Positions 1-64,000 of a DNA stretch of 64,000 bases are shown here, in pieces. The notes below the pieces were generated by a model, which was not told the DNA's origin, did not search any database, and saw nothing but the letters and a program-made list of their open reading frames with translations. Source of the stretch: Candidatus Obscuribacterales bacterium (GTDB lineage: Bacteria; Cyanobacteriota; Vampirovibrionia; Obscuribacterales; Obscuribacteraceae); contig JAGVKB010000102.1 of assembly GCA_020050835.1 (NCBI GenBank), forward strand, positions 62,001 to 126,000. Reading direction: 5' to 3'. The position numbers were made by a program, and so were the translations under genes. Positions within the stretch are counted from its first letter, which is position 1, and each line of letters begins with the position of its first letter.

Positions 1-45
1 ACTTGTTAAAATCGAGTTCTTTTCTTCTCGGGTGCCGTTCTTGCT

Positions 46-1206
46 ATGTCCGTAGATTGCGAAGTGATTGTGTTAGGTGCCGGCGCGATGGGCGGTGCGG
101 CAGCCTATCAATTGGCTAGAGCCGGTGTTTCCGTTCTCCTTCTTGAACAGTATGAAGTCGGTCATACGCGCGGTGCCTCGCACGGAGAGAGCCGGATCAT
201 CAGGCTTTCTTACGACCATCCCCATTACATTGAGATGTGCAGGCGCTCCTATCGGCTGTGGGCGGAGTTAGAATCTGACGCCGGTGAAACGGTGCTAACC
301 AGGACAGGCATGCTCGATCTCAGCCCGCCCGGTCATCCGGCCATGGCAGCATGCCTCGAAAGCATGCGAGCAACTGCGGTTGAACATGAGATCTGGAGTA
401 GCGCTGAAGTAATTCGACGTTATCCGCAGTTCAAGCTGCCGTCCGAGTATTTTGGAGTCTGGCAGTCCGATGCCGGCATCTTGAGTCCGCAACAATGCGT
501 TTCCTTGCTGGTCCGAACGGCTCAAAAGCATGGGGCGGTAATTAAAGACAATACTAAAGTGGAGGCGATTTTGCTTCAGGACGACAGAGTGACGGTCGTT
601 ACTCAATCCGGAGAGTTTCACGGCAAAAAGTTGATTGTCTCTGCCGGTCCCTGGGCCGGCACGGCTCTTCAACAGGTTGGGTTGCGCTTGCCTTTGACTG
701 TTACTCAAGAATCTTATGTGTTCTTCCAGCCTCGAAGACCTGACCTTTTTGAGGTAGGCAGATTCCCCATTTTCGCCTTTTATGGTGACACGCCTCACGG
801 GCCTGACCTTGCATTTTACGGATTTCCGGTTTTTGGAAAAGCCGGCATCAAAATTGCTCGGCATCACGCCGGTCCTGTCACGACCGCCGACGATCGATCA
901 TTCGATGTGCCACCAGAGACAGTCGACCGCTTGCAGGGATATCTTCAGCAATTCCTGCCTGATGCTCAGGGCGTGCCAATCCATGCGATGACTTGCCTGT
1001 ACACCAACACTCCCGATCGCCATTTCGTAATCGATACCTTACCGGGATACCGGCATGTTGCAATCGCCTGTGGCTTCTCCGGGCACGGCTTCAAGTTTGC
1101 TGTTTTGATTGGCGAGCTGCTCGCTGATCTCGTCACCAAGCAGCGGACTGACTGCTCGATCGAACTATTTTCACTTTCGAGATTCGACTCGGTTTCGGCA
1201 AAGTAA
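46..1206 (+). CDS. FAD-dependent monomeric sarcosine oxidase / N-methyltryptophan oxidase family protein
   Basis: A 386-residue flavoprotein predicted to oxidise an N-methyl amino acid (sarcosine, N-methyltryptophan or a related secondary amine), giving the free amine, formaldehyde and hydrogen peroxide in the cytoplasm. The N-terminus has the Rossmann dinucleotide motif GAGAMGG (residues 11-17), followed by the family segment GASHGESRIIRLSY (43-56). Cys317 in MTCLYTNTPDRHF sits where monomeric sarcosine oxidase attaches FAD covalently (Cys315 in the Bacillus enzyme), so covalent flavin is likely. Length and motif order fit the family. The substrate cannot be read from sequence. It stands alone, ending 6 bases before the convergent gene at 1213. 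The ATG at 46 is the first plausible start, although the true upstream context lies outside the window. Confidence 0.85.
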   Translation: MSVDCEVIVLGAGAMGGAAAYQLARAGVSVLLLEQYEVGHTRGASHGESRIIRLSYDHPHYIEMCRRSYRLWAELESDAGETVLTRTGMLDLSPPGHPAMAACLESMRATAVEHEIWSSAEVIRRYPQFKLPSEYFGVWQSDAGILSPQQCVSLLVRTAQKHGAVIKDNTKVEAILLQDDRVTVVTQSGEFHGKKLIVSAGPWAGTALQQVGLRLPLTVTQESYVFFQPRRPDLFEVGRFPIFAFYGDTPHGPDLAFYGFPVFGKAGIKIARHHAGPVTTADDRSFDVPPETVDRLQGYLQQFLPDAQGVPIHAMTCLYTNTPDRHFVIDTLPGYRHVAIACGFSGHGFKFAVLIGELLADLVTKQRTDCSIELFSLSRFDSVSAK

Positions 1207-1212
1207 GAGCGA

Positions 1213-1971
1213 TTACCGGTCCGATTCGAGCGTCTCTAAAAGCCCGTCGTAAAGCAAGCAATTCGCGTCGAGCACAGCGTTTAAGCCAAACATTACTTCG
1301 CCGGCCGCATTGTACCGAGCGATGAAATGAAGAGCCAGTGCCAGCGACTCGTCGGAATGTTCATTTTCTACTTCGATGTGATTGAACCAGATGTGTCTTT
1401 CCAGTCCGAGCTTCCTAAAAAAATGCTGCATATGGACGAATTCTTTGATCGCTAAGAGCTCGGTGGCGGTGATTGCACCAGCGGCGACAGCCGCCGGCCG
1501 AAAATGAGTTGGGAGGCTGGCTTTGACTGGAAAGTAAAGCGGAGTTACCTGAGCGATAAACGCTTTGACACCGGTTGCGATGCGCTGTGTCTTGAATTGC
1601 TCCTGGCTTATGCCGGACTGGCGCGCCAGGTCCAGCAACTGCAATTGGTGACGGCAGTCCGGATCGCCGTTGCCATACTCATTCCTGACATTCTCGAGGA
1701 TGTAGCAGCAGGCTTCCTCAGGCATCAGACATACTGCTTTCAGTAGAAGCCGACGCAGGACAGACGCATGCGCATCGTAGTTGCGTAATAGCCCGGCCAC
1801 TCTATAACCGGTTGGACTGCAAACGCTTAGTCGGGCGAACAACGGATGGCAAGAGCAGCGGTGGGAGCTGGCGAATTCCCTCAGAAACCGCTTCCAATCG
1901 GCAAGCGACGCATCCGGCGAAAGCAAAGGCAGGCGCTGGTCCTTAGTGAGGTTAGCGGTCTTAACTTCCAT
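1213..1971 (-). CDS. Haem-oxygenase-like diiron (HDO/TenA-fold) protein
   Basis: A 252-residue, mainly helical cytoplasmic protein. The segment ENVRNEYGNGDPDCRH (93-108) resembles the E...G.G....H signature of iron-containing redox enzymes of the haem-oxygenase-like fold. The late motif H198-x3-E202-x2-H205 (FNHIEVENEH) has the same spacing as the HxxxDxxH metal ligands of CADD-type HDO enzymes. E98 or H108 plus E171 or E177 could complete a diiron site. Known members cut, hydroxylate or desaturate small amine, amino-acid or fatty-acid substrates (CADD, UndA, BesC, SznF), so the exact reaction here is open. It is convergent with the amine oxidase and sits 32 bases downstream of trxB on the same strand, so a trxB-HDO transcript is possible. 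Family-level call is fairly secure; function is not. Confidence 0.65.
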   Translation of the reverse strand: MEVKTANLTKDQRLPLLSPDASLADWKRFLREFASSHRCSCHPLFARLSVCSPTGYRVAGLLRNYDAHASVLRRLLLKAVCLMPEEACCYILENVRNEYGNGDPDCRHQLQLLDLARQSGISQEQFKTQRIATGVKAFIAQVTPLYFPVKASLPTHFRPAAVAAGAITATELLAIKEFVHMQHFFRKLGLERHIWFNHIEVENEHSDESLALALHFIARYNAAGEVMFGLNAVLDANCLLYDGLLETLESDR

Positions 1972-2003
1972 GGTTACCCAGATGCCCGAACCGAGTTGCT
2001 GTC

Positions 2004-2990
2004 CTAGTTCTTACTCTTACCGACAGTTTCAGCGGTCTGGTTTTTTTTTGCGTCCTTTTCGGCTGCATCTTGCGCTTCAAGGAACCATTGCGCTTCGAGA
2101 GCGGCCATACAGCCGGTGCCGGCTGCAGTCACAGCCTGCCTGTAGAGCGGATCTTGAACGTCGCCGGCAGCATAAACTCCGGATATCTTGGTTTTTACGC
2201 CTTCAGTAACCAGGTAACCTGATTCATCCATGTCCAGCTGACCGGTGAAGAGTTCGGTATTTGGCTTGTGCCCAATTGCGACGAAAACGCCGTCAGCTTC
2301 CATTTCGGTTAGCTGATTGGTTCTCAAATCGCGTACCTTGATGCCGGTGACATGACCTTTGCTGACATCGTGGATCTCTTCAATCACAGCATTCAGCAGC
2401 CACTTGATCTTGGGATTCTCTTTGGCGCGATCGGACATGATTTTCGAGGCTCGGAAAGAATCGCGTCGGTGAATGAGTGTTACGGACTTCGCAAAACGGG
2501 TCAGGAACATCGCTTCTTCCATCGCCGTGTCGCCGCCGCCAACCACGAAAACAACTTTATCCTTGAAGAAGAATCCGTCGCAAGTGGCGCATGCCGACAC
2601 GCCATGACCCATCAACTTATTTTCGGACTCCAATCCGAGCAACTTGGCGGAGGCGCCGGTGCAGATCAATAAAGTGTCGGTGTGAATCTCGTCCGAGCTA
2701 GTCTTAATGACGAAAGGCCGGCGCGACAAGTCAACCGCTTCGGCATTGTCGTAGATGAACTGAGTGCCGAATCGTTCGGCTTGCTTGTGCATCTCCTCCA
2801 TCAGCTCTGGCCCTTGTATACCTTGAGGAAAGCCGGGGAAATTCTCCACATCGGTGGTAATCGTCAACTGTCCGCCGGCTTGTAAGCCTTGAATGACGAG
2901 CGGCTCCAGGTCTGCTCGCGCCGCGTAGATTGCCGCTGTAAGACCAGCTGATCCGGATCCCAATATCGTCACTTTTTTCTTGATTGTCAT
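2004..2990 (-). CDS. trxB: Thioredoxin-disulfide reductase
   Basis: A 328-residue cytoplasmic flavoenzyme that passes electrons from NADPH through FAD to thioredoxin. The FAD-binding motif GSGSAGLTAAIYAAR starts at residue 11, the redox-active pair is C134-A-T-C137 in ACATCDGF (the usual TrxB CxxC), GGGDTAMEEA marks the NADPH domain near residue 151, and GVYAAGDVQD is the C-terminal FAD motif. Length is slightly above the usual 310-320 because of a charged, lysine-rich tail of about 15 residues. The ATG at 2990 is preceded by GAGGAAGTAG, a good ribosome-binding site. The HDO-fold gene lies 32 bases downstream on the same strand. No selenocysteine or low-molecular-weight variant feature is seen. 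Confidence 0.96.
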   Translation of the reverse strand: MTIKKKVTILGSGSAGLTAAIYAARADLEPLVIQGLQAGGQLTITTDVENFPGFPQGIQGPELMEEMHKQAERFGTQFIYDNAEAVDLSRRPFVIKTSSDEIHTDTLLICTGASAKLLGLESENKLMGHGVSACATCDGFFFKDKVVFVVGGGDTAMEEAMFLTRFAKSVTLIHRRDSFRASKIMSDRAKENPKIKWLLNAVIEEIHDVSKGHVTGIKVRDLRTNQLTEMEADGVFVAIGHKPNTELFTGQLDMDESGYLVTEGVKTKISGVYAAGDVQDPLYRQAVTAAGTGCMAALEAQWFLEAQDAAEKDAKKNQTAETVGKSKN

Positions 2991-3155
2991 CTACTTCCTC
3001 GTCTTCCTGGCGTGCGACTGGCAGCTTATAAAAGGCTGGCAACCCCCCGCTCGAACTGGGAATATAGGGGGATCGACCAGATATGCTGCCAGAGACGTGC
3101 AGCTCCATCAATTTTATGGCTGAAATGCCGGTAATTCCGGCACATTCAAAATTAC

Positions 3156-4127
3156 TTAACTCGAAAGCTCTGTTTTGATCGGCGCTGCCGATTCGGAACT
3201 GATTACCACCGGGCGCAGACCATAAGGAAGCTCCTCACGTACAGTTGCAAACTCCTCAATCAGCCGCTGGCGCTCGGTCTTTATCTTTTCGGTCAATTCA
3301 TTCAACTCTGGCAACTGGCGCTCAATCAAGAGCTTTTCGATCCGTTGATAATCGTTGAGCCTGCCTAGCAACTGTTGGGCTCTAACCAGTTGCAAGTTGG
3401 TCAGACCAAAGAATTCTGTTAATAGGTACCGCCAACGTTTGATCGCCAGCCGCAACTTGTGTAACTCTTCCGGTGTAGATGCAGCTGATTCCAGCTCCTT
3501 GACTCGCATCTCTTGTTCGCATACGTAGCGATCAAGCAGATAGTAGGTTGAGACAGGCTTGGCCGAAGAATTTGCGTTCTTGTCCCTGAGCGCCACGTAT
3601 CGCTTATTCAAGTAATTTCTCAGCCGCATCAAAAGGACTGCGGGCTCGAGATGATCGATGCGACTGCGAACTTTCCGCCTGACATGTCGCTGCTGTTCAT
3701 CCCATTCAGCCAGAATTGATTGAGGGCAGCCGAAAGTCTTGCCAAGCTCAATATTCACGTCCAGGTCGCGCAGATTTCCAAGTGCCTTGAGGAGCTTGCG
3801 AAGCTTGCTGACAACTTTCTTGTTAATCTTCTTTGAAGACCAGCCGTCTTCTTTAAGAACTGCCCAGACGGAAAACCATCGTCTTAAGGCGACCCTTGTT
3901 TCATGGACTCGTTTTTCGGTAGGCTTTTTGCTTAGCGGCGCCAGCTCTTGACTGACTGAATCGCAGAGTAAAAGTTCTGTCGATTTCTGAAAGTCTAGCC
4001 AGGATGCTTGCTCGATATGGGGGGGAATTGCTGCGACGAAATGTGTTGACTTGGATGACCGAGCGATCGAATCCCCGGATTGCTCGAAAATAATCGCTGT
4101 CATAGTTGGCTCATCGACTGGACTCAT
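3156..4127 (-). CDS. CHAD domain protein
   Basis: A 323-residue cytoplasmic alpha-helical protein with both halves of a CHAD (conserved histidine alpha-helical) domain. The first signature is VHETRVALRRW (about 74-84), the second LHKLRLAIKRWRYLL (about 222-236), each rich in the basic residues that line the polyphosphate-binding groove of CHAD proteins. A second LRKLLKALGNLRDLDV block follows the first histidine helix, as is typical. There is no CYTH/triphosphatase domain, so it is a stand-alone CHAD. CHAD proteins bind inorganic polyphosphate and often localise to polyphosphate granules; that role here is inferred. I start at the ATG at 4127; a GTG lies immediately before it and another ATG at 4103, and none has a strong Shine-Dalgarno. 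It is divergent from the methyltransferase at 4270. Confidence 0.85.
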   Translation of the reverse strand: MSPVDEPTMTAIIFEQSGDSIARSSKSTHFVAAIPPHIEQASWLDFQKSTELLLCDSVSQELAPLSKKPTEKRVHETRVALRRWFSVWAVLKEDGWSSKKINKKVVSKLRKLLKALGNLRDLDVNIELGKTFGCPQSILAEWDEQQRHVRRKVRSRIDHLEPAVLLMRLRNYLNKRYVALRDKNANSSAKPVSTYYLLDRYVCEQEMRVKELESAASTPEELHKLRLAIKRWRYLLTEFFGLTNLQLVRAQQLLGRLNDYQRIEKLLIERQLPELNELTEKIKTERQRLIEEFATVREELPYGLRPVVISSESAAPIKTELSS

Positions 4128-4269
4128 CACTATCTTAATCCGGTCTGGACTGCTGGCGAAAGTAGATCGAGCGGCGAGCTTAATACTGTGACACAGGTAA
4201 GTGGGCGATTCAAGCCACGGTTAATGATTGTAGGGCAGTGACTTCGCCGGCGGTGACCGTAAGGAATTT

Positions 4270-5196
4270 ATGAGAGTTTCCACAGTGCAGGCGATTACAG
4301 ACTTCAAAGCAGCGCGCGCCGTCGAGTTTTTCTCCGGTATCGGTGCTTTTGCACAGGCCGCCCGCGCGCTAAACATCGAAGTTGTCGCTGCTTTCGATCA
4401 GAGCCAGTCTGCCAATCTGACTTATCGACTTAACTATCGCCTTGAGCCGAAAGCCCGCAATTTAGACAGTTTGGACTTCAAGGAGATTCCGGAGGCGGAG
4501 ATCTGGTGGATGAGCCCACCGTGCACTCCGTTCAGCGTCCGTGGTAAGCGCCGGGACGAGGAAGATCCCCGGGCAATTTCATTCTTGAATTTGATCAAGC
4601 AGATCGGACGATGCCTTCCTGCGGCGCTGCTGGTCGAAAATGTGAGCGGCTTTGTCGGATCGCAGGTGCACAAGCGTTTGCGCGAAGAGCTCGCTTTCTG
4701 CCGTTATGCTGTTTGCGAGGTCGACCTCTGTCCCACCGACTTTGGAGTTCCGATGAGAAGACCGCGCCACTTTGTGGTGGCATCGAGGCAGCGGTGGCAA
4801 TTGAAAGTGCCTGAGATTCCCCGCTGGCCGGCGGTCGAGCTCGGGCATTATCTGGATAGAGAGCCTGATGCGGCTCTGACAGTGGAAAACGAAATTATGC
4901 AGCGTTACGGTCGTGGCTTCGACATAGTCGACTCCGCTTACTCCGCTGCGTACCTGACTTGCTTCACGAGCGGCTATTGGCGGTGCCGGAAGGCCAGCGG
5001 GTCTTTGATTGCGCTGCCAAACGGCGGCGCGCGCCGAGTTTCGCCTCCGGAGATTCAGCGCTTGCTGGGCTTTTGTCCTGACTTTCAGTTTCCAGAATCA
5101 ATCAGTCTGCCTGGACGATGGCGCCTGCTGGGCAATTCGGTTGACGTACGGGCTGTTGAGTATTTGCTGAATCTGCTCGAATTGTCCGGTGCCTAG
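4270..5196 (+). CDS. Dnmt2/TRDMT1-like cytosine-5 methyltransferase
   Basis: A 308-residue SAM-dependent C5-cytosine methyltransferase. Motif I is EFFSGIGAF (19-27), motif IV is MSPPCTPFS with catalytic Cys85, motif VI is ENV (123-125), motif VIII is GVPMRRPRHFVVA, and motif X is RLLGNSVDV. Two features point to the Dnmt2 family, not to a restriction-linked methylase: the CFT tripeptide (231-233, in YLTCFTSGYW) and the run SPPEIQRLLGFCPDFQFPE, both very close to the human TRDMT1 pattern. It also lacks a long target-recognition domain and has no restriction enzyme next to it. Dnmt2 enzymes methylate C38 of tRNA (Asp in eukaryotes, Glu in Geobacter), so a tRNA substrate is the best inference; DNA cannot be excluded. 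The ATG at 4270 has AAGGAA just upstream. Confidence 0.82.
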   Translation: MRVSTVQAITDFKAARAVEFFSGIGAFAQAARALNIEVVAAFDQSQSANLTYRLNYRLEPKARNLDSLDFKEIPEAEIWWMSPPCTPFSVRGKRRDEEDPRAISFLNLIKQIGRCLPAALLVENVSGFVGSQVHKRLREELAFCRYAVCEVDLCPTDFGVPMRRPRHFVVASRQRWQLKVPEIPRWPAVELGHYLDREPDAALTVENEIMQRYGRGFDIVDSAYSAAYLTCFTSGYWRCRKASGSLIALPNGGARRVSPPEIQRLLGFCPDFQFPESISLPGRWRLLGNSVDVRAVEYLLNLLELSGA

Positions 5197-5324
5197 CTGG
5201 CATCTTCAAATCAGCCAAAAAGTCGACGCCGGCCGGCAATCTTGCCTAAATGTGTTTTATCATGGCTAAAGATTGGAATCTAAAAAGATGGACTGTCGCT
5301 CGTTGTTGTCAGGAGGGTGTCGGC

Positions 5325-6443
5325 TTGCGCAATTGGTTATTGAGTTGGTTATCCCTGAGCGTAGTCGCCTGCTTGACCGCGGGGGCAGCCTTAGCTGAAA
5401 AGCCAGAGGCGATTCTGACTGATGCCGCCGCCGCCGATGCCGCCAAACCGGCTGACCTGCTTCCCGGCGAGCCGGCGCCGCAACTGAAAGCGACTGAGAG
5501 TAAAACTAATCCACCGGCCACCGGCAAGGAGCCGGGGGCTGCCGCTGGCGGGACGTTTGAAGAACATATGAACAAGGCTACCGAGCTGTTCAATCAGGGC
5601 AAGTATGAGCCGGCAGTGGCTGAGTTTCGGACTGCACTTGGGCTCGACCCAAACAACGTAGTGGTACTTAACTGGATTGGAGTTTGCTATCAAAAGCAAA
5701 ACCTCTGGAACAAGGCTTTGCCGGAGTATCAAAAGGCTGTCGAGCTAGATCCATCTTATGCTGAAGGGCACAACAATCTGGCTTACACCCATCAACAGTT
5801 GAAACAATACGACCAGGCCGAAAAGCAGTACGTAGAGGCGCTCAAGCTCAAGCCTGACTTCATGGAGGCGCACTACAATCTGGCGTTTGTATATGCGCAG
5901 CTCAAGAAGCTTGACGAAGCGATTGGGGAGTACCAGAAGGTGCTCGGGATCGAGCCGAAGTTTGCTAATGCTGTCTATCAAATCGGCTTGATCTCGCAGC
6001 AGAAAGGCGATTTCGATCAAGCCATCGAATACTACAAGCGATGTCTCGAGCTCGATCCCAAAAATGCGGCGGTGCACAGCAAACTTGGTGTAATCAGCAT
6101 GGAGCGTAAAGACAAGCAACAAGCAATGATTGAGTTCAAGACGGCGCTCGAGCTTGATCCGCAGTTTTACGAGGCTCACGATAGTCTAGGCGTGATTTTC
6201 CTGGCGGACAAGCGTCTGAACGAAGCCTTGAAAGAGCTTGGCCGAGCACTCGAAGTCAACCCTTACGACGATTCGGTTCACTATCATCTCGGCGAGCTGT
6301 TTTTTGAGTTGCAGCAGTACAACAATTCAATCGATCAATTGCGTCAAGCGATCTACTTGAACCCCCAGAATCAGGCGGCCAAGGATTTCCTGGAAAAGGT
6401 GCGAGAGGCACAGAAAAAGGCCACTCAGCTTTCACCGTCTTAG
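5325..6443 (+). CDS. Exported tetratricopeptide-repeat protein
   Basis: I start at TTG 5325, preceded at 7 bases by AGGAGGG (5311-5317). This places a clean signal peptide (LRNWLLSWLSLSVVACL, then TAGAALA) at the N-terminus. An in-frame ATG at 5250 would add 25 residues that spoil it and has no ribosome-binding site. The 372-residue product has an alanine/proline-rich linker to about residue 80, then roughly eight consecutive 34-residue TPR units (repeated A...YQKALELDP-type helices) to the C-terminus. TPR solenoids are protein-interaction scaffolds, and this one should act in the periplasm or at the envelope. Partner unknown. Its last 12 bases overlap the 3' end of the convergent glycosyltransferase gene. 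Confidence 0.85.
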   Translation: MRNWLLSWLSLSVVACLTAGAALAEKPEAILTDAAAADAAKPADLLPGEPAPQLKATESKTNPPATGKEPGAAAGGTFEEHMNKATELFNQGKYEPAVAEFRTALGLDPNNVVVLNWIGVCYQKQNLWNKALPEYQKAVELDPSYAEGHNNLAYTHQQLKQYDQAEKQYVEALKLKPDFMEAHYNLAFVYAQLKKLDEAIGEYQKVLGIEPKFANAVYQIGLISQQKGDFDQAIEYYKRCLELDPKNAAVHSKLGVISMERKDKQQAMIEFKTALELDPQFYEAHDSLGVIFLADKRLNEALKELGRALEVNPYDDSVHYHLGELFFELQQYNNSIDQLRQAIYLNPQNQAAKDFLEKVREAQKKATQLSPS

Positions 6444-7763
6444 AATGTCTTCGATCAGGTTTTTGGATCGTTTCAAAATCAAGTCTGGACCGCCGCGGGA
6501 GTAAACTGCCCGCGCTCGCTCCACCAGCGACGGCTTTTGCAGCCTGGTGAATCGGGGGAGCCGATGAGGATTGTGGCAAAAGGCTCTCAACGGTTCTGCC
6601 GCCTTGCGCCAGACGAAATCTTGCGATAACAGTTTGGATGACTGTCGCAATTGCTGCTCGAGTGACGGGTCGTCCAGCACCCGCGAGACCGCTCGAACCC
6701 AGGCTTCGGCGTCTTGATAGGGCAGCGCGATGCCGGCTCCGCGGGCTTCGATGGTCTCGGCCAGTTGGTCACCACCGGTAGTTACAATCGGCAAGCCGGT
6801 CCAGAGATAATCGAGCATGCGAGTTCTAAAGGCGAATCTGGTTTCAGGCAAGTCGAAATGGGCGGACACTGCAATGTCTGCGTCTAAAAGGTAGTTGACT
6901 CGTTGCTCGTAGGGAACCCACGATTCGTGAAAAAGAACGCTCTTACCCAATACGCCTAATTTTTCTGCAAGAGCCTTGGACTTTAAAGCGATTGGCATCA
7001 GCGGGACCTGAGGATTGGGCGAGCGCCAGCCCATGAAAAACAGTCTTAAGTCGGGATGCGTTGCCGAGAGCTTAGCGACAGCTTCAATTACAGTCAGCGG
7101 GTCGAACCACTCCCAGATGCCGCCGCCCCAGAGCATCACTTTGTCGTTTGGACCGATCCCCGGTATCTGACCTTTCATGCCAGGACCGGTGCGGGCTGGT
7201 GGGTCGGCCGGAAGTCCGAAAGGAACGACATCCAGTACTTTGCGAAAGGAAGGATCGAATCGATAAATTTCCGGCGATAGCCTGCCCAAGGCGCAGAACC
7301 GGCCGATCCAGTAATCCCTCTGGCGCTCGGAGGCGCATATACAGAAGTCAGCCGCAATCATGTGCTTTTCGAGCACATGATGCATGAGCCGGTAACTGGC
7401 CGATGATGAGAGCGGATCGTCGGCGTACTGGGCCAGGACGGAAAGAAGGATCGGATCGTAGAGGTCGACTACCAGGAATTTATCGAGCCGGGCCAGTTTG
7501 GGATAGGCTTTCAGCACGTTGGCCTGGACATAGATAATGTCGCAACTCTTGGCCAGAGCATAAAGCTTTGCTTTGGAAAGACCGCAGACCAGCGTCAAGT
7601 CATCCTTGCCAGCGCCGGTCAACTGAAAGTCGGACTGACAGGGCGAGAAGATTGTTACTTGGAATTCATCACTGAGCTGCCGACCCAGCTCAACGGCGCG
7701 AATAGCTGGTCCGGCCATGCGGAGGGAGATTGGTTCTAGCGTTACAAAAAGTACTTTCTTCAT
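6432..7763 (-). CDS. GT4-like (group 1) glycosyltransferase
   Basis: A 443-residue predicted GT-B fold glycosyltransferase. The N-terminal MKKVLFVTLEPISLRMAGPA with its glycine-containing loop and the later VMLWGGGIWEWFDPLTVIEA open the acceptor and donor domains. The stretch FAFRTRMLDYLWTGLPIVTT followed by GAGIALPYQD is the usual nucleotide-sugar site of this class. It probably adds a sugar to an envelope polysaccharide or lipid on the cytoplasmic side; donor and acceptor are unknown. It is divergent from the GT2 gene at 7970 across a 206-base shared upstream region, which suggests joint work on one glycan. The 3' end overlaps the convergent TPR gene by 12 bases. A basic C-terminal tail of about 40 residues follows the GT domain. 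Confidence 0.83.
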   Translation of the reverse strand: MKKVLFVTLEPISLRMAGPAIRAVELGRQLSDEFQVTIFSPCQSDFQLTGAGKDDLTLVCGLSKAKLYALAKSCDIIYVQANVLKAYPKLARLDKFLVVDLYDPILLSVLAQYADDPLSSSASYRLMHHVLEKHMIAADFCICASERQRDYWIGRFCALGRLSPEIYRFDPSFRKVLDVVPFGLPADPPARTGPGMKGQIPGIGPNDKVMLWGGGIWEWFDPLTVIEAVAKLSATHPDLRLFFMGWRSPNPQVPLMPIALKSKALAEKLGVLGKSVLFHESWVPYEQRVNYLLDADIAVSAHFDLPETRFAFRTRMLDYLWTGLPIVTTGGDQLAETIEARGAGIALPYQDAEAWVRAVSRVLDDPSLEQQLRQSSKLLSQDFVWRKAAEPLRAFCHNPHRLPRFTRLQKPSLVERARAVYSRGGPDLILKRSKNLIEDILRR

Positions 7764-7969
7764 GAGCGACTGGTCGCTTTCATCGGTCGTTTGCTCCGCG
7801 GCAAGCTAAGGAGTACTCCTCACCTCGAAGCGTTGCTGTGACGTCGTTAGGAGCGCTTCGCACTTAACTGAGTAGCGCCAAGATTAGAGTCATCCAAGGC
7901 AAACAGGAAGCTCATTATATCTCGATAAACCGGTCGGATGGGCTGTCAGTGTAGAATGACCTCGAGCTT

Positions 7970-9028
7970 ATGATTGAAACAGGATTAGTCAGCGTCGTCA
8001 TACCAAATTGGAACGGCAAGAGATTTCTTACCGGTTGCCTTGATTCGCTAGCCAAGCAAAGCTATGGACAAGTCGAAGTAATCGTGGTGGACAATGGCTC
8101 CCGGGATGGGTCGGCGGAGTTTCTGCGCCAGAGCTATCCCTGGGTGAAACTGGCTTGCTTCGAAATGAATACCGGCTTCAGCGTTGCAGTCAATCGCGGC
8201 ATCCGCGAATCATCCGGCGAGTTTGTCGCATTGATGAATAACGACACGGTCGCGGAGCCTGATTGGTTGTCGGAGATGATTTCGGCGATGCGCGCGCGGC
8301 CGGAAGTGGGAAGCTGTGGCTGCAAAATGCTTGCTTACGACGATCGCAGCCTGCTTGATGGAGCCGGAGATGGCTATCGCCGGGGAGGCTTGCCGGGCCG
8401 GATCGGTCATCGGGAGGTTGATCGCGGGCAATTCGATCAGGCTCGCTACATACTTGGTGCCTGCGGCGGAGCGGCTCTTTATCGGCGCTGCTTGTTCGAT
8501 GATATTGGTCTGTTCGATGAGGACTATTTTGCCTATCTCGAAGATGTCGATCTCGGACTTAGGGCTCAGAGCGCTGGCTACAAGTGTTATTACGTACCGA
8601 CGGCGGTAATTTATCATCTCGGCTGTGGTACTACCGGCAGTGGCTACCACCCGCTGGTCGTTCGCCTTTCTGCTCAGAACAATTGGAATACAATCGTTAA
8701 GAATATTCCGGACGAGCTGTTGCTGAAGTTCTTGCCTCAAATTGTTTTCTGGCAGCTTTACTATTTCGCGGTGGTGATTGTGCGGGGCGGGCAGATTATT
8801 CCCTGGCTGGACGGCTCGCTGAGAGCGGTAGGCTTGCTTCCCAAGATGCTGGCTAAGCGGTACGCCATCAAACGGAAACGTTGCGTCAGCGTAGCCTATT
8901 TGGAGCAGATGATTCTGGAATCAGAAGATGCATTGACTGCTTCGCGCCTGCGCTTAATCGATCAAGAAAGAGAGCGAGCGTTGAACGAACCTGCTAAGGA
9001 GATGGCTGGTTCGACCAAGCGGCAGTAA
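7970..9028 (+). CDS. GT2 family glycosyltransferase (rhamnosyltransferase-like)
   Basis: A 352-residue GT-A fold enzyme. VSVVIPNWNGKRFL (about 7-20) opens the nucleotide-binding domain, VIVVDNGSRDGS follows, and MNNDT supplies the metal-binding acidic motif. FDEDYFAYLEDVDLGLRAQ is the catalytic ED-containing signature of WbbL/RfbF-like rhamnosyl or related transferases. The C-terminal third has a hydrophobic stretch (PQIVFWQLYYFAVVIV) consistent with membrane association. It likely builds an exopolysaccharide, O-antigen-like chain or glycolipid; the sugar is not determinable. No strong ribosome-binding site precedes the ATG at 7970. It is divergent from the GT4 gene. Confidence 0.88.
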   Translation: MIETGLVSVVIPNWNGKRFLTGCLDSLAKQSYGQVEVIVVDNGSRDGSAEFLRQSYPWVKLACFEMNTGFSVAVNRGIRESSGEFVALMNNDTVAEPDWLSEMISAMRARPEVGSCGCKMLAYDDRSLLDGAGDGYRRGGLPGRIGHREVDRGQFDQARYILGACGGAALYRRCLFDDIGLFDEDYFAYLEDVDLGLRAQSAGYKCYYVPTAVIYHLGCGTTGSGYHPLVVRLSAQNNWNTIVKNIPDELLLKFLPQIVFWQLYYFAVVIVRGGQIIPWLDGSLRAVGLLPKMLAKRYAIKRKRCVSVAYLEQMILESEDALTASRLRLIDQERERALNEPAKEMAGSTKRQ

Positions 9029-9086
9029 ATCGCCAGTGCGACACCAACTGCACAAATCAACCGTTGATTGCCGCCGTGTCTGATAA

Positions 9087-9129
9087 TCCGCCCGATTCAA
9101 ACGTCACCGCAGGCGGTGATTAAGGCGGA
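9087..9129. other. Nested inverted repeat upstream of a TPR gene
   Basis: TCACCGC (9104-9110) and GCGGTGA (9113-9119) form a near-perfect palindrome, enclosed by TCCGCC (9087-9092) and GGCGGA (9124-9129). It lies between the GT2 stop (9028) and the TPR start (9236). It may fold as a terminator-like or regulatory hairpin, or serve as a protein-binding palindrome. No T-run follows, so a classical terminator is not supported. Confidence 0.35.
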
Positions 9130-9235
9130 GTTGCAGGCAGACAGACAGTTTGAAGTAAAGATGGCTGCAGGTGGAGCCAAATTTTGCATTTGCGGCGTAA
9201 TTCTGCCGGTAAAATAAGCAGAGGGTATTTGTTCG

Positions 9236-10027
9236 GTGAAAAAGACCACTATCGCTTATCTGGCAATCGGCACTTTTGTAGCGTTGGTGCTATTACATTT
9301 TTGTGAGGAAGAGCCGGGCAGCGAGAATTCCCGGCCGTCAGCTCCACGGCTCTCCGCTAAACCATTCAATCAAGACGACAGGCGGGTAAAGGACCTCTGC
9401 GCAGCGCTTTCTAAGCGGAGCGAAACCGGCGCTAAACAGCTCAAGCAGTGGCAGGAGGCGAATTTTGTTCTGCAGAGGAATCCGGAAGATATTAAGGCAC
9501 TTTATCTACGGACCAATCTGCTGCTCAACTTTCACCTGCTTGAATACGCACTGAGCGACGCCAACAAGCTAATCGTGCTCGAGCCTGAATCGGCCAGAAT
9601 GTTCTTTCTCCAGGGCCGGATTTATGAGGCAGCTAGTGATTCTCCGCAAGCGATCCAGTCTTATGAAAAGGCGATTGCCTGCACGCCGAACTTTGGCGAT
9701 GCATTATACAGGCGTGGGCGACTCTATCTGGAGTCGGGCAGTCCATGGCTTGCCAAGTCCGACCTGGAGAAATGCCGAACAGCTGAGTTTATGCCGGCAA
9801 TTGTACCTGGCACCGTCAATGCTAACAGCCAATCGATCCTTTACTACCTGGCGAAGGCTTACGAGTCCACCAAGAGATATGAGGAGGCGGTGCGGACTTA
9901 TCGAGAGTATCTCGCCTTTATTAGTCGCCATCCGCTCAAAGAGCAAATCTACGACGACAGCTTCGAGCAACAGGAGATGGCCGAGGACAGGCTGCGAATT
10001 CTCTTGCCCGAAGTGCTGGACCGGTAA
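9236..10027 (+). CDS. Membrane-anchored TPR protein
   Basis: A 263-residue protein starting at GTG 9236, with GAGGG a few bases upstream. Residues 4-21 (TTIAYLAIGTFVALVLLH) form a signal anchor or uncleaved signal peptide. After a charged linker come TPR-like helices: ARMFFLQGRIYEAASDSPQA, then ALYRRGRLYLESGSPWLA, then LYYLAKAYESTKRYEEAVR. Most of the protein should be outside the cytoplasm. Function unknown; it probably scaffolds an envelope complex. It follows the GT2 gene after 207 bases on the same strand, too far to assert an operon, and is convergent with the epimerase gene at 10060. Confidence 0.75.
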   Translation: MKKTTIAYLAIGTFVALVLLHFCEEEPGSENSRPSAPRLSAKPFNQDDRRVKDLCAALSKRSETGAKQLKQWQEANFVLQRNPEDIKALYLRTNLLLNFHLLEYALSDANKLIVLEPESARMFFLQGRIYEAASDSPQAIQSYEKAIACTPNFGDALYRRGRLYLESGSPWLAKSDLEKCRTAEFMPAIVPGTVNANSQSILYYLAKAYESTKRYEEAVRTYREYLAFISRHPLKEQIYDDSFEQQEMAEDRLRILLPEVLDR

Positions 10028-10059
10028 GCTGTCTAGCACTTCGCGATTGGCGGATGCGA

Positions 10060-11148
10060 CTAGTCCTTGGCGGCAGATTGTGCGGCCTTTTCCTTCTTGA
10101 CCGGCGCGCTCTTGCGAGGCACGACTCCGAGTCCGGGCCGAGTGGGCAGTTTCAAGTAGCCGTCTTGATACTCGGCGCCCTGATAAGGGTCCTCCGCCAG
10201 TAGAAGGGCGCCATCGAGATCGAGATGATCTACCAATCCGGAAAGATGCGCAGCAGCAGTGACACCGATTGATGACTCAATCATGCATCCGAACATGATC
10301 TGCATTGAATGCGCGCGGGCTGTATGAATGACCTTAAGCGCTTCGAGCAGTCCGCCTGTCTTCGCCAGCTTGACGACAACACCGTCGACTGCTCCAGCCA
10401 ATCGAACGACATCATGGGCCCGGCAGACGCTCTCATCGGCGAAGATAGGCAGCGGGGAACGCTCGCGAACGAACCGAAAGTCATCGGCATGCGCATACTT
10501 CGGGAGCGGCTGCTCGATGAATTCAACACCTTGCTCGGCCAAAAAGTAGGCCATCTCAATTGCTTGCTTGGGAGTCCAGGCGCCGTTGGCGTCCACTCGG
10601 ATCGGAGTCTCGGGGGCGATCTTGCGCACTCGTTCGATGATTTCGCGATCGTAATCTGTCCCCTGTTTCACTTTAAGAATCTTGTACTTCGCCTTAACCG
10701 CCTCACGTGTCTTCTTCTCGACTACGTCGAGATTGTCTATTCCAATTGTAAAGTCGGTGACCGGTGTGCTCAAATTTGAAAGACCAAGCATCTTAAATGT
10801 CGGCTGCTCGCAAATTTTGCCGACCAGGTCGTGGAGGGCCATTTCGATTGCTGCTTTGGCCGAGCAATTGCCGGCGGTTGCGTGATCGATCCGGCTCATA
10901 ATCTCTGCGATCGCAAATGGATCGTCTCCTAGCAAGTCGAGGTCGTCCCACATCCCGAGCACGGCGAAAACCGTTTGTTCGGTTTCATTGTGATAGGCTG
11001 CCGGTGCGGCTTCACCCACTCCTTCGTAGTCGCCATAATGGACGGTTACTAAAACGTTGCGTGTTTCAATCGAAGTTCCATATGAAATTCCAAATGGATG
11101 CGCTGTTTTAAGAATCAGCGGCTCAAAATGCATGTGAATTGAACTCAA
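10060..11148 (-). CDS. dgcA: Enolase-superfamily dipeptide epimerase / N-acyl amino acid racemase (DgcA-like)
   Basis: A 362-residue enzyme of the mandelate racemase/muconate lactonising group. All expected catalytic residues are visible: the KxK pair K159/K161, metal ligands D186 (DANGAW), E212 (EQPLPK) and D238 (DES), and K260 in VVVKLAKTGG. This matches L-Ala-D/L-Glu epimerases. It starts at TTG 11148, with AGGGAG six bases upstream inside the end of the preceding gene, and the two genes are separated by 2 bases. The partner is a DUF1611/DgcN-type protein, the pairing known for D-glutamate catabolism, in which DgcN N-acetylates D-Glu and DgcA racemises N-acetyl-D-Glu. Murein dipeptide epimerisation is the alternative. 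Both roles fit peptidoglycan turnover. A lysine/alanine-rich tail of about 20 residues ends it. Confidence 0.85.
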   Translation of the reverse strand: MSSIHMHFEPLILKTAHPFGISYGTSIETRNVLVTVHYGDYEGVGEAAPAAYHNETEQTVFAVLGMWDDLDLLGDDPFAIAEIMSRIDHATAGNCSAKAAIEMALHDLVGKICEQPTFKMLGLSNLSTPVTDFTIGIDNLDVVEKKTREAVKAKYKILKVKQGTDYDREIIERVRKIAPETPIRVDANGAWTPKQAIEMAYFLAEQGVEFIEQPLPKYAHADDFRFVRERSPLPIFADESVCRAHDVVRLAGAVDGVVVKLAKTGGLLEALKVIHTARAHSMQIMFGCMIESSIGVTAAAHLSGLVDHLDLDGALLLAEDPYQGAEYQDGYLKLPTRPGLGVVPRKSAPVKKEKAAQSAAKD

Positions 11149-11150
11149 GA

Positions 11151-12206
11151 TTATCTCCCTCGCATAGCTAGTATTGCGTCAAACAAGCAATCCGCGCCGA
11201 ATCGAACCGGATCGGTCGCAGGCAATCCGGTGTCGCGGGCCGCTTCTTCCACGGCATTCTGGGCCGCCTGCTCAGACATTCCGTGCGTGTTGAGCGAAAT
11301 CGCGACAACCTTTGCCGGACGAATAAAGTCGGTCATCGACTCATAAATCGGGATGAGTAGGGACAACTTAGGTATTGCAAAGGGCAGCTTGTCTTTGCCG
11401 ACTCGGGTGCGGGTAGCGGTGTGGCATAGGATCATGGCCTGCGGGCAAGCGCCATGCAAAAGTCCAAGTGTGACGCCAGACCAGCCGGGGTGGATGAGCG
11501 ATCCCTGACCTTCGACAAAGACAAAATCATTGTCATATGCGACTTCCAGAACGAGGCGCTCGGCGGCGCCGGCCATGAAGTCGCCGATTACCCGGTCGAT
11601 GGCGATGCCTTGGCCGTCGATCATGATGCCGGTCTGCCCGGTAGCCACGAATCTGGACTTAAAGCCGCGCCGTTTGGCAACTTTGTCGATTTCGAGCGAG
11701 GTTGTCATTTTGCCTACTGAACCGTCGCTGCCGACTGTCAAGCAGATAAAGGCCGGCACGTCTTTCGCCTTGCCGCAACCGACCGGAAGCTGGTCTGGCG
11801 GCCGGCGGACATCAAACAGCTGGCGCTTTGATTCAGCGGCGCATTTGACGAAATCAGGGTCATCTGCAAGGAAGTCATGTAGTCCGCTGATTACGTCAAG
11901 CCCATTGCGCAGGGCAAACAGGATATCCGGCTTCCATTCCGCCGGCAGATGACCTTCAGCCCAGGCAGTGCCCAGGAGCAATGCATCCGGCTGGAATTTG
12001 AGAGCGTCGGCAACTGAGGCGACAATCGGTGCCTGGCAAGTAATTCCGGTGATTTGCTCGACGGACTTTCCGGTCTCGGTACTGTCTATGACAGCCACTA
12101 CCGGATTTTGTCCGTACCTTAATACCCCTTCGGCGGTCTTGGAATGACCCTTACCGAACTCGCCTTCGGCATAAATAGCCAGCCGGGCGCTCTGACTGTA
12201 GTACAT
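11151..12206 (-). CDS. dgcN: DUF1611 / DgcN-like D-glutamate N-acetyltransferase family protein
   Basis: A 351-residue cytoplasmic protein of the DUF1611 family. The N-terminal part is Rossmann-like (RLAIYAEGEFGKGHSKTAEG). The central segment LTVGSDGSVGKMTTSLEI is the P-loop-like motif diagnostic of the family. The downstream block FVEGQGSLIHPGWSGVTLGL is also family-typical. Characterised members (DgcN) acetylate D-glutamate before racemisation by the enolase-superfamily enzyme DgcA. The gene immediately downstream, 2 bases away, is exactly such an enzyme, which strengthens the assignment. GGAG stands 8 bases before the ATG at 12206. Biochemical role is inferred from neighbour and family; some DUF1611 proteins may act on other D-amino acids. 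Confidence 0.75.
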   Translation of the reverse strand: MYYSQSARLAIYAEGEFGKGHSKTAEGVLRYGQNPVVAVIDSTETGKSVEQITGITCQAPIVASVADALKFQPDALLLGTAWAEGHLPAEWKPDILFALRNGLDVISGLHDFLADDPDFVKCAAESKRQLFDVRRPPDQLPVGCGKAKDVPAFICLTVGSDGSVGKMTTSLEIDKVAKRRGFKSRFVATGQTGIMIDGQGIAIDRVIGDFMAGAAERLVLEVAYDNDFVFVEGQGSLIHPGWSGVTLGLLHGACPQAMILCHTATRTRVGKDKLPFAIPKLSLLIPIYESMTDFIRPAKVVAISLNTHGMSEQAAQNAVEEAARDTGLPATDPVRFGADCLFDAILAMRGR

Positions 12207-12580
12207 TTTGGTTACTCCGCTTGAGTTGCTATTTTATCGGAGAATGCTGATTTAACGTTGGGTCATTCCGAGTTAATGAAGCGCCTGGTTGGTTTCCGGT
12301 CCGGCCCAGCAACAAGTAGCATGCCAGCGTTGGCCATCATAACCTCAGTCAATCTCAGACTAAACACGTATAATTCATAAAATATGGAGCCAGCGCTAAT
12401 TGTTCGGAATCTGACCTAAAATTAGGAAGGAGGGGCTGGACGTTGGAACGATGTTTCAGCCTTACCTGCAGTCCGGAACCAGCAAAGGCTGTAGGCTAAC
12501 CCTGTATCTATTATTTGAGAAGTCGGAACGCTGGAACTGAATACCAGTCTTGCAAGAAAACACCTGGGAGCTCTAAATTT
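12207..12580. other. Divergent intergenic region (dgcN-like / grpE)
   Basis: A 374-base region between the dgcN-like start and the grpE start, so it should hold promoters for both directions. The only clear element is a perfect TATAAT at 12369-12374 pointing to grpE. No CIRCE (TTAGCACTC-N9-GAGTGCTAA) element is present, so HrcA-type control of the chaperone operon is not supported. An in-frame TTG at 12515 would extend grpE by 22 residues without family support. Confidence 0.5.
12346..12374 (+). promoter_or_regulatory. Candidate promoter of the grpE-dnaK-dnaJ operon
   Basis: A consensus -10 box TATAAT lies at 12369-12374. At 17 bases upstream the -35 position (12346-12351, CAGTCA) is weak. 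The 5' untranslated leader to the grpE ATG would be about 200 bases, long enough for leader-based control. Assigned on consensus alone. Confidence 0.35.
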
Positions 12581-13420
12581 ATGGCGATGGATGAACGGGA
12601 GCAAGTAAAAGAAGAGTCGGATCTCGAGCAGTCGCAGCAGACTCAAACGGCTGCCGGTCAAGAAGAGGAGAATCCGTCCCGACTTGATGCCGCAAAAGCC
12701 TTCTTTCGAGCGCTGCATGCCGGCCATGATGCTCCGGCCGATGCTCCGACTAATGGTTCAAGCGGGGAGCCTGCGGGGCGTTCCAGCGGTCCGTGTATGA
12801 GCTGCCAGCGCATGGAAGCGCAGGTGGGAGAGGCTGAACAAAGAGCGGTGGAAGCCGAGTCCCTTTACAAACGGATGGCTGCTGATTTCGATAACTATCG
12901 ACGACGGATTGAGCGCGAACGCGAGGAATTTCAGGCGATCGGCACTCAAAAGGCAGTGGAAGTTTTGCTGCCTGCCCTTGATGATATGGACCGGGCCCAA
13001 ACCAGCTTAAAGCCCGATACGCCTACGGAAAAGCTAATTGAGAGTTTGAATCTTGTTTTCAACCGGGTGACGCGCTGCCTGGAGCAGATGGGTGTGAAAA
13101 CCCTCTCGGTAGTAGGAGAGCATTTCGACCCCAAGTATCATGAGCCGGTCCAGGAGGTCGAGACGACAGAATTTCCAGATGGAGCCGTTATGCAGGAGCT
13201 GCGTCGGGGCTATACCATTAATGACAGGGTGATCAGACCGGCGCTAGTAAATGTCGCCGCCAATTCATCAGGCACGGTTCAGTCGCCGCCGGACGGCGGC
13301 GATGAGCAGTCCGAGCCGGTGCAATCCGAAGCGGCGGAGACTCAGGAGTCAAAGGTCTACGACTTGAGCGAATTCGACGAGTCGGAGCAATCTTCCAGCC
13401 GCACCGCCGATGCCCCGTAA
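12581..13420 (+). CDS. grpE: GrpE nucleotide exchange factor
   Basis: A 279-residue co-chaperone that releases ADP from DnaK. The GrpE core spans about residues 80-220: a long coiled coil (MEAQVGEAEQRAVEAESLYK), then the signature DFDNYRRRIEREREEFQ, then LLPALDDMDRA and the C-terminal beta domain (LSVVGEHFDPKYHEPVQ). It is longer than typical GrpE (about 200 residues) because of disordered, acidic N- and C-terminal tails. I start at ATG 12581, since the upstream TTG extension has no family similarity; an ATG at 12587 is equally possible. It leads the grpE-dnaK-dnaJ operon, with dnaK starting 18 bases after its stop. Confidence 0.93.
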   Translation: MAMDEREQVKEESDLEQSQQTQTAAGQEEENPSRLDAAKAFFRALHAGHDAPADAPTNGSSGEPAGRSSGPCMSCQRMEAQVGEAEQRAVEAESLYKRMAADFDNYRRRIEREREEFQAIGTQKAVEVLLPALDDMDRAQTSLKPDTPTEKLIESLNLVFNRVTRCLEQMGVKTLSVVGEHFDPKYHEPVQEVETTEFPDGAVMQELRRGYTINDRVIRPALVNVAANSSGTVQSPPDGGDEQSEPVQSEAAETQESKVYDLSEFDESEQSSSRTADAP

Positions 13421-13438
13421 CGGAGTTGCCAGTAAAAG

Positions 13439-15310
13439 ATGAGTAATGGACGGGTAATCGGCATAGATCTGGGAACTACCTATTCCTGTGTTGCTGTCAT
13501 GGAAGGCGGCAAGCCGGTGATTATCGAGAATGCCGAAGGCGCACGGACGACACCGTCGGTAGTGGCATTTACCAGAACTGGTGAACGCCTGGTCGGACAG
13601 CTGGCTAAGCGCCAGGCCGTAACCAATCCGTCGCGAACGATCCAATCGATCAAACGTGAGATGGGCACCAATTATAAGGTGACCATCGACGGTGTGGCAT
13701 ACACTCCCGAGCAGATATCGGCGATGGTTCTGCAGAAGATCAAGGCGGATGCCGAAGCTTATCTGGGTGAGAAGGTCTCGAAAGTCGTGATTACCACTCC
13801 GGCCTACTTCAATGATGCTCAGCGTCAGGCGACCAGAGACGCTGGGATGATCGCTGGCTTGGATGTGCTTAGAATCATTAATGAGCCGACTGCAAGCGCG
13901 CTTGCCTATGGCTTGAATAAACTCAATCAGCATGCCACGGTGCTGGTGTTTGATCTCGGCGGCGGCACCTTTGACGTAAGCATTCTCGAAATTACCGACG
14001 GAGTTTTTGAAGTAAAGGCTACGAGCGGAAACAATCGGTTGGGCGGAGATGATTTCGATCAGTGCATTATTGATTGGCTCAGGAACGAATTTCTGCAAAG
14101 AGAGGAGATCGATCTCTCCAACGACTTGATGGCGATTCAAAGATTGAAGGAGACAGCGGAGAGAACGAAGATCGAGCTTTCGACGACGATGGTCAGTGAG
14201 GTTCATCTGCCATTTCTGACTGCTGATGCGAGCGGCCCAAAACACTTGGAGACTACTATAACCCGTGCCAAGTTTAACGATCTGACCGCTCACCTGGTCG
14301 AAGCGACGATGGGGCCGTTGCAAGCGGCCCTCGAAGATGCGCGACTGACGCCGGAGAAGATCGACCATATCATTTTGGTGGGCGGCTCGACTCGTATTCC
14401 GGCCGTACAGGACTCGATCAAGCGCTTTTTTGGTCGAGAGCCGACGAAGGCGGTCAATCCGGATGAAGCAGTAGCGCTGGGAGCAGCGATTCAGGCCTCC
14501 ATCTTGTCGGGTGAGGTGCGGGACGTACTTCTGCTCGACGTTACTCCATTGTCGCTCGGGATTGAAACGGCCGGCGAATTGTTTACGCGCATTATCGAGC
14601 GCAACACAACAATTCCAACCAGTCGCACCACGATTTTTACGACAGCCGAGGATCGGCAGGGTTCGGTAGAGGTTCACGTCTTGCAGGGAGAGCGAGAGCT
14701 GGCGCGCTTTAATAAGTCACTGGCCAAGTTCCAGCTCTCCGGTATTCCGCCGGCTCCACGGGGCGTTCCGAAAATCGAGGTGACCTTTGATGTCGACGCC
14801 GATGGTATCGTTCACGTCAGTGCCCGTGATGCCGGCTCGGGAACTAAGCAGTCTGTAACGATCCACCGCAGCGCCGGTCTCAATCCTGACGAAGTAGATC
14901 GCATGCAGAAGGAAGCAGAGACTTTCGCCAAGCAAGATCATGTTCTCAAAGAGAAGATAAGTGTAAAAATTCAAGCAGAATCCCTGGTGTCTGAGTCCGA
15001 TCGAATTATTCAAAATTATGGTGAGCGGGTAGACCGTTCATACGTTGACAGAGTCAAGCGAGCTGCCGAAGCGGTTCGAGCCGTGCTGCAGCAAGAGGAG
15101 CCTGATCCGGCAGTTTTGAAGAGCAATGTAGCTGGGCTCGATCTTTCTCTTCTGGATCTCGGAAAGGCCATTCACTTAGGGTCACGTCAAGGCCCAGCCG
15201 GACCGGCCACCGCTGCCCCGCTGGACGGTGGAGTCTCAAAAGACCAAGAGCCGATCGAATTGCGAGATACCGGAGCATCACCTCCGGTTCGCAGAGTCCG
15301 GTCGGACTGA
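13439..15310 (+). CDS. dnaK: Molecular chaperone DnaK (Hsp70)
   Basis: A 623-residue Hsp70. The ATPase domain begins [20 protein letters not shown], with phosphate loops [14 protein letters not shown] and [12 protein letters not shown]. The interdomain linker region [15 protein letters not shown] and the substrate domain ([20 protein letters not shown]) are intact. The C-terminal lid is present but ends in [15 protein letters not shown] instead of the acidic EEVK-like tail of many bacterial DnaKs. It folds nascent and damaged proteins with GrpE and DnaJ, both encoded alongside. The ATG at 13439 matches the conserved N-terminus. Confidence 0.97.
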
Positions 15311-15383
15311 CTACCGGTCGGCTTGCAGCAGCGATCATGTTCCCCAACAGTATGGATAAATCGAAGGAAACCTAACTTGTAAG

Positions 15384-16709
15384 ATGTCTAAACGCGATTA
15401 TTACGAGATCCTGGGCATAGAACGCAATGCTACTCAGGACCAGATCAAGCGGGCATTCCGCAGTAAGGCCAGGCACTTGCATCCGGACAATCAGGATAGT
15501 GGGGACGAGAGTGCATTCAAGGAACTCGCTGCTGCTTATGAAGTGCTTTCTGACGAGCAGAAGCGGTCTCTGTACGATCGATACGGGCATGACGGTTTGA
15601 CCGGTGCTTCCGGAGGCTTTGACGGTGTCGATTTCGGGGCCTTCTCCGACTTGAGTGAAATTTTCAGCCAGTTCTTTGGCGGCGGCGGCGGCGGCCGGTC
15701 CGGATTCAGGCGCAGTTCGGTCGAACGTGGTGCGGACCTCAAGTACGACTTGCAATTGGACTTTCTCGAGGCGGTATTTGGCACCGAGAAGAAAGTCACC
15801 ATCAAGCACCTGGAAGACTGCACAGTGTGTAGCGGCAGCGGCGCTTCACCCGGCTCCGGTCCAGTCAAATGCGCGACTTGCACGGGGATGGGCCAGATCC
15901 GTCAGACCACCCAGACATTCCTCGGGCACTTCACGCAAGTATTGACCTGTCCGAATTGCAACGGGGAAGGAACAAGGATCGAGAAAGCTTGCACCAACTG
16001 CAAGGGACGCGGGCAGGTGCGCAAGTCGCGTGAGATAGACATCAAGATTCCGGCTGGTATTGACAGTGGTGCGCGCGTGCGATTGCCCAATGCCGGAGAC
16101 CACGGACGGCGAGGCGGCCCGCCCGGTGATGTCTATGTTGTAATCGCAGTCTCCGAAGACTCGACCTTTATCAGGGAAGGCAGCACCATTCACATAAAGC
16201 AGCCGATCAGCTATTCGATGGCGGCCTTAGGTGGTGAGGTGCTGGTTCCGACTGTCGAGGGTCCCAAAGCGATCAAGATTGCTGCCGGTATTCAATCTGG
16301 CACGACGATTACAATGCGAGACCAGGGTGTCCCGCACTTAAGCAATCAAACGCGCCGGGGCGACCAGATCGTTCATGTTCAAGTGGAGACACCTTCCAGG
16401 CTGTCATCTGAAGAGAAAAAGCTGTTTGAAAAGCTGGCCGAGCTGCGTGGAGAGAGCCTTACTGCCGCCAAGCCGGAAAAGGTAGTGAAACCGGTGAAAG
16501 AGGAAGAAGCGCAAGCGGCTGCAGCCGGCGCGGAGCCAAAGGCGCCGGAGCCGGCGGAGAAGACCGAGCAATCGTCGAAGCCAAGAGAGCATAACAATAA
16601 GTCTGCTCGCAAATCGAAGGGCAAGAAGAAGTCCAAGGAAAAGGACAACGCATCTATTATCGATAAATTGGCTGATTTCTTCGGGGCAAGGGATGCCGCT
16701 GATGAATGA
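15384..16709 (+). CDS. dnaJ: Chaperone DnaJ with extended C-terminus
   Basis: A 441-residue Hsp40. The J domain starts SKRDYYEILGIERNATQDQI and has the HPD motif (in RHLHPDNQD, about residues 36-38). A glycine/phenylalanine-rich linker follows. All four zinc-binding repeats are present (CTVCSGSG, CATCTGMG, CPNCNGEG, CTNCKGRG), then the two client-binding beta domains. After about residue 360 it continues for some 80 residues of alternating acidic and lysine-rich low complexity (NKSARKSKGKKKSKEK), which ordinary DnaJ lacks. It stimulates DnaK ATPase and delivers clients. Its final 17 bases overlap the next gene, so the beta-propeller protein is probably translated from the same mRNA. Confidence 0.96.
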   Translation: MSKRDYYEILGIERNATQDQIKRAFRSKARHLHPDNQDSGDESAFKELAAAYEVLSDEQKRSLYDRYGHDGLTGASGGFDGVDFGAFSDLSEIFSQFFGGGGGGRSGFRRSSVERGADLKYDLQLDFLEAVFGTEKKVTIKHLEDCTVCSGSGASPGSGPVKCATCTGMGQIRQTTQTFLGHFTQVLTCPNCNGEGTRIEKACTNCKGRGQVRKSREIDIKIPAGIDSGARVRLPNAGDHGRRGGPPGDVYVVIAVSEDSTFIREGSTIHIKQPISYSMAALGGEVLVPTVEGPKAIKIAAGIQSGTTITMRDQGVPHLSNQTRRGDQIVHVQVETPSRLSSEEKKLFEKLAELRGESLTAAKPEKVVKPVKEEEAQAAAAGAEPKAPEPAEKTEQSSKPREHNNKSARKSKGKKKSKEKDNASIIDKLADFFGARDAADE

Positions 16710-18159
16710 TTGTCAGTTGGTGCGGCGCCACCTGCTGGTGATGCTTGCGCTCTCTTTATTGCTTAACTGCTTCTGTTCACAGCAGCCCGGGCACTGCACG
16801 AAATTGCCAGCGGACCTCTCTGATCTCGTTCTATCCGAGTTTCCCGGGGCAAAGATTCGGCTCGATGGTGCTGTCGACACTGGGCGCGGCGAGCTCTTTT
16901 TGCCCTTGGCTCCAACAGCCGCCAAGAAACACGGCAAGGCTCAGCTGGTTAGCTCGCACCCGAGTCCGGAAAAGCCTGATGTGCTGGTTTATGCGAATGG
17001 CTGGTGCTTTGTGCGGGTTCTGAAGAGAGGCAAGGCGAAAACGATCGTGGTACCGGCCGAATTGCCTGACAAGCTGAGGAAGCAATTGCTGACCTGCCGC
17101 TTCCCATCCGATTTGATCGTTCCTGAAAGTTTCTCCATTCCGGCGTCATTTAAGCCGATCGTGGGCGAAACAGCTGTTCAAATGCTGCCGGACGCAACAA
17201 TCTCCGCTTCAAACTTCGGACAAGCACCAGCGCGTTCAAGCTCGACCGGAGTGGCGGCCGGGCCTGGTTCGTTCTTTTTGACATCGCTCAGTTCGGGCAC
17301 AATTACGCTCCTGGACGAGCAGTCGCTCAGCAAAATTGCCGACTTTCCGACTGAAGGAACTCCTTGTAGCATGGCTTGGGCGGAGGATCGTCTCTACATC
17401 ACCGATCAAGCAAAGAATAGAGTGTTGATGCTTGATCCAGTCGGACGGCGTTTCTTGGGGCAGATCGACTTGCCTCTGCATAGCGCTCCCAGAGGGATTG
17501 TCGCATTGCCAAACGGCCGGCTGATCTATGTCGCTGAAAGTGGAAGCAATGATGTCGCTGTGATTGAAACTGCTTCCGGAGCGATCTTGTTGCGTACGAA
17601 AGTTGCGCCGGGACCTAGCCGGATGGCAGTCACACCAAACGGTAACTTCTTGATTGTCCTGAATGTGCCATCAGGACTGGTGACATTCATTTCTACACTC
17701 AATCAGAAGGTGTTAAGCAGTGTGCGGGTCGGTGAGGTGCCAACGGCAATCGCAGTCACGAAGGACAGCGCTGTGGCTTATGTTTCGAACCGCGGCTCCA
17801 ATTCGGTGTCTATTCTCGATCTAACCATCCGCCAGGTGACAGGAACGATCGCCACCGGCTCAGGACCAACCGGCCTCGAGCTCAGCGCCGATGGTAGCAA
17901 GCTCTATGTCGCGAATGCAAAGGACAACACAATCGGTGTTTATGACACAAAGACTAACGAGAAGATTTCAGAAGTCAAACTGCCGATCGATGTCGACTTC
18001 CCGAATGCGATTGATTTGATGCCCGACGGCAAGCGATTGCTGGTATCCAGTGAATCAACCGACACGGTGGCATCGCTTGAGCTTTCTACGATGGAGTTTG
18101 ATAAGCAGACCAGGATTGGGCATTCCAGCCACGACATTATCTGGGTTCCGGTGCGTTAA
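16693..18159 (+). CDS. Exported YVTN-type beta-propeller protein
   Basis: A 488-residue protein with an N-terminal export signal (RRHLLVMLALSLLLNCFCSQ). LLNC or NCFC could act as a lipobox, so lipoprotein anchoring is possible. After a unique region of about 180 residues come about six seven-bladed-propeller style repeats with the YVTN signature: IYVAESGSNDVAVIE, AYVSNRGSNSVSIL and LYVANAKDNTIGVYD. Such propellers bind ligands or proteins at the cell surface or in the periplasm; no catalytic residue set is seen. The start at ATG 16693 overlaps dnaJ by 17 bases; ATG 16702 is an alternative. Coupling a secreted propeller to the heat-shock operon is unusual. Confidence 0.82.
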   Translation: MPLMNDCQLVRRHLLVMLALSLLLNCFCSQQPGHCTKLPADLSDLVLSEFPGAKIRLDGAVDTGRGELFLPLAPTAAKKHGKAQLVSSHPSPEKPDVLVYANGWCFVRVLKRGKAKTIVVPAELPDKLRKQLLTCRFPSDLIVPESFSIPASFKPIVGETAVQMLPDATISASNFGQAPARSSSTGVAAGPGSFFLTSLSSGTITLLDEQSLSKIADFPTEGTPCSMAWAEDRLYITDQAKNRVLMLDPVGRRFLGQIDLPLHSAPRGIVALPNGRLIYVAESGSNDVAVIETASGAILLRTKVAPGPSRMAVTPNGNFLIVLNVPSGLVTFISTLNQKVLSSVRVGEVPTAIAVTKDSAVAYVSNRGSNSVSILDLTIRQVTGTIATGSGPTGLELSADGSKLYVANAKDNTIGVYDTKTNEKISEVKLPIDVDFPNAIDLMPDGKRLLVSSESTDTVASLELSTMEFDKQTRIGHSSHDIIWVPVR

Positions 18160-18284
18160 TCAGCTTCGCTTGAGCCGTCATCGATTTTGAGAAAGGCTGG
18201 GCTGGCATTTGCTCGCGCTCTTTGCCACGATTCAGCAGATTGAATAAGTTAATCGATTGAGCTATTGATAATAATTTCAGCGCC

Positions 18285-19649
18285 TTAAGTTGCCGCGTAC
18301 TGCGTGTGAGCCTTGTTGAGAAAGCGCGTGATGCTGGATTGGTATAACAGATCGACGGTACCGGTCGGGCCGTTTCTTTGTTTGGCGATAATGATTTCCG
18401 CTTCGCCTCTGTGTTCTGTGTCAGGATTGTAGTATTCATCGCGGTAGATGAACATCACAATGTCGGCATCTTGCTCGATGCTTCCGCTCTCTCTCAAGTC
18501 TGACAACATCGGCCGCTTATTTTGCCTGGCTTCCACTGCGCGCGAAAGCTGTGAAAGGGCGATCACCGGAACGTTCAATTCGCGCGCCAGCGTTTTCAAG
18601 CTCCGGGAGATCTCCGATACTTCTTGCACGCGGTTGTCAGTCTGCTTGCGACCCTGCATCAACTGGATGTAGTCGATGATGATCAAACCGAGCGCTTTGT
18701 ACTCTGCTTTGAGGCGGCGGCATTTTGCTCGAATTTCCAGAGCGGTGACGACCGCCGAATCGTCGATGAAAACCGGCGCTTCGCCCAGGTGTCCCATCGC
18801 CCTGGCCAGTTTGGTCCAATCGTTATTGTGTAACAACCCGGTCCGCAGCCTGTTAGCATCGATTTCGGCTTGACTGCACAACATACGTTGAACGAGCTGC
18901 TCTTTCGACATTTCCAGGCTGAAGACGGCAACCGGCACTTTGTGCTCGACAGCCACGTGCTGGGCAACATTTAGCACGAATGCCGTTTTACCCATTGATG
19001 GTCGGGCCGCTACTATTATCAGGTCTGATGGCTGGAAGCCTGAAGTCATGGCATCGAGATCGTAAAAGCCGGTGGGAACTCCCGAAAGCGTATCCCTGTT
19101 TTCATAGCGCTGCTCGATCCGAGCAAACGATTCCTCGACGATGTTCTTAATGTGGACGAGCTGTTGCAAGTTGCGGCGCTGGGCGAGATTAAAGATGAGG
19201 TGCTCGGCTTTATCAATCGCAATGTCAGCGTCAGTCTCTTCGTAACAGCTCGATACGATCTCTGTTCCTGCTTTGATCAAATTGCGCAGGAGCGCCTTTT
19301 CATAGACTATGCGACCGTAATACTCTAGATTGGCTGTAGTTGCCACTGACATTGCCAGGTCGGCGATGTACTGCCGCCCGCCGACATTCTCCAGCTTTCC
19401 TTCATCCTTTAGGTACTGCGAGACCGTCACGATATCGATCGGTTCGTTGCGATCGAAAAGGTCTAGCATGGCAGCGAAAACCACCTGGTGCGATTTTCGA
19501 TAAAAGTACTCCGGCTCCACAATATCGACTATTCGCGAGATGCCGTCGCCGGCTATGAGCAAGGCGCCGAGCACGGCCTGCTCAGCGTCGACAGCCTGTG
19601 GTGGCAGGCGCTCTATTTGTATGTCTGATGTGCTGGTGTCCGTGCTCAT
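18285..19649 (-). CDS. dnaB: Replicative DNA helicase DnaB
   Basis: A 454-residue hexameric helicase that unwinds DNA ahead of the replisome. The N-terminal DnaG-interacting domain begins RLPPQAVDAEQAVLGALLI. The RecA-like motor has Walker A ARPSMGKTAFVLN, Walker B region LGLIIIDYIQLM, and the motif LSQLSRAVEARQNKRPMLSD followed by DLRESGSIEQDAD. Length is normal and no intein interrupts it. It stands alone on the minus strand, with 125 bases to the convergent propeller gene and a 554-base gap upstream. Confidence 0.97.
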   Translation of the reverse strand: MSTDTSTSDIQIERLPPQAVDAEQAVLGALLIAGDGISRIVDIVEPEYFYRKSHQVVFAAMLDLFDRNEPIDIVTVSQYLKDEGKLENVGGRQYIADLAMSVATTANLEYYGRIVYEKALLRNLIKAGTEIVSSCYEETDADIAIDKAEHLIFNLAQRRNLQQLVHIKNIVEESFARIEQRYENRDTLSGVPTGFYDLDAMTSGFQPSDLIIVAARPSMGKTAFVLNVAQHVAVEHKVPVAVFSLEMSKEQLVQRMLCSQAEIDANRLRTGLLHNNDWTKLARAMGHLGEAPVFIDDSAVVTALEIRAKCRRLKAEYKALGLIIIDYIQLMQGRKQTDNRVQEVSEISRSLKTLARELNVPVIALSQLSRAVEARQNKRPMLSDLRESGSIEQDADIVMFIYRDEYYNPDTEHRGEAEIIIAKQRNGPTGTVDLLYQSSITRFLNKAHTQYAAT

Positions 19650-20203
19650 TCTTGGATATCTGTTTGGGCTGCTTTAACTCTTTTGCTATTAAAGACGGTG
19701 GTCAATCGTCTTTGGTTCAAAAATCAGGCTTAAATACATCTTCTGTGTATGCATTCCGACTGATAGCGCATATCGCTTCAGCGATCGGCAATCGGAAAGC
19801 CGATAAACTGTCAGCTCCGCGCAGCGGCTCTGTTCGCCATGCGCGTCGGTCTTGGAGATAAGTTCAATATGCTGAATAGAATAGCCCATCGACTGCGGCT
19901 CAGGTAGGTCTTTAATGCTGAGGAAATTTGTTTAAGGGCCCTTTGTATATATGACGACGATGTGCGGTAGTAGTCCAGGCGATATCTGGGCGGCTGGCGA
20001 GCTTCTGCTGTCGCCGACAGGGTTGGCTGATTGGAACTCCGCCTAATCTCATGGCAATCGTCGTAGGTGAGATGTGGGGGCACTTCCTCCAACCTTACTA
20101 GCTCAAAACACCAATTCAATGTCTGCCGCTTGTGTCTGCGACTCAACGGTCATCTCGATTGGTCTTTGAGAGCAATCGAGCGAAATGTATTAGGAGACTT
20201 CAA
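19650..20203. other. 554-base divergent intergenic region
   Basis: A non-coding stretch between the dnaB start and the papain-like gene start. I see no credible small gene: the open frames lack ribosome-binding sites and recognisable sequence. The only ordered feature near dnaB is a 7-base inverted repeat, AAAGACG (19691-19697) and CGTCTTT (19707-19713), about 40 bases upstream of the dnaB start, possibly an operator or leader hairpin. The length suggests regulatory content for dnaB. Confidence 0.4.
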
Positions 20204-22078
20204 ATGCTGGAAAACTCAATCAACGACTCAATCTCTGGAGCATTCGCCGGTGCTGCCGAAGCATTTTCCGGCAATCTCAGCACGACGCTCTGGAATGATA
20301 TGAAATCTACTTTGGGGGCGCTAGCAGGCGGTGATAAGGAGTCTTCCCACCTAAACGACTCCGAGGCGATTGATTTCAGCGTCGCTGAGATTTACTCCTG
20401 TGCAAGACGTGCCGATGCCCCGCTGGAATCCGACAATGCCGCCGATGAGCTGGAGGAGTCGGTAGAGCACAACGATATCGGACAAGAGCGCTGTCGCTTA
20501 TCGGAAGTCGCGGCTAGAAAGATTGAAGATCCGTCCCAACTCGAGAAGTTCAACGAAGATATGATCACCTTTGAAGAGCGGGCTACCAAGCAAGGTGTAA
20601 GCAATGCGGAGGTCGCAAAAACATACCATCAGTTAGCGCGGATGCTGGAGCCAGATCGCGAAACTCCTTTGACGTCAGAGCAACGGGAGGCGCTTGCTCG
20701 GCAAATCATCGAACAAGCCGCCGACCCAACCAGAATTGATCAAGGGCAGCACAATACCTGCAACATCACGACAATCGAAACTCGTATCTATACCCGGACG
20801 CCTTCGGCAGCAGCTGAACTGGTGACGGATATGGCTCTCAAGGGAGAATTCGAGACTCTCGACGGAACTGTCGTGAAACTTCCGGACAGCAGCCTTCAAC
20901 CAATGACGGAGGCTACGCTCGACAGCCCGGTCTATGGTGACAGGAGCTATGCCAGCCAGATTTTTCAACTGACAGCGGTCAACGTTCATTACGCCCGAGA
21001 GAATGCCGCGACAACACCGCCAGGACAGAAGCAGTACGAACAGATAAAGACGGATGTCGACGGCGACAATGGTGAACGGTTGTTCGACTATTCCTCCGGC
21101 AGTCCGATCGAAGTGGTCATCAATGGTCAACCTGCTCGGCAGCCGCACTTGAACATCTCGCAATATCAGGAGATTCACAATCAAATTGCCAAAGGAGATG
21201 ACTCGGGATTCCTGCTTGCCCATTCAGACTCCATTTCGCATTCTACATTGGAAAATTTCGATTCGGAAGAGAGCCTCAGAACCAAGTTGGTCGAAATGAA
21301 AGAGGCTGGAGCGTTCCCGGCTATCATTCGCATCGATTCCTGGAATGAGCCATTTCTGTCGGATTCTGGTGGGGGAGAAGCAGGTGGGTCTGGGCAGGGC
21401 TGGCATGTCGTTACGGTGACTGACTTCGATTCAGCTGCAGACCGGGTCTCGATCGACAATCAATGGGGCGAACTGGATGATAGATTCGGCGAGCGCGGAG
21501 TCTCGGTTCAAGATCTCTATCTTGCCAGCCGGGAGTCGACTAGTGATGCCCATCTCGATGAAATGGAAAAGGTGATTACTGATAACAGCGAGAATGGTCT
21601 TGATACGTCGTACAAAGAGCTCGACCTGATGAGACTGAATTATGCGGCGGAACTGGAAGACATTACCGAAGCGGAGAAGGCTATGTCCGAGATTGGAACG
21701 CTTGTTGCCGGGATAGTCGGCAGCGACACGATCGAAGCTCTATCGTCTGATTCGTTTTCCGCGCTGAGGAATGAAACTGACGAGAAATTCGACCGAACTT
21801 TGTCGGAGTGGATAGTCAACAATGAGCGAGATTGGGAGATTAATGAGTCGCTTGGTCTCCTGGATAACGAAGAGGTTAAGCAGATCGATCAGAAGCTCGA
21901 ACTGATATTGGGCTCGTATCCGGAGGACCGCCTGAACAGTCTCACAGCCATGATTGTAGAGGAATCAGCGAAACAGCCGCCTCTGCATGATGAATGGTCG
22001 GTGGGCTCAATCTCAGCCGATCCACTCGCTGAAATGGCAAAGCGACACCCCTGGTGGTATCAGATTGCTAGCAACTAA
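20204..22078 (+). CDS. Papain-like (clan CA) cysteine-protease-fold protein
   Basis: A 624-residue protein with no named family that I recognise. I start at ATG 20204, with AGGAGA six bases upstream; an upstream extension has no signal. Residues 179-186, DQGQHNTC, match the papain oxyanion-Gln/catalytic-Cys spacing (Q180 and C186, six apart, as Q19/C25 of papain). GWHVVTVTDFD gives a candidate His401, and IDNQWGE gives Asn419-x-Trp421, the analogue of papain NSWG. Order and spacing suggest a papain-like fold, possibly active. About 200 residues separate the Cys and His parts, longer than papain. The N-terminal 170 residues are acidic and helical, and the C-terminal 180 are helical. No signal peptide or membrane segment is seen. 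Substrate unknown; transglutaminase-like or inactive forms are alternatives. Confidence 0.6.
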   Translation: MLENSINDSISGAFAGAAEAFSGNLSTTLWNDMKSTLGALAGGDKESSHLNDSEAIDFSVAEIYSCARRADAPLESDNAADELEESVEHNDIGQERCRLSEVAARKIEDPSQLEKFNEDMITFEERATKQGVSNAEVAKTYHQLARMLEPDRETPLTSEQREALARQIIEQAADPTRIDQGQHNTCNITTIETRIYTRTPSAAAELVTDMALKGEFETLDGTVVKLPDSSLQPMTEATLDSPVYGDRSYASQIFQLTAVNVHYARENAATTPPGQKQYEQIKTDVDGDNGERLFDYSSGSPIEVVINGQPARQPHLNISQYQEIHNQIAKGDDSGFLLAHSDSISHSTLENFDSEESLRTKLVEMKEAGAFPAIIRIDSWNEPFLSDSGGGEAGGSGQGWHVVTVTDFDSAADRVSIDNQWGELDDRFGERGVSVQDLYLASRESTSDAHLDEMEKVITDNSENGLDTSYKELDLMRLNYAAELEDITEAEKAMSEIGTLVAGIVGSDTIEALSSDSFSALRNETDEKFDRTLSEWIVNNERDWEINESLGLLDNEEVKQIDQKLELILGSYPEDRLNSLTAMIVEESAKQPPLHDEWSVGSISADPLAEMAKRHPWWYQIASN

Positions 22079-22101
22079 AAGGATTCTTCAACTGGAAATC
22101 T

Positions 22102-22138
22102 GCGGAATCGGGTAATGCCAGGCATCGCTCGATTCCGC
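22102..22138 (+). terminator. Candidate terminator hairpin after the papain-like gene
   Basis: GCGGAATCG (22102-22110) pairs perfectly with CGATTCCGC (22130-22138) over a 19-base loop, 24 bases after the stop at 22078. No T-run follows, so it may be Rho-assisted or simply protective. Confidence 0.4.
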
Positions 22139-22286
22139 TGTTGGTGGTTGTGCTGAGCGCAATCCGCTTGACTTTTGGCGACTTGAAAGGTCGGTCTTAT
22201 TTTTTAGGATAAGATTGAACCATAGATGCGTAGCTTGCTCGCTACAGTAACGATGTTATTCAAATCCCTGTTTGTTACAACCGGTA

Positions 22287-23753
22287 ATGGACGCTTCAGC
22301 GATTGTTCTCTTCCAAGCAGACCTCAGGCTCGCCGATAATAAGGCTCTATTTTTCGCATGTAAGAATTCGGCGCCCATAATTCCTGTATTTATCTACTCT
22401 CCCGAGGATGAAGGAGCGTGGGCTCCTGGTGCAGCAAGCCGGTGGTGGCTTCACCATTCATTGTCGTCTTTGAAATCAAGCTTGGCTGCTGCTGGGGCTA
22501 ATCTTGTTATCCGTCGAGGACCGTTTGCCGAATCAGTGAATAGAATCCTGGCGGAATCCGGTGCGCGGTCTGTCTATTGCAATCAACGTTTTGAGCCGGC
22601 AGCAAGGCGTTTAGAGTCGGAGGTCGAGGCATCGCTTGCTAAGCTCGGGGTCGATTTCCACCGGTACAATTCGTCTCTGCTCTTTCACCCCGAACTGGTT
22701 AGGACATCTGACGATCAACCGTACAAAGTCTTTACTCCGTACTACAACCGAGTTACAAGGCTGAAATCTGAGCAACCGCTACCGCGAAACAAAAGGTTGA
22801 ATCCGGCAAGCGTTTCGCTGGATTCACTGACGGTGTCGGACCTCGATCTCTTGCCTAGAATTGCTTGGGACGAGGGATTGATGTCTGTCTGGACTCCAGG
22901 GGAAGCTGGTGCGCAAAAGCAGTTGCGAAAGTTCCTTTCTGAAGGATTGGCGCTCTATGCCGCTGGACGAGATAGACCTGATAAGGAGTTAGTGTCACGG
23001 ATGTCACCCTACCTCCATTTCGGTGAAATTAGCGCTCAAACTATCTGGCAGGAAGTAGTCAGAATTTCTGAAACTACAGGTGGTGGCGAGTCTGGCTCCG
23101 AAAAGTATCTAAGAGAACTCGTCTGGCGTGAGTTTGCTTATCATCTTCTTTACCATTTCCCGGACACTGCTGAACAGCCGTTGCGACAAAATTTCGAGCA
23201 TTTCCCCTGGCGGCGGGATGCTGGCGGATTGAAAGCGTGGCAGCTCGGAATGACTGGTTATCCGATCGTTGATGCCGGCATGCGCGAATTATGGAAGACC
23301 GGCTGGATGCACAATCGGGTACGGATGATAGTGGCATCGTTTCTGGTTAAGGATCTCTTGATTGATTGGCGTGAAGGGGCTCGCTGGTTCTGGGACACCT
23401 TGGTGGATGCCGACCTTGCCAACAACACACTTGGTTGGCAATGGACAGCTGGGTGTGGAGCTGATGCGGCTCCATTTTTTCGAGTGTTCAACCCCGTGCT
23501 GCAAGGAGAGAAGTTCGATCCCGATGGAAACTATGTACGCAAATGGTTGCCCGAGCTTGCTAAGTTGCCGGCCACGATGATTCACAAACCGTGGGAGATG
23601 CCGGCAGATGTGCTTGGTCGATATGGCGTAACACTGGGGCGTGATTATCCCGAGCCAATTGTAGATCACTCGTTTGCCAGACAGAGGGCGCTTTTAGCAC
23701 TGGCGGAGATTAAGGGAGATCAACCAGGAAAAGGTCGGTTAAAGAAAGTCTAG
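22287..23753 (+). CDS. phrB: Class I deoxyribodipyrimidine photolyase
   Basis: A 488-residue light-driven repair enzyme that splits cyclobutane pyrimidine dimers using reduced FAD. The N-terminal antenna domain begins MDASAIVLFQADLRLADNKA. The FAD domain contains RDRPDKELVSRMSPYLHFGE, then RELVWREFAYHLLYHFP, WQLGMTGYPIVDAGMREL, WMHNRVRMIVASFL and the signature WTAGCGADAAPFFRVFNP. These are all intact, including conserved tryptophans of the electron-transfer chain. I choose ATG 22287 because the family N-terminus begins there; an in-frame TTG at 22272 has no support. A photolyase implies exposure to light, at least occasionally. Confidence 0.93.
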   Translation: MDASAIVLFQADLRLADNKALFFACKNSAPIIPVFIYSPEDEGAWAPGAASRWWLHHSLSSLKSSLAAAGANLVIRRGPFAESVNRILAESGARSVYCNQRFEPAARRLESEVEASLAKLGVDFHRYNSSLLFHPELVRTSDDQPYKVFTPYYNRVTRLKSEQPLPRNKRLNPASVSLDSLTVSDLDLLPRIAWDEGLMSVWTPGEAGAQKQLRKFLSEGLALYAAGRDRPDKELVSRMSPYLHFGEISAQTIWQEVVRISETTGGGESGSEKYLRELVWREFAYHLLYHFPDTAEQPLRQNFEHFPWRRDAGGLKAWQLGMTGYPIVDAGMRELWKTGWMHNRVRMIVASFLVKDLLIDWREGARWFWDTLVDADLANNTLGWQWTAGCGADAAPFFRVFNPVLQGEKFDPDGNYVRKWLPELAKLPATMIHKPWEMPADVLGRYGVTLGRDYPEPIVDHSFARQRALLALAEIKGDQPGKGRLKKV

Positions 23754-23815
23754 CTGCATCAGTTGGTCAAAAGTGCGAGACTACTTGCTTGATCGATTGT
23801 CTCAACGGATGGAAT

Positions 23816-24421
23816 ATGAAATTCAAAGTAAAGCTAGCTATTGCAGTGCTGGTTTTGATTGGTTGCAACTATCCATTTGCATTTGGAGAGTCGCAGCACG
23901 GCATCGCCGCTCAAAAGTCCAAGAAAAAGGGAGATAAAGGGATGAACCAGGTGTATACCTTCAAAGCTAACGCTCTCGACGGCAAAGAGATCTCAATGGA
24001 TCGCTATAAGGGACACGTACTATTGATAGTCAACACTGCCAGTAAATGTGGGTTTACGCCGCAATATACTGGTCTGGAAGAGCTTCATAAAAAATACGCC
24101 TCTCGTGGGCTGGACGTACTTGGCTTTCCATGCAACCAATTTGGCGGCCAAGAACCCGGCAACAGCACGGAGATTGGAGAGTTTTGCCAACGCAATTACG
24201 GCGTTGATTTCCAAATGTTCGAAAAGATCGACGTTAACGGCCCCAATGCCCACCCGCTTTATAAGATGCTGACTGCAACTGCTCCTGGCATTTTGCATAC
24301 CGAAGCGATCAAATGGAACTTCACAAAGTTCTTGGTCGATCGCGAAGGTGGTATCGTCAAGCGTTATGGGCCGGACGTGAAACCGGAAGCGATTGCGGCT
24401 GACATTGAGAAACTCCTCTAA
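23816..24421 (+). CDS. Glutathione peroxidase family lipoprotein
   Basis: A 201-residue thiol peroxidase reducing hydrogen peroxide or lipid peroxides. Catalytic Cys78 is in NTASKCGFTPQY; Gln112 (GGQEPG), Trp167 and Asn168 (KWNF) complete the tetrad. Cys106 in FPCNQFGG sits at the family position used in thioredoxin-dependent GPx, so thioredoxin is the likely reductant, consistent with trxB in this window. Unusually, the ATG at 23816 opens a lipoprotein signal (MKFKVKLAIAVLVLIGC, lipobox LIGC with Cys17), which would place the enzyme on a membrane outside the cytoplasm. An in-frame TTG at 23789 is less likely. It follows photolyase by 62 bases. Confidence 0.92.
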   Translation: MKFKVKLAIAVLVLIGCNYPFAFGESQHGIAAQKSKKKGDKGMNQVYTFKANALDGKEISMDRYKGHVLLIVNTASKCGFTPQYTGLEELHKKYASRGLDVLGFPCNQFGGQEPGNSTEIGEFCQRNYGVDFQMFEKIDVNGPNAHPLYKMLTATAPGILHTEAIKWNFTKFLVDREGGIVKRYGPDVKPEAIAADIEKLL

Positions 24422-24691
24422 CTGCAAGAGGATTCAGTTAGTCCTAACTTTGAGCCAAATGAATATTGAATGCGGTCGTGCCAAACTTTCCGGCGAGGAG
24501 GGCGGGGCATAATCGCTCGCTTGACAAGTCGCGATTCGGTGTTTCTTGACATTTTTGCAAAATGCCGGCCCAGTACCGGCTTGCGTCGTTGATCTTGGTC
24601 TAAGGATCTCTCAACAACTATCTTGTAAGATTCGCCAGTGACGCGAGGCTAAGCTCAGCAATCACTTCTTGAAGGCGGCATTGAGTACAAA

Positions 24692-25906
24692 ATGACCGGA
24701 AGAGTTATCAGTATTCTTCGGCTCTGTCCCATTGTTGGGGCTGTACTTCTGTTGCTGGTTATTAACGTTGTACTTATCAGCGTAAATCCGCTTAAAAGTG
24801 TCGATCCTGAAAGCTTGCCGGCCGCCCGGAGCTGGGTTTGGTGGGCAACGCAGGATTTTAAGCAACGTACGAATCCTCCCAATGTTGTTCTTTTGGGATC
24901 ATCGGCGATGATGCATCCGGTTTGGCTGCAGGAAGCTGCATACCGCAACAAGGATGTAGATCTCGCGGTCGACCATTCGAGCCATTACCTGGAAAGTGTC
25001 ATCGAGAAAGACGCTCCCGGTACGCACCCTAATTGCTTTAATTTTGCTTTGCCGGGGTCGATGGTTTCGGACGATTACATGATTTTGCGAGCGATGCTCA
25101 CTGGAGAACGCAAGCCGGAGATTGCGGTGATTGGACTTACTCCCAGAGAGTTTGTAGACAACAAGTTTAACTGCGCGGCTTCTTCGAAACACTATCAGTA
25201 TTTGTCGCGGTTTACGAAAACAGATGATCTGGTGGCACTTTCCATGCCGCAGCTATGGCAGCGCTCGACCTGGTTGATGAACGATTTAGTTTATTTCAAA
25301 GGCAAAAGCCAGCACGCAAAAATAGCGGCGTCGGAATGGTTGAAGACTCAATTGCACCCGTTCTTACTGAATGTACCTGATAGTCCGCTTAATCGTACTG
25401 CTGACTTGGATAGAAGATTTGCGAGCTGGCAGCAGGAGATCGAGAAGGGAGTCTGGATCGCTCATCCAACTGGTCCGTATCACTACATGGAAGTTGCCTT
25501 CGATTGCATCAGGCGGCACAAATCACCCAATAATCCGCTCTATGAGAATCAGAAGCGATGGCTGGAGATGTGCCTGGAAATCTGCCGGAAGGAAGGAATC
25601 AAGCCGGTGTTGGTGAATATGCCGGTGACTCCAGAAGGGCGCAGGCTGATTTCGCCGGCGATATTGGACCGGCATCTGATTACTCTTAAATCAGAGGCGG
25701 AAAGGTGGCACTGTGATTTTTTGAACGCAGACATTGCCAATTATTACGAAAACGAAGATTTTACGGATTGGGCTCACATGGATGCCAGCGGTGGAGAGAA
25801 GGTATTGAGGCTGATTGGAGAATACATCGCATCGCGCAAGGGATTGGTGGCAAGTCTGTCTAGTGGCAATCGATCGATTGCTACGCAAGGGCGGCAGGGG
25901 ATGTAG
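24692..25906 (+). CDS. Membrane-anchored SGNH-hydrolase-like protein (MBOAT partner)
   Basis: A 404-residue protein with one N-terminal membrane segment (about 8-30) and an extracytoplasmic SGNH-like domain. Block I is VVLLGSSAMMHP with Ser70/Ser71 as candidate nucleophile, and the C-terminal DWAHMD gives the Asp359-x-x-His362 pair of block V. No exact family comes to mind, but the layout resembles AlgJ/AlgX- or DltD-type accessory proteins that transfer acyl groups delivered by MBOAT proteins. The next gene, starting 10 bases later, is an MBOAT. The pair probably O-acylates an exported polysaccharide or wall polymer. The 270 bases upstream hold no gene that I can support. Confidence 0.75.
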   Translation: MTGRVISILRLCPIVGAVLLLLVINVVLISVNPLKSVDPESLPAARSWVWWATQDFKQRTNPPNVVLLGSSAMMHPVWLQEAAYRNKDVDLAVDHSSHYLESVIEKDAPGTHPNCFNFALPGSMVSDDYMILRAMLTGERKPEIAVIGLTPREFVDNKFNCAASSKHYQYLSRFTKTDDLVALSMPQLWQRSTWLMNDLVYFKGKSQHAKIAASEWLKTQLHPFLLNVPDSPLNRTADLDRRFASWQQEIEKGVWIAHPTGPYHYMEVAFDCIRRHKSPNNPLYENQKRWLEMCLEICRKEGIKPVLVNMPVTPEGRRLISPAILDRHLITLKSEAERWHCDFLNADIANYYENEDFTDWAHMDASGGEKVLRLIGEYIASRKGLVASLSSGNRSIATQGRQGM

Positions 25907-25915
25907 GAGTAGAAA

Positions 25916-27379
25916 GTGCTTTTTAACAGCGTTACTTATCTAATCTTTCTGCCGATTGTAGTCATCCTCTACTGGTTGATGCCGTTTAAGTTGCGGGTGC
26001 CACTGCTTTTAGTGGCAAGCTATGTCTTCTACATGACCTGGAAGCCTGTTTATGGCGTACTGATTCTGGCGATGACCGCTATGAGCTACGCCTGCGGGCT
26101 GTTGATGGAACGCTTCAAGGCGCAGCGAAAGGGCATCTTTTGGACTGGTATCGTTCTCAATCTTGTTGCGCTTGGATTCTTCAAGTACGCTTACTTCGCT
26201 AGAGATTGCGTAAATCAGCTGATCTCCGTGGTTGGAATGAAGCAGTTGCCTGCTATTTCCTTTGAGATCGTCCTGCCGCTGGGAATCTCATTTTTTGCAT
26301 TTGAGTTTATCCACTATCTTGCCGATGTGTATACGGGCAGCAAGCCAGTCAAATCGTTTCTTGAATTCGCACTGTTCCCAAGTTTCTTTCCCACTCAGAT
26401 TGCGGGGCCAATCAAGCGATTTCAGGATTTCATTCCGCAGCTTCATTCAGCTCGAAAGGTTTCACTTACCGAGTTCAGTGAAGGTGTCGAGCTGATTCTC
26501 TTTGGTCTGTTCAAAAAGGTGGTGCTGGCAGACAACATCGCTCCGTTGGTCAACCGCTGCTATGCGCACCCGGAGATATTGACCGGCATGGATTTATGGC
26601 TTGCGATCTACGCCTTTACGTTTGAAATCTACTTTGACTTTTCCGGCTATACCGACATCGCCCGCGGCTCCGCACAGATACTGGGATTCAAGGTTCCGGA
26701 AAACTTCAACCTGCCCTTCCTGGCCTCCTCGATCAGCGACTTCTGGCGGCGTTGGCATATCTCGTTGTCGTCCTGGCTGAGAGACTATGTGTTCTTTCCA
26801 TTGGGGGGAAGCCGAAAGGGCGAACTGCGCACCTGCGTCAATCTATTTGCCACGTTTGTAGTCTGCGGCCTTTGGCATGGCGCAGCCTTGCACTATGTTG
26901 TATTCGGCGCCTTGCACGGTGCGATGATGACGATTCACCGGCTCTGGCAAAAGTGTACTGCTTACAGCAGCATTCTCGCCAGGATCGCGCGCTCGAAGCT
27001 GTTTCATTATCTGGCGGTTGCAACTACTTTCCATTGTTTCGGTTTGAGTTTGGTCATATTTAGACTAGATAGTCTGCAAACGGCGTGGCTTGTGTATAGG
27101 AAAATATTCTTCCTGGAAGCTGCACCGGCTGGACTTATGTCGTGGCAGCCCACGATTATGAATACGGACGGATCGATTGTTTTTCAAATCTTCCCGTTTT
27201 TGCTTGCCGGCTTTTTCGGGGCGCAGCTCATTGTCTCGCGGTTCCGTGGTACGCCCGGAATTATGCCTGCGCCCAGGTGGTTGCCAGGGTTCAAAGCGAT
27301 CTATCTGACGGCGCTGGTGGTGGTCCTTCTGCTGTTGACGCCGGACATGACACCGCAGTTCATCTACTTCCAGTTCTAA
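25916..27379 (+). CDS. MBOAT family O-acyltransferase (AlgI-like)
   Basis: A 487-residue polytopic membrane protein, about 10-12 helices. The start is GTG 25916 with TAGGAG six bases upstream; that AGGAG overlaps the previous stop, so translation is coupled. Signature segments are the AlgI-type RRWHISLSSWLRDYVFFPLG and the WHGAALHYVVFGALHG block with the predicted catalytic histidine (about residue 320). YFDFSGYTDIARG is also typical. It moves acyl groups across the membrane to an acceptor glycan, working with the SGNH protein encoded upstream. Whether the glycan is an alginate-like polymer, cellulose or wall teichoic-type material cannot be told; no synthase is adjacent. Confidence 0.93.
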   Translation: MLFNSVTYLIFLPIVVILYWLMPFKLRVPLLLVASYVFYMTWKPVYGVLILAMTAMSYACGLLMERFKAQRKGIFWTGIVLNLVALGFFKYAYFARDCVNQLISVVGMKQLPAISFEIVLPLGISFFAFEFIHYLADVYTGSKPVKSFLEFALFPSFFPTQIAGPIKRFQDFIPQLHSARKVSLTEFSEGVELILFGLFKKVVLADNIAPLVNRCYAHPEILTGMDLWLAIYAFTFEIYFDFSGYTDIARGSAQILGFKVPENFNLPFLASSISDFWRRWHISLSSWLRDYVFFPLGGSRKGELRTCVNLFATFVVCGLWHGAALHYVVFGALHGAMMTIHRLWQKCTAYSSILARIARSKLFHYLAVATTFHCFGLSLVIFRLDSLQTAWLVYRKIFFLEAAPAGLMSWQPTIMNTDGSIVFQIFPFLLAGFFGAQLIVSRFRGTPGIMPAPRWLPGFKAIYLTALVVVLLLLTPDMTPQFIYFQF

Positions 27380-27409
27380 GTCTGTAAGCCTGGTCTCTTC
27401 AACAGTGGC

Positions 27410-27517
27410 TTACTGAGCTTGATCTGTCTCGAATTCAGGACCGCCCCAAGGAGTATTGTCATTGATCCAAACTGCAGCGAAAGTGCTGAGTGTGATGACT
27501 GCAATTCCCATAAGCAT
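27410..27517 (-). CDS. Possible 35-residue small hydrophobic protein
   Basis: A short frame on the minus strand with ATG at 27517 and TAA at 27410, encoding 35 residues: a hydrophobic start (MLMGIAVITLSTFAAVWI) then a polar tail with NDNTPWGGPEF. ACGAGGAAACAATT before the ATG supplies a good ribosome-binding site. It is the only frame here with such a signal. The hydrophobic part is barely long enough for a membrane helix. It would be convergent with the MBOAT gene. I recognise no family. Confidence 0.35.
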   Translation of the reverse strand: MLMGIAVITLSTFAAVWINDNTPWGGPEFETDQAQ

Positions 27518-28047
27518 AATTGTTTCCTCGTAGCTAATGCCGGCCCGGTTGCGAAGAACCGTGAATTATCTAAATCTACATGTGATGATTGCAAACAGCT
27601 TTTGAGCCGTCTGACGAAAGAAATTAGCTTTGTAGTGTTCAGCAATAAATTGCGCCAGATAGAAATGCATTTTCGACCACTCTTTCCCTTTCTTCGTCGG
27701 ACTCACCGCTATTGTGAAAAATGCTCCTCGATTTCGTGTCTTTCGATGGCAACGAGTTCTGTTGTGCGAAATGTTCCGCCTATCCAGACATTGCGTACAT
27801 GACCCGCTTCTCGCTCTCGAAATATAGCTGTTCATTGTCTCCACCTTGACAAAGCGCTCTTTGTCGGCGAGCGCCTAACAACTGTCCTTGCGCTTCGAAC
27901 CTATAGAAGATTCCCACGCTATCGCTAAAGAAGAGGTTAAGAGGATAGTGCCAGCCGTAGCACCGTTGAGCACGCCGCCTGTTGTAAACCATCTGGTATC
28001 ATCATTCTCTTGGCTAGTTGTCGAATGAGGACATCTGGGAGAACGAC
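27518..28047. other. 530-base intergenic region
   Basis: It lies between the possible small gene and the SDR gene. Two longer overlapping open frames (27419-27802 plus, 27566-27844 minus) have no ribosome-binding site, odd composition and no recognisable domain; I read them as chance. The lower GC relative to flanking genes suggests spacer DNA or decayed coding sequence. No hairpin with a T-run is seen. Confidence 0.4.
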
Positions 28048-29070
28048 ATGCGGTTGTTAGTAATCGGCGGTACTGTATTTCTCGGGCGCCATCTCGTTTC
28101 ACTGGCGCTGTCTGCTGGTCATCAGGTGACCACGCTCAACCGAGGTACACTTGATCTACCCGAGCAAGCAACAGTAGAAAGACTGAGAGCCGACCGCGAA
28201 GCTAATTTGAGTCTTCTCTCCGGCCGAACCTTTGATGCGGTCATTGATACCTGCGCATATCATCCGGACACAGTTCGCCGCTCATTGAATGTTCTTGCCG
28301 GATCGGTTGGCACTTATGTTTTCATCTCAACGGTCTCAGCTTACGGAGACTTTTCTGAGATTGGCATCTCCGAGAAAGATCCGATCAAATATACACAGCC
28401 CGGTGAAGAAGGAGACTACGGAAGTCTGAAAGCCGACTGCGAAAAAGTTGTCACAGAATTGATGCCGGAGTGTTCTCTCATAATCAGACCAGGACTCATT
28501 GCTGGACCTTACGACCCAACCGATCGTTTTACGTACTGGCCGGCACGCATTGCACGCGGAGGAAAGGTTGCCGTCCCCGACCGGCTGGATCGTTTGATTC
28601 AATTTATTGACGTGCGCGATCTAGCGTCATGGGCGATCAGTCTTGCGGATGTGCAAACACGCGGAATTTTTATCGCGGCTGGTCCACAAGGACGAGTGTC
28701 AATGGGAGACTTTCTTGACGCATGTCAGCAGACTGTTGGCAGAGACTCAGAATTCGTTCGTGTAGAGGATGCTGTGCTGGAAAAGGAAGGAGTGACCCCT
28801 TGGACCGAGCTACCCTTATGGGTTCCCGCCGCAAAGCGCAGTCTTGCCGGTGTGATGAGACTTGATCGCAGCAAAGCAGTCGCTGCTGGTCTAACATACA
28901 GACCGATAGAAGCCACGATCGCTGACACGCAGGCTTGGGACAAAATGCGGGACCCATCCATTCCTAGATTGGCCGGACTGTCGGAAGAACGAGAGGCTAT
29001 GTTGCTGCGCCAGCCGAAACTGAATCTCAATCCAGGCAGAGGCCCGCTTCCAGGAGCGGGACTGCGATAG
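28048..29070 (+). CDS. NAD-dependent epimerase/dehydratase (extended SDR) family protein
   Basis: A 340-residue Rossmann protein. MRLLVIGGTVFLGRHLVSLA carries the glycine-rich GGTxFLGRHL motif of atypical extended SDRs, and LNRG follows the second strand as in NADP-preferring members. The substrate region has STVSAYGDFSEIGISE followed by GSLKADCEK, an S...Y...K-like arrangement. It acts on an unknown small molecule, possibly a nucleotide sugar or reductase substrate; CSP41/isoflavone-reductase-like proteins share this N-terminus. I start at ATG 28048, with GGGAGAA six bases upstream; the in-frame TTG at 28018 has none. It is convergent with the MerC gene 84 bases away. Confidence 0.8.
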   Translation: MRLLVIGGTVFLGRHLVSLALSAGHQVTTLNRGTLDLPEQATVERLRADREANLSLLSGRTFDAVIDTCAYHPDTVRRSLNVLAGSVGTYVFISTVSAYGDFSEIGISEKDPIKYTQPGEEGDYGSLKADCEKVVTELMPECSLIIRPGLIAGPYDPTDRFTYWPARIARGGKVAVPDRLDRLIQFIDVRDLASWAISLADVQTRGIFIAAGPQGRVSMGDFLDACQQTVGRDSEFVRVEDAVLEKEGVTPWTELPLWVPAAKRSLAGVMRLDRSKAVAAGLTYRPIEATIADTQAWDKMRDPSIPRLAGLSEEREAMLLRQPKLNLNPGRGPLPGAGLR

Positions 29071-29154
29071 CGATTTCAGCAAAGAGCCTCTAGCCTTCCA
29101 ACGGTCTCTGGTCCAGTTGCATCATCAAGCCAAGGTACTGATAGCCTGGTTGCT

Positions 29155-29589
29155 TCAGTCGAGCGGAGCTGTGACAACCGGAACGGCTTCGGCAACTGTC
29201 CGACAATTTGTGCAGCAGAGGGTGCGGATGTTCCAGACGTGACCGAGTACCAGGGCGAAGCTGCCGAAACAAAGGACAGGAGTTTCGTAGAGCTCGTGCA
29301 GGCTTTCTGGAAGTAGGAACGTAGCTGCCAACACCAGGAGAAGTCCGATTGCAAGCGGGGTAAGCGGCTTCCAATCCGAATGCTTCCGAAAACCTTGCAC
29401 GGCAGCCAAAAGGCAAAAGAGTGTAACGGCCACAGCGCACAACTGGTGAGTTAACGGGCTCTCCCAGGCTTCACCGGCGTAAGCCGGCAACAACGCAAGC
29501 GCAATCGGAGTAGCCATGCAGTGAATAGCGCAAATGGTAGAAGCTGTGATGCCAAACAGATCCGTTCTGGAAAGAGCGCTCTTCGTCAT
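29155..29589 (-). CDS. MerC-domain membrane protein
   Basis: A 144-residue inner-membrane protein with four predicted helices. The N-terminal TASTICAIHCMATPIALALL contains the C-x2-H-C arrangement of MerC, which in mercury operons imports Hg(II). No merR, merA or merP is nearby, so a stand-alone metal or other small-solute transporter is more likely than mercury resistance. A second Cys pair near the C-terminus (LCCTNCRT) might also bind metal. It is divergent from nothing and stands between the SDR gene and acsA. Confidence 0.75.
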   Translation of the reverse strand: MTKSALSRTDLFGITASTICAIHCMATPIALALLPAYAGEAWESPLTHQLCAVAVTLFCLLAAVQGFRKHSDWKPLTPLAIGLLLVLAATFLLPESLHELYETPVLCFGSFALVLGHVWNIRTLCCTNCRTVAEAVPVVTAPLD

Positions 29590-29742
29590 TGCCCCGCTCC
29601 GCTGGATATATTCATAAGCTACATTCTAACCGTTCTCAACTATTCCACAACTTCGTGGAACAATGCATAATCGGCTTGCTGCAAAAGGCAAGATGCTTGC
29701 TGGCGGACAGTGTAATGCACGCAAGACGAAAAAATAGCAACT

Positions 29743-31581
29743 CTATTCTTCTTCGAGAGAAGAGGTGTCGCCAGTGGGAAGGCCAAGCTCCCAGGCTTTC
29801 AGGAGTCTTCGCATGATCTTTCCGCTGCGAGTCTTGGGTAAGCTGTCGCGAATCTCGATTTCTCGAGGATATGCATGGGCCGCCAATTGTTTCTTGGTGA
29901 ACTCTTTGATCTCCTCGATCAGCTCTTCACCGGCGTTGACGCCCTTGTTGAGCACGATGAAAGCTTTGATGATCTCGCCGCGCTCCTTGTCTGGCTTGCC
30001 GATTACTCCCGCTTCAGCGACAGCTGGGTGCTCGATCAGTGCGGATTCCACTTCAAAGGGTCCGACTCGATGCCCGGCTGTATTGATTACGTCATCAGCT
30101 CTGCCGACGAACCAGAAGTATCCTTCCTCATCTTTCCAGGCGTTGTCGCCGCTGAAGTACCAGCCCGGAATCCGGAAGTACTCATCAAACTTCGGTTGAT
30201 TTTTCCAAATTGTGCGCAGCATCGCCGGCCAGCCCGGCCGGACCACGAGCCGGCCCAATTGCCCTGGCGCGAGTTCGACTCCGTGATCGTCTACCACCGA
30301 CGCCTGGATGCCGGGAAGCGGTTTGCCCATTGAGCCTGGCTTGACCGGCAGGCAGGGTAGATTCGCAATCAGTTGCATGCCGGTTTCGGTCTGCCACCAA
30401 TTGTCGTGAATCGGCAAACCGAATACCTTCATGCCCCAGCGCACGACTTCCGGATTGAGCGGCTCGCCCACACTAAGAATATGTCGAAGACTCTGGAGAC
30501 TGTGCTCGAAGACAACTTCATCGCCTGCTTTCATCAGCATGCGCAACGCTGTCGGCGCCGTGTACCAAACGGTCACTCGCAGGCGATCGATCAATTCATA
30601 CCAATCGACTGCATCGAATCTGCCTTCGTAGGTGACGACCGATGTCCCGAGCGACCACGGTCCGAAGATACCATAGACGGTGCCAGTCACCCAGCCGGGA
30701 TCAGCGGTGCACCAGTAGATGTCGTCTTCGCGCAGGTCGAGCACCCACTTGCTGGTCATGTGGTGCCCGATGATATCGTTGTGAACGTGCACGACCCCTT
30801 TCGGCTTGCCGGTAGTGCCTGAAGTATAGAGAAGATAGAGCGGATCTTCCGGATCCATCTGTGTGCATTCGAAGTATTGCGATGCTCCTTCGAGCAATTC
30901 CTCGTAGGACAGCTCTCCGGCAGTGGCTTTCAGGGAGTGCTGGCTCCCTCCGACTACAATGACGTGCTCGAGATCGGGCAGCTGATCGCGAATTTCGTCT
31001 AACTTTGGCTTCAGAGCCGGAGTCGTGACTATTACTCTGGCCTGACTGTCTTGCAAGCGATCGCACAAGGCATCAGGTCCGAAAGCGGAAAATAACGGTC
31101 CGGCCACAGCTCCAACTTTGGCGATGGCGATAGTTGTGACATAGAGCTCGGGGATGCGCGGAAGAAAGAAAAATACGCGATCGCCTTTCTCCACTCCCAG
31201 CGACTGCAATGCATTGCTCATCTGGTTTGAGAGATAGTACAAGTCCTGGAAGGTTAGTTTCTCCAGGTTATTGTTGCTATCCACACTGTAGAGCGCGACT
31301 TTGTTGCGTCGACCGTCGTTCATGTGCCGGTCAACCGCGTTGTAAGCGGCATTGATCTTCCCACCAGCGAAGTAGGCGAGTTCTGAACGCGCAGATTCCC
31401 AGGAAAATGCGGCGTAGGTCGTGGCGTAGTCTTCCAGATTGGCTTTTACCGGAAATTTCTTGATAACTTCCCGTTTCGACATGTGTTGCACGTGTGAGGA
31501 CGCTTTACTTGGTACCTTGGATTTGGAGTCCTTTGTGCTGCCGCCTTGTGACGCCTTTTCCGGTTTCTCACTGACCTTCAT
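29743..31581 (-). CDS. acsA: Acetate-CoA ligase (acetyl-CoA synthetase)
   Basis: A 612-residue ANL-superfamily enzyme making acetyl-CoA from acetate, ATP and CoA. The P-loop-like motif is YTSGTTGKPKGVVHVH, then WWQTETGMQL, YFSGDNAWKDEEGYFWFVGR and the catalytic C-terminal lysine motif PKTRSGKIMRRLLKAW, the site usually regulated by acetylation. It resembles the shorter Bacillus AcsA class. The N-terminus has about 35 polar residues before the family region. I start at ATG 31581, with GAGGGCGG upstream; a further in-frame start at 31641 adds 20 unlikely residues. Propionate is a possible alternative substrate. Divergent from the oxidoreductase at 31787. Confidence 0.93.
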   Translation of the reverse strand: MKVSEKPEKASQGGSTKDSKSKVPSKASSHVQHMSKREVIKKFPVKANLEDYATTYAAFSWESARSELAYFAGGKINAAYNAVDRHMNDGRRNKVALYSVDSNNNLEKLTFQDLYYLSNQMSNALQSLGVEKGDRVFFFLPRIPELYVTTIAIAKVGAVAGPLFSAFGPDALCDRLQDSQARVIVTTPALKPKLDEIRDQLPDLEHVIVVGGSQHSLKATAGELSYEELLEGASQYFECTQMDPEDPLYLLYTSGTTGKPKGVVHVHNDIIGHHMTSKWVLDLREDDIYWCTADPGWVTGTVYGIFGPWSLGTSVVTYEGRFDAVDWYELIDRLRVTVWYTAPTALRMLMKAGDEVVFEHSLQSLRHILSVGEPLNPEVVRWGMKVFGLPIHDNWWQTETGMQLIANLPCLPVKPGSMGKPLPGIQASVVDDHGVELAPGQLGRLVVRPGWPAMLRTIWKNQPKFDEYFRIPGWYFSGDNAWKDEEGYFWFVGRADDVINTAGHRVGPFEVESALIEHPAVAEAGVIGKPDKERGEIIKAFIVLNKGVNAGEELIEEIKEFTKKQLAAHAYPREIEIRDSLPKTRSGKIMRRLLKAWELGLPTGDTSSLEEE

Positions 31582-31786
31582 TGAGTCCGCCCTCTTATTC
31601 AAACGAATGTGATTGCACTTTCCTGTATGCGCAGCCAGCAAGGCAGGCGATTAGGGAAATCATAGTTACATAGTTTAACTCGCCCAATGCTGCTTCCGCC
31701 TTGAGTCTGATTAAAGTTTGGGGGACTGGTTGAGGACATTCTGTTATTCTCACCGTCATATTTCAGCCAAGGTCAAGGAGGTTTCC

Positions 31787-32815
31787 ATGAAGGCGATGGT
31801 CGTGCGAGAGCATGGTCCTGCGAGCGTTATTAAACCGGCGGAAGTGGATAATCCAAAACCAGGACCGAACGACGTCCTTTTGAGGGTTCGTGGTTGCGCT
31901 CTCAATCATCTTGACGTTTGGACGAGATCCGGAATTCCCGGCATCAAGCTACCGCTCATTCTCGGCTGCGATGTGGCAGGTGAGGTCGTGGAGCGGGGAA
32001 GCTGCGTCACTCATCTGAAAGACGGTGATGCGGTGCTGGTTTCTCCCGGGCTGTCATGCGGAGCCTGCAAGGAATGTTATGCTGGAAATGAAAATGTCTG
32101 TCGCTACTACCATATTCTCGGTTCAGGTCGAGACGGTGGCTATGCCGAACTGGTCTCTGTTCCGGCCGTCAATTGTTTTGCCGTCCCCAAGGGGATGAAT
32201 TTCCATCAAGCCGCGTCAATTCCGCTTGTTTTCATTACAGCCTGGCACATGTTGGTAACTAGAGTCCGGCTCAAGATGAACGAGACGGTGTTGGTGGTCG
32301 GTGGTGGTAGTGGCGTTGGAACTGCGGCAATTCAAATTGCCAAGCTCTTCCACTGTCGAGTGATCGCCACAGTCGGAACGGAAGACAAAGGCAAGCTGGC
32401 TCAGGAGCTTGGCGCTGACGAAATCATCATCCATAGCCGGCAGAACATTGCCGAAGAAGTCAAGAAAATGACCAACAAGTCCGGCGTCGAAGTCGTCTTC
32501 GAGCATGTCGGTCCGGCCGTTTTTGGAGATTGTTTGGCAGCGCTAGCCACAAATGGTCGATTGGTCACATGCGGCGCGACTACCGGCGCCAAAGCCGAAA
32601 TCGACATTACTCGGCTATTCATGAAGCATCAAGCTGTATATGGATCGATTATGGGCACTAAGCGTGAGTTTGCCGATCTCTTGCCGTTCTTTGCTACAGG
32701 ACAGTTGAAGCCGGTAGTGGATACGGTGTTGCCGCTGGCAGAAGCGCCGAGAGCTCATGAAATCTTGGAGGCTCGCAAGCAGTTCGGCAAGGTGGTTTTA
32801 GATCCGGCAATGTGA
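31787..32815 (+). CDS. Zinc-type medium-chain dehydrogenase/quinone oxidoreductase
   Basis: A 342-residue MDR enzyme, NAD(P)-dependent. ATG 31787 is preceded by AAGGAGG, so an in-frame upstream start is rejected. The structural-zinc lobe is present (CGACKECYAGNENVC), and the Rossmann domain has VGGGSGVGTAAIQIAK. The catalytic-zinc GHE motif is replaced by GCDVAGEV, so it may work without catalytic zinc like quinone oxidoreductases, or use the unusual ligand set. A reducing role on alcohols, aldehydes or quinones is inferred; the substrate is not known. Divergent from acsA, convergent with the EamA gene 28 bases on. Confidence 0.88.
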   Translation: MKAMVVREHGPASVIKPAEVDNPKPGPNDVLLRVRGCALNHLDVWTRSGIPGIKLPLILGCDVAGEVVERGSCVTHLKDGDAVLVSPGLSCGACKECYAGNENVCRYYHILGSGRDGGYAELVSVPAVNCFAVPKGMNFHQAASIPLVFITAWHMLVTRVRLKMNETVLVVGGGSGVGTAAIQIAKLFHCRVIATVGTEDKGKLAQELGADEIIIHSRQNIAEEVKKMTNKSGVEVVFEHVGPAVFGDCLAALATNGRLVTCGATTGAKAEIDITRLFMKHQAVYGSIMGTKREFADLLPFFATGQLKPVVDTVLPLAEAPRAHEILEARKQFGKVVLDPAM

Positions 32816-32843
32816 TTGGCTGCATCCGGCGGCTAGCCGACTC

Positions 32844-33260
32844 TTAGAGCGCGACTAAAACGCCGCCGGCGACAATCAGTAGCGCGCCTGTTCCCACCTT
32901 CCAATTCAAGGATTCGCCCAGGAAGATTAGTGACAGCGCGATTGTAACGACGGTGCTGAGTTTGTCTATTGATGCTACGCGAGTGGCGTCGCCATCTTTG
33001 AGCGCTTGAAAGTAACACAGCCAAGAAGCGGCTCCCGCCAGACCCGCTAGAAAGATATACAACCAGGACTGCGGAGAGAACTTGGCGATTTGATCTACCT
33101 TTCCGGTGGAGAATACAACGACTGTTAGCGTGCAGAGCATGACCAACGCCCGAGCCGTAGTAGCTAGAGTGGTGTCAATCCCCTTCATGCCGAGTTTTCC
33201 CAGAACAGCGACCAGTCCCGCGAAAAATGCTGATAACAAGGATAGTTGAACCCAATTCAT
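32844..33260 (-). CDS. Single-domain EamA-family membrane transporter
   Basis: A 138-residue integral membrane protein with about five predicted helices, matching one EamA repeat (AFFAGLVAVLGKLGMKGID, then FLAGLAGAASWLCYFQALKD, and LSLIFLGESLNWKVGTGALL). Common EamA/DMT exporters have two such repeats; one-repeat versions act as dimers. Substrate unknown. I choose ATG 33260: everything upstream in frame is not membrane-like. It likely exports a metabolite. The 24-base inverted repeat lies 89 bases upstream of its start. Confidence 0.83.
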   Translation of the reverse strand: MNWVQLSLLSAFFAGLVAVLGKLGMKGIDTTLATTARALVMLCTLTVVVFSTGKVDQIAKFSPQSWLYIFLAGLAGAASWLCYFQALKDGDATRVASIDKLSTVVTIALSLIFLGESLNWKVGTGALLIVAGGVLVAL

Positions 33261-33348
33261 CTTTGCCTTACCTATTCTTGCCGTAGCTAATGACGCAAAT
33301 ATCCTGCGATTGTAAGTGGCTCGCAAGTGTCCTGAGTCTTCACTGATT

Positions 33349-33405
33349 TTACAGCGGCTGGCAACGCTTGCCTTTGAAAAGGGCAAGCGTTGCCAGCCGC
33401 TGTAA
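33349..33405. repeat. Perfect 24-base inverted repeat
   Basis: Left arm 33349-33372 and right arm 33382-33405 are exact reverse complements over 24 bases, separated by 9 bases (33373-33381). Arms are GC-rich, containing AGCGGCTGGCAACGCTTGCC. It lies between divergent genes (EamA and the kinase), so it is not an obvious terminator for either. It could be a REP/MITE-like element, an attenuator hairpin in a leader, or a cruciform. Confidence 0.85.
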
Positions 33406-33519
33406 TGGGCAAACTCAGTCCGGGTACAAAGGACTGGGCAGCAGGGGGATTTAATCTGAGGATTGCCGACCTTGCAGGAGCTGAAATAATGTCTGGACCG
33501 GAAAGGAGCAGATCGACCG

Positions 33520-35814
33520 TTGTCAGAGATTACCGAAAAGATTTGCATAAAGTGCGGCAATAGTTTTCCCGGCGAGAGTGAAACTTGCAGCGAGGACGGG
33601 AGCGAGCTGGTTTCGAAATCGGTTGCTTCGCTTTTGGGCACGTTGATCGATGAGCGTTATCGGATCATCGCTCTGCTTGGTCATGGTGGCGTCGGTGCCG
33701 TCTACAAGGCCGAGCAAGAAGCCCTGAAACAGATGGTGGCGCTCAAGATGTTGCATCCGAGTTTGATTGACGACCCGGATAAGCTGCAGCGATTCGAGCA
33801 AGAGGGTAAGGCACTTAGTACACTTTCGCACATCAATGTAATCTCCGCTCACAACTATGGTGTCACCACCGATTTGAAGCCTTATCTGGTGATGCAGTTC
33901 GTGGAAGGGCAAAGCCTCGATCTCCTGGTCAAGTCGGAAGGTCCTGTCAGCCCGATTCGCGCCGTTAACGTCTTTCTCCAGATCTGTGACGGGCTCATTC
34001 ATGCTCATCGCAAAGGGATCGTTCACAGAGATTTGAAGCCCGACAACATCCTCTTAGTGCAGGGCGAGGGAGCAAGCGAATTAGTAAAGTTGGTTGATTT
34101 CGGAATCGCAAAATTACTACCTGACTCGGGCATGATTCGGCAGAAATTGACCCAGACCGGACACGTCTTTGGCAGCCCTTCATACATGAGCCCGGAGCAA
34201 TGGCGAGGCAAGCAGATCGATGCCCGCTCGGACATTTACTCGTTGGGAGTAGCAATGTATGAAACTCTTTCCGGAAGAGCACCGTTTGAAGTTGAAGAGC
34301 TGTTGAATGTGATGTTGGATCACATGGAGATCGCGCCTGAGCCGCCCAGTAACAGAAGAACGGATGTGATTATCTCTCCTGAGCTCGAGGCTGTGGTGCT
34401 TAAAGCGATTCAGGTGGATCTGGATAAGCGGTATCAATCGGTGGTAGAGCTCAAGGAAGACTTGGAGTTGACACCGGAAGGCGGACTCTGGAGCGATCGC
34501 CTGAAGGCTTCCAGGCAGAAGGTCTTGCTGGACATCTCGAGGCAGGTTAAACGAATTGATGCCGGCAAGGTCAAACAGATCTGTGTGATATTACTGGTGG
34601 TGACTATCGGAGCATTGCTCTGGATGAGTCTGACACCGGATGGCGCAGTAACGTCGAGTAAGTTGCAGATCGCCTTGAAGCGCATATATTTCTCAGCAGC
34701 GGATCCCAGGCTTTTCGACTCCGAGAATCAGCTCGCTTCCCTTTATCTTAAGCAGGGCAAACTATCCGATGCTACTGCCCAATATAAGGAAGTAATCGCC
34801 CGTCTGCAGCAACTTACTCCACCTCCTTTACCGATGCTTGCCGATACTTACGACAATCTGGCTTATGCTTATTCTCAACTGAAGAGTCAAAGGCCCGATG
34901 AGATCGAAGCGGCAGAGAATGCAATCAAGATTTACGATGCGCTTGGTATCAAAGCCGATCACGAAGGCAAAGTCGAACAAGCGGTTAAGTATTATCGGAG
35001 ATCGGTCGATAACAGGCTTAGAATCGCTCCGTCCCGCCGCAGGGAAGTTCCTCAGATTCTCTTTCGAATGGGAGATCTGGAGACACACCTGGTGATGAAC
35101 AATCATGACAATAAAGCTTGCCGCCTGGCTGAGCAGGATCTTAAAATGTCGCTGGGCGAATGGAAGAAAGTGCGCACTCCGGATTATTCTTTGGTGGGGA
35201 TGGCATTTTCTGATCTCGGCTTGCTCTACGTCGAGTTGAGGCGATATGAGGAAGCAGCCTCCAGTTATGAAAATGCAGTTGCAACGCTCTTACCGATTGT
35301 TCCAATCGACCACTTGGGACTGCAGCGTATTGTCAATCAGTTGAGCGACGTCGCCGCCGTGCTGCTCAAGAGTAATCAAGTCGCAAAAGCGATTCCGTTA
35401 TGCGAGCGTGTGGCAAAACTGAGAGAACAGGCATACGGCTTTTCTGCACCGCAAACAATTGATGCATACAGCCAGCTTGCAGGTTGCTACCAGCTTGGCG
35501 GGAAGGTGTTCGAGGCCGAGCAGATCTTCAAGCGCGTCCTGTCTGCGATCGAAAAAAATGCCGGCAGCGATCAATCGCAGAAGGCATATATCTTACAGGG
35601 ACTGGCATCCTGTGAGAGCTATCGCAAGGAATTTCCGCAAGCTCTGGTGGATTACCAGCGGGTGGCAGAGATCTGCAGAAAGATGGGCCAACCGATGCGT
35701 CCGCTTTTGATCGTCTCCTTAAGCTGTCAGGCAAGCGTGCTGGATCAGCTGGGTAGAGCTGCGGAAGCCGCCAAAGTTAGAGACGAGCAGAAGGCGTTGT
35801 CGTCTGCCAAGTAG
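33520..35814 (+). CDS. Membrane-bound Ser/Thr protein kinase with extracytoplasmic TPRs
   Basis: A 764-residue PASTA-less STPK. N-terminal residues 9-23 hold a Cys-rich knuckle (CIKCGNSFPGESETC). The kinase domain runs about 48-310: P-loop GHGGVGAVYKAE, lysine in VALKML (K76), HRD at 169-171 in HRDLKPDNILL, DFG about 193-195, and APE-like SPSYMSPEQWRG. A single membrane helix (ICVILLVVTIGALLWM, about 353-370) leads to an outward-facing TPR array (about 390-755). Such receptor kinases sense envelope signals and phosphorylate cytoplasmic targets. I use TTG 33520 with AAGGAG 11 bases upstream; no ATG in frame nearby fits. Partners are unknown. Confidence 0.93.
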   Translation: MSEITEKICIKCGNSFPGESETCSEDGSELVSKSVASLLGTLIDERYRIIALLGHGGVGAVYKAEQEALKQMVALKMLHPSLIDDPDKLQRFEQEGKALSTLSHINVISAHNYGVTTDLKPYLVMQFVEGQSLDLLVKSEGPVSPIRAVNVFLQICDGLIHAHRKGIVHRDLKPDNILLVQGEGASELVKLVDFGIAKLLPDSGMIRQKLTQTGHVFGSPSYMSPEQWRGKQIDARSDIYSLGVAMYETLSGRAPFEVEELLNVMLDHMEIAPEPPSNRRTDVIISPELEAVVLKAIQVDLDKRYQSVVELKEDLELTPEGGLWSDRLKASRQKVLLDISRQVKRIDAGKVKQICVILLVVTIGALLWMSLTPDGAVTSSKLQIALKRIYFSAADPRLFDSENQLASLYLKQGKLSDATAQYKEVIARLQQLTPPPLPMLADTYDNLAYAYSQLKSQRPDEIEAAENAIKIYDALGIKADHEGKVEQAVKYYRRSVDNRLRIAPSRRREVPQILFRMGDLETHLVMNNHDNKACRLAEQDLKMSLGEWKKVRTPDYSLVGMAFSDLGLLYVELRRYEEAASSYENAVATLLPIVPIDHLGLQRIVNQLSDVAAVLLKSNQVAKAIPLCERVAKLREQAYGFSAPQTIDAYSQLAGCYQLGGKVFEAEQIFKRVLSAIEKNAGSDQSQKAYILQGLASCESYRKEFPQALVDYQRVAEICRKMGQPMRPLLIVSLSCQASVLDQLGRAAEAAKVRDEQKALSSAK

Positions 35815-35845
35815 CCAAAAAAATGTACGATCGAGACGGGTTGAA

Positions 35846-36100
35846 TTAGCCGGCCTTTTGAAAATGACTGTCGTCGTTCAGAAAGCCGAGGACGAGACCA
35901 TTCAGCCCCCCGACAATCAGACCCCACCAGAACGCTGTCTTCCAGCCGAAATAAGGTACAACGCTGATCGGCTGCGGCCAGTAGTTGATCAGGAAGAAAC
36001 AGAGCGGCACCACAACAGCTCCAAGCAGTCCAAATATGAACATCATCGTCAATGGCATGTTGTAGCCGCCATCGTCTTTCTTCTGTTTGATCTCTGCCAT
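35846..36100 (-). CDS. Small two-helix membrane protein
   Basis: An 84-residue protein starting MAEIKQKKDDGGYNMPLTMM. Two hydrophobic stretches, FIFGLLGAVVVPLCFFLINY and FWWGLIVGGLNGLVLGF, are probable membrane helices. I take ATG 36100, with GAGGTTGG a few bases upstream; the longer in-frame version (to 36229) is not plausible as protein. No family recognised. It is convergent with the kinase gene after 31 bases. Confidence 0.7.
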   Translation of the reverse strand: MAEIKQKKDDGGYNMPLTMMFIFGLLGAVVVPLCFFLINYWPQPISVVPYFGWKTAFWWGLIVGGLNGLVLGFLNDDSHFQKAG

Positions 36101-36280
36101 TACCAACCTCGCGTCATCATGGGCATGCAGCGCCTGAGGGCACAGTAGGAAAGTATAACAAGAGGTTGAACTTCTGGACAGTCGGTTTGCGTTTGCATTT
36201 ACGCGGCTGCGTGGCAGATAGCAAGCCATTGAAGCGCAGGTTGAGCTGTCAAGTTTGGCGAATCGGCAAAACCTGGTGTT

Positions 36281-36814
36281 CTATGAATTCCTTAACAATG
36301 CCAAGCCGGCAATAGTCTTGGCATCTTGTATTTTGCCTGATAAGCAAAGGCTCCAGGCTTCCTCGAGTGGGAATACGAGGACTTCAGTCTCCTCGTCTAT
36401 ATCCAATCGTTTACCTTCAAATTCGATGCTGCTTGCCTTGTAAAGATATAGCAGCTCGTTGCAAAATCCCGGTGCTGAATAGAAGCGTGCCATCTCCTGC
36501 CAACCCTGGGCCTTAAAACCGGTCTCCTCGGTCAACTCTCTTTTTGCGCAGATTAGCGGATCTTCCCCGACTTCAATTCTGCCTGCCGGCAATTCGAGGA
36601 TCTCTTTATCGATCGGATAGCGATACTGCCTGATTAAAATGATCTGATCGGGCTGAGGCTGGCAGGCTATCACTACGCCGCCGTTGTGCTCCACTATCTC
36701 TCTTGTAACGATTGTGTCGTCGGGGAGCTTCAGCTTGTCCTGCCGGAGCGAGATGATGTATCCGTCGAACAGACGTTTCGATTCGACAGAATTTTCGCGT
36801 GTTACTAAGACCAA
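36281..36814 (-). CDS. NUDIX hydrolase (ADP-ribose pyrophosphatase-like)
   Basis: A 177-residue pyrophosphohydrolase that cleaves a nucleoside diphosphate linked to another group. The NUDIX box is GRIEVGEDPLICAKRELTEE (G-x5-E-x7-RELxEE). The preceding RQYRYPIDKEILELPAG is the substrate-recognition stretch of ADP-ribose pyrophosphatases. It is probably a housekeeping clean-up enzyme for ADP-ribose or similar. Divergent from folC across 134 bases. Length is normal. Confidence 0.9.
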   Translation of the reverse strand: MVLVTRENSVESKRLFDGYIISLRQDKLKLPDDTIVTREIVEHNGGVVIACQPQPDQIILIRQYRYPIDKEILELPAGRIEVGEDPLICAKRELTEETGFKAQGWQEMARFYSAPGFCNELLYLYKASSIEFEGKRLDIDEETEVLVFPLEEAWSLCLSGKIQDAKTIAGLALLRNS

Positions 36815-36948
36815 ATCAGGACTCCTTACGATTCTTTAAAAACGAGCAACCAGAGTAGCACAAGGGTCTGGCGACTCCGGTGCTCCTTTGAGATAATACA
36901 GGGTTGCGCCCGCCTGCCTTGTGCAATCTTACGGTGCTGCAGGAAACG

Positions 36949-38358
36949 ATGAATTATCGAGAATCAACAGTTTACCTGGAGAGTCTTTCTCCTACCGTTC
37001 AAAAGCCTTGCCTGGAGCGGATTGATGCCTTCATGGCTGAATGTGGGCGTCAACAGGGCTGCTTCGAATCGATTCATATTGGTGGAACTAACGGCAAGGG
37101 GTCAACCGTTGCCATGCTCGATTCGATTATTCGGGCAGCAGATCTTAAGGTCGGTCGATTTACCGGACCTCATCTTTTACGTTGGAATGAGCGATTCCAC
37201 GTCGATGGCAAACCGATCTCAGATGAGCGTTTTGCCGAATTGGCAACTAATTTGCGAGCGTTAAGCGAGGATTTTGGTAGCCGTCATCCCCATTTTGGGC
37301 CGCTTACCTGGTTCGAGTTTCTGGCGGCGATGTCCTTCGTATATTTTGCCGAGAGCAAAGTGGACATAGCAGTGTTCGAAGTCGGCCTGGGTGGGCGCTG
37401 GGACGCAACCAATGTTTTGGGATCGCCACTGGCTTCCGCAATAACCAATATCGACCTGGATCACACTCAGATACTCGGTGCGACGGTTGAGGCGATCGCC
37501 CGCGAAAAGGCAGGTATCGCCAAACCGGGTAGCCCAATGGTTACGGGTGCTAGCGGACCAGCATTCGAAGAGATTCGGTCAGCTGCTCAGGCTGTGCGGG
37601 CACCGTTGTTTCACTGTACGTTACCTGGCACGATACAGGCAATTCATCCTGAGTGCTCCGCAATTTCTTCGAGAATCCCATCAACCTCCGAACTGTCCGA
37701 CCTTTTGGAAACCCGGTTGAGATTGTCGCTGGCCGGACGGCATCAGCAGGCAAATGCGCTGCTTGCTTTGGCTGTGCTGTTAGTGTCCGGGTTGAAGCCT
37801 CGCCTGGCCGGAAAGTCCAGCGGAGTCGCAGCAGCAAGGAAGGTTCAGGCAGTTGTATCAGACGGACTTCAAAATGTTTATTGGCCGGGGCGATTTCAAT
37901 TACTCGAAAACCTTTCGCTGGTATTGGACGGAGCACACAATCCGGCCGGAGCGCGTGCGTTAAGAAGATCGTTGAGTGAAGTTTTTCCCGACAAACGATT
38001 TCTTTTTATAGTCGGATGTTTTCAGAATAAAGACGTCCCGGCCTACATCGACGAGTTAGTTCAGTCCGGAGACAGTTTGATCGCCTGCGAGGCATCGTCG
38101 CGGCGGGAGGTGTACAGCTCCGAGCGTCTCTTGGAGCTCGTTTGCGGCAAGAGAGTCGAATCGTCTCGAGCCGGCAGCGTGCCAGAGGCTCTCAACCGTG
38201 CTTTGAGCCAGCGTAGAGCTGATGAAATGGTTGTTGTTACCGGCTCGTTTGCCACCGTTCGCGAGGTCATGCTCGACTTGGGTTGGCAGCAGGTTGAAGA
38301 CGGATTGGCTGCCACTTGCATGAATTGGGTAGCGACCGGCAGCGCTCGGTTGCGCTGA
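36949..38358 (+). CDS. folC: Bifunctional dihydrofolate / folylpolyglutamate synthase
   Basis: A 469-residue Mur-ligase-family enzyme that joins glutamate to dihydropteroate and to folates. The ATP motif GGTNGKGSTVAMLDSIIR, then FTGPHLLRWNERF, then VFEVGLGGRWDATNVL with DLDHTQILG, and the C-terminal LVLDGAHNPAGARALR are all family signatures. ATG 36949 follows AGGAA at 5 bases; an upstream in-frame start at 36904 is not needed. It ends 113 bases before the carboxypeptidase-regulatory-like gene on the same strand. Confidence 0.95.
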   Translation: MNYRESTVYLESLSPTVQKPCLERIDAFMAECGRQQGCFESIHIGGTNGKGSTVAMLDSIIRAADLKVGRFTGPHLLRWNERFHVDGKPISDERFAELATNLRALSEDFGSRHPHFGPLTWFEFLAAMSFVYFAESKVDIAVFEVGLGGRWDATNVLGSPLASAITNIDLDHTQILGATVEAIAREKAGIAKPGSPMVTGASGPAFEEIRSAAQAVRAPLFHCTLPGTIQAIHPECSAISSRIPSTSELSDLLETRLRLSLAGRHQQANALLALAVLLVSGLKPRLAGKSSGVAAARKVQAVVSDGLQNVYWPGRFQLLENLSLVLDGAHNPAGARALRRSLSEVFPDKRFLFIVGCFQNKDVPAYIDELVQSGDSLIACEASSRREVYSSERLLELVCGKRVESSRAGSVPEALNRALSQRRADEMVVVTGSFATVREVMLDLGWQQVEDGLAATCMNWVATGSARLR

Positions 38359-38471
38359 TCATTTCCGGAAGCCGCATTAGAACGTCTATATGCTTCAACC
38401 GTCGCCGCTCGTTTGCGCTAAAATACGCGTCGAATGGCTGAATCTTGGAGAACATCTTGCGGGAGCATATC

Positions 38472-40238
38472 TTGGTAACTAACGAGCTTACCTATAATTT
38501 GTCAGGGACGATCCGGCACCTGGGGCTGCCGGTAGCTGGAGTAGTGGTGGCACTGCACGAGTCCGGCTACGGTTCTACGGCGGCGGACAGAAAACTAGTA
38601 TCAGAGCAAAAGACAGGCTCTCGAGGAGATTACAGTTTCCCGGTGAGCGCCGGGCAATACTGTTTGGAGATCATTCCTGACAGTCAAACTCGTTTCGTAC
38701 GACAATTGATTACCGGACTGGCGGTGTCTTCAAACACAAATATCAATGTCAGTCTGACCACCGGATTCATTTTGAGCGGGACAGTGCGCACCGGCGGTAG
38801 TGGCATACTGTCTGATGGGAGCGTGACGGTGATCGGGATCGATCCTTCGGGATTCCGCCTGAAAAGCGATGTGGACGCTTCCGGGCGATTCGCGGCTATC
38901 CTCCCGAGAGGAAAGTACTATCTATTGTCCGGGTGTGCCGAACAGTCGAGTACCGATCGAGTTGTCCCGGAGGACGTACCCTATCTGTCCTCAACTTTTG
39001 AGGTGGTCGAGATTGACCAGGACGATGAGCACGATATAGTTCTGGCTGACCTGGTCCGTTTCAAGGGCTTCGTCACGGACAAAACAGGCAGCCCGATCGT
39101 CGGGGCCAATGCCGCGATTACGCCTTCGGTGGCCTGGGACAATCCGCTCGGACCGGAGATCGCCAGAACGGTTCGCAGTGCCACGGACTTATCGGGATAC
39201 TTCGAGATACATCTTCAGCCAGGAGATTATGATCTCGTGCTGACGCCGCCGCTCAATTCGCCGCTTTGCGAGATGTCTTTTAGATCCATCTTGCTTGGCG
39301 ATGAAGAAGCAAAAAGATTTGAGCTGATAGAAGGGGTTAGATTACGCGGAAAGGTGTCTTTCCAGGGTGCTTCGGTTGTAGGTAGCACCGTGATGTTGAG
39401 AAGTAAGGACGGCAAGCTGGTTTACTCAGTCGTCTCCGATGAAGGGGGACGATTCTCTCTGGCTGTACCGGCCGGAAACTACGAGCTGGCTGTTATTCCC
39501 AAGCGGGAGCGCAGGCGGCGTCATTCCGAGCGAATTGGAGGTCCCTGGACTCGTCAGGTGGTGGTCGGTGGCAGTGACACGCGAGTTGACGTAGAACTGG
39601 GCGCGGCGGTCCCGGTGGTCGGGCACGTCCGCGATGGGAAAGGCAGCCCGCGCGGCGGCATTACCGTTCTGGTCTGCGCGGACAGAGGAGAGTCTCCGGA
39701 AGCCGAAGATCGTCAGTTCCCTTTGTCGAAGTACACGACTGACGATTCCGGACGGTTCAAGCTGATGCTCGCAGCCGGCAAATACTGGATTTCGATCGCC
39801 GGCGATCCATCCACCGCTCAAACAGTGGAAGTCAAAGACCAACCTTGCAACCTGGAGTTCATCTGGCAAGGACGAATGCTGGTGCGTTTTGAAGTAACTG
39901 GCGATGATGGAGAGCCGATCGCTCGCTGCAAAGTCGGCTTTTGTCCGTACAGCAAAGAACAATTGGAGCATTCGCTCGATCAGCATCCCGGGAAACATGA
40001 GCTAAAGCTTTCCGGCGCGATTTTTACGGGTGATGATGGCTGTTGCGAGCTGACTCTACCCGCCGGCGTCTATACCTTTCGCTTTGAGCCGCTGTTGGTT
40101 GGACCACACGAAGAAAAGGAGATTCGGCAATTGTCCATCGGAGCTGATGTTACGCGCAAAATTAAGCTGGCGATGAAGCGAGACCTGAGCGAATCGCAGT
40201 TGCAGCTTGATTTCAGTCCCAGGACTGGTTCTGAGTAA
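38472..40238 (+). CDS. Protein of tandem carboxypeptidase-regulatory-like (CnaB-type) domains
   Basis: About 588 residues built from six or so beta-sandwich repeats, each with a G-x-V-x(2-3)-G-x-P start and a G-x-Y-x-L ending: GTIRHLGLPVAGVVVALHES, GTVRTGGSGILSDGSVTVIG, GFVTDKTGSPIVGANAAITP and GHVRDGKGSPRGGITVLVC. Such domains act as adhesion or scaffolding modules, normally outside the cell, yet no signal peptide is visible with either candidate start (TTG 38472, GGGAG 6 bases upstream; TTG 38445). It may be cytoplasmic, use a non-classical export route or lie downstream of a missed start. Same strand as folC and as the giant gene. Confidence 0.72.
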   Translation: MVTNELTYNLSGTIRHLGLPVAGVVVALHESGYGSTAADRKLVSEQKTGSRGDYSFPVSAGQYCLEIIPDSQTRFVRQLITGLAVSSNTNINVSLTTGFILSGTVRTGGSGILSDGSVTVIGIDPSGFRLKSDVDASGRFAAILPRGKYYLLSGCAEQSSTDRVVPEDVPYLSSTFEVVEIDQDDEHDIVLADLVRFKGFVTDKTGSPIVGANAAITPSVAWDNPLGPEIARTVRSATDLSGYFEIHLQPGDYDLVLTPPLNSPLCEMSFRSILLGDEEAKRFELIEGVRLRGKVSFQGASVVGSTVMLRSKDGKLVYSVVSDEGGRFSLAVPAGNYELAVIPKRERRRRHSERIGGPWTRQVVVGGSDTRVDVELGAAVPVVGHVRDGKGSPRGGITVLVCADRGESPEAEDRQFPLSKYTTDDSGRFKLMLAAGKYWISIAGDPSTAQTVEVKDQPCNLEFIWQGRMLVRFEVTGDDGEPIARCKVGFCPYSKEQLEHSLDQHPGKHELKLSGAIFTGDDGCCELTLPAGVYTFRFEPLLVGPHEEKEIRQLSIGADVTRKIKLAMKRDLSESQLQLDFSPRTGSE

Positions 40239-40554
40239 TCCAAGCACCTTTCGTTAAATATCTGAACGAATCATTACAGCCCATTTCGACGGCTCAGTTT
40301 CGGACATCTTCTCCAATTGTGCCTTGACGGTCATTGCCATAGCGCAAGATCGGCCGAGACGGTGGCTGCAGCCAGACCTGAAGTCTCTCAATAAGGTTTT
40401 ATGAGAAATCGTAGACAAAAAGCTTCAAGTTGCCAATAATAATAAGATGTCAGATTATAAATGGGGGCCCGCAGGTTAATCTTGCACGGCCCGGGCTTGA
40501 GCTTTGCCTGCCATGGCCGAGACCACAGGACGCAGATTGCTAGGGGGATTTCTA
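40239..40554. other. Leader region upstream of the giant surface gene
   Basis: A 316-base gap with no gene that I can support. An A/T-rich segment near 40451-40461 (ATTATAAAT) may be a -10 region, with TTGCCA at 40430-40435 about 20 bases upstream, a longer than ideal spacing. In-frame TTG 40504 and ATG 40513 lie inside it and are alternative starts for the giant protein. Confidence 0.35.
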
Positions 40555-43500
40555 GTGCGGAAGATTGCTCGACAGGTTCTGGCAGCTTTACTGTCAGGCT
40601 GCCTTCTAGTCGCCATGACTTCGCCTGCGCAGGCGGAAGATCCAATGCCGGCCCAACCGGTTCCAGACAGTAACAATCTACCGCCTGCAACAGTGCCGGT
40701 ACCAGTAGCGACGCCGGTTCCGGTCCCCATACCGGCTGCGGATCCGGCAACGATACCGGCCATGGTCCAGAGTCCAGCGCCGATACCTGTACCCATACCG
40801 ATAGCAGCCCCAATGCCGTCGCCAATGCCGGACGCGGTGATCACGCCTCTGCCGATTCAATCGCCTGTACAGACAGGGATTCCGGTGGCAGTACCAACTC
40901 CTACGCCGGCGACTGATGTGATGCAAGCATCAGCAGTTAACTCGTTGCCAGCTGTGATGCCCGCGGGAGTACCTAATCCGATCAATCTCGACCTTACATC
41001 TACCACCCGCAGCTTGCAGCCTCCTGCAATGCTGCAAAATACGCCTGTGAACATTCAGGTCGGGTCGGCGGTCGTCCCGGTAACGCCCCAGAGCGTCCTG
41101 ACTCCGGCCGAACGCCTGGCGGTTTATCAGGTGGTGTCGACCGGGCAGCAGTCGATCACGCTTGGGCAAGATGGCAGCGCTGTCGGTGGAACTTTCACCA
41201 TGGGGGCACGATTTAGTCAATTCGTCAGCAATGTAGTTGTTCCTCAGGGGGTGACGGTTCTGCGAGATTTTGCAACAGCCGGAGCTTTGAATCTGACTGG
41301 AACGCTCACTAATAGCGGCACCTTCTACGCCGCATCATCCAATCCGGGCGTGACTACCGCTTCAATTAGTGCAGCTAACATCATCAATCAACAAGGAGCA
41401 CTGTTGACCTCCGTGCTACCGGCCGGAGGACTGCCGGGGATTAGCAATGCAATTGGAAATTTGAATCTGACGCTGACTGCGGTTCAAAATATTCTCAATG
41501 CCGGAACCATAAGCAGCGCCGGTACACTCAATCTCAATGCCGGAGGCTCTATAACAAACGCCCTTCCAGCCGGAGTTACCGGACCGCCGCCGGTGATGCA
41601 GGCGTTAAATAACATGAACATCTTTGCCGGCTCAGGGATCATCACGAATGCCGGATTGATCGCCGCCTCGACGGGAAACATTAACATCGCCGCTAATTTG
41701 GCGAACAATATCGCCATTAATAACTTGAACGGTACCATTCAGGCCCTGGCAGGGGCGATTAATGTTCGTGATAGCAGCTTTGCCGGGCAGGCGAATCTTT
41801 CGATTCGAGGCGGGGATTTGTTGGCTAAAGAGCTGAATCTCAACTCTGGCTGTGGCGCGGTCGATGTGATGGCCGGCAAACTGGAAGGTACTGTCAACAT
41901 GAATGCCGGCCAAACCTGGGTGTCGGCTGCAACCAAGAATCTGGTCTTAGGAAAAATACAGTTGTCCGGCGATCCAGCCTTCTACAACACCGCGGATGAC
42001 GGAGATGTAATCATTGCTGGAACACTGCAGTATAGCGGCACAGACCTGGCAATCGTGGCCAGCCGAGATGTGCTGACCGCAGCCGGCGCTGGGATCATTG
42101 ATACAAGCACGACCTCAGGCCCGGGCCGTGGCGGCAACGTAATGATTATTGCCGGAGCGAATATCTCGACCGCTCCAGCTAACCCGGGGCAAGTTCAACC
42201 AAACACGCCAGACCCGAATGACGCCAACATTACACTCGTCATTCAAGGGGCTTCTAGTTCTGGCGGGAAGATCGATCTGGCTACAGGAACTCCGATTACC
42301 CAATTCTCAACCGGTAGTGCGAATGCAAATGGGGGCAACGTTGCGCTGATTGCATTCAATGGCGCAAATCCAACCAGCACCGACCCTGGTACAGTCAAAC
42401 TTCCTTCCGCGCTGACGATTACGACCGGCGGCGTCAATACTACTAGCAACCGGAATGGAGATGTAAGCGTCATCGCCGGAGGGACGACTGCCCAGCCTGT
42501 CAGCCTGGGTGGTATCAATACTACCGGCGCTACCGGCGGGGGTGGCGGCATCTTCATTTACTATGGACAGCCCGTCGTCAGCACACCGACCAACCCGACT
42601 ATAACTGGCGGCACGCTAACTGCCGGCTCATTTTCCGGCGGTACCAGTTCTGCTAGCACTGTTTCAATTGGCGACTTATCATTCTTCTCGTCATCAGGGA
42701 TCACAATCGCATCACCGTCTAGCCTGCAGGTCGGAAACATGACGACCAATGGCAGCAACCTCGCCATTCTTTCTGGAGGTGATATTACCGGTGCTATTAC
42801 CGGCTCGTCTCTAAATTCGACATCAAGTACTGGTCATGGGGGCCATTTGGTACTTTTGGCTGGTGCTAACATCACGCCTAATGTTGCTCAGCCATTGTCA
42901 CCTTCTGGTGTTCGAACATCGCTAACTGCTGCCAGCCATTCTTTGTCCGGCGGCAAAATTGACTTTGTTACAGGCACAACATTGTCAGAGATTTCATCGT
43001 CTAGTACAGCTCTTGGTTTCAACGCCGGGTCGATCACGATGCTAGCCTACGCAGGCCTGTCTGCTACCTCTGGTACTGTGCAAATCCCGAGTACCGTGAC
43101 CATTCAAGCCGACAGCACAGGAGGCGGTAACGGCCCTACCGGTGGCGTGTGGATAAGCGCTGGTTCTACGACTGTGACTCGCTCAATCGACATAGGACCA
43201 GTCTCAATAACTGCGACCGGCCCCAATGCCACCGACAGCACGAGGAATAGAATCGCAGTTGTGGCAGGAGTCCAGTCCCCTTCGTTTTCGATTGTAAATG
43301 GTTACTTGCCAACAGGTTCTATCGCTCCGAGCGGAACTCTGGGTGGGGCGGGATCATCTCTTCTTGTCACCGGCTCGTTAAATGCTAGCGGGTTTGTGCA
43401 AATCACTGCGGGTACGGATGTCGATATAGATGGAGTTACTGCCGGTAATGCCCTCAGCATTAACGCCGGCTCGACTGTTGCTACTGATGCGTTGACTGCT

Positions 43501-46500
43501 GGCGCTAACATCCAAGTAGTTGGACCGACTAATGTTTTTATCAACGGAGACATCAACCAGCACAGTCCATTCATTTCAGTGCCGACGCTGACAATTACCA
43601 CGGAGTCTATAGATGAGTTCCAAATTGGAACAGGCGCAGTCACGGCTGGTATTAATGGGGTCGTAAGTACTGATGCACTTCCTGCTAGCAACAGAGCAGC
43701 GGGATTCATTACCGTCACCAATAATGGAGTCGGTGGAATTCGTGTACTTTCAACGGACTCAATTAGTATGGTTTCGGATGGCAATGGAAATGGGCCTAGA
43801 TTCAACCTGCGAGCAAATTCCGGACCACTCACGTTGCCGTCAGGTGTAATCAACGCTAGCGCCGCCGGAGTTGGAACTGGTCTTGGCGGGACAATTGAGC
43901 TGAGAGGCGCCACGATCAATTGGCCAGACACTGGACACTTAACCTTAAGCGTCAACAGCGGAAGCTTTGAAAATTGCGTTGGTTGCATCGTAAGAGGGGA
44001 GATTTCAATAACGGATCTGAACGGCGCTACCGATCTCAATATTGGAACCGGTAGCGGTAAAGTGGAGATTCAAGCATTCGGCACGAGTAAGAACATAAGT
44101 ATCACAGGGGTTCGCGATCTCAATATCGACCCTGCTGGGCTGCTGTTAACTAACGGAGCGTTTCAGCATTTAATTCAATTCAATCCAACCGGCAAGCTTG
44201 AAATAGCCGACAGCATTAACTTGATTGCCGAGACTATTGATTTGTCCGGAGCGCCGATAATTTGGCCCAGCACCGGCCATGTCGGTTTGAGCCTGGGCAA
44301 TGTCGGCTCGTTCGGAGCCATTCTCGTCAAGGATCTTGCCGGTACTGCCGATATGAGTATTGGAACAGGAGCCGGAAAGGTAGATATCCAAGCCGCTGGG
44401 AATCAACACGTTGTAAAGATTGAGGGTGTGCGAAATCTGAACATAGATCCTGTTGGGCTTTCATTTACCAACGGAGAGACTCAGCGTCAGATAGTCCTTT
44501 CCGCTGTTGGAGATCTGAGCTTCTCAGACAGCATTTCACTAAATGCAATCGATGTAACACTAATCGGTGCTCCAATTTCATGGCCGAGTTCGGCCCACGT
44601 TACTGTGTTCGCGGATTCCGCCTTTCAACTCGGTGGGGCTAATGTTCAGAGTCTAGGCAGCACGGCGGACCTCGATATCGGAGCTGGTCCTGGCAAAATG
44701 GATATTCAGACTGCCGGCGCATTCAGCTTTGTGACAGTAGCTGCTGGTAGAAATCTCAATATCGATGGTTCGTTTTTGTCATTCGACGATAATGCGAGGG
44801 TAAGCATTTCTGCAGATGGAAAGCTTGTTTTGACGAACAGTTTGGGCTCTCCGGCGACCATGAACAATGCATGGATCGATATATCTGCTGGGGAGATCGA
44901 TTACACGGCAGGAGATATCTATGCGCAACAGCTGATGATCAAGCCTCCTAACTCCGGTGCGTTCTTTGGTCCTGCAACATTGGTTAGCCTTGGTGGCACT
45001 TCGACTGGTCCCGGCTTCGCGCTTACACAAGATGAGCTTGTTAATCGAACTCACGTTCATTCTCTGTTTGTTGGGCGCCCGGACAGACTTCTGGATAACT
45101 TCTTCGATAAGTTGGATATTGTTCTTACTGAAGACCTCGATCTGAGTAGCGCAGAGGCTAAAGAGATATACCTGTACACGTTGGCTACCTATACCGGGAC
45201 CGGTCATACGCTGACATTGGGCTCTAATCAGTTCTTGGATATTGGCGCTATTGCTGGTCTTCATTCAGGAACAATTACGGCCGGTGCATCAGATTTGATT
45301 GTCCGGACTTCGATTCGTCCCGGACCGGCTGGCACCAATCTTGTAATTGACGGGCCTGTGAGCGTAACCGGTGCAGGTACTATCCTCATAAGAGCAAACA
45401 ATGATGGTTCAAACATAATTTTGGGGGCAGATGTCGGGGGTGGCGCTACCACCCTGGTGGAAACAGGATCGTTCAGCACTGTAACAAGGACGGCCGGAAC
45501 TATTTCCGGACAGGACGTCTCCTTGAGCGGATTTGGAGAGTTTGGAACTATTACCCAGAGCCTCAACACATCAGCTACCAATACATTGACAGTTGTGACG
45601 ACCGGAAACGCATACATCAATTCACTAACGCCGGTTTCTACTTCCGGATTCTCAGTGCTGGGATCGTTAAAGTTGACATCGGACCACACTATTACTGTTC
45701 CTGACGAATTTATCGTGGGCAACGTAACCCTGGAGACCAATCGGGGAAGCAATGCAGACATTGTTTTGAATGCCGGAATTCAGTCCGTCGACATTTTTGG
45801 TCCTGGAATCAGTTTGATTATTCACGGCACGTCACAGATTGTGCAAAATGCCGGTGTGCTCCAGTCGACAAGTATGTATCTGCAGAGTGATGGTGTCAGT
45901 ATTGGAACGCCATCGAATCCCTTGCAGACTGTTACATCCAACCTTACTGCGCTTACCTGTTGTGGTGCCTCCGTTAGTGTTTCAAACTCTGGAGCACTCG
46001 CATTGACGGATACAAGCGTTGGAGCATCACTGCAGGTGACTAACGATGATTCTATATTCGTCCAAAATGCACGAACAGATAATGGTTCTATCGACTTGAC
46101 CACTATTGGCGGTTTCATCGAAGTCTTGCCTGATAGCATCATAACTGCCAACAATGGCGATGTTACCTTACAGACAACCGATCTCTCTTTTGGAGCCATT
46201 TATATCGATGCGCGTGCCAGGATAGGAGCGTTTTCGCCGTCAACATCTCTCGGCAACGTGTTTGTTCTGGTGGGCAGTAATACACAATCCAACCCAACTG
46301 GCAGTGGTCCTGGCTTTGATGTATTCGATACCAATGGCGGACAGGTTTTCCTTGGCAGCAACGGAATAAGTTTGAGTGGTGGCGGCAACCGAGCCTTTGT
46401 AGATGGGCGTAATGTCACGTTCAATTCAGATATTTCTGCCAGTTCGATTGTACTGGGTGGAGATACGACCATAAGCGCTGGGCCTGTTTCCAATATCGTC

Positions 46501-49500
46501 TCCAGCTTGGACCTCACTAACGCGGATGTTGTTAATGCCATCTTGTACTTGCAATCTCAAGGTATCATCACTGGAGATCTGCAGAGTACACCTTCCGGCG
46601 TGACCGGTGGCTTCACTCTCTTACCCGCAAACGTAGACTTTCAGCTATCTGCTGTGAATATTCTAGCGGGAGTGACTGTGATCTTGCAGGACTTTCAAGC
46701 CGTCAATGCTGTTAAGGTACTGCTGAGCAATGCAAGCACTGCCAGTAATGTAGTCATTGCTGGAACTCAAACATTCACATCAAGTTCAAGTACCCTGCCG
46801 GTTGGCGTAATTTCGATTGTCGATTTGAATTCATCTGGAACAGTTCAGGTATCCCCTTCGGGAATCTTAAGCAGCACCGGCGACCTATCTCTTTCGTCCA
46901 ATATAACCATTGCTAACAATGGCCAGGTATCGGCTGAGAACAATCTTGTGGTTCAGACCGTAGCAGGCAGCCTCGCGAGCATTGGCGGATCGGGTATGTA
47001 CAGCGCGAACTTTCTCAATCAAATGGGTGTATTCGGCATAGGGCAGCTCAATCCAACCGGCGCATTATCCGGACAGAGCGTCGAGTTGAGCAACGCCGGC
47101 GGTGACATCGGATCGGTTGACAATCCGGTCCTGATAGCGTCCCAAAACCTTTCATTGAATTTGACAGCGGCCAACGGCAATGCCTTCGTGGCTTCTACCG
47201 GTGCCTTGGCGCTTGGCTTCACATATGTAAGCGGTTCGATCGCAGTCGCAGCCAACGGTGGACTGGGCATGTACTTCGTTGAAGCCGGTGGGGCGATCTT
47301 GGCGAGCGCCCTTGGTGAGGTGGTACTGGAAAATGTTTTTTCTGGCGCTAACTTCGTATTGTCGACTCCGGCTCCGATATCGGTTCTGGGGTCGGTCACA
47401 GGTAACGTCATTAGCCTGACTACCACGGGCATTGGGCAAAACGACATTACTCTGGCCGGCGATTTGACCGCACTTGGTGCTGGAAGCACTATCGAGTTGC
47501 GGGCTGGTGGCACTGGAAGTATTCTCGCTCCCAACAATGATCGTATTCCAGTACCAGGCGACACCGGCGGCGGTGGTGGTGGCGGCGGCGGTGGCGGCGT
47601 CCTCTTCTTCTCGCTTTTCTCATTCACAGGCGGAGGTGGACCCAGTAGCCTGTTAGCTGAGTCTTTGCATCTGGAGACTGCCTCGGGCGATATAGGGGAA
47701 GCCGATCATGTTATCAACCTTCTAGGCGAAACCATTACCTTAATCGCTGGCGGCTCGGGCAATGTTTATGCTTCTAACTCGGGCTTGACTGGTACTCTGA
47801 ATGCATCAAGCGCAGGTGGTTCTTTTAATTTCGCCAACTTCGGCGATACGACCATCGGCAGTATCACGGCCGGCAATGGCGGCATCTCAATCTTTACGCA
47901 GACAGGCAATATGACCATTCTGCCTGGGTCCATCATTTCAGCCACCAACGGAGCTGTGGAAATTTTAGATCAGGCTTTTACCGATGTGTTTAATCAAAAT
48001 CGATTTTTGGTCGGGCAAGGCGTGACTATTAGTTCGAACTCGACTGATCCCGCCTTGAGAAAAGTGTCATTGCTGTTTGGTGTCACGCCCACAAATGATC
48101 CTGGATTTGATCCAGGAAATTTGAACAGCCAATTTTCGAATGGAGGAAGTGCTAGCTTTGGGACCTATGGTATTACATCTCTTCCGCCATTAAATACCTT
48201 AATCGCTGACGCCGGCACCATTGTTACTGATGTCGGCTCTGCCGGCATAGCATCACAGTTAGTGTTGGATGGTGGCGTGCTGATAACTGCAGGAGACGTA
48301 CCTGCAACCGGTGGCAGCGGAGGTACCGGCGGGACTGGAGGAAGTAGCGGGGGCGCCAGTAGTGGCAGTTTTCTCAAATTTGGCTCGGTAGCTGAGTCAG
48401 AACTTTTGGCATTCTCCAAATCTGGTGCATCTATTGCAGACCTTTCTGCATTCTTTGAATCCAGGTCAAGCCTGAGCCAAGCTAGCTTTGTCAACGGTAT
48501 TGGCGGTTCGAGAGTAGGTACTGATACTACGCCGCCGCCATTTGCAGATATGTTTGACAATGGCGGTTCGTTCGGCGATGGTGATTTTGAAGGCTCTCAA
48601 TATGACGCGCCAATGTTTACCGATAACTCATCGGACGAATTGCTGGCTAATAATGGCGCAGGTGGATTGCACCTGCCGCCAGGAGCGCCAGGTGGATCAG
48701 GTGGAGGCGGTGGTGGTGGCGGCAGCCCAGGCGGAGGCGGCGGAGGTGGTGGTGGCGGTAGCCCAGGTGGAGGCGGCGGAGGTGGTGGTGGCGGTAGCCC
48801 AGGTGGAGGCGGCGGTGGTCCGGGAGGATCCGGTGGCGGTAGCCCAGGGAGCGGTGGTGGAAGCCCGGGAGCTAGTGGCGGCCCAGGATCTGGTGGCGGT
48901 AGCCCGGGAGGACCCGGCGGTGGTCCGGGCGGATCTGGCGCTACTCCGAGCGGATCAGCCGGTGCTCCAGGCGGTTCTCCTGCTCCAGGCGGATCTGCTG
49001 GTTCACCAGGCTCAAGTCCTGGCGGAGCATTCGATCCCGGAGCCGCAAACATTGCCAATATTGCTTTTGTTTTTGGTTACGACTGCACAGGTGCTGCCAC
49101 GCAGCGGATGGTCGATTTAATTGCGGACCTCGTCAATCATTTGCTTCAGTCTGGGTCAGGAGGAGGCGGCGGCGGTAACGGCGGACCTAAGATTGCCAGT
49201 GCAGCACCGCCAGGAAACTCAAGCCCGTTTGGCTCCTCGCCCTTTGGACCAACTGCTTCTGACGGTGGTGGCGGCTCGTCCGGTGGCGGTGAGCGCGGCG
49301 GAAGCGGTGGCTCATCAGCACCAGGAGGAACAAAGGGTGGTGGTTCAGCAGGGTCTGGTGGCTCCGGCTCAGGAAGTGGTGGCGGTTCACCCGCTTCAGG
49401 AGGCGCCGGAGGAGGTGGAGGTTCGGCTAGTTCAGGAGGCTCCGGTGGAAGCGGAGGAGCCGGTGGTTCAGGAGGTTCCGGCGGCGGTTTGGGTGGATCG

Positions 49501-50850
49501 GGCAGCTCCGGCGGCAGTGGTGGTTCGGGAGGAGCTGGTGGTGGCTTCGGAGGAGGCGGAGGCGGTGGCGGACCAGATCAAGGAGATCCTCGCTATAAGC
49601 CATTGATACCAATTACTGACGATAGTCCGCCAACCAATGACCCTTCCTGGATTAGTCCCCAGAACAACGGCGGGGGCAACTCTCTGGGACCTGCTCCAGA
49701 TGGTCCTTTGACCGGATATGTTGACACTAATGACTTTCAACCAGTTGATCCGAATCAGGTTAGCTTTGACACAGACTGGTCTGATCCCTTCTTCACGCCG
49801 GGGAACAGTACTCTGACGCCACTATTTGGACCTAGCATAAATCAAGTTCCTTCGAACAATGAAAATTATTCTGCTGCTTATGCTGAAGGACCGGATGTAA
49901 CAGGCTGGGTACCACCAGATAGCTCTCCAGGCGGGCCGGTTGCTTACATTCCAGCCGGAGCTGGCGGAAATACGACTGTAGTAGACTCTGAGTCAAGAAG
50001 CACCGGTGCGAAGGGTGCGTTGGTGCCTGGAATATATGTGGACTCACCACCCGGTTCGGTGGCAATGGACGGACCCGATCGCGTAAAAGTCACACTGGTT
50101 CAAGGACAGGCGCCAGTATCCTTGAAGATATCCTCGATAATGAACGGATCGTATGACAAGGCTGCCAACGCCAAAGACTTTGCAGTCGCGCAACAGTATG
50201 CTAAGGAAGCGCTCGGCATAGGGTCGACACCCACGACAGCAACCCAACCTGAGCAGCCGAAAACTAATACAGCAACAAACAATACTCCTCCTTCAGTCGG
50301 AGGTGGTGGTAATACTTCTGGCACAGGTGGTACCACAACCACAGGTGGTGGCGGTACCGGTAGTACCACAACCACAAGTAGTAGCGGTCCAGGATTGCTA
50401 AAGGGTCTCGTTAATGACAGGGGTGATATCGTAACTCTAACCGGTGGGGTTCCTGGTAAAGCGTTCGTTGTTACCGGAGGCGCTAGAAGTTACGATTACA
50501 AGGCAGTTGCACAGCCTGGGAGCGCATTGACACCTGGCAGTAATGACAATCTCGACATAAGAGGTTGGACACAACCACAGCTTACGATACCTGGCGAATT
50601 ACTTGAGGGACTGCAACCTGGGGAGCACAGAGTGATTAACTCGCCCACCCAGTTGTCCGGCTCAGGGAATATCACTAGTGCGACTTACGTAGGTACCGTA
50701 ACTCGTACTAGTACGGGGCTTAATTTCGAAGGTCATTTTGTCTACGAAATGGGTGGGTCGCGGCAAGCAACGCTCGAGTTTAACGCGCAGGTGGGAAGTA
50801 ATGGTTCAATTCAGGCTCAAGAAGGCGCCTCCCTGGTTCGAACAAGATGA
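40555..50850 (+). CDS. Giant exported beta-helix / glycine-rich surface protein
   Basis: About 3,431 residues. I take GTG 40555: AGGGGG lies about 6 bases upstream and it yields a signal peptide VRKIARQVLAALLSGC then LLVAMTSPAQA with an AQA cleavage site. Next comes a proline/valine (PVPVPIP) neck to about residue 130, then a filamentous-haemagglutinin-like start (GSAVGGTFTMGARFSQF) and over 2,300 residues of low-complexity beta-helix-type repeats rich in Gly, Asn, Thr and Ser (for example GTISSAGTLNLNAGGSITN). A glycine/serine/proline stalk of about 300 residues follows, then an Asn/Ser-rich region with a unique 350-residue C-terminus. No sorting motif (LPxTG), PEP-CTERM or autotransporter barrel is seen. 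Role: probably adhesin, stalk or sheath; secretion route unknown. Confidence 0.8.
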   Translation: MRKIARQVLAALLSGCLLVAMTSPAQAEDPMPAQPVPDSNNLPPATVPVPVATPVPVPIPAADPATIPAMVQSPAPIPVPIPIAAPMPSPMPDAVITPLPIQSPVQTGIPVAVPTPTPATDVMQASAVNSLPAVMPAGVPNPINLDLTSTTRSLQPPAMLQNTPVNIQVGSAVVPVTPQSVLTPAERLAVYQVVSTGQQSITLGQDGSAVGGTFTMGARFSQFVSNVVVPQGVTVLRDFATAGALNLTGTLTNSGTFYAASSNPGVTTASISAANIINQQGALLTSVLPAGGLPGISNAIGNLNLTLTAVQNILNAGTISSAGTLNLNAGGSITNALPAGVTGPPPVMQALNNMNIFAGSGIITNAGLIAASTGNINIAANLANNIAINNLNGTIQALAGAINVRDSSFAGQANLSIRGGDLLAKELNLNSGCGAVDVMAGKLEGTVNMNAGQTWVSAATKNLVLGKIQLSGDPAFYNTADDGDVIIAGTLQYSGTDLAIVASRDVLTAAGAGIIDTSTTSGPGRGGNVMIIAGANISTAPANPGQVQPNTPDPNDANITLVIQGASSSGGKIDLATGTPITQFSTGSANANGGNVALIAFNGANPTSTDPGTVKLPSALTITTGGVNTTSNRNGDVSVIAGGTTAQPVSLGGINTTGATGGGGGIFIYYGQPVVSTPTNPTITGGTLTAGSFSGGTSSASTVSIGDLSFFSSSGITIASPSSLQVGNMTTNGSNLAILSGGDITGAITGSSLNSTSSTGHGGHLVLLAGANITPNVAQPLSPSGVRTSLTAASHSLSGGKIDFVTGTTLSEISSSSTALGFNAGSITMLAYAGLSATSGTVQIPSTVTIQADSTGGGNGPTGGVWISAGSTTVTRSIDIGPVSITATGPNATDSTRNRIAVVAGVQSPSFSIVNGYLPTGSIAPSGTLGGAGSSLLVTGSLNASGFVQITAGTDVDIDGVTAGNALSINAGSTVATDALTAGANIQVVGPTNVFINGDINQHSPFISVPTLTITTESIDEFQIGTGAVTAGINGVVSTDALPASNRAAGFITVTNNGVGGIRVLSTDSISMVSDGNGNGPRFNLRANSGPLTLPSGVINASAAGVGTGLGGTIELRGATINWPDTGHLTLSVNSGSFENCVGCIVRGEISITDLNGATDLNIGTGSGKVEIQAFGTSKNISITGVRDLNIDPAGLLLTNGAFQHLIQFNPTGKLEIADSINLIAETIDLSGAPIIWPSTGHVGLSLGNVGSFGAILVKDLAGTADMSIGTGAGKVDIQAAGNQHVVKIEGVRNLNIDPVGLSFTNGETQRQIVLSAVGDLSFSDSISLNAIDVTLIGAPISWPSSAHVTVFADSAFQLGGANVQSLGSTADLDIGAGPGKMDIQTAGAFSFVTVAAGRNLNIDGSFLSFDDNARVSISADGKLVLTNSLGSPATMNNAWIDISAGEIDYTAGDIYAQQLMIKPPNSGAFFGPATLVSLGGTSTGPGFALTQDELVNRTHVHSLFVGRPDRLLDNFFDKLDIVLTEDLDLSSAEAKEIYLYTLATYTGTGHTLTLGSNQFLDIGAIAGLHSGTITAGASDLIVRTSIRPGPAGTNLVIDGPVSVTGAGTILIRANNDGSNIILGADVGGGATTLVETGSFSTVTRTAGTISGQDVSLSGFGEFGTITQSLNTSATNTLTVVTTGNAYINSLTPVSTSGFSVLGSLKLTSDHTITVPDEFIVGNVTLETNRGSNADIVLNAGIQSVDIFGPGISLIIHGTSQIVQNAGVLQSTSMYLQSDGVSIGTPSNPLQTVTSNLTALTCCGASVSVSNSGALALTDTSVGASLQVTNDDSIFVQNARTDNGSIDLTTIGGFIEVLPDSIITANNGDVTLQTTDLSFGAIYIDARARIGAFSPSTSLGNVFVLVGSNTQSNPTGSGPGFDVFDTNGGQVFLGSNGISLSGGGNRAFVDGRNVTFNSDISASSIVLGGDTTISAGPVSNIVSSLDLTNADVVNAILYLQSQGIITGDLQSTPSGVTGGFTLLPANVDFQLSAVNILAGVTVILQDFQAVNAVKVLLSNASTASNVVIAGTQTFTSSSSTLPVGVISIVDLNSSGTVQVSPSGILSSTGDLSLSSNITIANNGQVSAENNLVVQTVAGSLASIGGSGMYSANFLNQMGVFGIGQLNPTGALSGQSVELSNAGGDIGSVDNPVLIASQNLSLNLTAANGNAFVASTGALALGFTYVSGSIAVAANGGLGMYFVEAGGAILASALGEVVLENVFSGANFVLSTPAPISVLGSVTGNVISLTTTGIGQNDITLAGDLTALGAGSTIELRAGGTGSILAPNNDRIPVPGDTGGGGGGGGGGGVLFFSLFSFTGGGGPSSLLAESLHLETASGDIGEADHVINLLGETITLIAGGSGNVYASNSGLTGTLNASSAGGSFNFANFGDTTIGSITAGNGGISIFTQTGNMTILPGSIISATNGAVEILDQAFTDVFNQNRFLVGQGVTISSNSTDPALRKVSLLFGVTPTNDPGFDPGNLNSQFSNGGSASFGTYGITSLPPLNTLIADAGTIVTDVGSAGIASQLVLDGGVLITAGDVPATGGSGGTGGTGGSSGGASSGSFLKFGSVAESELLAFSKSGASIADLSAFFESRSSLSQASFVNGIGGSRVGTDTTPPPFADMFDNGGSFGDGDFEGSQYDAPMFTDNSSDELLANNGAGGLHLPPGAPGGSGGGGGGGGSPGGGGGGGGGGSPGGGGGGGGGGSPGGGGGGPGGSGGGSPGSGGGSPGASGGPGSGGGSPGGPGGGPGGSGATPSGSAGAPGGSPAPGGSAGSPGSSPGGAFDPGAANIANIAFVFGYDCTGAATQRMVDLIADLVNHLLQSGSGGGGGGNGGPKIASAAPPGNSSPFGSSPFGPTASDGGGGSSGGGERGGSGGSSAPGGTKGGGSAGSGGSGSGSGGGSPASGGAGGGGGSASSGGSGGSGGAGGSGGSGGGLGGSGSSGGSGGSGGAGGGFGGGGGGGGPDQGDPRYKPLIPITDDSPPTNDPSWISPQNNGGGNSLGPAPDGPLTGYVDTNDFQPVDPNQVSFDTDWSDPFFTPGNSTLTPLFGPSINQVPSNNENYSAAYAEGPDVTGWVPPDSSPGGPVAYIPAGAGGNTTVVDSESRSTGAKGALVPGIYVDSPPGSVAMDGPDRVKVTLVQGQAPVSLKISSIMNGSYDKAANAKDFAVAQQYAKEALGIGSTPTTATQPEQPKTNTATNNTPPSVGGGGNTSGTGGTTTTGGGGTGSTTTTSSSGPGLLKGLVNDRGDIVTLTGGVPGKAFVVTGGARSYDYKAVAQPGSALTPGSNDNLDIRGWTQPQLTIPGELLEGLQPGEHRVINSPTQLSGSGNITSATYVGTVTRTSTGLNFEGHFVYEMGGSRQATLEFNAQVGSNGSIQAQEGASLVRTR
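43905..44830 (+). repeat. About 110-residue internal repeats in the giant protein
   Basis: Three copies of a unit of about 315-340 bases. Each holds a GAPI-x-WPS-x-H-V type segment (GATINWPDTGHLTL, GAPIIWPSTGHVGLSL, GAPISWPSSAHVTVF), a DIG/SIGTG-GK-DIQ segment and a NLNIDP segment. Positions of the WP segments begin near 43908, 44251 and 44567. Divergence between copies indicates old duplications. Confidence 0.7.
48670..49575 (+). repeat. Glycine-rich stalk-coding region
   Basis: About 300 codons dominated by Gly, Ser and Pro, interrupted by one non-repetitive stretch (about 49021-49150: NIANIAFVFGYDCTGAATQR). The 5' part contains exact tandem copies of a 36-base unit (SPG followed by glycines) with AGCCCA at 48724, 48760 and 48796. 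The codon bias creates long, meaningless open frames on the other strand and in another frame. Confidence 0.85.
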
Positions 50851-50959
50851 GCACGTTGGACTCTTAGCGATCGAGTAGCGCTTGTTGGTGGCTCGCAAAG
50901 TACTGGTTAGTCGGACTCGTCGCTCTATTAGTAATGGCTGCACTTCAGAAGCTCAAATC

Positions 50960-50995
50960 CATCGAACCCGTCTAAGGATTAGTACGGGTTCGATG
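50960..50995. terminator. Convergent-gene hairpin
   Basis: CATCGAACCCGT (50960-50971) and ACGGGTTCGATG (50984-50995) form a perfect 12-base stem with a 12-base loop, between the ends of the giant gene (50850) and the LTxxQ gene (51016). No T-run is evident on either side, so I call it a probable bidirectional terminator or 3' protective hairpin. Confidence 0.55.
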
Positions 50996-51015
50996 CGGTA
51001 TGCAGTCGAAATTCC

Positions 51016-52404
51016 TTAGTTCTCAGCCCGCATAAGCTGCACTAACTTCACGCGCTGAACCTCAGTCAACACGGCACGTCCTTCGAATAGACATTCGAGT
51101 TGCTTGTGTATTGTTTCAGCTTCAACGCGGTCGAAATTCTTTTGGGCGGAGATGATCTCCCGGTCATTTGATGTTGGCTCAAAAAATAACTGCCGTATCT
51201 CGGCTGTAATTTCGCCCATTTTTCGCTGTCCTTCACGATCTGACTCTTCAATCTTCATGTGAATGGCCATTATTTTTTTGTCTTGCTCGGCATCGATACC
51301 AGTGTCAGACCAGATCTTCGGGTGGTGCCGGTTGTAAGCGTCATGCCGTTGCTCTTTGGTCAGCACGTCCCGTGTCTTTGCAATTTGAGTCACTTTGGAT
51401 ACGGCGCGCTGCTCATCAATCTGATTGATTCGGTCCTGATTATTGACCAAGGCAGACTGATCCAGAGCGGGACTATTCAACAGCTTGTTACGTTCGGCTA
51501 CTAACTTGTCCCTTAGTTTTTTCCCCTGATCCAAATCTGCCATAAATTTGGACATTTGAGAATTGTATCTGTCCTTCTGTTCATTCGTGAGCGTCACTCT
51601 TTTGAACACTTGCTCGGGTGGCGCAAAGACCGTTGTGCTCTCGTTTTGTAGTTTGGATTCAACTGGATCTGGAAGGACAATTTTTGCTGAACTGGCAAGC
51701 TGTTTCCGCTGCGTTTCCGTCAACAGATTGTGGAGCTCAATCTCGACTTGTGTTCGTTTTCTAGCCAGTCCGGAGTCGAGTGCGCTTACCTGTTTTTGAT
51801 TGGCGATCAGTGCAGGTTCGTCGAGACTCATGGCATGACACCCATGGACGAGGTCCATCTCCTGCAACAGGATTGTCTGATCTAGCTCGAGATTGGCGCG
51901 TTGCTTCGCTGCGGTCAGTGTGGCCAGCAAATAGGGCTGCATCAACTCGCGATACTTCTTCAATTGTGCCTGAGAGAGTTCTATACCGGAAAGGACATCT
52001 GCAGCTCTGGGAATGCCTAACCATTGCCTTTGTTCCGGACTGAGAAGCTGGCGCACCGTGAGGTTGGTTTGCAACAGATCCTCATCTCGCCTGGCCTTGA
52101 TAGCGTCCTGCCTATTTTGGATATCCAGAATGGCCTTCTGATCGGGTGAAGGTTCCAGGAATAGTCCTGTTATCTGCCTTCTTGTGCCATCGATTTCTAT
52201 CTGGGAAGTTGCTGCTCTCTGCAATGCTGCGGCAATAAGTTCATCTGCTTGTTTCGCCTGGGTAGGAGTAAGGTTCCACAGAACCGAGGAATTGCCAAGG
52301 ACACTGGTGCGATCTTCTGCTCGAGCAACATTTGCAAACGCGAAGAGTGTAGTTAAGCCCAGAATTGTCGCAACTTTGATCTTGAATTTGTATTGTCTTT
52401 TCAT
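51016..52404 (-). CDS. Exported LTxxQ-repeat (Spy/CpxP-like) protein
   Basis: A 462-residue exported protein with a clean signal peptide (MKRQYKFKIKVATILGLTTL, cleavage after ARA). Seven LTxxQ-type motifs are scattered through a helical, charged body: LTPTQ, LSPEQ, LSQAQ, LTETQ, LTNEQ, LTKEQ and LTEVQ. Spy and CpxP have two and work as periplasmic chaperones or stress sensors; a multi-motif version fits an expanded periplasmic chaperone or scaffold. It lies on the minus strand directly after the FecR-like gene (11-base gap) and faces the giant surface gene, which suggests that it could help keep the surface protein soluble during export. Confidence 0.8.
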   Translation of the reverse strand: MKRQYKFKIKVATILGLTTLFAFANVARAEDRTSVLGNSSVLWNLTPTQAKQADELIAAALQRAATSQIEIDGTRRQITGLFLEPSPDQKAILDIQNRQDAIKARRDEDLLQTNLTVRQLLSPEQRQWLGIPRAADVLSGIELSQAQLKKYRELMQPYLLATLTAAKQRANLELDQTILLQEMDLVHGCHAMSLDEPALIANQKQVSALDSGLARKRTQVEIELHNLLTETQRKQLASSAKIVLPDPVESKLQNESTTVFAPPEQVFKRVTLTNEQKDRYNSQMSKFMADLDQGKKLRDKLVAERNKLLNSPALDQSALVNNQDRINQIDEQRAVSKVTQIAKTRDVLTKEQRHDAYNRHHPKIWSDTGIDAEQDKKIMAIHMKIEESDREGQRKMGEITAEIRQLFFEPTSNDREIISAQKNFDRVEAETIHKQLECLFEGRAVLTEVQRVKLVQLMRAEN

Positions 52405-52415
52405 GCAGTTAATGC

Positions 52416-53054
52416 TTACTTCGGTTGGGAATAGGGTCCGTCAGCGTTCGCGGTGTCCGACCAGATCGCGTGATTTTTCAGCACCTCGTTGATCAAGTGG
52501 CGCTGATAGGGATCGTCGGAATGCAGCATCGCTTGAAGCTGCTTGATACTCAGTACGGCAGAGGCAATCGAGAAGTCGGCGGTAAAAACTCTCAAGTTTT
52601 CACCCTGGTGGCTGAGCTTGGGCTTACGAAATGAAATCAATTTGCCGGGATTTACATCAGCAAACTCGGAGGTCAAGTTTGAAGTTACAACAATCTCTTC
52701 GCCTGGAAGCGGCCTAATGGTCGAGCTACCAACCGTTACTTTGACATCTCCCTTGCGCTTGGAATTTAAATTGAAAACTGCAATGTCCTGCCCTTTCCTG
52801 AGAAAGAAGACAAGCGTACCTTTGCCGCAAACAAGCTTAGTGTGAGCCAACTGGAGAGTCTGTTCTGCTTTGACAGGCATTACCAGTCCCAGTTTCGATT
52901 TAACCGGCTGAGCTTGCGTTGTCTCTGCGGTCTCTCCTGCGCTCCTGGCAGGGTATACGGAACCGGTGAATATGCTCGCAAAAACGAGTGCGATTGCGGC
53001 TAGCTTTCGCAAAGACTTGACTCCAACCGATTGCCAGCCCGCATCTTTGTGCAT
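52416..53054 (-). CDS. Exported FecR-like protein
   Basis: A 212-residue protein with a signal peptide (SLRKLAAIALVFASIFTGSV, then YPARSAGE). The body from about residue 55 has the strand pattern seen in FecR-type domains: TLVFFLRKGQDIAVFNLN, then VKVTVGSSTIRPLPGEEI. No sigma-factor partner is nearby. Homology is at pattern level only. I choose ATG 53054, with GAAGG just upstream; ATG 53075 adds 7 residues. It probably heads an operon with the LTxxQ gene, with the divergent OM-barrel gene sharing its promoter region. Confidence 0.55.
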   Translation of the reverse strand: MHKDAGWQSVGVKSLRKLAAIALVFASIFTGSVYPARSAGETAETTQAQPVKSKLGLVMPVKAEQTLQLAHTKLVCGKGTLVFFLRKGQDIAVFNLNSKRKGDVKVTVGSSTIRPLPGEEIVVTSNLTSEFADVNPGKLISFRKPKLSHQGENLRVFTADFSIASAVLSIKQLQAMLHSDDPYQRHLINEVLKNHAIWSDTANADGPYSQPK

Positions 53055-53221
53055 TGTGCCTTCATTAACAACCATTCACCCGCCACCGAAAGCAGATTGC
53101 CCCTGATCCTGACCATATTTTCTCACTTCCGGCCAACAGGTACACGCGGGAAGCCGATTGAAATTCATAATTTAGATGAGCCTGTGCGGCATGTCAAGAT
53201 CGAAATTCTGAGCCTATCTAT

Positions 53222-53230
53222 TGTTATAAT
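53222..53230 (+). promoter_or_regulatory. Extended -10 promoter for the OM-barrel gene
   Basis: TGTTATAAT at 53222-53230 is a TGn extended -10 motif with a perfect TATAAT (53225-53230), about 35 bases before the start codon. A strong -35 box is not evident, as expected for extended -10 promoters. Inside the 190-base divergent region. Confidence 0.5.
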
Positions 53231-53265
53231 CCTTGTGGTGCAAGCATTTCAGGAAATAATTTAGT

Positions 53266-54633
53266 ATGGGACTACAACGACTTTGGAGCACGATTTTGTG
53301 CGCCACGTTGTGGTTGACAATCGGATTGTCTGCTGGCGCACAGGAAGTTATCGGTCAGGCGCCAATTTCGGCTCCAATCACGCTGACAGAAAATGCGGCG
53401 CCGGTATTGATGGCCCAGGCTCCGCAGCGCGCTGAATCTTTCAATCCGACTGTTCTACCGACCGATGTCACTCCGATTTCACGCGGTGCTCAACGTGCAT
53501 TGCTCAGTCGAGAGCTGCGGTTCTCGTTGATGAAAAGGCTGCCGACTCGCCTCTGGTTCTCCCTTAACACTGAAGTAAGTCAACGCTATGAGAGCAACGT
53601 TTTCTTCACTTACAGTCACCATCGAGGTGATTACGTATTCCGAGCGCTTCCCAACGTAACTGTCGGGTATAACCTGCTTCCTCATACGAGCGTCTATTGC
53701 AATTATTTTGCGATCAAAGACGTCTTTGCCAAGCACCAGCGGTTATCTTTTCCGACCACTCAATCTCTATCCATGGGTGTGCGTCATGACTTGACGATTG
53801 GGCGAAAGACCAGCGTTCAATTTGACTTCCAGGCAAGGGAGTTATGGCAAGCAAGTCACCTTCACCAATTTGATTTTCTTCCTTCAGTTAACGTGACTTA
53901 TGTAGCGAGACCGAGAACATACCTGTTCGGAAGCTTGCTGCTGCAAATGCGGGGAAGAGAGTATTTCGCTGCGCCGACTCGAGAGCTTGATCCGTTCTAC
54001 ACCATCGGCGGTATCTATCAGAGAGGAGCTTGGACCTTCTTAGCTACCGATACGTTTGTTACCAACTTCCGAAGTCCGCCCTTCCGCGGCTCTATTCCAC
54101 GACAAGGCAATGCCACGATGATCGCAGACTTTGAAGTTTCGCATCCCGTTGTCCGCAAGATTCCAGGGTTGGTGGCATTCGTCAGAGTTGAGCCTGTTTG
54201 GAACTGGAGCTCGCACAAACAGACTGGTTTGAGCGGCTTCGATATTCGCGTATTTGGCGGGCTCAGACTCGCAGTCAACAAGCAATCCTATCTCTCCAGC
54301 ATTGAGAGACTTAGACAGCAGTTGATCGAATCCGAACAGGTGCAACCGCGGCGCCAGCCGAAGAAAGATCCGAAGTCTTCTGCCAACCCACCGGCAGTCT
54401 CGCCAGACAGCGGTTCGAATATCCGTCCCACGAGATCTTCAAATTTACTCAATATCTCTCCGGCGTCCTCGCCTGCTAGACCGGCTATAAGCGAGCGCAA
54501 GCAAGGCAGGTACAATGAGCCAATCACAATGTTGATACGCCAACCACCGTCCTCGCTCAGCGCCGAGGAGGCGTTAAAGTCGGCAGTTAACGGCAGGAGT
54601 TCGACTATTTCCGTGCCACAGGCATTGTTTTAG
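53266..54633 (+). CDS. Predicted outer-membrane beta-barrel protein
   Basis: A 455-residue protein with a signal peptide (GLQRLWSTILCATLWLTIGL then SAGA). From about residue 90 to 340 there are alternating hydrophobic/polar strands separated by short turns, each ending in aromatic residues (for example LWFSLNTEVSQRYESNVFFT and TVGYNLLPHTSVYCNYF), the pattern of an outer-membrane barrel of perhaps 12-16 strands. The C-terminal 100 residues are proline-, serine- and arginine-rich, so the barrel is not at the extreme end. AGGAAA precedes the start. It may form an export or anchor pore for the giant protein; that link is inferred from locality. Confidence 0.65.
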   Translation: MGLQRLWSTILCATLWLTIGLSAGAQEVIGQAPISAPITLTENAAPVLMAQAPQRAESFNPTVLPTDVTPISRGAQRALLSRELRFSLMKRLPTRLWFSLNTEVSQRYESNVFFTYSHHRGDYVFRALPNVTVGYNLLPHTSVYCNYFAIKDVFAKHQRLSFPTTQSLSMGVRHDLTIGRKTSVQFDFQARELWQASHLHQFDFLPSVNVTYVARPRTYLFGSLLLQMRGREYFAAPTRELDPFYTIGGIYQRGAWTFLATDTFVTNFRSPPFRGSIPRQGNATMIADFEVSHPVVRKIPGLVAFVRVEPVWNWSSHKQTGLSGFDIRVFGGLRLAVNKQSYLSSIERLRQQLIESEQVQPRRQPKKDPKSSANPPAVSPDSGSNIRPTRSSNLLNISPASSPARPAISERKQGRYNEPITMLIRQPPSSLSAEEALKSAVNGRSSTISVPQALF

Positions 54634-54658
54634 GTGAGCGCCAATGCCGTGCACTTAA

Positions 54659-54695
54659 CGGGATGTGAGAACAGCCCTCTTCGGGATGTGAGAAC
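54659..54695 (+). repeat. 14-base direct repeat
   Basis: CGGGATGTGAGAAC occurs at 54659-54672 and again at 54682-54695, 23 bases apart, in the convergent spacer between the barrel gene and the kinase-like gene. Meaning unknown. Confidence 0.8.
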
Positions 54696-54852
54696 GGCAG
54701 TCTTGGCACTAGATTATTGTTGTTAGGATCCAGGTTCGTCACATAGGTATTTGTAGGGTCGCATTGAATGCGTCCCCGTCACAAGAGAGGGCCCCGTTGA
54801 CTGTGCATTGCATCAGTTATTGAGGAGGGATTCTCACTGCCAATCATTTAGT

Positions 54853-56694
54853 TCAGATCTTTCTAGCAGCGCTGCGCTTCGGTAGCGGTCGACAGTCGCC
54901 ATTTGGCGGATTGGCATCGAAGTACGATCTTGCAGCATCAGCTTCTTCAATGTAGGTAAAGAACTCGGGGCAGTCAAAATCCCAGGCTGGTGGAAATCCA
55001 TTTGCTTTCAGGCTTTGAGCGCGGCTGAGATAACCATCGATCTGTTCTGGCTTGAGCCCAGTCTCTTCCAACTCTGTCCGACCTGGTTCACAGTCGTATC
55101 GTGCAAGGAAGCGGTCAATTCGGCCCGACAGCTCGGGTGAAAGTTGCTTACCGGCGAACTCCATTCGCAACACTGCCATCAACCCTTGCATTGAGTTGGT
55201 AGTCCAACTCGGAGTTCGCTGAGGAGGAAAGCTCAAAGTATGGTCGATGTTTTGAATCTTGCGTCCAGATAAGACCAGATTAAAAGGATTGATATCGCCA
55301 TCACCATTCATTATGCGCTCGGCGAGCGCTTGCTCGAGTTGACCGCTGAGTTCGCTGTCCTTTCTCAGCAAGTCGAGAACAGCCTCTTCTGTGCAGTTTC
55401 CGCTTTGTTGCTCAGCCAACTCCGGAAGACCGTCGTTGATATTCTTGCCGGCAAGCTCTTCGATCCATACCTTTTGCGGAACGCCATCTATCTCCAATGT
55501 TCGTTCTGCAGTCGATGGAACTCCGTTGGTCAGATCCATTCGAGAATTGAGATCCTGAGCTATCTCTGCCTTGTAGAGTTTGGAGACGGCCCAGCTATCG
55601 TTGCCATCCAACCGGTGTACGACTACTTCGGTTGACCGGCCGTCCCGATCTTTAACTTCGGCAAGCTTCACGACATGACCGAGTTCGTCTATCTTTCGCT
55701 CACCGAGATAACGTAACTCGCCTGATTTGAGCAGCGAATCTCGCGCCTCGGTGCTGGCTGGTTTTACCGGGCTTTCTGCATCGGCAATGTCGCTGGTCGC
55801 TTTTCGTTCACCAGTATCCGAGTTCTCCAGCTCATTTGATCGGTTTGACTCAACGCGGCCGCTGTTGATTCTTGCTTTGAGAGCACGAGATAGAAATGGG
55901 CTGGCGAGATGGAAAGTGCCAATGCCCGCTCCGATCACCCCAAAACCGTACATGGACTGCCAGGTGTCTTTGCCATTGGCTAGATGTAATGACTGCATCG
56001 CTTGCCAGACCGATTCACCGGGCTTGCGGTGCCAGGATTTGAGTAGCGCTTGTGCCTCGGCGTTGAACAGTCCTCCGGTGGAACCGGACGCTGAAGCAGT
56101 CAACAACTTCAGCGGTACATCTTTCAGCGATTGAGAAGCCAGTTCACCGCCTGCCAATCTGGTCAATATAGAGTGTGTAGCGGAGATTGAGCCAAATGTG
56201 ATCGCTCCGATTAGAGCGTTTTTCGCCCTTGCCAATTCAAAGCTGTCTTTGGTTAACTCGGTCGGCTTGCAAATTCCTTCATATGCCGCGCCTGAAAATG
56301 CCGACTTCGCGATGTTGAAGCCGTTCTTTGAGAAGCGCATGCCGAGCAAGTAGACACTTTCCGCTCCGGCGAAAGTTCTACTTAACCGATTGGCAACTTG
56401 TCCGACACAGGCGTTCATCAGGAGATATGAGGGCAGCATTCCGACAGCGGCTCCGAATTGCTGGGCGTACCATCTCGGTGTATTGAAATCAGCTTGTTCG
56501 AGCGGTTCGACAATTTGAAGTTTATGTAGCTTCAAATGAGCCTTGTGATTGATCAATTGAGCGATGCCATTTACGGGTTGCTCAACCCCGCTGTGAACAA
56601 ATGATGTCCAGCAATCGGCTAGCAGTGTGGCAGCGAGAGACGATTGGGAATGCCGTTCGGCATCCCTCGAATTAGATGGCTTATCTCCGGACAC
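54853..56694 (-). CDS. Orphan protein with a C-terminal kinase-like (PI3/4K-type) domain
   Basis: About 613 residues. The first 270 are Ala/Gly-rich and amphipathic-helical (ALIGAITFGSISATHSIL), with no signal peptide. The C-terminal 270 carry a kinase-like arrangement: a candidate lysine strand (AVSKLYKAEIAQ), a hinge-like WIEELAG, then NGDGDINPFNLVL with catalytic-loop D and N residues (D465/D467, N469/N472), and IQNIDHTLSFP giving a metal-binding D484. This order fits the protein-kinase-like fold of PI3/4-kinase and HipA relatives. No established family recognised. I start at GTG 56694, with GAGGATA 8 bases upstream; the frame is open to a TTG at 56802. It is convergent with the OM-barrel gene. 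Confidence 0.6.
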   Translation of the reverse strand: MSGDKPSNSRDAERHSQSSLAATLLADCWTSFVHSGVEQPVNGIAQLINHKAHLKLHKLQIVEPLEQADFNTPRWYAQQFGAAVGMLPSYLLMNACVGQVANRLSRTFAGAESVYLLGMRFSKNGFNIAKSAFSGAAYEGICKPTELTKDSFELARAKNALIGAITFGSISATHSILTRLAGGELASQSLKDVPLKLLTASASGSTGGLFNAEAQALLKSWHRKPGESVWQAMQSLHLANGKDTWQSMYGFGVIGAGIGTFHLASPFLSRALKARINSGRVESNRSNELENSDTGERKATSDIADAESPVKPASTEARDSLLKSGELRYLGERKIDELGHVVKLAEVKDRDGRSTEVVVHRLDGNDSWAVSKLYKAEIAQDLNSRMDLTNGVPSTAERTLEIDGVPQKVWIEELAGKNINDGLPELAEQQSGNCTEEAVLDLLRKDSELSGQLEQALAERIMNGDGDINPFNLVLSGRKIQNIDHTLSFPPQRTPSWTTNSMQGLMAVLRMEFAGKQLSPELSGRIDRFLARYDCEPGRTELEETGLKPEQIDGYLSRAQSLKANGFPPAWDFDCPEFFTYIEEADAARSYFDANPPNGDCRPLPKRSAARKI

Positions 56695-56841
56695 GGCAAT
56701 TATCCTCGCAAGGGAATGACCGCTAGAGCCTTGGGCTCGATAGCAGTGCGGGGTTTTGCTGTCTCGGCAATCTGAGTAAATCGTATTTCGGACTTTCAAC
56801 AAAAGCTACCGGGAAAATACGATCTAGCACATCACATATTG

Positions 56842-57957
56842 TCAGCGAGCTTGGGGATTGCCCTGAAAAGGCTGTTGTTGAAATCCGGAAGGTTGCTGCA
56901 CAGGAGTATAACCGCCCTGCGGTGGATAGCTGCCAGGTGGTGCGTAAAAGCTGTTCTGCTGCGGGTAGCCGCCGCCATATGGCTGTTGAGCGGGAGGCTG
57001 CGAAGGATAACCGCCGAAACTTGGTTGTTGAGCCGGGGGGGTGTTGGTTGCATCCATCGTGAGCGGCTCGTCGAGTTGAACCGGTAAAGATGTACCGGCG
57101 GGAACCTTCACCTCGTTGCCTTTCTTGACCCCGGCGCTGGCCAATCCTACACCTGCTCCAACGACTGAGCCGGCAATTGCGCCTACGGCGGTAGTCTTAG
57201 CGAAGCGGCCAAATTTTGAGCCGCGAGCCGGCAAGGTAGCAAGTCCATAAATTGCCCCGGCTCCAGCGCCATAGCCAGCTCCGCGCTTGGCCCCTTTGCC
57301 CATCGATTTGAGCGCCCGCCCGCCTGGATTCTTATTTGCTCCGCCGGCTGCTTGCAGCTGTCTCACGTCGATGCTGGCGTTGATTGGAAACTTGCGTCCA
57401 TCGGGAGTTTGAACGGCGATGAACTTGACGTCAATCCGGGCATTTATCCCAAAATTGAAATTCTTGGCGGTTACGACATTGGTGACTTGTCCGGTCAGCT
57501 TGCTGCCTGGTGGGACGGCGACCTGACCGTCCAAGATTACCGGTTCGGTCACTGTTGCTAAAAATTGTTCTCCTTCTGTGGTGTAGCTTGAGTCCAGAGT
57601 GTTGTCGAGCTGGCATCGGAAGTGAGTGCCCGGCCCTAAGACGGTCACTTTCCCTTGTAAGAAAGTTCCGGGCGGAGCTTGAGACTCCGGGTTGATTGGG
57701 GGCACCGGTGGTTGACTGTCTGGAGTTAGATTGCTTTGGTCCGGGGCGCCGTTGCCGGTCGATGAAGTATCCGCAGTGCTGGTGGGATCGCCGGTAAGCA
57801 TACCGGGCGACGGCTGCGCAGTTGCATCAGCTATTAACAGCTGTTTGTAGTACGTCGAAGTTGCTGAGCGATCGCCAGTTGCAGATAAGACCGGAGCGCA
57901 GAGCAAGGTCAGGTTCGTGGCTACTGAAATTACTGTACTGGCGCACTTCCCAAGCAT
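56842..57957 (-). CDS. Exported VirB10/TrbI-like protein with glycine zipper
   Basis: A 371-residue exported protein with signal peptide (MLGKCASTVISVATNLTLLC then APVLSA). After a proline/serine linker, residues about 98-200 (LQGKVTVLGPGTHFRCQLDN, then VAVPPGSKLTGQVTNVVTAK) have the fold pattern of VirB10/TrbI C-terminal domains: a GT-strand, PPGS and a G-strand. A glycine-zipper (GAGYGAGAGAIYGL and IAGSVVGAGVGLASAG) follows, then VKVPAGTSLPVQLDEPL and a Pro/Gln/Tyr-rich C-terminus (SYPPQGGYTPVQQP). Type IV secretion genes are absent, so it is not read as a conjugation part but as an envelope protein using the same fold. Start at ATG 57957 with GAGGAAAT upstream. Confidence 0.65.
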   Translation of the reverse strand: MLGKCASTVISVATNLTLLCAPVLSATGDRSATSTYYKQLLIADATAQPSPGMLTGDPTSTADTSSTGNGAPDQSNLTPDSQPPVPPINPESQAPPGTFLQGKVTVLGPGTHFRCQLDNTLDSSYTTEGEQFLATVTEPVILDGQVAVPPGSKLTGQVTNVVTAKNFNFGINARIDVKFIAVQTPDGRKFPINASIDVRQLQAAGGANKNPGGRALKSMGKGAKRGAGYGAGAGAIYGLATLPARGSKFGRFAKTTAVGAIAGSVVGAGVGLASAGVKKGNEVKVPAGTSLPVQLDEPLTMDATNTPPAQQPSFGGYPSQPPAQQPYGGGYPQQNSFYAPPGSYPPQGGYTPVQQPSGFQQQPFQGNPQAR

Positions 57958-58202
57958 ATTTCCTCGGCTGGTTGCGGTGAGCGGAAGGTCGGTGCTTAGA
58001 TTGTTCCCCGTGGCTACCATAAACAGCATACGCTACCGGTTAGGTGTCCGAAAGAACTGTAATAGCTCGCATTTAAGCAGCAATTGTCGCTTGTATGTTG
58101 TGGAATTTTTGTGAGTTTCTGATGCGGATTGTACGCCACAATCGCCATCTAGAAGTGCCGCCCGTGAGACGGAAATTCTCATAGAGAGTAAGAAGTTACT
58201 TT

Positions 58203-58589
58203 TCAGAGCATGCGAATCGGTCCCTGGTATTGTGATACCAGCGGATCTGTGGTCAGCAAGATAATACCTTCGACAAGTGCCTGTGCAACAAGGATTCGAT
58301 CGAATGGGTCTTTGTGGAGTGGTGGCAAACTATCAATTGCTACGGCATGCTCGCTGGTTATGGAAAGCTCTATGTAGCCATTATCGAGCAGCCCGCGCCT
58401 CAGCACGCGTGGCTCCACCAGAAAATCATCTCTACCTAGTCCGCGTTTGATTGCCACTTCCCACAGGCTCGCTGCACTGAACAACAGCTCATTTTGTTGA
58501 TCTTCCAGCAAGTTGCGCGCAGCGTCCGGCAATCGATCGGGCTGTCCTGCGGCCCAGAGCAGCAAGTGCGTATCCAGCAACAGCTTCAT
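58203..58589 (-). CDS. vapC: VapC-type PIN-domain toxin
   Basis: A 128-residue PIN ribonuclease, the toxin of a Phd/VapC pair. MKLLLDTHLLLWAAG contains the first acidic residue (D6), SLWEVAIK the conserved E, KDPFDRILVAQAL the next acidic pair and LLTTDP the last; all are present so it should be active. Typical targets are tRNA or rRNA. The ATG at 58589 overlaps the antitoxin stop by 4 bases (ATGA), the normal coupling; the in-frame ATG at 58601 lies inside the antitoxin gene and is less likely. Confidence 0.93.
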   Translation of the reverse strand: MKLLLDTHLLLWAAGQPDRLPDAARNLLEDQQNELLFSAASLWEVAIKRGLGRDDFLVEPRVLRRGLLDNGYIELSITSEHAVAIDSLPPLHKDPFDRILVAQALVEGIILLTTDPLVSQYQGPIRML

Positions 58590-58816
58590 TGCTGCCCGCA
58601 AAAACGTTGTTCGATTTCAGCACTAGCCATTCGGTCGAAGTCCTGGGGCACAGTAATCTCTCCGGACATGAATCCCAGCCTTCGAGCGGCAGTAGGCGCA
58701 TCCACAGGCAAGACCTTCACCAGCGGTTTGCCAGCCCTTGCAATAATGAAGGGCTCACCCTTAGTGATGAGGCGAGACAATTGGGTCTTAGCCTCGTGAA
58801 TATTTACGATATGCAT
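58586..58816 (-). CDS. Phd/YefM-type antitoxin
   Basis: A 76-residue antitoxin of the VapC toxin encoded next. MHIVNIHEAKTQLSRLITK and GEPFIIARAGKPLVKVLPV are the Phd N-terminal DNA-binding dimer segments; the C-terminal FDRMASAEIEQRF wraps the toxin. The stop overlaps the toxin ATG (ATGA). The palindrome at 58824-58862, 8 bases upstream of its start, is its probable operator. Confidence 0.93.
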   Translation of the reverse strand: MHIVNIHEAKTQLSRLITKGEPFIIARAGKPLVKVLPVDAPTAARRLGFMSGEITVPQDFDRMASAEIEQRFCGQQ

Positions 58817-58823
58817 GAGTTTT

Positions 58824-58862
58824 CCATGATAAACTAAGTTCTATTAGTTTAGTTTATCATGG
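58824..58862. promoter_or_regulatory. Palindromic operator of the toxin-antitoxin pair
   Basis: CCATGATAAACTAA (58824-58837) and TTAGTTTATCATGG (58849-58862) are perfect inverted arms of 14 bases with an 11-base spacer. It lies immediately upstream of the antitoxin start, where Phd-type complexes bind to repress their own operon. Confidence 0.75.
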
Positions 58863-58907
58863 TTCATTACGTAATCATTAGGGCGTGTGAAAGTTTCATC
58901 AAAGAAT

Positions 58908-58937
58908 AGAACGACCTTCCCGAAGGAAGATCGTTCT
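58908..58937 (-). terminator. Terminator-like hairpin of the winged-helix gene
   Basis: AGAACGA-C-CTTCC (58908-58920), loop CGAA, GGAAG-A-TCGTTCT (58925-58937): a 12-pair stem with one mismatch and a tetraloop. Read on the minus strand it comes right after the stop at 58961 and is followed by ATTCTTTG, a weak T-rich tail. Confidence 0.7.
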
Positions 58938-58960
58938 CCAAACCATCCACTGGCATTAGA

Positions 58961-59755
58961 CTAAGCGGATGCAACTGCTCGCGATTGTGCGCAACCTTTG
59001 GATTCGTATTCTTGAAGACTTTCCACGAAGATGGAAGCTACGTGCCCGTCAACGGATTGCCAGCGAGTCTTCACCATTCCAACCTTGTAGAGCTCCTGGT
59101 GAGTGGCGAAGGCCAGTCTTTGATTGAGTTTCGATTCAGTGCCCACCGCTTTGGCTATAACCTGTTGTAGCTTCAACTGATGATCTTCGTCGCGGGACAC
59201 AATCCACACCATATCTACATCATCGTCGGTCAAGGCAATTTCCAGTCTATTCATAAGGCTATCCGCATCGCTGGCTGGATGATTGACGATGCCAATTCTG
59301 TGCGCCACCCCATTTCGCTCAAAACTGACTTTCGCGTCAAGATCCTGCACGCCACCCCGATGTGCTCTGCAAGTCTTCCAATCGAGTTCGCCGATCAAGC
59401 TTTCCGATTCATCCATCATGAATAGCATCCGCAAGTTGGCTATTTCGAGCAGATGACGCTGGACATCGGCATCAGAAAGGTCGAGCTCGGTGTCCGGAGC
59501 ACTAATCAAGCCGCGCGTGAGGGACGCGAGGGTGTAGACGAGCGGCTTAGTCGGTGTAGTCCACCAGGGCAGCGTGTTCTTGTGCCGCTGGCAAAGCAGA
59601 TAGTCGAGATAGAACAACTTGCGCAGGCGATCGCGTATCAGCACCGGCTTCTGGTCGACTGAGATAAACCAGGCGATGTGTTTTTCGAGCAAAACCTGAT
59701 GCTCCTCTACGTATCTGAAAATGAGATGGTCTCGCTCATTCAATTGGATAGCCAT
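58961..59755 (-). CDS. Winged-helix protein, replication-relaxation-like
   Basis: A 264-residue cytoplasmic protein. The N-terminal half (ERDHLIFRYVEEHQVLLEKH, then LRKLFYLDYLLCQR and PLVYTLASLTRGL) follows the winged-helix plan of replication-relaxation (Replic_Relax) proteins, found on plasmids and mobile elements. The C-terminal half (VDMVWIVSRDEDHQLKLQQV) has the associated alpha/beta fold. ATG 59755 follows AGGA at 9 bases. It follows the toxin-antitoxin pair and could mark a small acquired segment, but no transposase, integrase or plasmid gene is nearby. A chromosomal DNA-binding regulator is equally possible. Confidence 0.55.
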   Translation of the reverse strand: MAIQLNERDHLIFRYVEEHQVLLEKHIAWFISVDQKPVLIRDRLRKLFYLDYLLCQRHKNTLPWWTTPTKPLVYTLASLTRGLISAPDTELDLSDADVQRHLLEIANLRMLFMMDESESLIGELDWKTCRAHRGGVQDLDAKVSFERNGVAHRIGIVNHPASDADSLMNRLEIALTDDDVDMVWIVSRDEDHQLKLQQVIAKAVGTESKLNQRLAFATHQELYKVGMVKTRWQSVDGHVASIFVESLQEYESKGCAQSRAVASA

Positions 59756-59816
59756 GGGGTGTGTCCTCGTTCTAACGGTTGGGGTGGGGTGGTCAGTTGG
59801 GATAAAAGGGCGAAAA

Positions 59817-60470
59817 CTATTTGCTTCTGACGTACTGCTGCAGAGCGTCGTCGCATCTCGGGAGGTGAACCCGATAGGTCCTTCGCAGGCTCATATCCAT
59901 GCTTTTCAGATTATTGTTGGTCTGGGCAAGGCTGTGCGAGCGGTCCTTGATGTCGTTGATGGCTGAGTCGAGCTCTTCAATTGTCTTGGCGGCAGGTCGA
60001 GGTCTGATCAAGTCTTCATAGATGGTGGCGGCATCGCTGTACCAGTCGGAGGTTAGATCGCGATACTCCTTTACGCCGGGCATGTTGCCTGGTATGTTCA
60101 TCGCTTTCAAGGTCTGAGCCAGCTGGCGGTAGCGCTTGGCGACGTTTGATGCGGTTTCGGTCCATTGTTGAACGCGCTCCGATTCTTGATTGAACGGGCG
60201 GCTCAGGATGACGCGATCGCCTTCGGTCGCTTTGTGTGAAAAAATTGTCTCGTCGAACTTCTCGAACCATTTGACGGTAGCGCTGGCGCTGTTCGAATTA
60301 CCCGGAAAAGAACCTTGCGTAGCCGCGGTAAAGCTGGAATTTGAGTGAGCTTTCGGATCCTTGCCGGCCGAGAAATAGTCGACTGTCGGCTTGGCTGCCT
60401 GGGCCGGACACGCGTAGGCGAAGCCGGTAATCAGGCTTATCGCTATCATTGTCCATACGGTCCTTAACAT
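59817..60470 (-). CDS. Exported protein of unknown function
   Basis: A 217-residue protein with a signal peptide (MLRTVWTMIAISLITGFAYA then CPAQA). The mature part is helical and charged, with alternating Ser/Asn-rich and basic stretches, no known motif. I start at ATG 60470, AAGGA 9 bases upstream; the track-like TTG at 60488 has none. It follows the next gene downstream of rpoB on the same strand after 55 bases, so it may be in that transcription unit. Confidence 0.65.
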   Translation of the reverse strand: MLRTVWTMIAISLITGFAYACPAQAAKPTVDYFSAGKDPKAHSNSSFTAATQGSFPGNSNSASATVKWFEKFDETIFSHKATEGDRVILSRPFNQESERVQQWTETASNVAKRYRQLAQTLKAMNIPGNMPGVKEYRDLTSDWYSDAATIYEDLIRPRPAAKTIEELDSAINDIKDRSHSLAQTNNNLKSMDMSLRRTYRVHLPRCDDALQQYVRSK

Positions 60471-60525
60471 CTGCTGTCTATCCTTCAAGAGTTTGTCTTA
60501 TTGTCACTTTCAAATCGTGCTTCGC

Positions 60526-61536
60526 CTATCGATTGATCGATCCGCCGAGCGGCTCTAACGGAATTCCCGGTCTCTGCGGGTTGTTGCGACCGGCATTCGG
60601 TGTCTGAGGAAGGTCCGGTGGATTCATGTAAGCATCCGAGACTCCGGCACCGTTGGGACGATTTTGACTGATCGCTGGTGTATTGCTGTTAGCCTTGAAA
60701 GTATTCATCTGGACGATTTTCCAGATTGTATATGAGCACAAAAGGAGCATCAGTCCGGCCGCCGCGCTGATTACGCGGGCGCCTCCATATTGACTGCCCA
60801 TCACGACCGAGTAGGCTGCCAGCGCCATCCACACCGTCGCTGATACCACTCCCAGAATTACCAGGTAGCGGGCGAAGGTTCTCACTGTCGGCAGTGGACC
60901 TTGATACTCGTATAGACTTTCATTGCCCGGCTTGTTGATACCGGTTCGTGGCGCGGGAGAGTCTTCACTAATTTTCGTTCTGCCACCGACATTGTTCGCA
61001 CCGGGATAAGGCGCGAGGATATTTTGAATCTGTGCCAGATCAGATTCAGAGGCGTTGGCATTGATGACGGCTTCGTCGCTGTTCATGTTAATGCCCAGAA
61101 TGCCACCGATCTGATTTCTCTGTGTTTCGCTTAGCGTGTCCGGTCTGAGTGTTTGTACCATTCGACTGCCACGGCCCTGCTTGCCGGCGCTGAAGATGTA
61201 CACGGTAGTGCGATTTTGACCGTTGCCGGCTGGGAATCTGTTGCCATGAGTCATATCTGCCGCACCTGATGGCGGAGCGATCGGCGCGCCGACGTCTCCG
61301 GAGATCTCAGGCATCGGGATCGGTCCGTCACCTGGCGGCGGCGGTGCACCTTGCGGCGGCTGCTGACCTGGTGGTGTCGAAATTCGGTCGGCTATATCGT
61401 TGGCTGGTAGCAGCGGTTGAGCAAACTGAGCCGATGCGGTCAGCGCCAAAGTTAATGTAACTGCCTGGGCACAAAGCCAGGCACAGGCGATCAGCCTTAC
61501 CTTCCTAGCTTTTGATTGTGCCGCTTGCGTTCTCAT
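60526..61536 (-). CDS. Exported membrane protein of unknown function
   Basis: A 336-residue protein with a signal peptide (about 15-37: LIACAWLCAQAVTLTLALTA), a proline-rich region (PPGQQPPQGAPPPPGDGP) and two later hydrophobic helices (YLVILGVVSATVWMALAAYS and ISAAAGLMLLLCSYTIWKIV). The C-terminus is Asn/Pro-rich. No family recognised. I choose ATG 61536, with GGAG 7 bases upstream; TTG 61554 is the longer option. It starts 27 bases after the rpoB stop on the same strand. Confidence 0.7.
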   Translation of the reverse strand: MRTQAAQSKARKVRLIACAWLCAQAVTLTLALTASAQFAQPLLPANDIADRISTPPGQQPPQGAPPPPGDGPIPMPEISGDVGAPIAPPSGAADMTHGNRFPAGNGQNRTTVYIFSAGKQGRGSRMVQTLRPDTLSETQRNQIGGILGINMNSDEAVINANASESDLAQIQNILAPYPGANNVGGRTKISEDSPAPRTGINKPGNESLYEYQGPLPTVRTFARYLVILGVVSATVWMALAAYSVVMGSQYGGARVISAAAGLMLLLCSYTIWKIVQMNTFKANSNTPAISQNRPNGAGVSDAYMNPPDLPQTPNAGRNNPQRPGIPLEPLGGSINR

Positions 61537-61563
61537 CAGTTCACTCCGTTTCAACTTTAGTGT

Positions 61564-64000
61564 TTAGACTGTCGGTTCTTCTTGTGGTGCCAGCGTCAGC
61601 GTTGCTTGATCGTCATTGTCTGCTGTGGTTTTTACCGGGCGAAGGTTGGCTAATTGCTCGGCGAGCACTTGCAGATCAGTTAACGAAGGAAAGTCAAACA
61701 TTTCTTGGGTGCCTTCCGCAATCGTGACTTCCGCATGATTTTGGTCAATTTCTTCGTAAGAACCCGATTTTTCAGTACTTTCTTCGTAGAATCCCGATAC
61801 TTTGGCTGATTCGGCAGCGGAATCCGAAGGATTAAAGTCCAATTCGTACGAACCGACTTTCACGATTGACTCCAAGTCTTCCGGCTGCAAAAGGTCCTTC
61901 GTCTCTTCGTTGATGAAAGACGAGATCAGGGCGCTGTCGGCACCGCTATCGGCACCAAGCTCGGCATTGAGCTCGGCACCATCTTCGATATCATCGATCA
62001 GAGGCTCCTGGGAGATCTCGACGCGCGGCTTGCTGCCGTTGCGCCCGTTGGTCAGCGAGGTGATCAGCGGCGTGCCGCTGGGATGCAGCACTGGCACGTA
62101 GTCCCCGGCCGGTATCTCGAGCATCTTTTGACCGTCTGTCTCCAGTTTGGCGACCGATGAAACGCCATATTGCTCTTCGAGTGTCTTGCCGATATGACTG
62201 CAGGATTTGTCTTCAACCGGCTCGAAGGAATCGACAATCTTGCCGAGGGTAACCTCCAAGCCGAGTCCGCGCAGTTCGCAGCACAATCCGTCAAAGGCTG
62301 CTGTGCGCCCGCCAGGAGAGATATTCTTGCCTTGCACCATGTCGGCATAGGCCTGGTGCCGTCCGGTGATGTCGTCGGCTTTGAGCGTCATCATTTCGTT
62401 CAAGACATGAGCGCCACCATATGCTTGAATTGCCCAGACTTCCATCTCGCCCATGCGCTGACCGCCGTGGTTAGCTTTACCGCCGACCGGTTGCTGCGTG
62501 ACAGCGGCATACGGGCCGCCCAGCCCGGAGCGAGCGTTAATCTTGTGCAAGACAAGCTGATTGAGTTTAAGCATGTACTGGCGCCCGACCAGAACCGGCC
62601 GGTCGAACGGTTCGCCGGTTTTGCCGTCTGTCAGCGTCACTTTGCCGTTAGTACCCATCCATTGATAGCCAGGCAGCTTGCGCACTTCGGCCAGAGCTTC
62701 GGTAACCAGATTGTAGGAGGCGTCTTTACTGACCGACTCGTCAAATTGGTGGATGCGGTAATAGCGATTGAGAATGGATGAATAGAGACCGAGCTGCGTG
62801 TCGAATACCTGTCCGACGTTCATACGGCTGGGCACACCGAGCGGGTTTAAGCAGATGTCGACCGGCGTGCCATCGGGCAGATAAGGCATGTCTTGATCCG
62901 GAACGATGATCGAGACGATTCCCTTGTTGCCGTGGCGTCCTGCCAATTTATCACCGACTTCGACCGGGCAGAGCCTGGCGATCAGCACTTCGATTTCGCA
63001 GATCATGCCGGCCTTCAACTCGGGTGTAGTCTCGGGCGTGAAGATTCGAATGTCGATGACACGCCCGCCTGAGCCGTGCGGTACGCGCAGACTCGTATCA
63101 GCCATCTCTTCTGCGACCTTTCCGAAGATCGATTGAAGTAGCTCCTCTTCGGCCGATAGAGCTTTCTGCTCTTTAGGCGATAGCTTCGATACCAGGATGT
63201 CGCCCGGGTTCACGTAAGAGCCGACTTTGGCTATGCCGCGCTCGTCCAGGTGCTCTAAGTCTTTGCCGGCGACATTGGGCAGCTCCGGCGTGAGAATTTC
63301 AGGACCACGTAAAGTTTGGTGGACGCCGATTGAATGCTTCTCGATCTCGATGTGCGAGAGCTTATGATCTTTGATCAGTCCTTCGCGTACGACAATTGCG
63401 TCTTCGAAGTTGTAGCCGAACCAGGGAATGAAGGCAATCAATAGATTGCGACCGAGCGAAAGCTCACCCTTTTCGATGCCGGGACCGTCGGCGATAATCT
63501 GCCCGCCTTCGACCTGCTCGCCCACCTTTACGGTTGGGCGTTGATCCAGAATAGTGTTTTGATTGGTGCGATCGTATCTGATTAATGGATAATTTTTCAG
63601 CTCGCCGCTTGCTTGTTTGAGCACGATTTCGTTGCCGGTCACTTTGACGACTGTCCCGGCTCTGCGCGCCACCACCGAGTGTCCCGACGATCTGGCGACA
63701 ACCTTTTCAATGCCGGTTCCGACGCGCGGACGCTCTGGTCGGATCAGCGGCAAAGTCTGGCGCATCATGCCGCCGCCCATCAGGGCGCGGTTGGCGTCAT
63801 CGTGCTCGAGAAATGGGATAAGCCCTGATCCGACCGAGAAGAAGCCTTGAGGAGCTATCCCGATCATGTCTACTTCTTCCGGAGAGCAATTAAAGAAGGA
63901 TTCGCCACGGCGAGCTGGAACCTGGGGACCGACGATCGACCCGTTGTCCACCTTCGTGTCGGGCGGAGCCAGGGTGAACCTCTGGTCATCAGAAGGCGTG
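61564..64000 (-). CDS. rpoB: RNA polymerase beta subunit (3' part; 5' end beyond window)
   Basis: The frame is open to the end of the window, so the first part of the gene is missing. The visible part corresponds roughly to the last half of E. coli RpoB: FSVGSGLIPFLEHDDANRAL, then the MGGGMMRQTLPL segment, IVVREGLIKDHKLSHIEIEK, GNKGIVSIIVPDQDMPYLPDG, NPLGVPSRMNVGQ and GQRMGEMEVWAIQAYGGAH. The core ends near GLCCELRGLGLEVTLG (about 62250). After that come about 225 residues that ordinary RpoB lacks, acidic and low-complexity, with repeats such as SGSYEE and VSGFYEES. The rifampicin region is upstream of the window. rpoC, which usually follows rpoB, is not next to it. Confidence 0.95.
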   Translation of the reverse strand, partial: TPSDDQRFTLAPPDTKVDNGSIVGPQVPARRGESFFNCSPEEVDMIGIAPQGFFSVGSGLIPFLEHDDANRALMGGGMMRQTLPLIRPERPRVGTGIEKVVARSSGHSVVARRAGTVVKVTGNEIVLKQASGELKNYPLIRYDRTNQNTILDQRPTVKVGEQVEGGQIIADGPGIEKGELSLGRNLLIAFIPWFGYNFEDAIVVREGLIKDHKLSHIEIEKHSIGVHQTLRGPEILTPELPNVAGKDLEHLDERGIAKVGSYVNPGDILVSKLSPKEQKALSAEEELLQSIFGKVAEEMADTSLRVPHGSGGRVIDIRIFTPETTPELKAGMICEIEVLIARLCPVEVGDKLAGRHGNKGIVSIIVPDQDMPYLPDGTPVDICLNPLGVPSRMNVGQVFDTQLGLYSSILNRYYRIHQFDESVSKDASYNLVTEALAEVRKLPGYQWMGTNGKVTLTDGKTGEPFDRPVLVGRQYMLKLNQLVLHKINARSGLGGPYAAVTQQPVGGKANHGGQRMGEMEVWAIQAYGGAHVLNEMMTLKADDITGRHQAYADMVQGKNISPGGRTAAFDGLCCELRGLGLEVTLGKIVDSFEPVEDKSCSHIGKTLEEQYGVSSVAKLETDGQKMLEIPAGDYVPVLHPSGTPLITSLTNGRNGSKPRVEISQEPLIDDIEDGAELNAELGADSGADSALISSFINEETKDLLQPEDLESIVKVGSYELDFNPSDSAAESAKVSGFYEESTEKSGSYEEIDQNHAEVTIAEGTQEMFDFPSLTDLQVLAEQLANLRPVKTTADNDDQATLTLAPQEEPTV

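Follow-up and report, generated by a model that had tools for sequence, protein, structure and literature searches.

The locus and its product

The window, by which we mean the entire 64,000-nucleotide stretch of DNA that was analysed, carries close to its start an intact reading frame encoding a protein with the motif complement of a Dnmt2-type C5-cytosine methyltransferase (Table 1). Dnmt2 enzymes resemble DNA methylases, yet the molecule they modify is transfer RNA. The 308-residue length, MSPPC motif, CFT tripeptide and SPPEIQRLLGF block named by the first-pass annotation are all found in ORF 4270-5196. PF00145 is the single Pfam family recognised in this protein (E=3.2e-34), which is without companion domains, and no other reading frame of the 7.0 Mb genome matches it, making this the only C5-cytosine methylase found there. 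Given the strength of this match and the presence of homologues in 32 other genomes of the family, the reading frame is not a product of chance. The predicted catalytic residue, Cys85, is invariant in 44 bacterial Dnmt2 sequences, and the CFT tripeptide is a marker of Dnmt2 (PMC3227630). A scan for promoters and terminators yielded nothing above chance.

Table 1. Positions of the Dnmt2-type gene, its motifs and its divergent neighbour within the window
Feature	Position	Strand	Remark
CHAD-domain protein, divergent neighbour	3156..4130	-	Pfam; context only
AGGA, possible ribosome-binding site	4262..4265	+	4 nt ahead of ATG; from sequence
Dnmt2-type tRNA cytosine-C5 methyltransferase gene (predicted activity)	4270..5196	+	308 aa, ORF intact
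Motif IV MSPPC, residues 81-85	4510..4524	+	Catalytic Cys85, predicted
Motif VI ENV, residues 123-125	4636..4644	+	E123 invariant
Motif VIII region RRPR	4756..4767	+	R164 invariant, R166 nearly so
CFT tripeptide, residues 231-233	4960..4968	+	Dnmt2 marker
Motif IX block SPPEIQRLLGF, residues 258-268	5041..5073	+	From sequence
Motif X GNSVDV, residues 288-293	5131..5148	+	From sequence

In L032, the nearest relative (64% identity), the Dnmt2 gene likewise has a CHAD-domain neighbour. No restriction nuclease was detected among the nine neighbouring ORFs of the window (PADLOC for all, Pfam for five as well); the earlier statement that the enzyme has no restriction partner is therefore accurate for these nine ORFs and needs softening as a wider claim. 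In ten loci (L070 (3905-4600) and the corresponding place in L074, L052, L096, L055, L045, L049, L051, L040 and L047), a reading frame for a PF00849 RNA pseudouridine synthase, a gene that is absent beside the window gene, directly overlaps the Dnmt2 gene at its 3' end. The arrangement is an RNA-modification setting, and since the three genera concerned (g5, g11 and g13) group together in the gene tree, the overlap may have arisen in a single event. Elsewhere in the window, a haem-oxygenase-like iron redox enzyme (PF14518) is encoded at 1213-1971 on the reverse strand and is adjoined by a thioredoxin-reductase-like gene at 2004-2990.

Dnmt2 or DNA methylase

When the single sequence was used as a query against solved structures, the first five matches were all Dnmt2 (3e-34 to 5e-28), with HhaI appearing after the Dnmt2 structures (5e-18) and aligned at residues 14-184 only. 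By sequence, all eukaryotic Dnmt2 of known structure outscore every DNA methylase by far, and the gap is wider still in a profile search (374-239 bits for Dnmt2 vs 135), in which the profile itself includes Pmt1. As a control, a cyanobacterial homologue lacking CFT ranks HhaI first and Dnmt2 far below. An AlphaFold model covers the whole chain (pLDDT 92.9, pTM 0.90), and with this predicted model as the query, Foldseek matches 1-9 are Dnmt2 chains. The structural Z-scores overlap, with Dnmt2 not separated from HhaI (Z 32), and the fold is consequently supportive rather than decisive. Alignments of the model span 272-293 residues with Dnmt2 structures and 288 with HhaI; thus, the target-recognition region, which the first-pass annotation had described as almost missing, is indeed short, but it is present.

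The best sequence and Foldseek matches, namely S. pombe Pmt1 (6fdf), human DNMT2/TRDMT1 (1g55, 9hgm) and E. histolytica EhMeth (3qv2), are likewise single-domain enzymes with a CFT tripeptide. They differ from the window protein in their modest identity (27-33%), in forming a eukaryotic clade of their own, in carrying an insert of 10-25 residues between CFT and motif IX, and in having PNSRxR instead of PMRRPR at motif VIII. Among bacterial enzymes, the Geobacter comparison was made with the G. argillaceus protein, as the G. sulfurreducens protein lies outside the sequence set. This homologue is 42% identical over 296 residues, has all of the motifs including CFT and falls into the same bacterial Dnmt2 clade, whereas its genomic neighbours are different, its motif IV reads SPPCQPY instead of SPPCTPF, and the window protein belongs to a separate Obscuribacterales subclade. 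M.HhaI, a type II DNA C5-methylase, shares the catalytic fold and the motif order, but is only ~20% identical, lacks CFT, has a restriction partner, and is of a type found on the DNA-methylase side of the tree.

The tree itself brings together the window protein, 20 further sequences from Obscuribacterales, 33 Dnmt2-like proteins from other bacteria, 4 eukaryotic Dnmt2 with solved structures and, as DNA methylases, 17 sequences taken from related genomes. Support for the branch dividing Dnmt2 from the DNA methylases was 99 in a quick tree and 100/99 in a thinned, careful maximum-likelihood tree. The window protein lies inside an Obscuribacterales clade (100/97), which in turn belongs to a bacterial Dnmt2 group (97/92) that includes Geobacter. 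AU tests rejected trees in which Obscuribacterales were held with the main DNA-methylase group (p 0.003) or joined to the second one (p 0.009), while a tree uniting them with all DNA methylases together, which amounts to a basal position within Dnmt2, was not rejected (p 0.19). Hence, the phylogeny that the first-pass annotation had proposed as a check places the protein in the Dnmt2 clade and not among phage or restriction-type DNA methylases, and the suggested Dnmt2/TRDMT1-like identity is borne out by the sequence ranking, Foldseek, CFT and the 100/99 branch. The PPC, ENV and motif X signatures, the single domain and the host tRNAs with a cytosine at position 38 (C38) are in agreement as well, the last carrying little weight because such tRNAs are common among bacteria. 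By every defining feature open to testing, the assignment of the protein to Dnmt2 is supported, and an activity on tRNA would be expected from this membership.

Distribution and inheritance

Dnmt2 is widespread among the genomes of the family studied here (Obscuribacterales, non-photosynthetic cyanobacteria), and it is present in several phyla. Homologues with 41-64% identity occur in 32 of the 49 other genomes of the family, and every full-length one contains CFT. The other family of the order has no homologue in its three genomes, and the remaining matches in the class resemble DNA methylases, as judged from motifs checked in a sample. Every genus sampled more than once stays together in the gene tree, with 14 changes being the minimum. 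This genus-congruent pattern speaks for vertical inheritance within the family, accompanied by losses. A recent import from a phage or plasmid was considered and dropped, since all matches from such sources are distant: phage matches are DNA methylases with 25-26% identity among the matches listed, the best matches from phage and plasmid records together are DNA methylases with 25-29% identity, and the closest sequences in viral contigs reach no more than 24-32%, with a single-sequence scan of these contigs finding nothing.

Beyond the family, a genome scan confirmed 219 relatives, and the list of taxa, which rests on 80 of the 219, includes, according to record titles, Geobacter, Desulfuromonas, Syntrophales, Myxococcales, Pirellulaceae, a Riflebacteria bin, Lujinxingia and others. 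At higher rank, these fall into Desulfuromonadales, Syntrophales, Myxococcota, Planctomycetota and other groups, although some titles are doubtful (L104 Proteobacteria, L054 Actinobacteria, L094 Klebsiella pneumoniae). In eight of these bacterial Dnmt2-like proteins (L034, L076, L085, L097, L101, L106, L107 and L108), CFT is replaced by CIT, TFT, CFA or CFG, which shows that bacterial proteins of this kind can depart from the marker. A Syntrophales homologue (L059:2977-4380) is 468 aa long, its Dnmt2 part being followed by an extension of ~150 residues. A survey published in 2011 recognised bacterial Dnmt2 in Geobacter only and suggested a transfer from eukaryotes (PMC3227630). Among the papers that we searched, none dealt with Dnmt2 in Obscuribacterales, and the published bacterial cases that they contained were confined to Geobacter. 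The notion that bacterial Dnmt2 is rare, which the first-pass annotation shared, does not hold against the distribution described here.

Activity and candidate substrates

Taking these observations together, we consider it probable (roughly 85%) that the gene encodes a bacterial Dnmt2, i.e. a tRNA cytosine-38 C5-methyltransferase. In the presumed reaction, S-adenosylmethionine would serve as the methyl donor and cytosine 38 of the anticodon loop as the acceptor; C6 of this base would be attacked by Cys85 and the methyl group placed onto its C5, with E123 and R164/R166 assisting catalysis as in DNA C5-methylases. The resulting C38 mark might tune decoding or tRNA stability.

The 46 predicted tRNAs of the genome were read for position 38, and C38 is found in tRNA-Asp(GUC), tRNA-Glu(UUC), tRNA-Val(UAC), tRNA-Val(CAC) and tRNA-Ala(UGC), while it is absent from tRNA-Gly and tRNA-Glu(CUC). 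Across the family, C38 is invariant in 41 tRNA-Glu(UUC) and 36 tRNA-Asp(GUC), and it does not covary with the gene, being equally invariant in genomes with and without it. For this reason, the tRNAs are no proof of a substrate, and any prediction is made by analogy. An apparently patchy tRNA-Glu arm pattern across the family, seen by exact matching, proved to be merely stem and variable-loop variation. Among the other predictions is an odd tRNA-Cys(GCA) of 100 nt with a long variable arm and a low tRNA score of 30.5 bits (L167:100-199; G000:C17:124713-124807), which occurs beside an ordinary tRNA-Cys.

Provided that the enzyme acts on tRNA, its likeliest target would be tRNA-Glu(UUC), a choice that we favour with some reserve, followed by tRNA-Asp(GUC). 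This first guess is derived from Geobacter, whose Dnmt2 (that of G. sulfurreducens) is reported in papers citing the work to methylate C38 of tRNA-Glu, and from the variable loop of tRNA-Glu(UUC), which is 4 nt long, reading UAAC here and CGAC in most gene-bearing relatives. The tRNA-Glu of G. argillaceus has the same anticodon loop, CUUUCAC, together with the 4-nt variable loop CGAC. In eukaryotic tRNA-Asp, the variable loop is AGAC, also 4 nt, and would fit a rule of this kind. Changes in the variable loop are known to lower C38 methylation (PMC6409601).

An enzyme of the same kind could instead have C38 of tRNA-Asp(GUC) as its main target, as in eukaryotes, possibly under stimulation by queuosine at position 34. 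We regard this as rather unlikely, yet it is the most serious of the alternatives. The anticodon loop of tRNA-Asp here, CUGUCAC, creates the context C36-A37-C38-G39-C40, which closely resembles the context CACGCG in substrates of human DNMT2 (PMC6409601), and the genome has a TGT gene for queuosine insertion, making a queuosine link through tRNA-Asp possible. The Geobacter report argues for tRNA-Glu instead, and the variable loop of tRNA-Asp, which reads AGGUC in each of the 36 family members, has 5 nt where the loops of tRNA-Glu have 4. Moreover, U40 replaces C40 in tRNA-Asp in 16 of the 23 genomes with the gene. The corresponding figure among genomes without it is 5 of 13, both being raw counts that ignore kinship (loci L213-L241 and L253-L258).

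It is quite improbable that this Dnmt2-like enzyme modifies a different RNA, such as rRNA or the C38-containing tRNA-Val and tRNA-Ala species. The pseudouridine synthase overlap in ten loci and the C38 of these additional tRNAs are both compatible with such a role, but the Dnmt2 substrates on record are tRNA-Asp and, in some cases, also tRNA-Glu, tRNA-Gly or tRNA-Val (PMC5372726; PMC4860778), and the pseudouridine synthase neighbour is confined to three related genera. Least probable of all is a DNA-modifying enzyme with a chance resemblance to Dnmt2, namely a DNA C5-methylase of restriction type that is now, or always was, an orphan: the fold is common to HhaI and both PF00145 and many PADLOC methylase models match the protein, but these profiles also match general DNA methylases, and the tree and AU tests, sequence ranking, CFT, lack of a nuclease among the nine neighbouring ORFs, and genus-congruent inheritance, which is unlike that of mobile restriction systems, all speak against it.

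Implications for the origin of Dnmt2

A bacterial Dnmt2 in Obscuribacterales would represent a known type of enzyme, and its relevance to the origin of Dnmt2 lies in where it occurs. The eukaryotic Dnmt2 form one clade in our tree (99/93), and none of the AU tests in which bacteria were nested within eukaryotes led to rejection (p 0.12-0.40), so the tree is compatible with a transfer between bacteria and eukaryotes in either direction. We tentatively entertain, without holding it to be the likelier outcome, a scenario in which the Dnmt2 family of tRNA methyltransferases is ancient in bacteria, extends over several phyla and has been inherited vertically in the non-photosynthetic Cyanobacteriota. 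In this case, the Geobacter genes would not have come from eukaryotes; rather, eukaryotes may have received a tRNA-acting Dnmt2 from bacteria, with tRNA-Glu as the older substrate. The family-wide occurrence of Dnmt2, together with its relatives in other phyla, makes the 2011 view of a transfer from eukaryotes (PMC3227630) testable. It also provides a large set of bacterial enzymes and tRNAs for addressing two questions: which of tRNA-Glu and tRNA-Asp was the original substrate, and whether the turn of Dnmt2 from DNA to tRNA predates the eukaryotes.
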